A stretch of 44,145 nucleotides of DNA from Candidatus Pacearchaeota archaeon (GTDB lineage Archaea > Nanobdellota > Nanobdellia > UBA10117 > JAFCGI01), in assembly GCA_017608235.1 (NCBI GenBank), contig JAFCGI010000003.1, positions 1 through 44,145 on the forward strand. The letters are read 5' to 3'. The translations under genes and the position numbers were made by a program. The notes under the pieces are model-generated. The model had not been told where the DNA came from, ran no database searches, and saw only the letters and a program-made list of their open reading frames with translations. Within the stretch, counting starts at the first letter, position 1. Each line of letters begins with the position of its first letter. Positions 1-44,145 of this stretch are shown here, piece by piece.

Positions 1-123
1 TTCAGAACCCAGAAAATAGAGCTATTATCTAGAATAACTGGGTATAATTCTGGAATAAAAGTCAATATGAATTATTCTCTCAGCCAATATTGGCTGAGGA
101 TTTCGACAGAGCCGCCCGTTTAG
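1..123 (+). CDS. C-terminal end of an unidentified protein (5' truncated)
   Basis: Frame 1 is open from the first base to a TAG at 121-123, giving about 40 residues ending in ISTEPPV. The start lies outside the window. The stretch TGYNSGIK followed by a YWLRIS strand is faintly reminiscent of the tails of LAGLIDADG-type endonucleases, but this is too short to assign. It could also be a chance open frame; the absence of stops over 40 codons in AT-rich DNA favours a real gene end. Confidence 0.45.
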   Translation, partial: FRTQKIELLSRITGYNSGIKVNMNYSLSQYWLRISTEPPV

Positions 124-226
124 AAAACCTTATAAATAAATAAGATTCAAGAAACACTATGAGTGATTATCCCTGTCAATAACATTTTAAGAAAAAGTAT
201 AGATACTCAGGTTTCCAAATTTTCTA

Positions 227-241
227 AATATTTTTATATTA
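227..241 (+). promoter_or_regulatory. Putative TATA box for tRNA-Cys/cysS
   Basis: An A/T stretch reading TTTTTATATTA lies about 25-35 bp before the 5' end of tRNA-Cys, the spacing expected of an archaeal TATA element. A second TATA-like stretch (CTTATAAATA) occurs around 130-140. No other signal separates them from the tRNA. Confidence 0.4.
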
Positions 242-262
242 GCACTCAGAACTATTTTGTAT

Positions 263-335
263 GCGCGGATGGCCAAGTCCGGCAAGGCGCTCGGTTGCAG
301 CCCGACGATCGGGGGTTCAAATCCCTCTCCGCGCT
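263..335 (+). tRNA. tRNA-Cys (GCA)
   Basis: A complete cloverleaf can be folded: acceptor GCGCGGA with TCCGCGC, D-arm GCC/GGC, an anticodon stem with loop TTGCAGC (anticodon GCA), T-loop TTCAAAT. The discriminator is U73, the classic tRNA-Cys identity base. The first anticodon-stem pair is a C-C mismatch. No intron and no encoded CCA. It ends 12 nt before the cysS start codon on the same strand. Confidence 0.93.
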
Positions 336-347
336 TTATAATCAAAA

Positions 348-1742
348 ATGAAAATTAAGATATACAACACATTAAGTAGAAAGAAAGAAGAGCTAAAACC
401 ACTTAATCCAAAAAAGGTAACTATGTTTGTATGTGGCCCCACAGTATATGATTATACACATATAGGACATGCAAAAACATATATCCAATTTGATGTCATA
501 GCAAAATATCTTAAATATAGGAAAATACCATTATTCTATTTACAAAATATTACTGATATAGATGATAAAATAATAAAGAAGGCTGAAGATAGAGGTCAAA
601 CATCCAAAGAACTTGCAGAATTTTTTGAGAGAGCATACTACGAAGATATGAAAACATTAAAAGTTACCAGTGTAGATAAATATGCTAGAGCCACAGATTA
701 TATAGATGCAATAATTTCTCAAGTTAAGCGCCTAATAGAAAAAAAATATGCTTATGAAACTTCAGATGGAATATATTATGAAATTAAAAAGTTCAAAGAC
801 TATGGAAAGCTATCTCACCAACCATTAGATAAGATTATTGCAGGACACAGAGTAATTATAAATGAGGATAAGAAAAATCCAGAAGATTTTGTTTTATGGA
901 AAAAACAAAAACCAGGAGAACCAGCATGGGAATCTCCATGGGGTCCAGGAAGGCCTGGCTGGCATATAGAGGATACCGCAATTACAGAAACAGAGTTTGG
1001 CCAGCAATATGATTTGCATGGAGGAGGTCTAGATTTAATATTCCCACATCATGAAGCAGAAATTGCACAAATAGAAGCAATCTCTGGAAAGAAACCATTC
1101 GTAAAATATTGGATGCACACCGGATTTGTAAACATAGATAAGGTAAAGATGTCAAAATCACTTAAAAATTTTATTTCAATACGAGATGCTTTAAAAAAAT
1201 GGAGCCCAGAAGCTATAAGATTTTTTATGATATCTACACATTATAGAAGCCCAATAAATTTTACAGAACAAAGTATGAATCAGGCTCAAGAAAATATAGA
1301 TAAAATTACAAATTTTATGGAAAAACTAAATTTTTCTATGAAAGGAACCAATAATGAAAGTAAAAAAGAATTTATTCAAAAAATAGATGATTATAAACAG
1401 AAATTTATTGAATCAATGGATGATGATTTTAATACTTCTGCTGCAATGGCAGAGTTTATGGCAATAATAAAAGAAACACACAAATATATTGATTCTGGAA
1501 AATATAGTAGAAAAAATCTAGAAAAAGTAAAAACAATTCTAGAAGAAATAGATAATGTATTCGGAATAATTCCAAAAATTAAAGTAGAAATTCCTAAAGA
1601 AGTACAAACACTTACAGAGCAAAGAGAACAAGCTAGAAAAAATAAAGATTGGGAAACCGCAGACAAACTAAGAGTACAAATAAATAAAAAAGGCTATGAA
1701 ATACAAGATTCTGAAAAAGGCCCAATATTAAAGAAAAAATAA
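348..1742 (+). CDS. cysS: Cysteinyl-tRNA synthetase
   Basis: Class I aminoacyl-tRNA synthetase that charges tRNA-Cys in the cytoplasm. The 464 residues match the usual CysRS length. HIGH motif is HIGH at residues 38-41 after C29-G-P-T; KMSKS is at 267-271; the zinc-site segment HGGGLDLIFPHHEAE is present. The zinc-ligand position that is Cys209 in the E. coli enzyme is Asp209 here (GWHIEDTA), a variant I associate with archaeal-type CysRS. The start at 348 has no Shine-Dalgarno site; only 12 nt separate it from the mature 3' end of tRNA-Cys, so tRNA processing would leave an almost leaderless mRNA. Identification is secure. Confidence 0.97.
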   Translation: MKIKIYNTLSRKKEELKPLNPKKVTMFVCGPTVYDYTHIGHAKTYIQFDVIAKYLKYRKIPLFYLQNITDIDDKIIKKAEDRGQTSKELAEFFERAYYEDMKTLKVTSVDKYARATDYIDAIISQVKRLIEKKYAYETSDGIYYEIKKFKDYGKLSHQPLDKIIAGHRVIINEDKKNPEDFVLWKKQKPGEPAWESPWGPGRPGWHIEDTAITETEFGQQYDLHGGGLDLIFPHHEAEIAQIEAISGKKPFVKYWMHTGFVNIDKVKMSKSLKNFISIRDALKKWSPEAIRFFMISTHYRSPINFTEQSMNQAQENIDKITNFMEKLNFSMKGTNNESKKEFIQKIDDYKQKFIESMDDDFNTSAAMAEFMAIIKETHKYIDSGKYSRKNLEKVKTILEEIDNVFGIIPKIKVEIPKEVQTLTEQREQARKNKDWETADKLRVQINKKGYEIQDSEKGPILKKK

Positions 1743-1750
1743 GGCTGCAT

Positions 1751-1763
1751 AAGCTTTATAAAA
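1751..1763 (+). promoter_or_regulatory. TATA box upstream of lhr
   Basis: AGCTTTATAAAAC lies about 25-30 bp before the ATG at 1785. Transcription would start at or just before the start codon, implying a leaderless or very short-leader lhr mRNA. Confidence 0.45.
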
Positions 1764-1784
1764 CAGATTTCTAAGCAGAATATA

Positions 1785-4415
1785 ATGATAGAGCTACAGA
1801 GAACAAAATACACAGATAAAGAAATATACTCTAGTTTAAACCCTCTTGTTAGACAATGGTTTAAAGAAAAATTCAAAGATTTTTCAGAACCGCAAAGATT
1901 TGCCATAAAAAATATTCATAACAAAGAAAATACCTTAATTTCTGCTCCAACTGGTTCTGGAAAAACTCTTAGCGCATTTACATCTATCATATCAGAACTA
2001 GTTAATCTTTCAGAAAAACATCAGCTTGAAGATAAAGTATATTGTATATATGTATCTCCATTAAAAGCATTAAATAATGACATACAGCGCAACCTCCTAG
2101 AGCCTCTAGAAGAGATGACCACTATGATTTCTAATCTTAAAAAGAAACAGAAAGAAAATCTAAGCAAACAAATTAAAAGTAAAAATCTTGGAATAAGAGT
2201 ATCTGTAAGAACTGGAGATACTTCAGCATCAAAAAAAGCAAGCATGCTTAAAAAACCACCACATATCTTAATCACAACTCCAGAAACATTAGCAATAGCA
2301 CTAGTAGCACCAAAATTCAAATATCTAATAAGTGATGTTAAATGGTGTATAGTAGATGAGATTCATGCTCTTGCTAATAATAAAAGAGGAGTACATCTTT
2401 CATTAAGTTTAGAAAGATTACAAAATTTAGCAGGAAGATTTTGTAGAATTGGATTATCTGCAACAATTTCTCCATTAGATGATGTTGCAAAATTTCTTGT
2501 AGGACTAGAAAATGGAAAACAGCGAGACTGTAAGATAGTAGATGCACAGTTCATTAAAAAACTAGATCTAAAAGTAGTATCTCCAGTAAATAATATTATA
2601 GAAGCTAGTTTCAAAGAACTACAAGATGGATTATATAATATACTAGATCAGATGATATCTGCCCATAAAACTACATTAATATTCACAAACACTCGTTCTG
2701 CAACAGAAAGAGTAGTGCATAATCTTATGGATCGCTTTCCAAAGAAATATACAGTAAATAACATTGGAGCACATCACAGCTCATTATCTAAGGAACATAG
2801 ATTTGATATTGAAGAAAGATTAAAACAAGGAAAACTTAGATGTGTTATTTCTTCAACATCCTTAGAATTAGGAATTGATATAGGACATATTGATTTAGTT
2901 ATCTTGTTATCTAGTCCAAAATCTGTTGCAAGAGCAATGCAAAGAGTAGGAAGATCTGGACATAAGCTATTAGACAAAGCAAAAGGTAGATTTGTAATAA
3001 TGGATAGAGACGATTTAGTAGAGTGTGCTTTAATTTTAAAGAATGCACTTGAAAAACACATAGATAACATAGATATTCCTAAAAATTGTTTAGATGTTCT
3101 AGCTCAGCATATCTATGGAATAGCAATAGAATCTATAAATCACATTGAAAATATTTATTCTTTAGTTAAAAGAAGTTATTGCTACAAAGATCTAACTAGA
3201 GAAGATTTTATGGAAGTAATAAAATATCTTTCAGGAGAATATGCTTCTTTAGAATATAGAAAAGTATATGCAAAAATATGGTATGATCCTGATACTGAAG
3301 AAGTTGGAAAAAAAGGAAGACTTGCTAGAGTTTTATATTCAACAAATATAGGAACAATTCCAGATGAATCTTTTATTACAGTTAAAATAGGAAATCAAAA
3401 AATAGGTACAATCGATGAAGGTTTCTTAGAAAGACTCAAGAAAGGGGATATTTTTGTTCTTGGAGGACAAATATATGAATTCAAGTATGCAAGAGGAATG
3501 ACAATCCAAGTTAAAGCAAATCCAGGAAGACCCCCAACAGTTCCATCTTGGTTTTCAGAAATGCTTCCACTAAGTTATGATCTTGCATTATCAATACAAA
3601 GATTCAGAAGACTACTAGAAGAAAAACTAAAAAAACAAACAAAAAATCAAACAATGAGCTTTATACATGATTTTCTATATGTAGATAATAATGCTGCAAA
3701 CTCAATATATGAATATTTTAAAGAACAGTACTTATTCTCAGAAATTCCACATGATAAAAAAATACTTATTGAGTTTTATGAATTTCAAGGAAGAAAAAAT
3801 GCAATCTTCCACACTTGTTTTGGAAGAAGAGTAAATGATGTATTATCAAGATCAATAGCATATGCTATATCAAGAACTGAGCATTTTAATGTACAAATAA
3901 CTCTAACAGATAATGGATTTATTCTGTCTGCAGATAGAAAACTAAAAGCACTAGAAGGATTAAAATTAATTAAGTCAGAAGAGCTAGAAGATATCCTTAA
4001 ACTTGCAATAGATAAAACAGAAACTCTAAAAAGAAGATTTAGACACTGTGCTTCAAGATCTTTAATGATTTTAAGAAATTATAAAGGACATAGAAAATCT
4101 GCAGGAAGACAGCAAATAAGTTCTCAAATTCTAATAAATGCTTGTAGAGAGATATCAAGTAATTTTCCAATATTTAAAGAAGCAAAGAGAGAAGTCATGC
4201 AAGATCTAATGGATATTAAGAATGCTAAAAAAGTAATAAAAGATATAGAAAATAGAAAAATTAAAATTAAAATACAAGATACAAAATTACCAAGTCCTTT
4301 TGCTCTAAATTTAGTTATGCGTGGCTATACAGATTTATTAAAAATGGAGGATAAGCTAGATTTTATTAAAAGAATGCATAATATGATTCTTGCTAAAATA
4401 AGTCTGGGAAAATAA
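1785..4415 (+). CDS. lhr: Lhr-type superfamily 2 DNA helicase
   Basis: ATP-dependent 3'-5' DNA helicase/translocase of the archaeal Lhr-core family, implicated in DNA repair. The 876-residue length fits the Lhr core. Walker A APTGSGKT at residues 54-61, DEIH box at 191-194, motif III SAT (GLSATISPLDD), and motif VI QRVGRSGH are all visible. The part after the two RecA folds corresponds to the winged-helix and Lhr-specific domains. The stop is one nucleotide before the next gene, a metallophosphoesterase, and the two are probably translated as a pair. Confidence 0.93.
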   Translation: MIELQRTKYTDKEIYSSLNPLVRQWFKEKFKDFSEPQRFAIKNIHNKENTLISAPTGSGKTLSAFTSIISELVNLSEKHQLEDKVYCIYVSPLKALNNDIQRNLLEPLEEMTTMISNLKKKQKENLSKQIKSKNLGIRVSVRTGDTSASKKASMLKKPPHILITTPETLAIALVAPKFKYLISDVKWCIVDEIHALANNKRGVHLSLSLERLQNLAGRFCRIGLSATISPLDDVAKFLVGLENGKQRDCKIVDAQFIKKLDLKVVSPVNNIIEASFKELQDGLYNILDQMISAHKTTLIFTNTRSATERVVHNLMDRFPKKYTVNNIGAHHSSLSKEHRFDIEERLKQGKLRCVISSTSLELGIDIGHIDLVILLSSPKSVARAMQRVGRSGHKLLDKAKGRFVIMDRDDLVECALILKNALEKHIDNIDIPKNCLDVLAQHIYGIAIESINHIENIYSLVKRSYCYKDLTREDFMEVIKYLSGEYASLEYRKVYAKIWYDPDTEEVGKKGRLARVLYSTNIGTIPDESFITVKIGNQKIGTIDEGFLERLKKGDIFVLGGQIYEFKYARGMTIQVKANPGRPPTVPSWFSEMLPLSYDLALSIQRFRRLLEEKLKKQTKNQTMSFIHDFLYVDNNAANSIYEYFKEQYLFSEIPHDKKILIEFYEFQGRKNAIFHTCFGRRVNDVLSRSIAYAISRTEHFNVQITLTDNGFILSADRKLKALEGLKLIKSEELEDILKLAIDKTETLKRRFRHCASRSLMILRNYKGHRKSAGRQQISSQILINACREISSNFPIFKEAKREVMQDLMDIKNAKKVIKDIENRKIKIKIQDTKLPSPFALNLVMRGYTDLLKMEDKLDFIKRMHNMILAKISLGK

Positions 4416-4416
4416 A

Positions 4417-5154
4417 ATGGAAATATTAAAAGGAATAGAAATGATTGACTTGGCATTATATATAAAAGATTCAAAAATTCTAATCCTTTCAGATTTTCAT
4501 ATCGGTTACGAAGAAGAACTAAATAAAAAAGGAATCTTGATTCCAAGATCTCAGTTTAAAAAAACTCTAGAAAGGTTAAAAAAACTTTTTTTAAAATTAA
4601 AAGAAAACCCTAACACAATTATAATAAATGGAGATATAAAACATGAATTTGGAACTATATCAGGACAAGAATGGGATGATACTCTTTATTTAATAGATTT
4701 TCTCCAAACTAAATCTGAGAAAATAATATTAATAAAAGGCAATCATGATACAATAATAGGTCCAATTGCTTCTAAGAAAAATCTGGAATTAGTAGATGAT
4801 TTCAAAATAGATGATATCTTAATAACCCACGGACATAAAATCCCTCCAGATCTAAAAAAGACAATAATCATAGCACACGAACATCCTTGTATTGGCTTAA
4901 CAGATAATATAGTACTAGAAAAATACAAGTGTTTCCTGAAAGGAAAATGGAACCAGCATAATCTAATTGTAATGCCATCTTTTAATTTGATTACTGAAGG
5001 AACAGATATTCTTAAGGATAAATTACTAAGTCCATTCCTCAAGAAAAATAAAATTGAAACATTTGAATGCTTTTTAGTCTTTGATAAAATAAGATATTTT
5101 GGAAAAATCAAAGATTTACTTAAAAGCAAAATAATAAAAAGGGATATATACTAA
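4417..5154 (+). CDS. Lhr-associated metallophosphoesterase (PdeM/Mre11-like fold)
   Basis: Calcineurin-like phosphoesterase of the group encoded beside Lhr helicases; in bacteria the related protein (PdeM) sits in a ligase/helicase repair cluster. Metal-binding motifs appear in order: D26-x-H28 (SDFHIG), G-D73, G-N109-H110-D, H138-G-H140 and H154/H156. 245 residues, no membrane segments. It follows lhr with a one-base gap, so coupled expression is expected; joint action as helicase plus nuclease/phosphodiesterase is inference. An alternative start at 4441 (internal Met9) is possible. Confidence 0.82.
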   Translation: MEILKGIEMIDLALYIKDSKILILSDFHIGYEEELNKKGILIPRSQFKKTLERLKKLFLKLKENPNTIIINGDIKHEFGTISGQEWDDTLYLIDFLQTKSEKIILIKGNHDTIIGPIASKKNLELVDDFKIDDILITHGHKIPPDLKKTIIIAHEHPCIGLTDNIVLEKYKCFLKGKWNQHNLIVMPSFNLITEGTDILKDKLLSPFLKKNKIETFECFLVFDKIRYFGKIKDLLKSKIIKRDIY

Positions 5155-5186
5155 TATATAGTATCTTAAAAAGAAGGTGAAATATA

Positions 5187-5357
5187 ATGGTTGAAGGATA
5201 TTGTGTTAAGTGCAAGGCAAAAAGAGAGATATCTGACATGAAGAATACAGAATTAAAGAGAAAAACTAAAGCAGGAAAAGTAATTTCAGTACCTGCAGTA
5301 AAAGGAAAATGTCCTAAGTGTGGAACAGGTATGTTTAAAATAGTAAAAAAGAAATAA
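5187..5357 (+). CDS. Small zinc-ribbon protein (DUF5679-like)
   Basis: A 56-residue protein with two CxxC knuckles (CVKC near residues 6-9 and CPKC at 42-45) separated by a basic middle, the pattern of the small archaeal DUF5679-type zinc ribbon. Function is unknown; a nucleic-acid-binding role is possible. A strong Shine-Dalgarno site (AAGGTGA) sits 6 nt before ATG 5187, which fixes the start. It ends 6 bp from the convergent glutaredoxin gene. The family name is from memory of pattern, the zinc knuckles are directly visible. Confidence 0.75.
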   Translation: MVEGYCVKCKAKREISDMKNTELKRKTKAGKVISVPAVKGKCPKCGTGMFKIVKKK

Positions 5358-5363
5358 TTTTTT

Positions 5364-5633
5364 CTATTCAATTTTTAATAATTCTTTTAATTTTACTTCA
5401 TCAAATCCAACAAGTATATGTTCTTTAGGTTTTTCATTAGAACCTTCTTTAATGTCTTCAGTTATTATTGTCACTGGAACACCCATTTGCCCAGATTTTT
5501 CAACCATTTCCATTGCTTTATCTCTGTCTGCAGCAACATCAACATCTTCAAATTCAATATTTTTATCTTTTAAAAATTCTTTAAGCCTAACACACCAAGG
5601 ACATGATTGGGTTGAATAAACAGTTATTTTCAT
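5364..5633 (-). CDS. Glutaredoxin-like thiol oxidoreductase
   Basis: An 89-residue thioredoxin-fold protein with the redox motif C11-P-W-C14 right after the first beta strand and a cis-proline segment GVPVTII near residue 52. Length and order match glutaredoxin/NrdH-type proteins that reduce disulfides in the cytoplasm. There is no signal peptide. It stands alone, convergent with the zinc-ribbon gene and on the same strand as the upstream membrane protein. Confidence 0.85.
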   Translation of the reverse strand: MKITVYSTQSCPWCVRLKEFLKDKNIEFEDVDVAADRDKAMEMVEKSGQMGVPVTIITEDIKEGSNEKPKEHILVGFDEVKLKELLKIE

Positions 5634-5671
5634 AGTATAATTGACAAAAGATTAGACATTTATAATTCTTT

Positions 5672-6379
5672 TCATATTCCTGCAAATACTAATAAAACGG
5701 TTGCTACTCCAACACCAATTATAAATAGCAATGGTTTTCTATGTTTATCTTTTGGCAGTAAATCTCTTAAGACAATGAAAAATAAAGCACCCACTACAAA
5801 TGCAAATAAACTATAATATAATCTAACATTTAACCCTGCTCCTAGAAATGCTGCAACAACCGCACCAATTAACACTGCTCCAGATAATATGATTTTTATT
5901 ATAATATCTATATTTAAAGATGCCTCTATATTATGTAGTGTAATTGCAGAAGCTAACATATGAAATACTAATGGAATAAATACTAAGAATCCTAAAAACA
6001 CATCAGTATAAGATAATAAAATCAGAAAAAAACCTATAGTAAAGTGATCCAAGAAAAATCCTAATATATGAAATTCTGATACATCTTTTTTAATCAGTTT
6101 TTGACTTTTAACATTTTGATAAATATATTTCTCAGATAGATAAAATATCACAAATCCACCTAAAAACAGAGCAAAAATAATTTTTCCTATATAGTTTATT
6201 CCCTCAAATAGCTTAGGAAACATTTCAACAAATATGAATGTAATAAACATACCTGCAGAAAAACTAATTATATGCATATTATATTTTCTAGCATATTTAA
6301 TTAGTAATCCTCCATAGAAATGGAAAAATGTTAAGATCACTGCTAATCCTAGAGGAAATGCAAATTCTAACATATACAA
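5672..6379 (-). CDS. ZIP-like integral membrane protein lacking acidic metal ligands
   Basis: 235 residues with about seven to eight hydrophobic segments and a ZIP-transporter-like layout. Two central helices carry a His at ZIP-like positions (DHFTIGF and VFHMLAS), but the neighbouring acidic ligands found in true ZIPs (HN-x-x-D/E-G and H-E-x-P-x-E, as in the paralogue at 14548-15285) are absent. It is therefore either a degenerate ZIP transporter or a relative with another substrate. It is divergent from the HIT gene, with a shared 45-bp promoter region containing TATATAAAA. Confidence 0.55.
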   Translation of the reverse strand: MYMLEFAFPLGLAVILTFFHFYGGLLIKYARKYNMHIISFSAGMFITFIFVEMFPKLFEGINYIGKIIFALFLGGFVIFYLSEKYIYQNVKSQKLIKKDVSEFHILGFFLDHFTIGFFLILLSYTDVFLGFLVFIPLVFHMLASAITLHNIEASLNIDIIIKIILSGAVLIGAVVAAFLGAGLNVRLYYSLFAFVVGALFFIVLRDLLPKDKHRKPLLFIIGVGVATVLLVFAGI

Positions 6380-6424
6380 TAGAAATCAATAGGTATATAA
6401 AATATTAACTTTTATCACCATAGA

Positions 6425-6982
6425 ATGGAACTTACTGAGGAGCAACAGAAAAAACTTCAAGAAAAACTAAAAAATCTTAGCCCAGAACAAATGCAAGAAC
6501 TAATAAAACAGCAATGTATCTTTTGTAAAATAATTTCTGGAGAAATTCCTGCAAAAAAAGTACTAGAAACAAATAATACTATAGCTTTTTTAGACATTAA
6601 TCCAGCAAATCCTGGACATGTTATTGTAGTTCCAAAAGCACACCATCAAATCTTGCCGCAAATACCAGATTCAGAGATATTAGATTTATTTAATTCAGTT
6701 AAAAAGATTGCATCTGCAGCATTTGAAGCAGTAGATGCCAAAGGAGTAAACATACTTCAAAATAATGGACCTGCTGCAGGACAAGAAGTACCACATGTGC
6801 ATGTGCATGTAATTCCTAGATTTGATGAAGATAATTTTAGTTTTACATGGGAACCAAAGAAACTAAAAGAAGAACAATTTGATGAAATTCAAAAAAGGAT
6901 TTTAAGTAAAATCCCATCATCTATGGAAAAAATAGAAACAGCACTAGAAGAAAAAGGTGAAGTTAAACCAAGACTACCCTAA
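6425..6982 (+). CDS. HIT-family nucleotide hydrolase/transferase
   Basis: Histidine-triad protein, a family acting on nucleoside phosphoramidates or dinucleotide polyphosphates. The triad HVHVHV lies near residue 130, after NNGPAAGQEVPH, and the HIT N-terminal motif CIFCKIISGEIP starts at residue 31. A charged helical extension of about 30 residues precedes the domain and a roughly 30-residue tail follows. 185 residues in total, longer than a minimal HIT protein. Its last 9 bp overlap the convergent prepilin peptidase gene. Confidence 0.88.
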   Translation: MELTEEQQKKLQEKLKNLSPEQMQELIKQQCIFCKIISGEIPAKKVLETNNTIAFLDINPANPGHVIVVPKAHHQILPQIPDSEILDLFNSVKKIASAAFEAVDAKGVNILQNNGPAAGQEVPHVHVHVIPRFDEDNFSFTWEPKKLKEEQFDEIQKRILSKIPSSMEKIETALEEKGEVKPRLP

Positions 6983-7867
6983 AAATAGTCTAATAAACAA
7001 TAACAAAAAGTCCCCCCAAATCAATGTAACTGCTAAACCAATTAAGAAACTAGGAATAAAAGGCACACCATCTTTTATCTTAACCCTAGGAAGCTTTCCT
7101 TTTTTATAAAGTGAAATCAGTTTATTAATATTCTTTCTATCAATACCAGATCTATCAGATTTATACACTACTTTCTTACCAATTTTAACATCTTTTATTA
7201 TCCAATCCCCCTCAATTAATTTAATTGGAGGAATAATCTTAAACATAGAAGTTTTTTCAATAGATTTCCCTGCTATGTATGTATAAAATCCAAAATTAGC
7301 CATAACCCATAAGAATAATAGCAAATAGAATAAGCTGAGATTTATTAAGCTAACAAACAACACAGCCAATATACTTAAAGCAAAAACATAAGAAAATTTA
7401 GATTGTTTTTCTAAATTTATTTTAAATTGTTTCCCAAACTTCTTTCTATGTTTTATTATTAAATACATCATAAAAAATAAGCCATAGAATGCTCCTAAGA
7501 ACATAATATTAAGCCACATACTTATAAAGAAAGGCCAAGGTCCAAATAATGGATTAAGCATACTTAATTCTGTAGGAAATACAGGTAGTAGAGCACCAAA
7601 TCCTATTAGCATTTTTGCATCTCCTCCACCCCACTGACCTATATACACTAAAATATATGAAAGCAAATAAAATATTCCTGCAACTCCCACACTTAATGCT
7701 AGAGGCCAAATATTTTTTTCAATAATAGACACTAATGCATGTCCACCAATCCCCATAAAAATCATAAAGAAATTAATATAATCAGGAATCCATCTTTCCT
7801 TAAGATCAATAAAACTGCCAACTAATCCACATATTACCATTACTGAAATAAAAAGCCAATTATACAT
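6974..7867 (-). CDS. Archaeal prepilin/preflagellin peptidase (A24 family)
   Basis: Membrane aspartyl peptidase that cleaves the N-terminal leader of type IV pilin-like proteins. Catalytic aspartates are visible: D21 in GSFIDLKERWIPD and D83 in the GGGDAKM motif (GxGD). 297 residues with several membrane segments and a final hydrophobic helix, somewhat larger than FlaK/PibD because of a cytoplasmic region around residues 200-265. No pilin genes occur nearby, so its substrates are encoded elsewhere. Confidence 0.87.
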   Translation of the reverse strand: MYNWLFISVMVICGLVGSFIDLKERWIPDYINFFMIFMGIGGHALVSIIEKNIWPLALSVGVAGIFYLLSYILVYIGQWGGGDAKMLIGFGALLPVFPTELSMLNPLFGPWPFFISMWLNIMFLGAFYGLFFMMYLIIKHRKKFGKQFKINLEKQSKFSYVFALSILAVLFVSLINLSLFYLLLFLWVMANFGFYTYIAGKSIEKTSMFKIIPPIKLIEGDWIIKDVKIGKKVVYKSDRSGIDRKNINKLISLYKKGKLPRVKIKDGVPFIPSFLIGLAVTLIWGDFLLLFIRLFLG

Positions 7868-7977
7868 ACTTCAATTAATAAATCACACATATAAAAAATA
7901 ATTGCTTAGAAACCACTACTAAATTGTAATTAGTTATTCTGAGAAACTTTTTATACCTAGAATCATAATCTATTGTT

Positions 7978-9258
7978 ATGTATGGATTAATTATTAATGG
8001 AGCATGGTTTCAGATAACAGACATATATCTAAGACAGTTATATTATACTCTGCGCCCAGATATTCAAAGTACAGCTTACGAATCTGAAAAAAGTTCTAAA
8101 CTAGAAAAAGAACTCAAAAAGCTCTTAGGCATAAAATCTATGACTTATGAATTAGATGCTATTAATAATACTGAACATCTAGCAATAAATTCAGAAATTA
8201 AAAACAAAAAATATAAGATCAGATTTTATGAAGAAGGCACATTCCTTATAATTAATGAAACTAGCACATTTAAAAATCTAAAATCCCAAATAAATCAAGG
8301 GTCTAATCTGATAACGTCAGTAGCAGCTAAAAAACTCAAAACAGTATTCGAATCTGAAATTAATAAATTAGCTAAAATCTCCGAACTAAATAATACTGCA
8401 TCTATAGTAGTTTTAGATAAGGAACCGCAAAATATAAAGAAATTATTTAATAAAAATGATTCTCCATTATTAGATGTTGTAAAAGTAAAAAATATTAAGA
8501 TATTCAAGAGCGACAAACTTATTATAATCATAGATAAAAATGTTAAAAAACATAAAGATGATTATATTGCTTTTTCACAGCTTTTAATTTTCTTTTCAAC
8601 ATATAGGTCTGTATTAACAGAACTTCTAATTAAATCAAATAATTATTGGAAAAGTTTAAACATTTTAAGAAAAAAAGTAAGAACTGATACTAAAGATATT
8701 CTTAATATAAGAGATAATTTAATTGCCATAGAAGAAAAACTTCTTGCTTACAGATCCAGATTAGAGCAAATGTCTGGATATCTTGTATCTCAAGATGAAA
8801 CTTATAAAATAATCATGAATCATGCTTATTTGAAACCAATGATAGAATCAATGCAAATTAAAAATGAATTCAAAGATCTAAAAACCGGTCAAGAAAATTT
8901 AAAATTTAATTGGAATATGCTTATTGATTATGGAAAGAGTGCAAAAGAATTAATTTCTATGGTTTATGAACAGTCTACACAATCTAGCTTTTCTTTATTG
9001 CAAGCAATTTTTATAGTGGGTGTGGCAGCATCAATCATTTCCTTGGGAACAATTGCAGGATCTACTATGCTTCAAAAAACCATAGATGGTGAACTAATAA
9101 GCATTACAGATGTGATAACATTTGATATAAATACTTTTGGACAATTTGGAGTAATTGCTCTTGTATTAGGATTAGTAATATTTTTTATTATGAGGATAGT
9201 ATTAGATACTGTTCGAGAAGTAAATTCTGAAAAAAGATTAGAAAAATTAAAAAGCTAA
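7978..9258 (+). CDS. Unidentified membrane-anchored coiled-coil protein
   Basis: 426 residues that I do not recognise. The N-terminal 230 residues look soluble and mixed alpha/beta, followed by a long helical region (about residues 215-340), then two hydrophobic segments near residues 340-365 and 385-408, and a short charged tail. Soluble domain, long helices, then two C-terminal transmembrane helices is the CorA-like topology, but the GMN signature is absent, so no transport role is claimed. A TATA-like CTTTTTATACC about 30 bp before ATG 7978 suggests a leaderless monocistronic mRNA. Confidence 0.7.
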   Translation: MYGLIINGAWFQITDIYLRQLYYTLRPDIQSTAYESEKSSKLEKELKKLLGIKSMTYELDAINNTEHLAINSEIKNKKYKIRFYEEGTFLIINETSTFKNLKSQINQGSNLITSVAAKKLKTVFESEINKLAKISELNNTASIVVLDKEPQNIKKLFNKNDSPLLDVVKVKNIKIFKSDKLIIIIDKNVKKHKDDYIAFSQLLIFFSTYRSVLTELLIKSNNYWKSLNILRKKVRTDTKDILNIRDNLIAIEEKLLAYRSRLEQMSGYLVSQDETYKIIMNHAYLKPMIESMQIKNEFKDLKTGQENLKFNWNMLIDYGKSAKELISMVYEQSTQSSFSLLQAIFIVGVAASIISLGTIAGSTMLQKTIDGELISITDVITFDINTFGQFGVIALVLGLVIFFIMRIVLDTVREVNSEKRLEKLKS

Positions 9259-9282
9259 AATTAAAAAGCCAATCAAATAACT

Positions 9283-10251
9283 TTAAGCATCTTCCAAGCC
9301 TTTATTAGTTACATTAAACACAGCCTCACCTTCAGGAAGATAAGGAGAATCTACTAATCTTGCAATTCTTTTTCCAGCTTTTCCCTTTCTTAGGTAAACT
9401 CTAAACTGAGAAGCATGCTTTAATATATGTCCCCCTACAGAATCAGTAGGATTGCCAAAGAAAATATCAGGACGAGCTTGTACTTGATTAGTTACATACA
9501 CTGCAAGGTTATGTTTATCTGCTAGCCTTTGTAGAACATGTAAATGTCTATTTAGTTTCTGCTGTCTATTTGCTAAGGTACCTCTTCCAGTAAATTCTGC
9601 TCTAAATAAAGCCATTAAAGAATCTACAATTATTAATTTTACAGGTAATTTTTCTTTTTTTATCAACTCATCAACTTTCTCCACTAACAACATCTGGTGA
9701 TCAGAACTATAAGCTCTTGCCACAAAGATCTTTCTTAAGACTTCTTGAGGATCTAATCCAAGATTATCTGCCATTTGTTTAATTCTTTCAGGTCTAAATG
9801 TATTCTCAGTATCAATAAACACTGCAACTCCACCTATACCACCTTGCTCTTCTGGAAGTTGGACATTTACAGCTAATTGTAATCCTAATTGTGTTTTTCC
9901 AGATCCAAATTCTCCAAATGCTTCAAATATACTCTGAGTTTCAATTCCCCCACCTATCAAATCATTAAATGTAGTACTTCCTGTAGTGATCTTAGAAATC
10001 TCTTCTTTTTGTTTTAGAACTTCTTCACCTGACTTAAAACTCATGCTTAATGCATTCCTAGCAGCATTAACTGCTTTACCTGCAGTAGTTTCTGTAATGT
10101 CTGCAGCATCACAAATCTCAGAAATCGGAGCAACTGCAATACTCATAAGGTTATCATATCCTGCTTCTTTTAATTTTTCAGCAGTTTTTTCACCTATACC
10201 AGGAAGATCCTCAATAGTTTCTATTTTTCCATCTTCTTTTTTCTTTGCCAT
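9283..10251 (-). CDS. radA: RadA recombinase
   Basis: Archaeal RecA/Rad51 homologue that forms filaments on single-stranded DNA for homologous recombination. N-terminal helix-hairpin-helix ([12 protein letters not shown]), Walker A GEFGSGKT at about residues 113-120, Walker B LIIVDS, and the C-terminal core around NQVQARPD are present. The reading frame extends to a GTG at 10260, but ATG 10251 is preferred because AGGAG, embedded in the end of the upstream RPA gene, lies about 7 nt before it. This gives 322 residues. RPA stops 1 nt before, so RPA and RadA are translationally linked. Confidence 0.96.
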
Positions 10252-10252
10252 A

Positions 10253-11266
10253 TTATCCACTCCTTAACATATCCTGAGCAATTCTTTTAGCATCTGGATT
10301 TAAGTTTACTCTATTAACAAGTAATTCAACTCTTTCAAAATCTATATTTTCATTAACTCTACCTTCGATTTCAACAATTCTAGCTAAAATATTAGCATCA
10401 ATTTTTTCCTTTAAAATAACAGCATCCTCATTCTCAGCTATTTCTTTAGCATCTTCTGATGTTAATCCAGTTAATTTTTCAGCATTGTCCCTAAATGCTA
10501 CACACCTTATCAAATCAGTACCATCATCCAATATAAATGAAAATACCATTGCTGGTTTTGGTTCTATATTTCCATGCTCACCACAAACCATTCCAGTATC
10601 AGACTCAATAGCTTTCTTTCCGCATTCTGGACAAACTGAATAGAAAAAAGGATTAAACAACTGTACTATAGTTCCTACTAATCTGTAATTTTCATTAGGT
10701 GTAACATCTTTTATCTTTGAAAAATTCATACTAAATCTATTAGAAACAGCAACTTCTATATTTTCATTAACATCTAGTATCAGTTGACTTCTTCTAGCAA
10801 GATGAACTTCTAATCCGCCACGATTATTTTCTTTAGAATATGCATCTTTTATCCTAATAACAGAACCTTCTTTTAGTTCTTTATTAAACATATCTATCCT
10901 TTCATCCCAGATTGCTACTCTAATACTGCCAGTTTCATCAGCTAATATAAACGAACCTACTCTGCCTTTTTTTCCATCTCTTTCAAAAGTTATAGGATCA
11001 AATAATCTTGTTACCTTTCCAACAATCTCAACACTTCTCATTCCAGGAAGAATCTTGTTTATTTTTATGCTTCCTCCAGTACCAGAAACCTCATCAAAGA
11101 GTTTAACTCCTAATTCAGAAGCAATTATATAAGCAGCACCTTCCTCTGAAACCAATCCATCTAAAGTCTTTAGCTTACTATTTATTTGTTCTTTAATCTC
11201 ACTTTCAGAAATACCAGTAGCTTCATTAATTTTTTTTATAACTTGGTCTACTGGCATCTTAATCAT
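10253..11266 (-). CDS. Replication protein A (single-strand DNA-binding, OB folds plus zinc finger)
   Basis: Archaeal RPA that coats single-stranded DNA during replication and recombination. An N-terminal helical region (residues 1-60) is followed by an OB fold (about 74-165) and a second OB-like region containing a zinc finger C212-x2-C215 ... C228-x2-H231. 337 residues. It lies directly upstream of radA on the same strand, its last codons containing the radA ribosome-binding site, which suits a shared role in loading RadA on DNA. Confidence 0.88.
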
Positions 11267-11318
11267 TTTAATCTAAAAAAGAAAGCTATAGCTTTATTTT
11301 AAAGATTTGTATAGTGCT

Positions 11319-12647
11319 CTATTTAAGTTCTAGCTGCTTTATCTCTTCTTTAATTGCAGATGGATTTCCTCCACCATGCCAACTAATTCTAGGCCTAATT
11401 CTAATAGGATATATCTTCTCAGAGTTATCATCTAGCACTATGCCAGCCCCTTTAACTCTAGGCAAGTCATCAATATATTTATCTATACCAAATGCCAGAT
11501 ATGTTTGCATTATCTCACCAAGAGCCTCTATATCTGTTTTAGCAGTTAATCTATGCGACAAGACAATATCTGACTGAGTCATCACATCTGTGTGTATTTT
11601 TCCAGGCTGCTGGGTAGCTAAAACTAATGAAATTCCTGGTTGCCTGCCTTCTCTAAGTAGCTGAACTAATGCATGTGTAGCTAAAGTCTCTCCTTCTTTA
11701 GGCAAAAATTCATGAGCCTCATCAATCATAATCCATATTAGCGGCGCTTCTTTGCCAGTTGTAGCAGCTTCCTCTCCAGTTAAATATCCACCCTCACTAA
11801 TTAATCTAACTTCTTCAGACTTTCTAGCTAATAATCTAGTTCCAAGGATTTTCTTAGATAAAAATCCAATCACTAATGCTTTAATGATTTCTCCACTATC
11901 CATATGTGTATATGCACTCAAATCCAAAACACTAGTTCTCCCCCCTAAAAATATCTCACTTAATTCAGTACCCTCACTACTAAATAAGCCCCATTTTTCT
12001 ACTCCTAAAAACATATTTTCAACAGCTCTTTTAGCTCTACCATCAGCTGCGCCTTTCTTAATGATTTCTATTATTTTTTTAATATCTAGATTTTCTCCAT
12101 ACTTATCTTTGCCAGCTTCAATAGCTTTCTCAACTAAAATTCCTTCTTCAGAAATCAATCTAACTCCAAAAATAGAACACCATTCTTCAGCATTAACATC
12201 AAAAGGCCTAATTGCAAAGCTTCTGTCTACAGGAATTCCTTTTTCTTCATAGTAATCAAATAAACCTATTGGAACAAAAATCATAGGATTTAAAGCTTTA
12301 GGACTAAGCTTCCAGTCATATAACAATTTATCATCTCTATAATTAGGATATTTCATAGTCCAATATATGCCCATTGTATCAAAAATTAAAGTAGATATGT
12401 TATGCGCTATCTCAGGATCTAAGTTAGCTAAACCTTCAGCGATAACTCCTAAACTATAAGATTTTCCAGATCCCCTTTTACCAGCTACAAGAACAACATG
12501 TGGATTTGTAGCATCCATAAGCATAGGATTACTTAAGCTCTTCTCTCTTTCCATAGTTACATAATGTTTCCCTAAAAAAATAGTTCCTTTAGTACCATAC
12601 TTCTTTTTAGCACTTTCAGACCTACCTATAAATATCTCATAAGCCAT
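11319..12647 (-). CDS. herA: HerA-family ATPase/helicase
   Basis: DUF87/HerA-FtsK-type hexameric ATPase that moves DNA, usually with NurA in end resection. N-terminal beta region (HAS-like), Walker A GKRGSGKS at residues 56-63, Walker B IWIMIDEAHEF near residue 310, and a downstream ATQQP sensor segment. 442 residues. AGAAGG lies about 5 nt before the ATG. No NurA gene is in the window; the partner assignment therefore rests on family knowledge. The same-strand order HerA, RPA, RadA forms a recombination cluster. Confidence 0.88.
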   Translation of the reverse strand: MAYEIFIGRSESAKKKYGTKGTIFLGKHYVTMEREKSLSNPMLMDATNPHVVLVAGKRGSGKSYSLGVIAEGLANLDPEIAHNISTLIFDTMGIYWTMKYPNYRDDKLLYDWKLSPKALNPMIFVPIGLFDYYEEKGIPVDRSFAIRPFDVNAEEWCSIFGVRLISEEGILVEKAIEAGKDKYGENLDIKKIIEIIKKGAADGRAKRAVENMFLGVEKWGLFSSEGTELSEIFLGGRTSVLDLSAYTHMDSGEIIKALVIGFLSKKILGTRLLARKSEEVRLISEGGYLTGEEAATTGKEAPLIWIMIDEAHEFLPKEGETLATHALVQLLREGRQPGISLVLATQQPGKIHTDVMTQSDIVLSHRLTAKTDIEALGEIMQTYLAFGIDKYIDDLPRVKGAGIVLDDNSEKIYPIRIRPRISWHGGGNPSAIKEEIKQLELK

Positions 12648-12823
12648 TGCCTTCTGATATTACCATGGCTTAGATACAATAAAAGTATTTTGATTATGCA
12701 TTAATTCTCGCATTACTGACAACAGAATCTATAATGTTTATATTTAGTAGTAATATTTAGTTTTATTACCGAATCTCATCTTCGTTAATTATCTACAATT
12801 TTTAAATGTGCTTAAAAATTAAA

Positions 12824-13102
12824 TTATTGGAAAATCTTATAAAAAATACCAAGATAACTTAATGCACGTAATATATCATATACTAAATATTCTTTAAAGA
12901 GTTTTTTATTAGTATCAAATTCATTATTATATTCTTTATGTTTGCGATCGACTTTATGATATAAGTTCATATAAGATCCAGGAACAAGAGGCAAATAAAG
13001 CCCATAAGCTATGCAAAAAGTAAAATTATCCTCAATATTCTTATCAAATAATAGCTCAGGCAAGCTATTTGAACCTTGATATTTTTTAAGATATTTTATC
13101 AT
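12824..13102 (-). CDS. Small hypothetical protein
   Basis: A 92-residue frame with a balanced composition, no known motif and no clear Shine-Dalgarno site. It begins at the edge of the toxin-antitoxin island and reads away from it. It is not overlapped by any better gene. Existence is uncertain. Confidence 0.4.
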   Translation of the reverse strand: MIKYLKKYQGSNSLPELLFDKNIEDNFTFCIAYGLYLPLVPGSYMNLYHKVDRKHKEYNNEFDTNKKLFKEYLVYDILRALSYLGIFYKIFQ

Positions 13103-13222
13103 TCAAAAATTTTAAAAGAAAACAAATAAAAATTTAATTCTAAAAATTAAAATAACCCCTTAGCAAAAAATCCTAGATTAGAATATTCTTCATAGACAAT
13201 ATTTTTTAAATAATAGCTGTTA

Positions 13223-13285
13223 AAGTAAACACACCGAAGGCAGGTGTTAGACAAATAGTGCAATAGCCGACAATTTTTAAACAAA
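13223..13285. repeat. Imperfect repeat R1 upstream of the first toxin-antitoxin pair
   Basis: This ~60-bp sequence is repeated with roughly 75-80% identity at 13900-13962. Shared blocks include AAACACAC, GGCAGG-GTTAGAC and GCCGACAAT. It ends about 55 bp before the antitoxin start. Its reverse complement contains GTCTAACACCTGCCTTCGG, which matches about 15 of 21 positions of the T-arm/acceptor end of tRNA-Ser(CGA) at 15655. Confidence 0.7.
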
Positions 13286-13340
13286 TAGAAAGATTTTTAT
13301 ATTATTCTTACTTGTAAGAAAAGTAAGAAAGGTGATATAT

Positions 13341-13589
13341 ATGTCATTAATTGGAATTAGAAGTGCTACAATAACTGAAAAAGGTCAAATATCTATCCCT
13401 AAGCAGATAAGAGATATAGAAGGTCTAAAAACAGGGTCTAAAGTAGCAATATTAGCTTTCGATAACCATATTGAAATAAAGTCAATGGAAACTCTTAACA
13501 AAGAAATGGCTACAGCGCTAGCATCTGAAAAAGTATTAGCTAAAGATTGGCTAAGTAAAGAGGAAGATGAAGCATGGAAAACATTGTAA
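13341..13589 (+). CDS. AbrB/MazE-like antitoxin
   Basis: SpoVT/AbrB-fold DNA-binding antitoxin: ITEKGQISIPKQIRDIEGLKTGSKVA is the canonical swapped-hairpin motif, followed by a C-terminal tail (ALASEKVLAKDWLSKEED) expected to wrap the toxin. ATG 13341 is chosen; an in-frame GTG at 13332 lies inside the AGGTGAT Shine-Dalgarno site. The gene overlaps the toxin start by 16 bp. AbrB antitoxins usually repress their own operon, and a TATA box (ATTTTTATATT) lies about 40 bp upstream. Confidence 0.88.
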   Translation: MSLIGIRSATITEKGQISIPKQIRDIEGLKTGSKVAILAFDNHIEIKSMETLNKEMATALASEKVLAKDWLSKEEDEAWKTL

Positions 13590-13906
13590 AAGGCGACATA
13601 ATTGTGGTGCCATTTCCCTTCTCTGATTTAAGCAAGTCAAAGAAGCGTCCAGCGTTAGTTCTTGCAAATCTTATTGGTGATGATTTTATTTTATGCCAAA
13701 TAACAAGTGAAGCCAGAGTAGATCAATATTCTATAATTCTTAAGGATGGTGATTTTAAACAAGGAACTTTAAAACAAATAAGTATGATTCGACCTAATAG
13801 GATATTTACTGCAGATAACTCTATTGTTCTTTACAAAGTTGGAGTTTTGAAAGATTCAAAAATAAAAGAAGTTGAAGAAGAAGTAATAAAAATCTTTCAA
13901 AGTTAA
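13574..13906 (+). CDS. MazF/PemK-like toxin (putative endoribonuclease)
   Basis: A 110-residue MazF/PemK-fold protein: opening KGDIIVVPFPFSDLSKSKKRPALVLA is the family signature, with the arginine/lysine-proline strand and ITSEA segment that form the ribonuclease site. It overlaps its AbrB-like antitoxin by 16 bp, the typical type II arrangement. Cleavage of mRNA is the family activity and is not shown here. Confidence 0.87.
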   Translation: MENIVKGDIIVVPFPFSDLSKSKKRPALVLANLIGDDFILCQITSEARVDQYSIILKDGDFKQGTLKQISMIRPNRIFTADNSIVLYKVGVLKDSKIKEVEEEVIKIFQS

Positions 13907-13962
13907 ACACACTGAGGGCAGGAGTTAGACGGATAGTTCAGCGCCGACAATCTTTATGAAAT
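13900..13962. repeat. Imperfect repeat R2 upstream of the second toxin-antitoxin pair
   Basis: Direct-repeat partner of the copy at 13223-13285, in the same orientation, and again ending about 50 bp before the first start codon of a toxin-antitoxin pair. Its reverse complement reads GTCTAACTCCTGCCCTCAGTG, matching about 16 of 21 positions of the tRNA-Ser(CGA) 3' end. It therefore both separates the two pairs and forms the right border of the first. Confidence 0.7.
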
Positions 13963-14010
13963 TATAAATACAGCAAAGTTTATATACTTATATTATATAA
14001 CTTTATACAT

Positions 14011-14259
14011 ATGAAAACAGAAGTATTACATTATCCAAGACTGGATACAATTCTAATGGTGGAAGAAACCATAAAAAAACTAGAAGATTATCCATCAAAA
14101 ATGCAGCTTTGGAAAGCATTACCAAAATCTGTAATGTATGCCACCTTTAATTTAATTCTAGACTATCTAGAAGAGTCTGGAAAAATACTTTTTACTAAAG
14201 ATAAGAAGATAATCTGGATTTTCAACCCAAAACTAATGAAAAATGCTGTAGAAGTATAA
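14011..14259 (+). CDS. Small winged-helix-like protein, putative antitoxin of a RelE-type pair
   Basis: 82 residues, mostly helical with a C-terminal beta pair (KILFTKDKKIIWIFNP), resembling a small winged helix. Its stop codon directly abuts the ATG of a RelE/ParE-like toxin, which is the argument for an antitoxin or regulator role. A TATA-like stretch (TTTATATACTTATATTATATAAC) lies within 35 bp of the start, suggesting a leaderless mRNA. No recognised antitoxin family. Confidence 0.65.
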   Translation: MKTEVLHYPRLDTILMVEETIKKLEDYPSKMQLWKALPKSVMYATFNLILDYLEESGKILFTKDKKIIWIFNPKLMKNAVEV

Positions 14260-14544
14260 ATGGAATTTAAAGTATTCTTTGTTGATTATAAGATAGCATC
14301 AGCATATCAAAAACTAAAAGACGGAACTAGTGAAGATAGAATTCTTTATAGTAATATTAATAAAGCCATAGAAGACTTAAAGAAGGGCCCACAAATTGGA
14401 ATTAGAATTCCAAAGAAATTAATTCCCAAATATTATATTCAAAAATATGAGGTAAATAACTTATGGAAGTATGACCTTCCCGGAGCATGGAGACTTATTT
14501 ATTCAATATCTGGAGATAAAATAGAAATAAGAAGAATTATATAA
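14260..14544 (+). CDS. RelE/ParE-superfamily toxin-like protein
   Basis: 94 residues with the RelE-like ending: DLPGAWRLIYSISGDKIEIRRII, where the central Arg and the final beta strands form the toxin core, preceded by two helices. Start immediately follows the stop of the small partner gene. The fold call rests on the WRLIYSI pattern; ribosome-dependent mRNA cleavage is the family activity and is not certain here. Confidence 0.75.
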   Translation: MEFKVFFVDYKIASAYQKLKDGTSEDRILYSNINKAIEDLKKGPQIGIRIPKKLIPKYYIQKYEVNNLWKYDLPGAWRLIYSISGDKIEIRRII

Positions 14545-14547
14545 ATC

Positions 14548-15285
14548 TTACTTTATAAATCTAATACCAAACATTATTAAGATGCCCACTAAAAATATAC
14601 TGAAGTTTAATAATGACTTTTTAATATCGATCTCTTTTCTAATTTCAGGTATAAGGTCTGATGCAGCTATATAAATAAAACCTCCTGCTGCAAAAGGTAG
14701 CAAAAATATCACTGAGGATTCTATGTATTTAGAAAGAAAATAACCCGCTATTCCTCCAGCAACTGCAGTAAGTGCACAAGCGAAGTTTAAAATTAGAGCT
14801 TTATTCTTTTCATAACCACCATATACTAGAACTCCAAAATCTCCAATTTCTTGTGGAATTTCATGAAGCGCTACTGCTAAGCTTGTAGCAATGCCTAAAG
14901 GTATGCTAACAATAAAACTTGTGGCGATTATTAATCCATCAATAAAATTATGTACGCCATCTCCTAAGAGATTCATATATGCAAATGTATGTACTGGACA
15001 TTTTCTTTCATGACAATGACGCCAACGAAGTACTTTTTCAACAAGAAAGAATAAAGCAAATCCTGCTAAAACATAAATAAAGATATTATAATTTCCAAAT
15101 TTTTCTACAGATTCGGGAATTAAATGTAAGAATGCACCCCCCATTAATGCACCAGCAGATAAGGCAACTAGAATCAATAATATTTTCTCAAGCAATTTTT
15201 CTTTTAATGTCAAAGTTAAAATTCCTACAAATGCAATTGCACTAATCAAAAATGTACTTGTTAGTATCCAAAGCAACGTATCCAT
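14548..15285 (-). CDS. ZIP-family divalent metal transporter
   Basis: 245-residue membrane protein with eight hydrophobic segments. Metal-site helices are intact: H112-N-F-I-D116-G in the fourth segment and H141-E-I-P-Q-E146 in the fifth, as in ZIP zinc/iron transporters. A His/Cys-rich loop (HCHERKCPVH, residues 90-99) before the fourth segment is the usual cytoplasmic metal-binding loop. It is convergent with the toxin pair (4 bp gap) and may be cargo of the accessory island or an older resident. Confidence 0.88.
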   Translation of the reverse strand: MDTLLWILTSTFLISAIAFVGILTLTLKEKLLEKILLILVALSAGALMGGAFLHLIPESVEKFGNYNIFIYVLAGFALFFLVEKVLRWRHCHERKCPVHTFAYMNLLGDGVHNFIDGLIIATSFIVSIPLGIATSLAVALHEIPQEIGDFGVLVYGGYEKNKALILNFACALTAVAGGIAGYFLSKYIESSVIFLLPFAAGGFIYIAASDLIPEIRKEIDIKKSLLNFSIFLVGILIMFGIRFIK

Positions 15286-15328
15286 TATTATTTTTTAGAG
15301 CATCTTAATTATTTATATATTTCTTTTA

Positions 15329-15592
15329 TTATTTTATTAAATAGCCCTTTATATTAGGATTAATCTCAACTACCGGCTTCATCTTTATTGTAGCCCTAAT
15401 AAAGTCTTTTCCTAACCACTCTGCTAGCTTTTGTAAGCATTGCATATAATGCATATTTCTTGATATGCTCAAATGCAAAGAACATTCATCTCTAAATTTA
15501 ACAATGAGTTCTTTATTCCTTTCTGAAAGATCAGAACTCTTAATTCTTTTAGTTGTTAGCTCTAGTCTTCTTGCATAGTTATGTGGGTCCAT
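15329..15592 (-). pseudogene. Tyrosine integrase remnant (N-terminal SAM-like domain only)
   Basis: 87 residues matching the N-terminal core-binding domain of archaeal Xer/integrase proteins: DPHNYARRLELTTKRIKS, then ERNKELIVKF, then LQKLAEWLGKDFIRAT. The catalytic domain (R...HxxR...Y) is missing; the frame stops after about residue 87 with unrelated sequence and continues into the ZIP gene region. It begins 62 bp downstream of the 3' end of tRNA-Ser on the same strand, the classic location for a tRNA-targeted integrase. An intact small DNA-binding protein derived from an integrase is the alternative. Confidence 0.7.
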
Positions 15593-15598
15593 TTTGAT

Positions 15599-15636
15599 GC
15601 CTATATGTTCGTGGCTATTATACCACGTCTATAGGC
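15599..15636. other. Inverted repeat between integrase remnant and tRNA-Ser
   Basis: GCCTATA at 15599-15605 pairs with TATAGGC at 15630-15636, with an inner CGTGG/CCACG stem (15610-15614, 15623-15627). Position just downstream of the tRNA 3' end fits a terminator/processing hairpin or an integrase arm-type site. Function unknown. Confidence 0.5.
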
Positions 15637-15654
15637 ACCACACTAAAGCATGAG

Positions 15655-15738
15655 CGCCGAGGGCAGGATTTGAACCTACATATCCAAAAGGAAAGCGGGG
15701 TTCGAGCCCGCCGCTATACCAGATTAAGCGACCTCGGC
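15655..15738 (-). tRNA. tRNA-Ser (CGA)
   Basis: Read on the minus strand: acceptor GCCGAGG/CCTCGGC, anticodon stem GCGGG/CCCGC with loop CTCGAAC (anticodon CGA), a long class II variable arm (around TTCCTTTTGGATATG), T-loop TTCAAAT and discriminator G73 as expected for tRNA-Ser. No intron. It lies next to an integrase remnant. Confidence 0.93.
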
Positions 15739-15772
15739 ATTAAAAGAAAAAAAAGAAATTCTGTTTTTAAAC

Positions 15773-16246
15773 TTATTGGATCGATGCAACAATCGATCCA
15801 CTAATACTTTTACTAGAAACTTTCTGACCTTTTGTTTCTATGATTTTTTGTTCTAGCTTTGAACAAACTTTAGAATTCTTAGTAACTGCACAAATACTAT
15901 AATATATTTCTTCTTCAGTAGATGCACTTCCAACATAAGTTTCACCATCATAAACTAAAATATAACTTGCAGTTTCTAAAGATTCTTGAGTAAAAGTTTC
16001 TCTAAACTCTGCACCTATATCTTTAGCAATTAATCTAGCAATAGGTGCTAACTCCATACATAATTCACAATCATCAGACATAACATATAGTAATTCATTA
16101 TTTGTTATTGCAGCTCCAGATATAATATTTCCTCCATCTTTAGCATCAGTAATTAAAAACATAGATCCAAAAAGCATGCCAATAAATAACCCCAAAACAA
16201 CTAAGATAATATTTTCATCAGACAGGTTATTTTTTCCTTTTTTCAT
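15773..16246 (-). CDS. Membrane-anchored thioredoxin-like protein (hypothetical)
   Basis: 157 residues: a short basic N-terminus, one transmembrane segment (about residues 13-33), then an extracytoplasmic domain with CELC near residue 60 following a YVMSDD strand, and two more cysteines (CAVTKNSKVC). The strand-CxxC-helix order is thioredoxin-like, so a disulfide or redox role outside the membrane is possible. No specific family recognised. Confidence 0.6.
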   Translation of the reverse strand: MKKGKNNLSDENIILVVLGLFIGMLFGSMFLITDAKDGGNIISGAAITNNELLYVMSDDCELCMELAPIARLIAKDIGAEFRETFTQESLETASYILVYDGETYVGSASTEEEIYYSICAVTKNSKVCSKLEQKIIETKGQKVSSKSISGSIVASIQ

Positions 16247-16323
16247 AGAAAGAGCAAAGGTTTACTTATTTTTAAATTTTACTAATCAATAAATTTAAAA
16301 ACTGTTTTTTTCTAGAAAAACAC

Positions 16324-17172
16324 ATGATAATAAACCAAATTAAGACTGCACTACTACTAAGCATATTAACAGGACTGCTTTTAGCAATTGGAGTATATTT
16401 TGGAGGCCAAACAGGCTTAATTACTGCATTTATTTTTGCAATGCTCATGAATTTTGGATCTTATTGGTTCTCAGATAAAGTTGTACTAATGATATACAGA
16501 GCAAAAGAAGCTCCTGTTTCTCAATATCCAAGATTACATCAAATAATAAATGAAATTTCAGAGGAAGCAAAAATACCAAAACCAAGAGTTTTCATAGTCC
16601 CTACAAACACAAGTAATGCTTTCGCAACAGGACGAAATCCTAAACATTCTGCAGTTGCAGTAACATCTGGAATTTTAGAATTACTAACTGAATCAGAATT
16701 AAAAGGAGTATTGGCTCATGAAATTGCTCATATAAAGAATAGAGATATTCTAATTTCTACAATAGCTGCAACAATTGCAGGGGTAATATCTTTTGTTGCA
16801 TTCATGGCAAGATGGGCTGCACTATTTGGAGGCCTTGGTGGAAGAGATAATGGTAGAGGTATATTAGAATTATTAGTATTAGCTATATTAGCACCAATTT
16901 TAGCATTAATAATCAGGCTTGCAATATCAAGAAGTCGTGAATATCTAGCAGATGAAACTGGAGCTAAATTAATTAAAGATCCAGAAGCTCTTGCATCAGC
17001 ACTAAAAAAACTAGAAAACAGCGCAAAACAAAATCCAATGAGAATGGGAAATGAAGCAACTGCACATATGTTTATAGTAAATCCATTTAAGGCATCATTT
17101 TTAGTTAATTTGCTATCAACACATCCCCCAATGGAACAAAGAATTTCAAAATTAAATCATCTAAAAGTTTAA
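16324..17172 (+). CDS. htpX: HtpX-like membrane metalloprotease (M48)
   Basis: Zinc protease for quality control of membrane proteins. HEIAH at residues 132-136 gives the two His ligands and catalytic Glu; the third ligand is in SREYLADE. Two N-terminal and two central hydrophobic segments frame the catalytic site. 282 residues, normal for HtpX. It converges on the MBF1 gene with no gap. Confidence 0.93.
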   Translation: MIINQIKTALLLSILTGLLLAIGVYFGGQTGLITAFIFAMLMNFGSYWFSDKVVLMIYRAKEAPVSQYPRLHQIINEISEEAKIPKPRVFIVPTNTSNAFATGRNPKHSAVAVTSGILELLTESELKGVLAHEIAHIKNRDILISTIAATIAGVISFVAFMARWAALFGGLGGRDNGRGILELLVLAILAPILALIIRLAISRSREYLADETGAKLIKDPEALASALKKLENSAKQNPMRMGNEATAHMFIVNPFKASFLVNLLSTHPPMEQRISKLNHLKV

Positions 17173-17592
17173 TTATTCTGCTTCAATTATTTTAACATTA
17201 AAGAATTTTTCTAACTTCTTAGCTAATTTTAAATTAGGCATGTATTTTCCAGTCTCAATAGAATGAATTATAGATTCTTTTTCATTTATTATTTTAGCAA
17301 CATCTTTTTGTTTTAATCCTCTAGATTGTCTAGCAAATTTAATTATATCTGCAAAATCATCACAAACAATACCATCTCCAGAATCAGCTTTTAATTCATT
17401 AAACATTTGCTTTTCCATTCTCTTTTGAGAATATGCTCTTCCTGTCTGTTGATATGTTCTTCTCTCAGAATCAGTTTTCTTAACTATCTGTCCTAAAGAA
17501 CTACAATCATTACAAGAATTAAATATAATACCATTAATATCTATCTGATTTAAAGAACTCTGAGACCTACCACAAATCTCACATTCAGCCAT
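17173..17592 (-). CDS. Archaeal MBF1 (multiprotein bridging factor 1)
   Basis: 139 residues: N-terminal zinc ribbon C4-x2-C7 ... C27-x2-C30, basic linker, then an XRE-type helix-turn-helix (FADIIKFARQSRGLKQKDVAKIINEKESIIHSIETG). This two-domain plan is specific to archaeal MBF1, a conserved protein tied to transcription and translation. Its 5' end is 56 bp from the divergent NMD3-like gene. Confidence 0.93.
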   Translation of the reverse strand: MAECEICGRSQSSLNQIDINGIIFNSCNDCSSLGQIVKKTDSERRTYQQTGRAYSQKRMEKQMFNELKADSGDGIVCDDFADIIKFARQSRGLKQKDVAKIINEKESIIHSIETGKYMPNLKLAKKLEKFFNVKIIEAE

Positions 17593-17648
17593 TATTATAT
17601 ATAGATAGTAAGTATTTTTAAGGCTTACCGTATTTATTTTTTAATAAA

Positions 17649-18326
17649 ATGTCAATAAAAACCAAGTTTTGTGCAAAATGCGGAAAAGAAACAGATCTTT
17701 TACTAGATACAATCTGTGCTAAATGTTACTTAGATATAAATCCAATAAAAGTTCCAAAAAAACTTATTGTTGTTAGATGTAAAAAATGTAACTCTATATA
17801 CTATCAAAGATTATGGTTAACTTCAGACATGCCCCTAAAATATCATCTTCATGGAATACTCTTAAACAAAATAGTACTGCCTGAATCAACTAGCTTAGAA
17901 AGCTTAGACATATTAAATGTAACTGATTCAGATATAGAATTTGAACTTACTCTAAAAATCTTAGGACAAAGAATAAAACAAACATATGCTATTCCTCTAG
18001 AATTAAGAGAAAAAAAATGTCCTAATTGTTTTAAAGGAAAAAAAGCACATAGGGCAATTCTCCAGCTAAGATCTGAAAATCCAGAAGAATTCTTGCAAAA
18101 AATATCAAAGATCTTAGCAAATTATAATAAAAAAGTAATAAAAGCCAAAGAATTTGCTAAAGGAATAGATTTGTTCTTCCCAAGCAGAGCAGTCGTACTT
18201 AAATTAGTATCAGACATAAAAAAGAAAATACCTGTAAAAATAACAGAAACTTCTAAAGCAAAAGGCTGGGATCGTACAAAAAACAAACCAAGATACATAT
18301 CTACAATACTTCTAAGAGAAAGATAA
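17649..18326 (+). CDS. NMD3-like zinc protein
   Basis: 225 residues beginning with C8-x2-C11 ... C23-x2-C26 and C44-x2-C47, followed by a CPNC knuckle, matching the N-terminal zinc domain of NMD3, the 60S-subunit export adaptor in eukaryotes. Archaeal homologues probably act in large-subunit biogenesis. It heads a same-strand run with aIF1A, a Pno1 KH protein and topoisomerase VI, with 32 bp to the next gene. Confidence 0.85.
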   Translation: MSIKTKFCAKCGKETDLLLDTICAKCYLDINPIKVPKKLIVVRCKKCNSIYYQRLWLTSDMPLKYHLHGILLNKIVLPESTSLESLDILNVTDSDIEFELTLKILGQRIKQTYAIPLELREKKCPNCFKGKKAHRAILQLRSENPEEFLQKISKILANYNKKVIKAKEFAKGIDLFFPSRAVVLKLVSDIKKKIPVKITETSKAKGWDRTKNKPRYISTILLRER

Positions 18327-18358
18327 ACGTTTTAAACCCCAATTATTTCAATTCAAAC

Positions 18359-18715
18359 ATGATAAAGAAATATAAAAATAAAAAATCTAGCAGACATAGT
18401 TATAGTAAGACTTCTCAAACAGAGTTTAGAATAAGGTTACCAAAAGAAAATCAAGTAATAGGTATAGTTGAAACTAGATTGGGATTTGGCAAATCTAGAG
18501 TAATCTGCACAGATGGAAAAACAAGAATATGCAGAGTACCTGGAAGATTAAAAAGAAAACTATGGGTTCGTCCTAATGACTATGTTCTTGTAGAACCTTG
18601 GGAAATAAGTGGCGATGAGAAAGGAGACATATTATATTCATACACAAAAAACCAAGTAGCTTGGCTAAAGAAAAAAGACTATCTAAAAACACTTGTTGAG
18701 ACTGAAGAATTCTAA
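18359..18715 (+). CDS. eif1A: Translation initiation factor aIF1A
   Basis: 118-residue S1-like OB-fold factor binding the ribosomal A site during initiation. Signature segments are visible: RLPKENQVIGIVETRLGFGKSRV, CTDGKTRICRVPGRLKRKLWVRPNDYVLVEPW. Basic N-terminus, ordinary length. The stop codon is one base from the next start, so coupled translation with the KH protein is expected. Confidence 0.96.
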   Translation: MIKKYKNKKSSRHSYSKTSQTEFRIRLPKENQVIGIVETRLGFGKSRVICTDGKTRICRVPGRLKRKLWVRPNDYVLVEPWEISGDEKGDILYSYTKNQVAWLKKKDYLKTLVETEEF

Positions 18716-18716
18716 T

Positions 18717-19253
18717 ATGAACAAAACATCAAAAAAAATAGAAGAAGAAATTTTAATTCCAAAAGAAAGAATTCCAATATTAATTGGAAAAAACAAAGAA
18801 ATCAAAAATAAACTAGAAAAAAAAGGAGGCGTAAAGCTAAAAATAGATTCTGAAGAAGGATCAGTTATAATAAGTTCAGAGAGCCCACTAATGATCTGGA
18901 TAGTAAAAAACATTATAGAAGCCATAGGACGTGGCTTTAATCCTGAAATTGCACAAAAACTTTTTAAAGAAGAAAACATCTATGAGCTTATTAACATAAA
19001 AGATTTTGCTGGCCAATCAAAAAAGAAACTCATCCGTTTGAGAGGAAGAGTGATTGGTCAGGAAGGAAAATCTAAACAAATGATTCAAAAATACACAAAC
19101 ACTGATATTTCTGTTTATGGAAAAACAGTGGGAATCATTGGACATGTAGAAGATGTTGAGCTCGCAAGAAAAGCAATTGAAATGCTTTTGACAGGTGCAA
19201 AACATGGAACTGTCTACCAATTTATACTAAAAGCAGGTGAAATCAATGGTTGA
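18717..19253 (+). CDS. Pno1/Dim2-like KH-domain protein (16S rRNA maturation)
   Basis: Two KH domains: the first with [14 protein letters not shown], the second with [19 protein letters not shown]-terminal [22 protein letters not shown] is typical of archaeal Dim2/Pno1, which binds the 3' end of small-subunit rRNA. The frame extends upstream into aIF1A, but ATG 18717, one base after the aIF1A stop, is chosen; it gives 178 residues. Its own end overlaps the Top6B start by 8 bp. Confidence 0.92.
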
Positions 19254-22200
19254 AAAAGCAATCGCAGAAAAACTAGCAAAAGAACAAAGAGCTATTTCTG
19301 TTGCAGAGTTCTTTGAAAAGAACAGACATTTGTTAGGATTTGATAATCCAACAAAAGCTCTTTTAACTTCAGTTAAGGAAGCAGTAGATAATAGTTTGGA
19401 TGCCTGTGAAGAAGCAAACATACTCCCCCAAATAAAAGTTCAAATTAAAAATTTAAGCCCAGATAAATATAAACTTATTATCGAAGATAACGGCCCTGGA
19501 ATTGTTAAAAAGCAAATAGGACCTATTTTTGGAAAATTACTTTATGGTTCAAAGTTCCAAACATTTGGCGGAAAGCAAGGAAGAGGACAACAAGGTATTG
19601 GAATTTCTAGTGCAGTTCTATATGCACAACTTACAACAGGAAAGCCAAGTATTATTAAATCAAAAACATCACATAACAAACTAGCACATAAATTCTTACT
19701 TCATATAGACATTAATAAAAATGAACCAGAAGTCCTAGAGTCAGAAGAAATTGAATGGCCTGATAAAGATCATGGAACTAGAATTGAGATGGATCTTAAG
19801 GCAAAATATGTGGAAAAAAGAGCTTCTGTATCAGAATATATAAAACAAACAGCAGTAGTTAATCCTCATGCACACATAATCTATGTTGATCCACAAAATC
19901 AAAAACTAGAATTCCCAAGAGTATCAGAAAATCTTCCAAAAAAATCTAAAAAAATTAAACCTCATCCTTATGGTGTGGAATTAGGAATTCTAAAAAGAAT
20001 GCTTAATATGACTAAAGCTCGAACAATAAAATCATTTTTAACTTCAGAATTTGATAAAGTAGGTTCAGGATCTGCAGATGAAATTCTAAAGAAATCAGAA
20101 ATAGACCCAAAAATTATGCCAAAACTTCTAGATATAGAACAAATTGACAAATTATTAGATGCCATGCAAAATACAAAAATAATGAGTCCCAGCACAGACT
20201 GTCTTTCACCTATAGGTGCTGAAGTTCTAAAGAAAAGTCTAGAATCAGAATATGATGTTGAATTTGCTCATGCAATAACTCGCCCAGCAACAGTATACAG
20301 AGGAAATCCATTCCAAATAGAATGTTGTACTGGAGACACAAAAATAATATTAGAATCAGGCGAAATAGTTACAATTAAAGACTATGTGGAAAATAGCAGA
20401 CATGAAAAGGTATTTTCTATGACAAAGAATTTACAAGTAAAACCTGCTAAAGTACAAGCATTACATAGATTTAAAAATAAGCACAAGATTTTGAAAATAA
20501 TTACAAAAAGCGGAAGAGAATTAAAATTAACAGCAAATAACGAAGTACCGATTTTAGAAAATGGAGAAATAATTTGGAAAAGAGCAGATAATGCTGCAGC
20601 AGGCGATTTTATTGCAGCGCCCAGAATATTAAAAACCTATGGCTACATACCACACATATTAGATTTATTAAATCCAAAATATACAAAAGTCTATGATATA
20701 CAGATAATTTCAGATCTTTTAGAAAGAGTAATCAAAAAATATGGATCTCTCAAAGCAGCATCTAATCTCTTAAATATAAATTATAACTATTTTAAAGCTC
20801 TAAAAAGAAAAACAAATAAAACTAGACCAACAATAGAGTTATTAAAACAAATATGCAATTTAGTAAAATTAGACTATCAAAATGATATCAAAGAAAAAAT
20901 TACAGAAATTTCTTATGTTGATAGTAATTTTCCAAATCCTACACCAATAAAACTACCTAAGATAAATGAAGATTTATTATATATATTAGGATTATTAAAT
21001 TCTGATGGCTTTATTAGTAAAAAGCAGATTATATTTGTTAATTTAGACCAAACACTACATGAGGCGTATCATAGTAAATTTGAGAATTTATTTGGTCTTA
21101 AGATTAAACATTATGATGATAAGACCTCAAGTATATCTAATAAAACAGCTTACACGATATTAAAGGCACTAGAGCAAAAACTATCTAGTCTGCCAGACAA
21201 CCTTATTATTGCATGGTTTAAGGGATTTGTAGATGGCGATGGTTGGGTAACGCACAAACCAAATATAAGTATAGGAATAGCCACAGCGAAAAAAGAAAAG
21301 GCAGAATTAGTGCAGACGCTTCTATTAAGATTAGGAATACTATCAAAAATCGAAGTACAGAAAATACCTAATTCTTTTGGCAAAATAGGTAATCGCATAG
21401 TTAAGACCAAAAAACAAAAATACAATATCGTGATTAACGATATTGAAAATATCAAAAAGTTTCATTCTATTATTTCATTTCGTCAAGTCAAAAGAGCAAA
21501 TAGGATTTCCAAAAGTCTAAAAAAGATAGATAATATAAAATATCGTCGCGATGTTATACCTATAGGAAATCTACTACGACAATTTAGATCAGAAAATAAT
21601 TTAATGCAATATTCATTGGCATTTTCCGATCAAACAATTAGACAAATAGAGTTAGGGCACCAAAATATTACAAGATCAAATTTGCAGCAAATAGTATTAG
21701 AAAATTATGCTGGCAAAGCCTTTGAAAAATTAAAGACCTTAGCATTTTCTGATATTTTATGGGATAAAATTATAGATATCCAGCTTATGCCACATGAAGG
21801 CTATGTATATGATTTAACCATAGAAACAGCAAATTTCATAGCAAACAACTTAGTAATGCATAACTGTGCTATTGCTTATGGCGGCGAGTTAGATAAAGAA
21901 GGTACAGTCAAACTAGTAAGATTTGCTAATAGAGTTCCATTATTATACCAACAAGGAGCCTGTGCTATAACTAAAGGTGCAAGCACTATGAATTGGAAGC
22001 CTTATGGTTTACAACAATCCTCAGGAAATTTACCAACAGGAGCAGCAATAATTTTAGTACATATGGCTTCTGTATGGGCACCATTTACGTCTGAGAGTAA
22101 GGAAGCTATCGCACATTATCCAGAAATCATAAAAGAAATTAAATTAGCTTTGCAAGAATGTGGCAGATATTTACAAAGATATGTTTCTAAGAAAGTAAGA

Positions 22201-22440
22201 GGTGAATTAGAACAAAAAAAGCGAGAAATTTTCAAGAACTATTCTGAGGAATTAGCAGATTCTCTTTCAAAGCTCACTGGAAAAGATAAAGAAAAACTCA
22301 AGAAAAAATTATTTAAGATTTCAGAAAGCATGTATGTTTCTGGAGCACTATCAGAAGAAGAATCAAAACCAGAAAAACAAGAAAAGAAAGAAGAGAAGAA
22401 AGAAGAGAAGAAAGAAGAGAAGAAGGAGGCTAAAAAATGA
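19246..22440 (+). CDS. top6B: DNA topoisomerase VI subunit B with intein
   Basis: ATPase subunit of the type IIB topoisomerase. GHKL motifs: [10 protein letters not shown] (N box), [19 protein letters not shown]; transducer domain with [15 protein letters not shown] and the lysine-containing [11 protein letters not shown] loop. ATG 19246 is chosen over an in-frame GTG at 19237 because AGGTGA, ending 5 nt upstream, is the ribosome site. The precursor is 1064 residues, and removal of the 514-residue intein leaves 550. The tail is Lys/Glu-rich, encoded by tandem AAAGAAGAGAAG units that also carry the GGAGG site for top6A. The ATGA overlap with top6A shows translational coupling. Confidence 0.96.
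20323..21864 (+). mobile_element. Top6B intein with LAGLIDADG homing endonuclease
   Basis: A 514-residue insertion interrupts the conserved extein [14 protein letters not shown]. It starts Cys1-Cys-Thr-Gly-Asp-Thr (block A) and ends VMHN followed by Cys+1 (block G, penultimate His intact). Two dodecapeptides are visible: [10 protein letters not shown] and [10 protein letters not shown], with acidic residues retained. Block B, normally TxxH, reads T70-A-N-N73, and block F reads ETANF instead of the usual His. Two helix-turn-helix-like segments occur (around [19 protein letters not shown] and [18 protein letters not shown]). The reading frame is intact. Confidence 0.92.
22378..22427 (+). repeat. 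Tandem AAAGAAGAGAAG repeat ending in GGAGG
   Basis: About three copies of a 12-bp unit encode the KEEK tail of Top6B. The block ends AAGGAGG, a full match to the 16S anti-Shine-Dalgarno, placed 8 nt before the top6A start. Confidence 0.8.
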
Positions 22441-23525
22441 GTAAAATAGATATAAACACAAAAATAAAAAATCTAGCAAAAGAAGTAGTATCAGAAATAG
22501 AAGCCTCAAAAAGTCCAAAAGTAAAACTACCTTTAAGAGGACTAAGTAATGTTTTCTTTGACGAAAAAACCCAGACAATTAATCTAGGAGATAAACTACA
22601 AACTAGAACTTTCTTTAATGTAGGACAAGCAAAGAAGTTTATGCAAACTTTCCTTATTGCTTCTGCATGTAAGGAATTAATTGCTACTGGCAAAACTACA
22701 AGTATCAGAGATCTTTATTATATGACTAAACACACTATTGGAGAAACTAAAGAAAATACATTTGATGATCAAACAGAATCTGATCCAATTATAGAAGATT
22801 TAGAAGTAGGAATTGATGCTTTAAGAGAAGAACTCCATTTATTTGCAAGTAACAGAGGCGCATTAGTAGGAAACATAACTATAGAAGATTCTGGAGATAC
22901 TATAGATTGCAGAAAATTAGGATCTGGAGGTTGGAGCATTCCTAGTATTGTAGAAGATCATATTATTAAATTCAAAAAATGTGAAGCAAAATTCATACTC
23001 TTTGTAGAGAAAGATGCTGTCTGGCGCAGACTTAATGAAGATAAATTCTGGAAAAAATATAACTGTATATTAATCCATGGGCAAGGAATGGCTCCTAGAG
23101 GAGTAAGAAGATTAGTAAGAAGATTAACAGAAGAACTAAAACTTCCAATATATGTATTTGTAGATAATGACCCATGGGGACTTTATATATATTCAGTTAT
23201 CAAGCAAGGTTCAATTAATCTTGCCTATGAAAGTAAAAGAATGGCAGTACCTACAGCCAAATTTATTGGATTAAGTTCTTTTGATCAGGAAAAATATAAA
23301 TTACCAAAGAACGTAACAATCAAACTTTCAGATGTTGATAAAAAAAGGATTAAAGAAATTTTAGCATATCCATGGTTCCAAAAGAAAACTTGGCAACAAG
23401 AACTAAAACACATGGAAAAACAAGGAGTTAAGCTAGAATTAGAAGCATTAAGTGCTAAAGGAATTAGTTTTGTATCTGAAAAGTACATTCCAGAAAAAAT
23501 TAAGAAAAAGGAATGGTTAGAATAA
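22437..23525 (+). CDS. top6A: DNA topoisomerase VI subunit A (Spo11-like)
   Basis: DNA-cleaving subunit. Winged-helix catalytic tyrosine lies in [11 protein letters not shown] (Y95, by comparison with the RDxxY of Spo11 proteins); the Toprim domain shows FVEKD (Glu) and the FVDNDPWG acidic pair. 362 residues, standard length. It overlaps top6B by four bases (ATGA) and uses the GGAGG in the top6B tail, so the heterotetramer subunits are made from one transcript. Confidence 0.96.
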
Positions 23526-23588
23526 ACTAACACTTTTTTTCTCTTAATTAGGAACTTTTATAAATCAAATTTACCCCCTATCATATAT

Positions 23589-23660
23589 GCCCAGGTAGCA
23601 TAGTGGTAGTGCGTATGGCTGTTAACCATAAGGTCGTAGGTTCGAATCCTACCCTGGGCG
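23589..23660 (+). tRNA. tRNA-Asn (GTT)
   Basis: Acceptor GCCCAGG/CCTGGGC, anticodon stem TATGG/CCATA with loop CTGTTAA (anticodon GTT), T-arm GTAGG-TTCGAAT-CCTAC, discriminator G73. No intron. First of three adjacent tRNA genes, 63 bp after top6A. Confidence 0.95.
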
Positions 23661-23664
23661 CTCT

Positions 23665-23773
23665 GAGCTGGTAGCTTAGTCTGGTTAGAGCGCTGGTCTT
23701 ATAAGGCTACCTTTCGTATAGAAAGGTTTATTAAGTAAACCAGAGGTCCGGAGTTCAAATCTCCGCCAGCTCA
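23665..23773 (+). tRNA. tRNA-Ile (TAT) with a 34-nt intron
   Basis: Acceptor GAGCTGG/CCAGCTC, anticodon stem CTGGT/ACCAG, T-arm CGGAG-TTCAAAT-CTCCG, discriminator A73. The intron spans 23704-23737 (position 37/38). A bulge-helix-bulge supports it: central helix CTTA/TAAG flanked by two 3-nt TAA bulges, with an intron hairpin ACCTTTC/GAAAGGT. Splicing gives loop CTTATAA, anticodon TAT at 23700-23702. This would decode AUA by a UAU anticodon rather than the usual archaeal CAU with agmatidine. Confidence 0.85.
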
Positions 23774-23776
23774 TAC

Positions 23777-23851
23777 GCCCCTGTAGTCTAGTCCGGTCAA
23801 GGATATTGGCCTTTCGAGCCAAGGACGTGGGTTCAAATCCCGCCGGGGGCA
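23777..23851 (+). tRNA. tRNA-Glu (TTC)
   Basis: Acceptor GCCCCTG/CGGGGGC, anticodon stem TTGGC/GCCAA with loop CTTTCGA (anticodon TTC), T-loop TTCAAAT, discriminator A73. No intron. It ends 17 bp before the convergent neighbouring gene. Confidence 0.94.
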
Positions 23852-23867
23852 TTAAATTTTTAAGAAA

Positions 23868-25178
23868 TTAAAAATTTCTTAGAATTCTTTTTAAGTTTAG
23901 TCTGCCAAGTTCTCTAAGTTTATATTTAACATGTACAGCAGGCTTATTTAATTTTAAAAATCTACTAAGATTAGTAGGTGTCCCAAGAATAACAATATCT
24001 ACTTCAGCTTTGTTAATTATTTTTTGTAACTCCCGCATCTGTGATTTAGAATATCCTATGGCAGGAATAATTTTTTGACCTTTAAGATGCGGATATCTAG
24101 CAACATATTTTTTATAAAAAGACGTCAAATAGTTTTTTGGATTAACAATTTTTGCTTTATATTTTTTAGCAGCAAGCATACCTGCACCATAGCTCATTTC
24201 TCCATGAGTAAGTGTTGGACCATCTTCAATTACTAAAGCCTTTTTCCCCTGAATCAAATTAGGATTATCAACAGAAACAGGAGAACTTGCTTTAATTATC
24301 CTAGCTTTATGATTAATCTTTTTAATATTTTGTTCAATAATTTTAATGTCCGAAGGTTTAGCAGTTTTAGCCTTGTTTATTATGATAACATCAGCCATCC
24401 TAGCATTAATTTCACCAGGATAATAACTTATTTCATGTCCAGGCCTAAGCGCATCAGCTACAGTTATATACAGATCTGATTTGATAAAGGAAAAATCATT
24501 ATTTCCACCATCCCATATAATCACATCAGCTTCTTTCTCAGCTTCTTTAAGGATTTTTTTATAATCTACACCAGCATAAACTATAGTCCCCATTTCAAGA
24601 TGAGGCTCATAATCCTCACGTTCTTCAATTGTACATTTATATTTTTCTAAATCTTCATAACTTGCAAACCTTTGCACAATTTGCTTAGACAAATCTCCAT
24701 AAGGCATAGGATGTCTTATCACAACTACTTTCCTACCTTTTTCTTTTAAAATTTTCACAATTTTCCTAGAAGTTTGAGATTTACCACAACCAGTCCTAAT
24801 TGCACAAACAGATATAATTGGTTTCTTAGATTTTAACATAGTTGATTTTGGTCCAAGAAGCCAGAAATCTGCTCCTAAAGAATTTACCTTAGCAGCAATT
24901 CTCATAACATAATCATAAGTTAAATCAGAATAAGCTAATACACAAATATCTATTCTATGTTTTTTAATAAGCTCAGAAATCTTTGATTCAGGATAAATAG
25001 GAATACCTTTTGGATATAAATTACCAGCTAATATTTTTGGATAAGTTCTCTTTCCAACTGGCAACTGTGTCATTGTAAAAGCAATAACTCTATAATTTTT
25101 ATTATCTCTAAAGAAAGTATTAAAGTTATGAAAATCCCTTCCAGCTGCACCTAAAATAAGAACTCTTCGCGCGACCAT
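23868..25178 (-). CDS. Cyclic 2,3-diphosphoglycerate synthetase-like P-loop protein
   Basis: 436 residues. N-terminal Rossmann-like part (ARRVLILGAAGRDFHNFNTFF), then a P-loop domain with RTGCGKSQTSRK near residue 145 and a DGGNNDFSF acid motif. This arrangement matches the enzyme that makes cyclic 2,3-diphosphoglycerate from 2,3-diphosphoglycerate and ATP in methanogens; homologues are common in archaea that are not known to make this solute, so the reaction here is uncertain. Monocistronic, convergent with tRNA-Glu. Confidence 0.78.
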   Translation of the reverse strand: MVARRVLILGAAGRDFHNFNTFFRDNKNYRVIAFTMTQLPVGKRTYPKILAGNLYPKGIPIYPESKISELIKKHRIDICVLAYSDLTYDYVMRIAAKVNSLGADFWLLGPKSTMLKSKKPIISVCAIRTGCGKSQTSRKIVKILKEKGRKVVVIRHPMPYGDLSKQIVQRFASYEDLEKYKCTIEEREDYEPHLEMGTIVYAGVDYKKILKEAEKEADVIIWDGGNNDFSFIKSDLYITVADALRPGHEISYYPGEINARMADVIIINKAKTAKPSDIKIIEQNIKKINHKARIIKASSPVSVDNPNLIQGKKALVIEDGPTLTHGEMSYGAGMLAAKKYKAKIVNPKNYLTSFYKKYVARYPHLKGQKIIPAIGYSKSQMRELQKIINKAEVDIVILGTPTNLSRFLKLNKPAVHVKYKLRELGRLNLKRILRNF

Positions 25179-25254
25179 CTTATAACTATATCTAAAGAAG
25201 TTTATGAATTTTTCTATTAGAAAATCTTAATAACCCCTAGGTATTGGTATTTTT

Positions 25255-26961
25255 ATGGAAAATCCTAAGATATTAGCTTCAAAACTTATATCTAAAGAAA
25301 CCAAGCTTTCTGAATCTCAAATTCTAGACTTAATTGAGATTCCTCCAGACCCGAAACTAGGAGATCTAGCGTTTCCATGTTTTTCTCTATCTAAAGATCT
25401 AAAGAAATCTCCACAAGATATAGCAAAAGACTTAGCTTCTAAAATAAAACCTTCAGATATCATCTCAGAGATAAGAGCTACTGGTCCATATATTAACTTC
25501 TTTCTTGATAATACAAAACTCTCAAAACAAATCCTTTCTAGAATACTTAAAGAAAAAAATAAATATGGTTCATTAAAACCAAATAAGCAAATATATATTA
25601 TAGAATTCCCTTCACCAAATACAAATAAACCTTTACATCTTGGCCATTTAAGAAATATAGCATTAGCATCTTCTATATCTAAAATACTTGAAAATCAAGG
25701 CTATACTATTAAAAGAATCAATCTAAATAATGACCGAGGAATTCATATCATGAAGTCAATGCTAGCTTATGATATTTGGGGAGAGGGTAGAACTCCAAAC
25801 TCTGAAAAAATAAAATCAGATCATTTTGTCGGAGATTACTATGTTCTTTTCTCAAACAAAGCAAAAGAAACTCCAAATCTTATAAATCAAGCACAAGATC
25901 TTTTACTTGGTTGGGAACAAAAAGATCCTAACATAAGAGCACTTTGGAAAAAAATGAATAAATGGGCTCTTGATGGTTTTGAACAAACTTACAAAAGGCT
26001 AGGATTGAAATTTGATAAAACATATTTTGAATCTGACACTTATAAAGGTGGAAAAGCAATAGTAGAACAGGGACTAAATCAAGGTCTTTTTTTCAAAAAT
26101 GAAGATGGAGCAGTACTTGCAGATCTTTCTCATGAAAATCTTGGAGAAAAAATTTTGCTTAGACCGGATGGGACTTCAGTATATATAACCCAAGACCTTT
26201 ATCTTGCAGATTTAAAGTATAAAGATTTTAAATATAATAAGTCAATATATGTAGCAGGATCAGAACAAAATTATCATTTCCAAGTTTTATTTGCCTTGCT
26301 AAAAGCTTTACAAAAACCATATGCAGAAGATTGCTATCACTTAAATTTTGAGTTAGTTTATCTTCCAGAAGGAAAAATGAAGTCAAGAGAAGGAACTGTC
26401 GTAGATGCAGATGACATTCTTGATGAAATGCATGAAATAGCAAAAATGGAAGTGAGTGCTCGTCATGATAATATTTCAGAAAAAAAACTAGATCAAATTG
26501 CAGAAAAAATAGGACAAGCAGCAATAAGATTCTTCCTTATAAAATACTCAAGAAATAAAGCTATTATATTCAATCCTAAAGAAGCAATCTCTTTTGAAGG
26601 AGAAACTGGACCATATTTACAATATGCACTAGTTAGAGCTAACAAGATACTTGCAAAACAAAAGCTTTCTAAGCCAGATTACTCGCTATTAAATTCAGAA
26701 GAAGAAATTGCTTTAATAAAAAAACTAGCTCAATTCCCAGAAAAGATTCAAGAATCTTTTAAACAATATTCACCACATATTTTAGCAAATTATACTATAG
26801 AACTTTCACAACAATTTAATACTTTTTATGAAAAATGTCATGTATTAAAAGCAGAATCCAAAGATTTAAAAAATGCAAGACTTTCACTTGTACAGGCATT
26901 TACACAAACTTTAAAAAATGCCTTACATCTTCTAAATATAGAAGAAGTTGAATTAATGTAA
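25255..26961 (+). CDS. argS: Arginyl-tRNA synthetase
   Basis: Class Ia synthetase. N-terminal ArgRS-specific domain, HIGH variant HLGH at residues 128-131 in SPNTNKPLHLGHLRN, KMSK-like loop GKMKSREGTVV, and the DALR anticodon-binding domain with GPYLQYALVRA. 568 residues, standard. Start ATG 25255 lies shortly after a divergent promoter region. Confidence 0.96.
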   Translation: MENPKILASKLISKETKLSESQILDLIEIPPDPKLGDLAFPCFSLSKDLKKSPQDIAKDLASKIKPSDIISEIRATGPYINFFLDNTKLSKQILSRILKEKNKYGSLKPNKQIYIIEFPSPNTNKPLHLGHLRNIALASSISKILENQGYTIKRINLNNDRGIHIMKSMLAYDIWGEGRTPNSEKIKSDHFVGDYYVLFSNKAKETPNLINQAQDLLLGWEQKDPNIRALWKKMNKWALDGFEQTYKRLGLKFDKTYFESDTYKGGKAIVEQGLNQGLFFKNEDGAVLADLSHENLGEKILLRPDGTSVYITQDLYLADLKYKDFKYNKSIYVAGSEQNYHFQVLFALLKALQKPYAEDCYHLNFELVYLPEGKMKSREGTVVDADDILDEMHEIAKMEVSARHDNISEKKLDQIAEKIGQAAIRFFLIKYSRNKAIIFNPKEAISFEGETGPYLQYALVRANKILAKQKLSKPDYSLLNSEEEIALIKKLAQFPEKIQESFKQYSPHILANYTIELSQQFNTFYEKCHVLKAESKDLKNARLSLVQAFTQTLKNALHLLNIEEVELM

Positions 26962-27004
26962 GATCTTTTTAAAAAAAGAATCCTTTACAAAAAAGAAAAA
27001 TAAA

Positions 27005-27124
27005 ATGAAGAGAAGCTCACGCGCATGGAAAAAAAAGAACAAGTCTGGAAAGAGATCTAGATGGAAATGGCGAAGAAAGAAAATGCGTAAAGAAAAGAGA
27101 AAAAGAAAGCAGCAAAAGAAGTAA
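27005..27124 (+). CDS. Ribosomal protein eL41-like peptide
   Basis: 39 residues, nearly all Lys/Arg with three Trp, containing SRWKWRRKKMRKEKRKRK, the hallmark of eL41, the tiny single-helix ribosomal bridge protein. Homologues are 25-40 residues and usually missed by annotation. It lies between argS and tRNA-Leu. Composition alone can mislead, but the KW...KKMRK pattern is specific. Confidence 0.75.
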   Translation: MKRSSRAWKKKNKSGKRSRWKWRRKKMRKEKRKRKQQKK

Positions 27125-27208
27125 TTTGAATCAATTAGCTAAACCTTAGAATTCTTATTTTTTTCAAAACAACACATTTAAAAACTAAAACTAAGCTCTT
27201 TTATTTAT

Positions 27209-27326
27209 GCAGGGGTGCCGGAGTGGCCAAACGGGATGGGTTTAGAGTTTAAGTCAGATCAGATTTAACTTGCCCAAAGGACCCATTGGCTTAGTGCCTA
27301 CGCAGGTTCAAATCCTGTCCCCTGCA
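27209..27326 (+). tRNA. tRNA-Leu (TAG) with a 34-nt intron
   Basis: Acceptor GCAGGGG/CCCCTGC, anticodon stem ATGGG/CCCAT, class II variable arm with GGC/GCC stem, T-loop TTCAAAT, discriminator A73. The intron is 27247-27280 at position 37/38; bulges GA|G and GG|A flank a weaker central helix (TTTA opposite CAAA, three pairs). Spliced loop TTTAGAA has anticodon TAG. Confidence 0.88.
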
Positions 27327-27336
27327 CTAACCTTTT

Positions 27337-27714
27337 TTAGAAAAGAAATATCTTGTTATAAATCCACTGCCAGATTTGAGTATACTTTTTGTTATTATAG
27401 ATATCTTCTGTTTCTATTCCTGACTCGGGCTTAAAAATATCTTCTGATTCTGACCTAGACTCAAGACCCTCATTTACTTCACTATCAACTGATCTTTCAA
27501 GAGTTGAAATAAGACTACTATGTGCTTCGTATGATCTTTCTAAAGTGTTAGTTAGTTTTCTTCTTGCTTCTATGTTTTTTCTTACACTTTCTTCAAGATT
27601 ACTTAATGCAATATTTAATTGTGCTTCTTGCTCATCATTAAGAGTGTATTGTGTTGCCTCTTGTCTTGTTTTAGTTTGTTGAATGTATTCTTCTTCTGGA
27701 GCCATAGAATTCAT
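27337..27714 (-). CDS. Hypothetical coiled-coil protein
   Basis: 125 residues, charged and helical, with a repeated LTNTLERS / LISTLERS element around residues 52-75 and an acidic Ser/Glu-rich segment after. No known domain. Upstream (27715-27750) is A/T-rich and promoter-like. Its 3' end is 10 bp from tRNA-Leu. Position beside the Fic locus may or may not be meaningful. Confidence 0.55.
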   Translation of the reverse strand: MNSMAPEEEYIQQTKTRQEATQYTLNDEQEAQLNIALSNLEESVRKNIEARRKLTNTLERSYEAHSSLISTLERSVDSEVNEGLESRSESEDIFKPESGIETEDIYNNKKYTQIWQWIYNKIFLF

Positions 27715-27753
27715 CTAAAAGTAACAAAATATAAATTTATTTATTTATATTAT

Positions 27754-27811
27754 CAAACCTCAACTGCCTCAGTGCAAGACTAGGATCAAGACCAACGCTT
27801 AAGTAGATTCT
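27754..27811. repeat. Imperfect direct repeat R3 (left of fic)
   Basis: About 58 bp matching 28796-28851 in the same orientation with roughly three quarters identity, including exact blocks CAAACCTCAAC and GGATCAAGACC. Ends about 60 bp before the fic start codon. Confidence 0.75.
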
Positions 27812-27821
27812 AATTCTTACA

Positions 27822-27857
27822 GGGGACAATAATAGTAAGATTTATATATGAGTCCCC
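27822..27857. promoter_or_regulatory. fic promoter framed by an inverted repeat
   Basis: GGGGAC (27822-27827) and GTCCCC (27852-27857) are exact inverted repeats 24 bp apart, enclosing a TATA box (TTTATATA, 27841-27848) about 25 bp before the fic ATG. A protein binding both arms would block TFB/TBP access, so an operator is likely by inference. Confidence 0.55.
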
Positions 27858-27870
27858 CCTAACTATACTT

Positions 27871-28794
27871 ATGAGTTATTTAGAAAGCAAAACCATCAAA
27901 GGTAAGAAATATCATTACTTAGTTAAAGAATTGAGGATAGGAAAGCGTAAGAAGAAATTTCGAACATATATTGGCAAGGGAGATAAGACTAAAAAAGAAC
28001 TTAATAAAATAGCCAAAGAGAAAGAATATGTTTTATGTGATAAGATTGATGCGTATTTGAGATCTAAAGACTTCTTTTTTACTTTGCTAACTAAAGAAAC
28101 AATTTCTAAATTAGAAGATATAAGGAAAGACTATAAAGACCTAATAAAAAGATTAAGAAACAAAGATGATTTTTATGAGTGGTTTATAACTAAATTTACG
28201 TACGATAGCAATGCAATTGAAGGTTCTACTTTAAGCGAAACAGAAGTAGGGCTTCTTCTTTTTGAAGATATCGCTCCAGAAGGAAAGAGTCTAAGAGAAA
28301 TACACGAAGCAGAAAATCACAAGGCAGCATTCGATTATCTTTTAGAATATACGAAAGAATTAGATTTGAATTTTATTCTTAAGTTGCATGATTTGCTTAT
28401 GCATAACATTCTTAGAGAGAATTCTGGAGTTCTTAGAAAAGTTCAAGTTTATGTAAGGGGTGCTAAATTTATGCCACCTCCAGCGTTAGAAGTAAGAAAA
28501 AGACTCGCAGAACTTCTTCGATGGTACTATAAAAATAAGAATAAATATCATCCTATTATTTTAGCATCTTATTTTCATACTGAATTTGAGGAAATACATC
28601 CTTTTATTGATGGTAATGGCAGGGTTGGAAGATTATTATTGAATTTTATATTGGTGAAGAGCAAATTTCCCCCAATAGACATTAAAAATTCTAAGAAAAA
28701 AGAGTATTATGATGCTTTAGAATTAGCTCATGACGGTAATATTCGTGCATTCGTAAAATTAGTAGTTAAATATTTACTTAACATAAAATCATAA
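27871..28794 (+). CDS. Fic-domain protein (putative AMP/NMP-transferase)
   Basis: 307 residues with the full Fic motif H243-P-F-I-D-G-N-G-R-V-G-R254, expected to transfer a nucleotide monophosphate to target hydroxyls. An inhibitory-helix motif S113-N-A-I-E117-G118 lies N-terminal to the fold, the class II self-inhibited arrangement, so no separate antitoxin is needed. Residues 1-50 are a basic strand-rich region (KKYHYLVKELRIGKRKKKFRTYIG). Flanked by direct repeats on both sides. Leaderless by TATA spacing. Targets unknown. Confidence 0.92.
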   Translation: MSYLESKTIKGKKYHYLVKELRIGKRKKKFRTYIGKGDKTKKELNKIAKEKEYVLCDKIDAYLRSKDFFFTLLTKETISKLEDIRKDYKDLIKRLRNKDDFYEWFITKFTYDSNAIEGSTLSETEVGLLLFEDIAPEGKSLREIHEAENHKAAFDYLLEYTKELDLNFILKLHDLLMHNILRENSGVLRKVQVYVRGAKFMPPPALEVRKRLAELLRWYYKNKNKYHPIILASYFHTEFEEIHPFIDGNGRVGRLLLNFILVKSKFPPIDIKNSKKKEYYDALELAHDGNIRAFVKLVVKYLLNIKS

Positions 28795-28795
28795 C

Positions 28796-28851
28796 CAAAC
28801 CTCAACCGCCTCAATGCAGAACCTGGATCAAGACCGACCCCAGCTGCATTC
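28796..28851. repeat. Imperfect direct repeat R4 (right of fic)
   Basis: Partner of 27754-27811, starting 2 bp after the fic stop codon. The pair bounds the fic gene almost exactly, as expected of a small insertion cassette. Confidence 0.75.
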
Positions 28852-28857
28852 TGAGGA

Positions 28858-28933
28858 CGAATGGCGAAGAATAGCGCCTATACAGATTTAAATTTTATTT
28901 CTCCATTATATTTCAAGCGAACGGCGAAGAATA
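28858..28933. repeat. Pair of 16-bp direct repeats downstream of fic
   Basis: CGAATGGCGAAGAATA (28858-28873) recurs as CGAACGGCGAAGAATA (28918-28933), one mismatch, 60 bp apart. No gene is visible between fic and 29016; this stretch otherwise holds only R4. Confidence 0.6.
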
Positions 28934-29015
28934 ATATCACTTTATTAAAAGTTTTATCTCTAGCAGTATCTTCTTACCAGCAAATATTTAATAGATTATT
29001 TTTTACTCACTAATT

Positions 29016-29827
29016 ATGTTATTACAAAAAGAAAACATAGTAATTGGTGCACTGCATCTTATGCCTTTAATTGGATATAAAGGTTATACTAGTTATAAAT
29101 CTATATTAGAACAGGCTAAACTATGCTTAAAAGCATTTGGAAATGGTGGTGCTGATGCAGTTATTATTGAAAATAATTACAACCTTCCACATAAGATAAA
29201 AGAAACTCTAGATGTCATAGAAATGATGTCTAAACTAACTAAAGATTTGAATGAAGAATATCTTTATCTTCAGGTGTAAGTTTACTATGGAACGATTTTG
29301 AAGACGCATTTAAAATAGCAAAATATGGCAATGCTAAATTTATTAGAGTACCAGTTTTTGTAGATAGTTTAAAAACAAGTTTTGGGAAAATCTTAGCAGA
29401 CCCAGATAAAGTTCTTAAAGTTAGAAAAGAATTAAATGCAGAAGAAATACTAATACTTGCAGATATACAAACAAAACATGCTAAGCTCTTAGACTCTAGT
29501 AAAACTATTAAAGAGTCTGCACGAGAAGCCAAACAAAAAGGTGCAGATGCAATTATTATTACTGGTAATTGGACCGGTGATGCTCCTAATATACAAGATC
29601 TTAAAGATGCAAGAGCTTCAGTTGGAAAAGATTTTCCAATTTTAGTGAGGAGTGGCGCTGATAAAAATAATGTTAAAGGATTACTTAAATTTGCAAATAG
29701 TGTTATAGTTAGTACTTCTTTGAAAGAAGGAATCGCCATATCTCTAGAAAAAGAAAGAAATATTAAGCCATTTTCAGCTAAGATAGACATCAATAAAGTA
29801 AAGACATTTGTAGCAGAACTTAGATAA
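29016..29827 (+). pseudogene. BtpA-family TIM-barrel protein, frameshifted
   Basis: The first 87 residues (ALHLMPLIGYKGY, GGADAVIIENN) match the start of BtpA/SgcQ proteins. The frame then ends at a TAA (29277-29279) within CAGGTGTAAGT, while a second frame continues without interruption: LLWNDFEDAFKIAKYGNAKFIRVPVF, ILADIQTKHA, GADAIIITGNWTG, ILVRSGA, to a stop at 29827. Removing one GT from the GTGT at the junction restores a continuous ~270-residue protein. Either a recent mutation, a sequencing error, or less likely programmed frameshifting. BtpA is known from photosystem I biogenesis in cyanobacteria; the role in archaea is unclear. Confidence 0.8.
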
Positions 29828-29901
29828 TTTTATACTAACACTTAACAAACTTGTGAAATATATCTATATCAATCTTGTATAAGTTTTATTAATAATAGTA
29901 T

Positions 29902-30014
29902 ATGTCTGCAAAAGGAAAAAAATTCAAAAAGTTAATATAGCTGAACTTGAAAGAAATAGTGAACACACTGCTGAAATATATAATTGTCTTGCCAAAGATT
30001 TTTTAAATACATGA
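29902..30014 (+). pseudogene. Possible frameshifted micro-gene
   Basis: ATG at 29902 opens a short frame that stops early; adding one A to the seven-A run would join it to a downstream frame ending NIAELERNSEHTAEIYNCLAKDFLNT, about 37 residues. The second part has protein-like composition. Weak case; a chance frame is possible. Confidence 0.25.
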
Positions 30015-30085
30015 AAGATTAAAAAATCAGAGAGCAAAAATAATAAGTCATAACTTATATATATTAAGATCTTATTTTAAATTAT

Positions 30086-31279
30086 ATGGCCGCAACAACA
30101 ATCTTTGCAGTATTTATTATAGGATTTATTATGATTCTAGGTGTAATCCTACAAATGGCTGCTAAAAAAAGAATCCCACCAGTATTATTTCTTTTAATAT
30201 TAGGAATCTTTCTAGGCCCAGTAACAAGAATATTTGATCCTGGAAATTATCATATAGCAGTAAGCTCATTTGCTACGTTTGCTCTGATTGTTGTCCTATT
30301 TGAAGTAGGTTATAATCTTAAATGGGAAACTTTTAAAAAAGAAATTATAGCATCTTCTTTACTAGGAATTTTTGGAGTATTTTTTTCAGTACTTTTTGTA
30401 TTTTTAATGGCAAGTTATCTATTTGGATTTCCTTGGCAATTTGCTTTACTCCTTGCAGCATTCTTATCATCCACAGATCTTACAGTAGTTTCTCCTGTTC
30501 TTGATGCAATGAATATTTCAAAAAAGCTAAAAGATGATCTAGAATTAGAGAGCATAATTAACTCAGTATTAGCAGCAGTAATGACAATTTTAATTTTAAC
30601 AATAATGAGTGCAGGCACAATAACTCTAGGACACATAACCTCTACATTCATAAATAACATATTCATTGCAATTGGAATTGGACTAGTGTTTGCATATGTT
30701 CTGCTTTATTTATTTAGAAAGGCAGATATATCCCGTCCACACATTGTTTCAATTGGCACAGTTCTTTTAGTTTATGCAATCACAGAACTAATAGGGTCTA
30801 GTGGAGTGGTATCTGCCTTAGTGGTTGGAATGGTTTTTGGAAATGCTAAACCAGCTCCACCAGCAATAATCAAAAGTTTTGGTGGAGAAATGGAATTCCT
30901 TTTAATCACGTTTGTTTATGTAATGCTTGGAACATTATTAGATTTTGAATCATTTGCAATAATAGGTCCAGTAGGAGCATTTTTTGTTTCAATGTTGGTA
31001 ATGTCAAGAGTTATTGGAGTAAAACTAGTAACTCTAAAAGAATCTCCACTAAATAGACAAACTACTTATCTTTCAGGACCAAGAGGCATAGTATGTGCAG
31101 TTCTTGTGTTATCATATGCACATTTATTTCCCAATCCGGATATAGCTATTGGCTTAGTATTCATATCAATTCTTAGCACAACCATACTAGCAGCATTGCT
31201 TCCTATATTATATCCTACTCTTAAAGAAGCAACTCAAACCAAGAAAAAAAGAAAGCGAAAGTCTTTTAAACAAAAATAA
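30086..31279 (+). CDS. Cation:proton antiporter (CPA family, NhaP/KefB-like)
   Basis: 397 residues with about 12 hydrophobic helices. The discontinuous-helix TD motif (SST130-D131LT) is present. The following helix, where CPA1 proteins have ESxxND, reads ESIIN159-S160, so the proton/sodium-binding Asp is replaced by Ser. Very basic C-terminus (KKKRKRKS). Likely sodium or potassium/proton exchange, but ion coupling may differ. TATA-like TTATATATATTAAG lies about 30 bp before the ATG; leaderless. Confidence 0.85.
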   Translation: MAATTIFAVFIIGFIMILGVILQMAAKKRIPPVLFLLILGIFLGPVTRIFDPGNYHIAVSSFATFALIVVLFEVGYNLKWETFKKEIIASSLLGIFGVFFSVLFVFLMASYLFGFPWQFALLLAAFLSSTDLTVVSPVLDAMNISKKLKDDLELESIINSVLAAVMTILILTIMSAGTITLGHITSTFINNIFIAIGIGLVFAYVLLYLFRKADISRPHIVSIGTVLLVYAITELIGSSGVVSALVVGMVFGNAKPAPPAIIKSFGGEMEFLLITFVYVMLGTLLDFESFAIIGPVGAFFVSMLVMSRVIGVKLVTLKESPLNRQTTYLSGPRGIVCAVLVLSYAHLFPNPDIAIGLVFISILSTTILAALLPILYPTLKEATQTKKKRKRKSFKQK

Positions 31280-31354
31280 TGAATAGTTCTTATTGAGAAT
31301 AATATATAGAAGCATATTATTTGATCAAACGGTTATGTTTTTTCTTCCAAAAGT

Positions 31355-31362
31355 TTTATAAA
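31355..31362 (+). promoter_or_regulatory. rRNA operon TATA box
   Basis: AAAAGTTTTATAAAC provides a TATA element (TTTATAAA) with a purine-rich BRE-like AAAAG upstream. It is the only good promoter before the 16S gene and would start transcription near 31385, leaving a leader of about 175 nt. Confidence 0.55.
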
Positions 31363-31384
31363 CTAGCCATCAATCTAATGCTCA

Positions 31385-31560
31385 CTTCTTTATGAAGTAA
31401 TCTTGACACCCGGCAAATCCATGTCAAGATGAATTCAAATTAGCATCAGATATATAGATGATGATGCTCTTTATGTGTGTACCAGTTATTTAATTGGTAT
31501 GAATTAAATGTGTAAGGCAAAAATACAAATTGTGACAAATAATATAATTGCGACTAACAA
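31385..31560 (+). other. Structured 16S leader with processing stem
   Basis: Contains several hairpins: ACTTC-TTTAT-GAAGT (about 31384-31398), ATCTTGACA...TGTCAAGAT (9 bp), TACCA...TGGTA. AAATGTGTAAGG at 31506-31517 is an exact 12-base complement of CCTTACACATTT at 33023-33034, forming a stem that encloses the whole 16S gene. No protein gene is seen in 31280-31560. Confidence 0.7.
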
Positions 31561-33027
<1,467 letters not shown>

Positions 33028-33075
33028 CACATTTTTGGCCGTGTTAAGCGGCCATCATATTCATAAGAACAATAT

Positions 33076-33131
33076 CTTCAGTAACAACTTTGGTTGCTGA
33101 AGGTTGATAAGGAACCGCTGGAGTTCCTTAT
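33076..33131 (+). other. Spacer hairpins between 16S and tRNA-Ala
   Basis: CTTCAG (33076-33081) with CTGAAG (33097-33102), and ATAAGGAAC (33107-33115) with GTTCCTTAT (33123-33131), the latter ending 3 nt before tRNA-Ala. Likely processing structures of the rRNA precursor. Confidence 0.6.
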
Positions 33132-33134
33132 AAT

Positions 33135-33239
33135 GGGCCTGTAGCTCAGTCTGGTAGAGTGCCTGCCTTGCACGCAGGATGCCCTGGGTTCGAAAGAAAC
33201 TTACATACATTGTGATTTCTGAACTTCCCAGCGGGTCCA
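33135..33239 (+). tRNA. tRNA-Ala (TGC) with an intron in the T-loop
   Basis: Acceptor GGGCCTG/CGGGTCC includes the G3.U70 alanine identity pair; anticodon stem CCTGC/GCAGG with loop CTTGCAC (anticodon TGC, 33169-33171); discriminator A73. The T-arm is split: CTGGG-TTCGAA, then a 31-nt intron (33195-33225), then T-CCCAG. A bulge-helix-bulge is present: outer CTGGG/CCCAG, bulge CT|T, central TTCG/TGAA, bulge AA|A, inner GAAA/TTTC. Splicing restores a standard T-loop TTCGAAT. Confidence 0.93.
33195..33225 (+). other. Non-canonical tRNA intron (position 59/60)
   Basis: 31-nt intron inside the T-loop of tRNA-Ala, predicted substrate of the archaeal tRNA splicing endonuclease from the complete BHB described for the tRNA gene. 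Confidence 0.88.
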
Positions 33240-35279
33240 TTTATATTCATCAATCAATGATGTTCAAATGCACTAGCCTAGTTTTTTAGGCTGGGAAGAA
33301 GCTGATAATAATGAGGCTATGTATGGAAGTAAAGACGCCTTTTGTGGGATGGCTTGGCTTGGAAAACCGATGAGGGTCGTAGCAAGCTGCGATAAGCTCT
33401 GGCGAGGTGCATGCAGCCTTAGAACCAGAGATTACCTAATCTGATTCAGATCTTCTTCGGAAGATGGTCATTCTATGATCGGGAACGCAGGGAATTGAAA
33501 CATCTTAGTACCTGCAGGAAAAGAAAGCAATAGCGATGCCGTTAGTATAGGCGATTGAAAACGGCAAAGAACAGACTGAATCCTTATAGGCAACTATAAG
33601 GAGATGTGGTTGATTATCGTAATACTTCAATAGGTTTGATGAACTATTCTGGAAAGTTAGGCCTTAGAGGGTGATAGCCCCTTAATTAAGTCTAAAGAAG
33701 TATATTGGTAATATCAAGAGTACCATGCGTTGGAATTCGCATGGGAATATGGGAGGCAGTAACTTCTAATTCTAAATATTTTCCAAGACCGATAGCGTAC
33801 GAGTACCGTGAGGGAACGCTGAAAAGAACTCTTGACAGAGAGTTAAAAGAGCCTGAAAACAAAAGGTTATAGTACGTAGCGGCTTTTCGGAGTTGCTACA
33901 TTCGTTTTGAAAAATGAGCTAGCGAGCTTTTTTCTGTGGCAAGACTAATTCAAAGAGGAGTCTTAGGGAAACCAAATCTCCGCAGCTTCGGCGAGGGAGA
34001 TCATCTTAACCGGTGATATAGTCACAGGGAAAAAACCAGAAGCCTGACGATCTAAGCCAGGGCAAGGTGAAGTCCCCTTAAACAGGGATGGAGGCCTGAA
34101 GAGATACTCAGTACATTGGTTCTCCTGATCTTGGTTTAGGAGTGAAAAGCTAATCGAGTCAGGCAATAGCTGGTTCCTACAAAAATAGGCCGTAGTCTAG
34201 TCTCAGTGGAGCTTACTATTAGTGTAGAGCTACGGATTGGGTATTTAGGGGAAGAAATTCCTCGGTGTCCTGTCCAACTCCAAATTTAATAGTAGTGTAG
34301 ATACTGGGAAACAGGGATGGGGGATAAGCTTCTATTCCGAGAGGGGAACAACCCAGAGAAAGGTTAAGGCCCCAAAATGTTGACTAAGTGTACTTAAGAT
34401 CTCATTTACCCAAAACAGCGGGGAGGTTGGCTTAGAAGCAGCCACCCTCTAAGGAAAGCGTAACAGCTCACCCGCCGAGGTAACTGATATCGCAAATGGA
34501 CGGGACTAAGTCAATTGCCGATACCTTTCCCTAGAAATCTATGGATTTCTATGGGGTATGTAGGCGCTCTGCAAGGGCAGAAGTTTTCTCGTGAGAGGAA
34601 ATGGACCTTGTAGGGATGTGAATGCTAGCATTAGTAGCACCTAAGTGGAGTGAGAAACTCCACCGTCTTAAGAGCCAGGTTTTCTCAGCACTACTCGTTA
34701 GCTGAGAGTTAGTCGGTCCTAAGTTTGCTCCTTAAGTGGATCAAGCGAAAGGGAAATCTGTTAATATTCAGATACCATAAAAATGCACGTGGCAACACAA
34801 GTTAACTTCTGACGTTTTGGGGTATACCAAGCACCATCATCGTGGTGTTTAAGCATATAAGTCTGAGGAGTCTCGTAATGAGGAGAACCAGATGAAAGTG
34901 CGAATAGCTCATTGAGTTTGGTAGATCCCTTGAACCCTTGAAAAAGAAGTTGAATGTTTTTTTATGACCGTACCCAGAACCAGCACAGGTGGCTCTGGCC
35001 TAGAAAGCCAAGACGTGAGAGGACAATCCATCAAAGGGAATTCGGCAAATTAGCCCCGTATCTTCGGTATAAGGGGTCCCAGCGGCTGTGATCTTTATGG
35101 TTGCAATTGCTGGGCGCAGTGACTAGAGGGATCCGACTGTTTAATAAAAACTTAACTAGCTGCAATACTGAAAAGTTTAGTACAGCTGGTGACTTCTGCC
35201 CAGTGTCAGTACCTGAAAGTTCAGTTCAATGGACCTAAGGGCTGGTAAACGGCGGAGGTAACTGTGACCTTCTTAAGGT

Positions 35280-35618
35280 AAGCACTGAAGTTGCCTTAAT
35301 AAAATCTGGCTATATGCTGGGAAGTCTGAGTATCATATACTAGGATACTTCCAAAGTGATTTGGAAGCGGCCCCTAAAAAAGTATATGTGCAGATAATCA
35401 GCAGGAAAGACTTCTAAAATTTAGAAGAATCCTCAGAGACTATACGCCAGACGTATTTTTCCAAAAAGAAGAATGCGAAGATATAGTCCGACCTGCATAG
35501 CGATATGCAGAAGTTATCTGAAAAGATAATTCGCCATCTAAATTAGATGGTTAGTACCACAAGCAAATATTTTTGATCAATTTTTTCCTAAAAAGTTTGT
35601 GGGAAAGTAACAGACGTG
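35280..35618 (+). mobile_element. Group I intron in 23S rRNA (no ORF)
   Basis: Inserted in the universal CTTAAGGT|AGCGAAAT segment of domain IV, near E. coli position 1931. P1 pairs exon TTAAGGT (35273-35279) with intron GCCTTAA (35293-35299), leaving the diagnostic U.G at the splice site. P2 is CTTCCAAA-GTGA-TTTGGAAG (35348-35367) with a GNRA loop. P7 pairs GACTATA (35438-35444) with TATAGTC (35482-35488). The last base is G (35618). 339 nt, with no endonuclease gene. Confidence 0.9.
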
Positions 35619-36241
35619 AGCGAAATACCTTGTCATTTAAATAATGACGTGCATGAATGGAGTAACGAGATCTCTACTGTCCCTTGATGGAACCTCGCGA
35701 ATTTTCTATTGTGGTGCGCGGGCCACAGACTTCCAGTGGGAAGCGAAGACCCCATGAAACTTTACTGTAGTTTACAGCGGTAGTATGATTGTGATTGCAT
35801 AGAGTAAACGGGAGGTGTTAATCCTATGTTTTTGGGCATAGGGGAGCCGAAAGTGTAACACCGTTCTTTTATGATTGTATTACTTACTCTTTTAGAGGAC
35901 ACCTGTAGATGGACAGTTTGGCTGGGGTGGCACCCCTTTGAAAAGATATCAAAGGGGCCCAATGGTTAGCTCACTCGGGTTGGAAATCTGAGGTAGAGGG
36001 TAAAGCTATAAGCTAGCCTGATTGGATTTTAAATAAAAAGAAATCTAAGTGCGAAAGCATGGCTTAATGAACACTAGTGCTCTCTTACTGAGAGCCTAGT
36101 CTGACAGAAAAGTTACTCTGGGGATAATTGTGTTGTGTCGAGCTATAGTACACATTGACCTCGACGCTTGCTGCTTCGATGTCGGCTTTGCCTATCCTGG
36201 TTGTGCACAAGCAGCCAAGGGTGCGGGTGTTCACCGATTAA

Positions 36242-37179
36242 AAGGCATCAACCAATTTTTTTTAAGTGATGAACTCATTTAAAAAGACATGCAGTTTAAC
36301 AACTTCCTTCCTGTAATAGATTCTGATCTACGTTTGGTAGATACAGGACCATTTTTGCATCAACTTATCAAAGGAAAGAAAGTATATGCAAAGCAAATTG
36401 CTAAAAATATTGGTATACCATATGATACATTTAAAGGATATTTAATGAACAGAAGATATATACCAATTAGAGTCTACATTAATGTTATAAAACAAATATC
36501 TAGGAACTCTAATGAATACAATCTGTTCCTAACCAATTTGTATCAGGTAGCTAATAAAATAACATCAATCTCTAGCAAGGCAGCAGTATTTAACTTGCCA
36601 AAGAGACTTGATGAATGTTTAGCATATCTTATCGGTGCAATACACGATGGAACTGTATTCAAAAATCCAAGTAAAAACCAATATGTAATACAATATTGGC
36701 AATATGGTAATAAAGAATGGCTTACTTTATTATCTAATTTGCTCGAACAAGTTTTTGGAGTACGCCCAAAAGAATATAAACAATATATTCAACTCTCAGG
36801 TAAGCCAGTAGTAGAGATTTTCAATAAGGTATTGGGTGTACCAAGCGATCAGTCAAAATGGAATTCATTTTTAATAGGCATTCCATGGAAATACCAAAAA
36901 ATTATGATCGCTGGCATGTTTGACGCAGAAGGATGGTGTGGAAAGAACTATGATATGCGATTAAAATTCACACAAAAAAATCTAAATAAAATAAAAGAAC
37001 TTAAAACCGTATTTGAAAAAAGAGGCATTAAATGTGGTTCAGTAATAAAAGATAGAGCTGCTTTTGCGATCTTTATCTGCGGTCAAAATTGTCTGAGATT
37101 TTATAATCAAATTGGAATCTATTGCAGGAATAAAAAGAAGTTGCAACAACTTAAACTGCTTGTGGGTGATCCTGATCAG
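36242..37179 (+). mobile_element. BHB-type archaeal intron in 23S rRNA encoding a homing endonuclease
   Basis: Inserted after the A-loop helix, before ATGAGCTGGGTT (around E. coli 2570-2575). The 8-mer AAGGCATC occurs at both borders. A bulge-helix-bulge fits: central GATT (36236-36239) with GATC (37174-37177), bulges AA|A and AG|A, and inner helix AGG-c-ATCA-a-CC with GG-TGAT-CCT. The exact cut is ambiguous within the 8-mer; the boundary given follows the BHB. No group I core is present. Confidence 0.85.
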
Positions 37180-37191
37180 AAGGCATCATGA
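36289..37191 (+). CDS. LAGLIDADG homing endonuclease (23S intron-encoded)
   Basis: 300 residues. An N-terminal helix-turn-helix-like region (VYAKQIAKNIGIPYDTFKGY) precedes two LAGLIDADG motifs: LIGAIHDGTV and IAGMFDAEGW, each with an acidic residue in place, so the enzyme may be active. It would cut intron-free 23S genes at this site. Its TGA stop lies in the 3' exon: 297 codons end exactly at the predicted intron end, and three further codons (K-A-S) plus TGA are rRNA exon. AT-rich codon use is like the host. Confidence 0.9.
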   Translation: MQFNNFLPVIDSDLRLVDTGPFLHQLIKGKKVYAKQIAKNIGIPYDTFKGYLMNRRYIPIRVYINVIKQISRNSNEYNLFLTNLYQVANKITSISSKAAVFNLPKRLDECLAYLIGAIHDGTVFKNPSKNQYVIQYWQYGNKEWLTLLSNLLEQVFGVRPKEYKQYIQLSGKPVVEIFNKVLGVPSDQSKWNSFLIGIPWKYQKIMIAGMFDAEGWCGKNYDMRLKFTQKNLNKIKELKTVFEKRGIKCGSVIKDRAAFAIFICGQNCLRFYNQIGIYCRNKKKLQQLKLLVGDPDQKAS

Positions 37192-37506
37192 GCTGGGTTG
37201 ACAACGTTGTGAAACAGTTGGTATGATATCTACTGGAAGTGTTTGTAGTCTGAGAAGAAGACACTCTTAGTACGAAAGGAACGAAGTGTCCGAGCCTCTG
37301 GTGATCTGCTATCTGATAAGGTACGCAGAGTAGCTACGCTCGATTTGGATAAGAGCTGAAAGCATCTAAGCTCGAAGCCATCTTCAAAAAGAGACTGCAT
37401 AGGATTCCTGCAGAAGACAGGTTTGATAGAACCGGAGTGTAAGCACCAAGGCAACGAGGTGTTCAGCTTACGGTAACTAAACATCCACTAACTTGCATAC
37501 ATAGCC

Positions 37507-37516
37507 TTTTATATTT
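37507..37516 (+). promoter_or_regulatory. Putative rnpB TATA box and 23S downstream T-run
   Basis: TTTTATATTTATTA immediately after the 23S processing stem lies about 27-30 bp before the predicted 5' end of RNase P RNA, correct for a TATA box. It could also act as the T-rich terminator of the rRNA operon. Confidence 0.4.
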
Positions 37517-37540
37517 ATTAGTAATCATATTCATATTCGT

Positions 37541-37838
37541 AAGGCTAGGTGGCAAATTCCGCAGCTATTTTTCGTCAATGTCTTTCGTTAGCGAAAAGGT
37601 TGTGAGGAAAGTCCGTCCACTCGTTATTGCCAGCACAAAGTGTATGTGTTAATCCGCATAGCTGACAACAGAAAACCGTTGGTTTGAGCTAAACTATGAT
37701 CTTTTGAGTGGCTCTAATTTGCGTGAAATATGTTAGCTTGGCTGAGTGCAAAGCGTTTTGGCTGCTAAGTAGAATATTTGCATGCTCTGTTCTTGCATTG
37801 CGAGAAGAGCAACAGAAGACGGCTTACAGCCTAGCCTT
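37541..37838 (+). ncRNA. rnpB: RNase P RNA
   Basis: The catalytic RNA that matures tRNA 5' ends. P1 is formed by AAGGCTAGG (37541-37549) and CCTAGCCTT (37830-37838). The conserved GAGGAAAGTCC (37604-37614) and the 3' core ACAGAA-GAC-GGCTTAC (37812-37826) are the two halves of P4 and flanking invariant bases. About 298 nt, archaeal type A size. It lies 34 bp after the 23S processing stem. Confidence 0.9.
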
Positions 37839-37870
37839 ACATTTTTATATTCAAACAAAAACAAACGAGA

Positions 37871-38050
37871 ATGGCAAAAGACAATAGAATAAGAATGCCC
37901 TCATCTGGGGGAGGAATAGTAAGATACTTCGAAGATGAAGTACAAAGCATGTTTATGATTAAACCTAAATATGTTATTTTCATAGGCATACTAATGGTAG
38001 TTTTACTTACATTACTACATATTTATGGACCTGCTTTACTAGGATTCTAA
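37871..38050 (+). CDS. secG: Preprotein translocase subunit Sec61-beta (SecG)
   Basis: 59-residue tail-anchored protein: MPSSGGGIVRYFEDE motif followed by KPKYVIFIGILMVVLLTLLH, a single membrane helix, exactly the archaeal Sec61-beta pattern. It is part of the SecYE-beta channel. Too short for usual gene finding. It is followed by two hairpin terminators. Confidence 0.9.
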   Translation: MAKDNRIRMPSSGGGIVRYFEDEVQSMFMIKPKYVIFIGILMVVLLTLLHIYGPALLGF

Positions 38051-38051
38051 T

Positions 38052-38102
38052 TTCCTAATCTAGAAATTTTTTGCTCTAATTTCCTAATCTAGGAACTTTT
38101 TT
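38052..38102 (+). terminator. Two tandem hairpin plus T-run terminators
   Basis: TTCCTA-ATC-TAGAAA then six Ts (38052-38072), repeated as TTCCTA-ATC-TAGGAA then six Ts (38081-38102). The second stem is perfect. The unit is duplicated with only small changes, directly after the Sec61-beta stop. Confidence 0.65.
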
Positions 38103-38128
38103 ATTATTCTAATTCTTATAAATATTAT

Positions 38129-38953
38129 ATGTTAGCAATAGGTTCAGCAGGAGTTCCACTTTCCACAAAAAAACATTCTTCTCTAGCAGGCATAGCGCGT
38201 ATAAGAGAATTAGGATTAGATGCAATGGAATTAGAATTTGTTAGAGGAGTTCGTATGTCTCCTACTTTAGCAAGAGAAATCAGAAAAGCAGCACAAGAAC
38301 ATAAAGTGAAATTAACAGTACACGCTCCATATTATATTAATCTTAATTCTATAGACGCACAAAAACTTAAAGATTCAAAAAAACGTATACTTCAATCAGC
38401 AAGAATTGGAAAAATAGCAGGAGCCACATCTGTAACATTTCATCCTGCTTATTTTGGAAAAAAATCTCTAGAAGAAACTTATGAATTTGTTAAGAAACAA
38501 CTTCTTGAAATAGTTAACGTCTTAAAAAAAGAAGGTAATGATATTCAAATTGCTTTAGAAACCGTAGGAAAACTTTCACAGTTTGCAGGATTTGAAAACA
38601 CAGTAAAACTTTCTGCTGAAATCAGACAAGTATGGCCTTGCATAGATTGGGCACACGTCTATGCAAGAAGTAATGGAAAGTACAATTCAAAAAAAGAATT
38701 TGAACAGATGTTAAATGTTGTTAAAAAAGAATGTGGCAAATCCGCATTAAAACACCTGCATATGCATATCTCTGGCATAAACTTCACAGCAAAGGGAGAA
38801 AGAAATCATGTTAATCTTAAAAATACTAATTTCAAATACAAAGAACTAATGCAGGTTCTCAAAGCAAAGAAAGTTTCAGGCATTCTAATTTCAGAAAGCC
38901 CAAATATAGAAAAAGATGCTTTAATGCTAAAAGAAATATTTAAAAATATATAA
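38129..38953 (+). CDS. nfo: Endonuclease IV-like AP endonuclease
   Basis: 274-residue TIM-barrel of the Nfo family that cleaves DNA at abasic sites. Metal ligands fall in the expected order: TVHAPYYINL (His), FHPAYF (His), ALETVGK (Glu), CIDWAHVYAR (Asp and His), HLHMHISG (His), ISESP (Glu). Length is normal. A TATA-like TTATAAATATTAT precedes the ATG, implying a leaderless mRNA. The next gene follows after 15 bp. Confidence 0.92.
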   Translation: MLAIGSAGVPLSTKKHSSLAGIARIRELGLDAMELEFVRGVRMSPTLAREIRKAAQEHKVKLTVHAPYYINLNSIDAQKLKDSKKRILQSARIGKIAGATSVTFHPAYFGKKSLEETYEFVKKQLLEIVNVLKKEGNDIQIALETVGKLSQFAGFENTVKLSAEIRQVWPCIDWAHVYARSNGKYNSKKEFEQMLNVVKKECGKSALKHLHMHISGINFTAKGERNHVNLKNTNFKYKELMQVLKAKKVSGILISESPNIEKDALMLKEIFKNI

Positions 38954-38968
38954 CCAAGCATACATTTT

Positions 38969-39988
38969 ATGAAGAAGAAAGAAAAATATATTTCAGAAAG
39001 AATTAATGCAACCAAAATAAATGTGCTAGCAAGAGCTATGAGAAAAGCTCTTTATGATTCTTATAGTTATAAAGCGCCAATATTTCTTATGAGACTGGAA
39101 GCAAAATTCGTTCTAGAAGCTTTTGATTATCAAACCATGCTATTAGATACCAAAAGAATGGAACACCGAAATATATCTGAAGAAGGCATCCCACATGATA
39201 TAAGAAAACATATAAGGATATGGAATGAAGCAGGAATAATATATAACACTAGAGATGAAATAAATAATGGAAGTTGGGTGGAATATAGATGGCATCTTGA
39301 TCTCAAAAAAATAAAAAAGCTTTCTTTAGAAAAAATTATAGATAATAATAAAAATACTGGAGATGAATTTTCTTATTATGATCACTGGTCAGAACCAGAA
39401 GAAATAATTGAAGAACATATAGATGAAAATTTAGAAAGAATAGTTTCAATAATAGGCCCCATAGAATACACAGATATATCTTTATTAGAAGAAGCACAAA
39501 AAATAATTAAAGAAAAAAAAGCAAAATACCAAAAGAAAAAAGGAATAATTTACAAAAATAAACTTAAAGTATTAGATGGAGCAATACAAGTATCTTCTTC
39601 TTTAATTAGACTCTTAAAAGAATATGAACAAGATATTGAAAATTCAGAAAATATTTTGTATATGGGTCAAAGACAAATGAGTAGACTCTTAAATATTCCT
39701 GGAACTTCATATAGAAGATATTTATCAGAAATAGAATCTGCAATAGATGTTTTAAAAGAAGATAAAATTATGGAAGAAGCATCTAGAATAGTTCTTGAAG
39801 TCATAGAAAATAATCCTGGAAAAAATAAGGCTTTTGTATATACTGAGCTAGGAAAACTAGGGTTTGAATCTGTGAAAGTTAAAAAAATTATAAAATATCT
39901 AAAAAAGAAAGATATGATAAGAACAAACACAAGACAAAAAGCAATTACATATTTTCCAACAAAATACTCTGCAATTATACATGCATAA
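38969..39988 (+). CDS. Unidentified protein with possible C-terminal winged helix
   Basis: 339 residues, not recognised. Soluble and charged; N-terminal half contains a helical KINVLARAMRKALYD segment, the middle (residues 145-230) is strongly helical, and the C-terminal 60 residues (VLEVIENNPGKNKAFVYTELGKLGFESVKVKKIIKYLKKKDMIR) resemble a winged helix. The central segment MGQRQMSRLLNIPGTSYRRYLSEI looks like another helix-turn-helix. Adjacent to nfo on the same strand, so a DNA-related role is plausible but unproven. Confidence 0.7.
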   Translation: MKKKEKYISERINATKINVLARAMRKALYDSYSYKAPIFLMRLEAKFVLEAFDYQTMLLDTKRMEHRNISEEGIPHDIRKHIRIWNEAGIIYNTRDEINNGSWVEYRWHLDLKKIKKLSLEKIIDNNKNTGDEFSYYDHWSEPEEIIEEHIDENLERIVSIIGPIEYTDISLLEEAQKIIKEKKAKYQKKKGIIYKNKLKVLDGAIQVSSSLIRLLKEYEQDIENSENILYMGQRQMSRLLNIPGTSYRRYLSEIESAIDVLKEDKIMEEASRIVLEVIENNPGKNKAFVYTELGKLGFESVKVKKIIKYLKKKDMIRTNTRQKAITYFPTKYSAIIHA

Positions 39989-39996
39989 AATAAAAA

Positions 39997-42456
39997 TTAT
40001 TCTAAATAAATTCCAGGTTTCCCAAGTTTGGCTTTTCCAGCTTTGTTCTCAGGATCTTTTTTCTTTGGATCATTAGAAGCAAATACCTTTACATTTGCTT
40101 TGAATTCATCAGATAATGTCTTTTCCAGCGCAGAATATTGCTTTAGCTCTGGAGGTATTACATAAATAAAAATTCTGTTAGGTTTCTTTTTAGTAATTTC
40201 AATAATATGATAAATATCCTCACGAGTTTTCTGAATCGCCTGCTCTGCCTTCTCAGCAGATTCATTAATCTTTTTCTTATCTATTTTTGGCCATTCAGAC
40301 AAAGCAATCAACTTTTTTTCTCCTAGTTTACTCCAGGTTTCCTCAGAAATATGTGGAGCAAAAGGATATAACAATTGCAAGAATATCTTAATTGCATATT
40401 TGGTTGGATACTTTTCTAGCTTAACTGAAAAATCAATAAGTTCAATCATTGCTTTATTATATTCAAGATTTTCTAAATGTTTTGTAATAGCTTCAATTTT
40501 TCTCTGGGCAATTGTTTCAATGTATGTTTTCTTATCTTTATTTTCTTTAATATCTGCAAAACTTACAACTTTCTGAATGAATTTATAGATTCCTTGAACA
40601 TCCTTATCAGACCATTCAAACGGTGTATCTGGTTGTGCTATAAATAATAAATAAGCTCTAAGAGTATCTGCACCATATTTATTAATAACTTCCATAGGAT
40701 CAACAATGTTTCCTTTAGACTTGGACATTTTTATTCCACCAAGGTTCACCATTCCCTGATTCAAGAGTTTCATAAATGGCTCATCAAAATTTACATAACC
40801 TAATTTTTTCAAGAACTTAACAATAAATCTAGAATACATTAAATGTCCTACAGCATGTTCTATGCCACCAATATACTGATCTACAGGCATCCAATATTTT
40901 ACTTTATTTTTATCAAATATCTGTTTCTTATTTTTTGAATCACAATATCTTAAAAAATACCATGAAGAATCCACAAAAGTAGTCATAGTATCAGTTTCTC
41001 TTTTAGCCTTGCCTTTGCATTTAGGACACTTAGCATTTACAAATTTTTCATTAGTTGCTAAAGGTGTTGTACCCTTTTTTCCAAATTTAACATCCAATGG
41101 AAGTTTTACAGGAAGTTCTTTCTCAGCCACAGGCACAACACCACATTTATCACAATAAATTATAGGTATAGGAGCTCCCCAATATCTCTGTCTAGAGATA
41201 TTCCAATCTCTAATCTTATAATTAGTAATTTTTCTAGCTACTTTCTTTTTTACAAGATATTCAGAAATCTTTTCTATAGCTTTCAGATTATTAATTCCAT
41301 TAAATTTTCCAGAATTTACTAAGATACCTTGCTCAGTATAAGCTCTTTGCATTTTCTTAGAGTCTAGTTTTTGATTTTTAGGTTGAATCACAACATTAAT
41401 TGGAATTTTATACTTTTTAGCAAATTCAAAATCTCTTTGATCATGAGCAGGAACAGCCATTATCATTCCAGTTCCATAATCCATCAAAACAAAATTAGCT
41501 ATATAAATAGGAATTTTTTCATTATTAACTGGATTAATAGCATACTTTCCTATGAATAACCCTGCCTTTTCCTTAGAAATCCTATCTAATTCAGATAGTT
41601 TTTTGGTTCTCTTTAAGAAATCATTAACTTCAGATTCATACTTTGTACCTCTAACCAAGTCAAGAACTTTAGGATGTTCTGGGGCAAACACTACAAAAGT
41701 ACACCCATACAAGGTATCTGGTCTCGTTGTGAAAACAGGAAGTATCTCTTTAGAATCAAATAATTTAAAATTAATTTCTATTCCTTGACTCTTTCCAATC
41801 CAATTTTTTTGCAAAGCTTTCAAATGACTGGACCATTCTATCTTATCTAAACCAACTAACAAAGGATTCACATAATCAGTAATCTTAACAAACCATTGTT
41901 CTATTTTTTTCTGAACAACTTCAGTATCACATCTCCAACACTTACCTTGTTTAACATCTTCATTAGCTAAAGTAGTATTACAAGAAGGACACCAATTTCC
42001 TAGAGCTTCTTTTCTATAAGCTAATCCCTTTTCCAAGAGTTTTAGAAAAAGCCATTGATCCCATCTATAATATTCAGGATCATGTGTTGCAACCTCTCTA
42101 GTCCAATCATAACTTAATCCTAAAGCAGCCATTTGACTCTTCATGGTTTCAATATTTTCTTCTATGCTTTTAATAGGATGAATTCCTTTCTTGATAGCAT
42201 CATTCTCACTAGGCAATCCAAAAGAATCCCAACCCATAGGATATATAACATTAAATCCCTGCATTCTTTTGAATCTAGCGAAGGTATCACCTAAAGAATA
42301 ATTTCTTGCATGTCCCATATGTAATCCAAACCCAGAAGGATAAGGAAACATCTCAAGACAATAAAATTTCTTTTTCTTAGACTTATCAGAAGCTTTAGAT
42401 ATTCTAGCATCAGCCCATTTCTTCTGCCACTTCTTCTCAATCTTCTTAAAGTCCAT
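39997..42456 (-). CDS. leuS: Leucyl-tRNA synthetase, bacterial type
   Basis: 819 residues. HIGH variant HMGH at residues 46-49 within MFPYPSGFGLHMGHARNY, followed by GWDSFGLPSEND, a zinc hairpin CPSC...CWRC, the editing domain TRPDTLYG, RQRYWGAPIPIIYC and KMSKSKGN. These are signatures of bacterial LeuRS; archaeal enzymes are usually over 900 residues with a different HIGH context. The C-terminal end (IFIYVIPPELKQY ... GKPGIYLE) is not the E. coli-like ending. It probably replaced the native enzyme by transfer. Convergent with the preceding gene, 8 bp apart. Confidence 0.95.
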   Translation of the reverse strand: MDFKKIEKKWQKKWADARISKASDKSKKKKFYCLEMFPYPSGFGLHMGHARNYSLGDTFARFKRMQGFNVIYPMGWDSFGLPSENDAIKKGIHPIKSIEENIETMKSQMAALGLSYDWTREVATHDPEYYRWDQWLFLKLLEKGLAYRKEALGNWCPSCNTTLANEDVKQGKCWRCDTEVVQKKIEQWFVKITDYVNPLLVGLDKIEWSSHLKALQKNWIGKSQGIEINFKLFDSKEILPVFTTRPDTLYGCTFVVFAPEHPKVLDLVRGTKYESEVNDFLKRTKKLSELDRISKEKAGLFIGKYAINPVNNEKIPIYIANFVLMDYGTGMIMAVPAHDQRDFEFAKKYKIPINVVIQPKNQKLDSKKMQRAYTEQGILVNSGKFNGINNLKAIEKISEYLVKKKVARKITNYKIRDWNISRQRYWGAPIPIIYCDKCGVVPVAEKELPVKLPLDVKFGKKGTTPLATNEKFVNAKCPKCKGKAKRETDTMTTFVDSSWYFLRYCDSKNKKQIFDKNKVKYWMPVDQYIGGIEHAVGHLMYSRFIVKFLKKLGYVNFDEPFMKLLNQGMVNLGGIKMSKSKGNIVDPMEVINKYGADTLRAYLLFIAQPDTPFEWSDKDVQGIYKFIQKVVSFADIKENKDKKTYIETIAQRKIEAITKHLENLEYNKAMIELIDFSVKLEKYPTKYAIKIFLQLLYPFAPHISEETWSKLGEKKLIALSEWPKIDKKKINESAEKAEQAIQKTREDIYHIIEITKKKPNRIFIYVIPPELKQYSALEKTLSDEFKANVKVFASNDPKKKDPENKAGKAKLGKPGIYLE

Positions 42457-42566
42457 TTTATATCTCTATTGTATATTATATATAAATATAATTATTATTA
42501 TAACAATTATTAAGTATTTTAATTAATATTTACCCCTCTAAATTAAAATGCAGATATGAATAACTA

Positions 42567-42610
42567 CATAGATATTTTAATCACATAAGATATTTTAATC
42601 ACATAACATG
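42567..42610. repeat. Short tandem repeat ATATTTTAATCACATAA
   Basis: Two adjacent copies plus a degenerate third half in the A/T-rich region between leuS and tRNA-Arg. The 427-bp stretch 42457-42883 holds otherwise only a doubtful 86-codon frame (42638-42898) and a second small direct repeat, TTCAAGTAAGAGA, around 42811-42840. Confidence 0.6.
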
Positions 42611-42883
42611 TTTTAATAAATATAAATTAATTATTTAATGAATATTTTTCAAGAATTAGCAGAAATAACAGAAATTTTTGCAACAGATGAGATATCTGTG
42701 ATAGAACTTAAAATATATCAAAGAAAGATAAATAATTATTGTATAGTAAATAGGGTTTCTACAAGGCCCTGTCCACCAAAACCTTTTTTAAGGGATAGAT
42801 ACGAAATACCTTCAAGTAAGAGATACTTTCAAGTAAGAGAGATAATATCTTACTCTAATAAGTCTGTTTCCGACTATCTAGTC

Positions 42884-42958
42884 GGGCCTGTAGCCTAGTC
42901 TGGATAAGGCGTCCGCCTTCTAAGCGGAAGATCGTGGGTTCGAATCCTGCCAGGCCCA
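42884..42958 (+). tRNA. tRNA-Arg (TCT)
   Basis: Acceptor GGGCCTG/CAGGCCC, anticodon stem TCCGC/GCGGA with loop CTTCTAA (anticodon TCT), T-arm GTGGG-TTCGAAT-CCTGC, discriminator A73. No intron. Confidence 0.95.
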
Positions 42959-43028
42959 TTCTAATTTTCAATTTATTTTTTTGATGAATCTTTTTCTAAA
43001 TCCTTCTAAAATCTAATTGTTTTCTCTA

Positions 43029-43041
43029 ACATAATAAAGCA
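43029..43041 (+). promoter_or_regulatory. Putative TATA box before the secreted protein gene
   Basis: AGCATTTATAAAC lies about 55-65 bp before ATG 43095, allowing a short leader in which GGTGTAA, a partial Shine-Dalgarno match, sits 8 nt before the start. Confidence 0.35.
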
Positions 43042-43094
43042 TTTATAAACCCTTAGAGAGAAATAATCAATTTAACTACTTTAATGGTGTAAAA

Positions 43095-44145
43095 ATGAAG
43101 AAATTTTTATTGTTTTCAATCTTAATCCTTATTATATTTTCCCTTTCAGGCGCAGCAATGGCTGCAAACGAGATAGCTTTTCAAACCTCCTTAGTTTCAT
43201 TTAAGGGAGATCATGGTGGAGAAGCAACTCAAGAAGTCACAATAAATAACACAATAGCAGCCAAAATCACAAATATAGAACTATCCTCAACCAGTTTATC
43301 TGGCCCAGAGGTATTAGACAGCTCAGTAGTTAGTTTTGATCCAGCTACTTTTGATCTAGAAAACAAATCCACAAAAAACCTTAAAATAAAAATAAATATT
43401 CCTGAGAATGCTAGATTTGGAACCTATGCAGGAGAATTAATAGCTTCAAATGGCAGTTATTCTTCTAAAACTACTTTAAAACTAGAAATAGCTCCCCATA
43501 CAGATCTAGAAATTCCAACAGTAACCATATCTAGATCTAAAGATATAGATAAGTCAGTAGATATTTCTTATTCATTTAATGTAACCAATATCGGAAACAC
43601 ACCTTTAAACAATTTTGAAATAGAAAAAGCAGATCTTAATTATGGCACTAATTCAATAACTAAAGATAGAATATCTTTATTTCACTATACAAGTACACTA
43701 TTTCCAGGAGATAAGAGAGAAGTTACCATAAAATTAACAACACCCAAAGATACATATTATGGAAAATATACAGGAACTTTTAAGCTAATCACCTCAGAAA
43801 TAACAAAAGATATTCCAATAACTCTAAATATTCAAGAAACTGCTTGCTCAGCAGGATCATTAACCTTAGAATCTGAGTTTACTGCAAAATCTGGCTATGG
43901 TGATTTTAATAGATTACTCCCAAGAAATATCATTGAAGTAACATCTATAGTTAAAAATCATGCTTCAAAAGAAATAACTGATATGGTAGTTGAAACTTGG
44001 TTGTATGACATGACTGAAGACTATATTATAGCAAAAGAAGAAACAGATTTCTTTACTCTCAAGGAATCAGGAGCAGATTCTAATAGAGATGAGGAAAGTA
44101 TAGTACATTTTATAGAAATCCCTACAGATATTAACGCAGAACATC
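43095..44145 (+). CDS. Large secreted or surface protein with beta-sandwich repeats (3' truncated)
   Basis: Open to the window end: 350 codons with no stop. The N-terminus is a signal peptide (MKKFLLFSILILIIFSLSGAAMA, cleavage likely after AMA near residue 23). The rest is Thr/Ser/Asn-rich beta strand with immunoglobulin-like pieces (ITNIELSSTSLSGPE, YSFNVTNIGNTPLNNFEIE, EVTSIVKNHASKEITDMVVETWLYD), as in archaeal S-layer-associated or CARDB/NEW3-type extracellular proteins. Several N-x-S/T sites could be glycosylated. Exact family unknown. Confidence 0.8.
   Translation, partial: MKKFLLFSILILIIFSLSGAAMAANEIAFQTSLVSFKGDHGGEATQEVTINNTIAAKITNIELSSTSLSGPEVLDSSVVSFDPATFDLENKSTKNLKIKINIPENARFGTYAGELIASNGSYSSKTTLKLEIAPHTDLEIPTVTISRSKDIDKSVDISYSFNVTNIGNTPLNNFEIEKADLNYGTNSITKDRISLFHYTSTLFPGDKREVTIKLTTPKDTYYGKYTGTFKLITSEITKDIPITLNIQETACSAGSLTLESEFTAKSGYGDFNRLLPRNIIEVTSIVKNHASKEITDMVVETWLYDMTEDYIIAKEETDFFTLKESGADSNRDEESIVHFIEIPTDINAEH

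What the first reader, a model, noticed from the sequence alone, without database searches (positions are those of the whole stretch)
27754..28851. Fic gene bounded by imperfect direct repeats
R3 and R4 bracket the fic gene within 2-60 bp on each side, as a single-gene cassette would be. R3/R4 share a short TGCC-TCAGTG core with the reverse complement of R2 from the toxin island, hinting at one repeat family linked to toxin-like genes at two loci 14 kb apart.
Basis: partly seen in the sequence, partly recalled or inferred. Interest (0 to 1): 0.58.

Follow-up and report, generated by a model that had tools for sequence, protein, structure and literature searches.

The report
Toxin-gene cassette between duplicated host sequence
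In this archaeon a single toxin-like gene sits between two copies of one short host sequence, and the same arrangement, with a different sequence each time, surrounds a notable minority of toxin genes in related archaea, as if bare toxin genes slip into genomes by duplicating the spot they land in.

Summary
R3 (27754-27796) and R4 (28796-28838) are 43-bp direct repeats, 84% identical, bracketing the Fic ORF (27871-28794) and found nowhere else in the genome. They are not one repeat family with R1/R2. A parallel pair, R1/R2, brackets the MazEF operon; these two pairs are the strongest self-matches in the window. In 918 kb of the same genome, unrelated pairs also bracket RelBE (tRNA 3' part plus trailer) and an MNT/PDC-M05 module (duplicated tctA 3' end). 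Elsewhere, 14 of 76 testable Fic genes (10 by a stricter reading) and 5 of 24 ParE genes (4 stricter) carry such brackets, against 12 of 327 other genes in the Fic loci, about half of those 12 being toxin-module genes. The repeats are pieces of the landing site: gene 3' ends, tRNA ends, promoters. Best reading: bare toxin cassettes enter by insertion with long target duplication, published for restriction-modification genes. The enzyme is unknown, no empty site could be tested for this Fic, and brackets are rare around toxins in the nearest relatives (2 of 41).

The parts
27754..27796 (+). R3, upstream copy of the direct repeat (48 bp if started at 27749); lies about 40 bp upstream of the start of the divergent 125-aa ORF 27337-27714 (-)
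27822..27857 (+). putative Fic promoter: GGGGAC (27822-27827) and GTCCCC (27852-27857) as an inverted repeat around the TATA-like TTTATATATG (27841-27850)
   Evidence: read; similar inverted-repeat promoters are visible upstream of homologues; function inferred
27871..28794 (+). Fic ORF, 307 aa; HPFIDGNGR active-site motif and SNAIEG aligned with the FICD TVAIEG motif
   Evidence: motif meaning recalled
28796..28838 (+). R4, downstream copy of the direct repeat, starting 2 bp after the last base of the Fic stop codon
13222..13279 (+). R1, upstream copy of an unrelated direct repeat (59-column alignment, 81% with R2)
13341..13906 (+). MazE-like (13341-13589) and MazF/PemK-like (13574-13906) toxin-antitoxin operon
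13899..13956 (+). R2, downstream copy; contains the MazF stop codon

Best explanation
The Fic gene with its own promoter is a self-contained toxin cassette that was inserted as bare DNA between ORF 27337-27714 and the BtpA gene. The insertion duplicated about 45 bp of the landing site, leaving one copy on each side (R3, R4), and the copies have since drifted to 81-84% identity. This is one case of a wider pattern: in this genome and in other DPANN archaea, solo Fic genes and toxin-antitoxin operons enter genomes by insertion with long target duplication (28 to about 290 bp). The duplicated sequence is whatever lay at the site: the 3' end of a gene or tRNA, or a promoter and 5' end. The duplication probably arises when a wide staggered break is filled in around captured DNA, and the toxin's addictive or defensive effect then keeps the insert. 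Shown: the repeats, their uniqueness, their host-site origin in the cases where it can be read, and the enrichment. Inferred: insertion as the cause here, staggered-break repair, and toxin activity.
For: R3/R4 and R1/R2 are the two best self-matches of the window and both bracket toxin modules. In 918 kb of this genome, 11 non-coding direct pairs reach 44 bits or more and no inverted pair does; four of the 11 bracket toxin modules. Origin can be read in several: the tctA 3' end with mismatches spread evenly over codon positions, 16/15/18 of 73 each, i.e. neutral decay of one copy; tRNA-Gly 3' part plus trailer. Fic genes: 14 of 76 bracketed against 12 of 327 neighbours (Fisher p 3e-5; strict 10 of 76, p 0.003). 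ParE: 5 of 24 (p 0.003). Of the 12 neighbour hits, Pfam names toxin-antitoxin proteins in 5 (L144 twice, L184, L187 HepT, L207), with L207's partner antitoxin matching DUF7557 and L142 PIN-like by eye. Host-site copies: gmk, PGM-like, epimerase, HAD and AspRS-like 3' ends, tRNA-Ser 3' end, tRNA-Val end plus flank, a tRNA promoter, a promoter plus 8 codons (gene names by eye). Congeners G011 and G013 lack RelBE upstream of GlyRS where G012 has RelBE between two copies of the promoter region. Published precedent for restriction-modification genes: long, variable target duplications of the order of 100 bp (PMC3874152, passages).
Against: No empty site exists for the window Fic in the genomes held, and the origin of the R3/R4 sequence is unknown. 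Five Fic homologues in the order have no bracket, including the 66% identical one; over all toxin families in the order only 2 of 41 testable loci outside this genome reach the threshold, one of them promoter-like. Some brackets have other readings: operator copies (L146, L169, L182), tRNA paralogues (L151), paralogous genes (L332). The eight non-toxin brackets among the 12 hits of the per-gene scan were not all followed up, and one, GDT1, is an insertion of the same kind without a toxin.
Confidence: 0.66

Rival explanations
1. Site-specific integration: the repeats are attL/attR of a minimal integrative element moved by a tyrosine recombinase acting in trans, or of a larger integrated element that lost everything but its toxin module.
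For: Several copies are classic attachment sites: an intact tRNA-Ser with a 27-nt copy of its 3' end beyond Fic (L162), gene 3' ends (L168, L181), tRNA-Gly in this genome.
Against: Other copies are promoters or 5' ends (L153, L154, G012 GlyRS, GDT1). Related Fic genes L167 and L168 sit at unrelated sites with unrelated repeats. tRNA genes are not clearly closer to Fic than to other genes (8 of 79 against 26 of 397). The inserts hold only the toxin module. Whether the genome encodes an integrase elsewhere was not tested.
Confidence: 0.16
2. Homologous recombination: a small circle carrying the toxin gene plus a stretch of host DNA integrates by a single crossover at that stretch, leaving direct repeats.
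For: A bracketed gene can pop out as such a circle; a circle model was proposed for transposed Arabidopsis genes flanked by repeats (PMC2869330, passages).
Against: It does not explain how toxin genes first joined different host segments, and related Fic genes carry different repeats.
Confidence: 0.1
3. The repeats are functional elements (operators, promoters or structured RNAs) placed on both sides of the toxin gene, with no insertion involved.
For: At L146, L169, L182 and L183 the copies look like the Fic promoter palindrome itself; in G005 the copy is a promoter-like motif with a third partial match in the locus; R4 folds well as RNA (z -4.4).
Against: R3 does not fold better than shuffles (z -0.06) and no Rfam family fits either copy. 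R3/R4 lie outside the promoter palindrome. Most other copies are fragments of host genes or tRNAs.
Confidence: 0.08

Closest known systems
Insertion with long target duplication (Nobusato et al. 2000, restriction-modification genes of Helicobacter pylori; original not held, seen only through citing papers PMC1643837, PMC3874152, PMC3031569)
   Same: A selfish or addictive gene unit inserted without a transposase, bounded by long, variable duplications (of the order of 100 bp) of the target.
   Different: Here Fic and type II toxin-antitoxin modules, mostly in DPANN archaea, as small single-gene or two-gene units; those papers speak of restriction-modification genes.
Integron gene cassettes, reported in archaea (PMC9668308, search listing only)
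   Same: Compact cassettes carrying toxin modules, sometimes with a repeat right after the stop codon.
   Different: No attC core pair in R1-R4; repeats are host gene pieces; mostly not arrays.
Integrative elements at tRNA or gene 3' ends
   Same: Some copies are tRNA or gene 3' ends duplicated on the far side.
   Different: Others are promoters or 5' ends, and no integrase lies between the repeats.
FICD-type Fic AMP transferases
   Same: HPFIDGNGR active site and an inhibitory-type motif N-terminal to it.
   Different: Extra N-terminal part of about 100 aa without a Pfam match; activity untested.

Membership tests
Insertion with long target duplication | Insert flanked by long direct repeats of variable length | tested here: met
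   43-48 bp here; 28 to about 290 bp in other cases
Insertion with long target duplication | Repeat is a duplication of the target, single copy at an empty site | tested here: inconclusive
   No same-family genome for the window Fic. G012 RelBE: congeners lack RelBE upstream of GlyRS, and the GlyRS-side copy aligns with G011's single promoter better than the far copy does (scores 53 against 31), but not in G013 (38 against 44), and further upstream synteny differs
Insertion with long target duplication | No transposase or integrase in the insert | tested here: met
   Fic is the only ORF of substance between R3 and R4; the others there are at most 35 aa
Integron cassette | attC site (RYYYAAC ... 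GTTRRRY) at cassette ends | tested here: not met
   No pair in R1-R4 on either strand (consensus recalled)
tRNA or gene 3'-end integrative element | Repeat equals a tRNA or gene 3' end | tested here: not met
   R3/R4 give no consistent tRNA match (one score of 19 against a shuffle maximum of 17) and no Rfam tRNA hit; no gene 3' end recognised at either copy
Type III toxin-antitoxin system | Tandem RNA-antitoxin repeats upstream of the toxin | tested here: not met
   One copy on each side, not tandem
Fic family | Fic domain with HxFx(D/E)GNGR | tested here: met
   PF02661 E 2.4e-22, HPFIDGNGR aligned with FICD
Self-inhibited (class II) Fic | Inhibitory (S/T)xxxE(G/N) motif N-terminal to the Fic core | tested here: met
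   SNAIEG aligned with TVAIEG of FICD (class rule recalled; activity not testable)

The most novel reading that the evidence does not exclude
Bare toxin genes are themselves the mobile unit in DPANN archaea: promoter plus toxin ORFs is captured at wide staggered breaks at almost any gene boundary, with no dedicated recombinase, and the 3' boundary of the cassette is the toxin's stop codon, which the landing site sometimes supplies. Start of the downstream copy relative to the last base of the toxin stop: ParE L313 +11, L317 -1, L327 -3, L336 +6; Fic within 11 bp at 5 of 14; window Fic +2 and MazF -7.
Probability: 0.25. Interest if true: 0.82.

Novelty: new variant of a known kind. Interest (0 to 1): 0.6.

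Why it matters
How chromosomal toxin modules spread without a mobile element around them is an old open question. A readable scar, a unique duplication of the landing site, would let insertions be found, dated by repeat identity and compared with empty sites in any genome, and would extend a mode of movement known for restriction-modification genes to toxin and Fic genes of archaea that have almost no experimental genetics.

Tried and rejected
One repeat family for R1-R4: rejected. R3/R4 as a dispersed genome repeat: rejected, two copies only. R3/R4 as decayed tRNA 3' ends or a known RNA: not supported. R3/R4 as a leftover coding segment (reverse-strand peptide VGLDP..LR.LRF): no further copy in 918 kb, and mismatches not biased to third positions (by eye). 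attC sites: absent. tRNA-targeted insertion: no clear excess. Pattern scan of viral contigs with R3/R4: 0 hits. The 80 viral Fic loci were fetched but not tested for brackets.

Caveats on counts. Own genome, by Pfam families only (ParE 1 of 1, PemK 1 of 2, Fic 1 of 1, HEPN 0 of 1, small PIN 0 of 1): 3 of 6 are bracketed. The MNT module was found because of its bracket, so it is not an unbiased count, and the YoeB-like pair at 14011-14544 has none. Order outside this genome: ParE 2 of 13, PemK 0 of 2, HEPN 0 of 7, small PIN 0 of 14, Fic 0 of 5; 6 truncated loci were dropped (L085, L089, L094, L099, L104, L105), and the housekeeping ATPase-PIN loci (L115-L125) were left out; 80 loci, 4 too short; 30 loci held of the many hits, 6 truncated, 24 tested. 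Inverted-repeat controls at the same score: 3 of 76, 1 of 327, 0 of 24, 2 of 787. The strict Fic count drops L146, L169, L182 (operator copies) and L151 (tRNA paralogues). first misplaced the flanks of truncated loci; one search replaces it. In one search the per-gene scan of this genome gave 12 of 787 genes, four of them genes of three toxin modules; 2 of 85 neighbours in the ParE loci, which are L327's own partner gene and an ORF overlapping L336's module. A claim that toxin brackets of this kind are unpublished rests only; one paper reports direct repeats flanking a toxin-antitoxin pair in mycoplasmas (PMC8562856, passages).

Full report
What is there. The window is archaeal (archaeal rRNAs); its order contains the genome of Candidatus Pacearchaeota archaeon Meg22_46_Bin_225, judged from a Fic-bearing contig of 45,041 bases that appears both as G009 and as a named record. 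R3 and R4 are real direct repeats (43 bp, 84%; 48 bp, 81%) on the two sides of a 307-aa Fic ORF and are the only two copies in the 1.2-Mb genome. R4 starts 2 bp after the last base of the stop codon; R3 ends 74 bp before the start codon. Between R3 and the ORF lies a TATA-like box inside the inverted repeat GGGGAC...GTCCCC, probably an autoregulated promoter.

The second pair. An all-against-all comparison of the window gives two top hits: R1/R2 (59 columns, 81%), bracketing a MazE-MazF operon, and R3/R4. Of 34 gene or operon intervals tested, these two are the only ones whose flank similarity no shuffle reaches.

The rest of the genome. I scanned 918,098 bases (42 contigs, one highly repetitive contig left out of the scan) for direct repeats 250-2,500 bp apart. 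Eleven non-coding pairs reach 44 bits; no inverted pair does. Four bracket toxin modules: MazEF, Fic, a ParE-type module and an MNT-type nucleotidyltransferase pair matching PADLOC candidates PDC-M05A/B. The rest are a GDT1-like transporter gene (two pairs), three pairs on contigs that look viral, and two inside long open coding repeats. In the MNT case the repeat is the last part of the convergent tctA gene; its mismatches fall evenly on codon positions (16, 15, 18 of 73 each), as expected if one copy decays without constraint. In the ParE case it is the 3' part of tRNA-Gly plus 52 bp of trailer. So the repeats are duplicated landing-site DNA.

Relatives. 80 loci encoding Fic relatives were fetched from genome contigs, mostly archaeal with some bacterial. 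Of 76 testable, 14 have direct repeats scoring 44 or more, against 3 inverted. Among 327 other genes in the same loci, 12 do. Fisher p is 3e-5, or 0.003 with four ambiguous Fic cases removed. Of the 12 neighbour hits about half are toxin-module genes: ParE three times, an antitoxin, HepT, a DUF7557 partner, and one PIN-like protein by eye; the other five are an AAA/DUF234 ATPase, two HTH-like or unknown ORFs at L158, and two unknown ORFs. For ParE in the phylum, 163 of 279 genomes have a match; of 30 loci held, 24 were testable, and 5 are bracketed (4 if paralogous genes at L332 are excluded), none by inverted repeats. Against this, in the order itself outside this genome only 2 of 41 testable toxin loci are bracketed. 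The pattern is enriched but far from universal; that old insertions have lost their scars is a possible reason, not tested.

What the repeats are. L162: intact tRNA-Ser and a copy of its 3' end. L181: the 3' end of guanylate kinase. L168: the 3' end of a phosphoglycerate-mutase-like gene. L189 and L197: 3' ends of small ORFs. L167: the end of tRNA-Val plus flank, 137 bp, identical. L153: a tRNA promoter. L154: a promoter plus eight codons. L313, L317, L327, L336: 3' ends of convergent genes. Names of these host genes are by eye from the translations. In G012, RelBE lies between two copies of a promoter-like stretch next to GlyRS; congeners G011 and G013 have no RelBE there, and the GlyRS-side copy resembles the single promoter of G011, though not that of G013.

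How it probably works. A self-contained unit (promoter plus toxin-antitoxin pair, or a Fic whose inhibitory motif is built in) is captured at a break with long staggered ends; filling in the ends duplicates the site. Because the unit is addictive or protective it is kept while one repeat copy decays. The unit contains no recombinase. Site-specific integration explains the 3'-end cases but not promoters and 5' ends, nor related Fic genes at unrelated sites. The enzymatic step is inference.

What is known. Insertion with long target duplication was described for restriction-modification genes; a review states that some insert with long and variable target duplications of the order of 100 bp and places toxin-antitoxin modules on plasmids, prophages and integrons as well as in regular chromosomal positions (PMC3874152, passages; also PMC1643837 and PMC3031569, passages). 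The original 2000 paper was seen only as a citation, and the 2010 survey is not held. The present case therefore works like, and by most tested features belongs to, that kind; the empty-site feature remains open for the window Fic. The extension to Fic and toxin-antitoxin modules in archaea was not found in the searches made, apart from a mention of direct repeats around one mycoplasma pair.

Noticed in passing
window 35250-35510: A group I intron (Rfam RF00028, 83.9 bits) lies inside the archaeal 23S rRNA gene.
   Followed up: no
window 29016-29793: The BtpA-family gene downstream of the cassette appears frameshifted: an 87-aa ORF matching the start of BtpA ends at 29279 and related coding seems to continue in another frame.
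   Followed up: no
window 14011-14544: A second toxin-antitoxin-like pair (YoeB-like by weak Pfam match) directly follows R2 and has no bracket of its own.
   Followed up: partly
L144 1651-3485: A RelBE cassette and a Fic cassette sit head to tail, each between its own repeats, which overlap by a few bases, followed by an ORF pair that resembles the MNT module by eye: an incipient cassette array.
   Followed up: partly
L146, L169, L182, L183: The Fic promoter palindrome (e.g. TGTCCACA..TATA..TGTGGACA) occurs both before Fic and directly after its stop codon; the downstream copy may be an operator or promoter for the next gene.
   Followed up: no
window 28796-28880: R4 with its right flank folds into a strong RNA hairpin (z -4.4), R3 does not (z -0.06).
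   Followed up: partly
G000 contig C19 155488-156660: A GDT1-like transporter gene is also bracketed, by partial copies of the 5' end of the neighbouring secreted-protein gene; the same kind of scar without a toxin.
   Followed up: partly
G000 contig C22 29281-29597: On a virus-like contig a 91-aa ORF lies between two identical 32-bp repeats that span the start of each following gene.
   Followed up: no
G000 contig C30: A 51-kb contig made largely of kilobase-scale repeated coding sequence.
   Followed up: no
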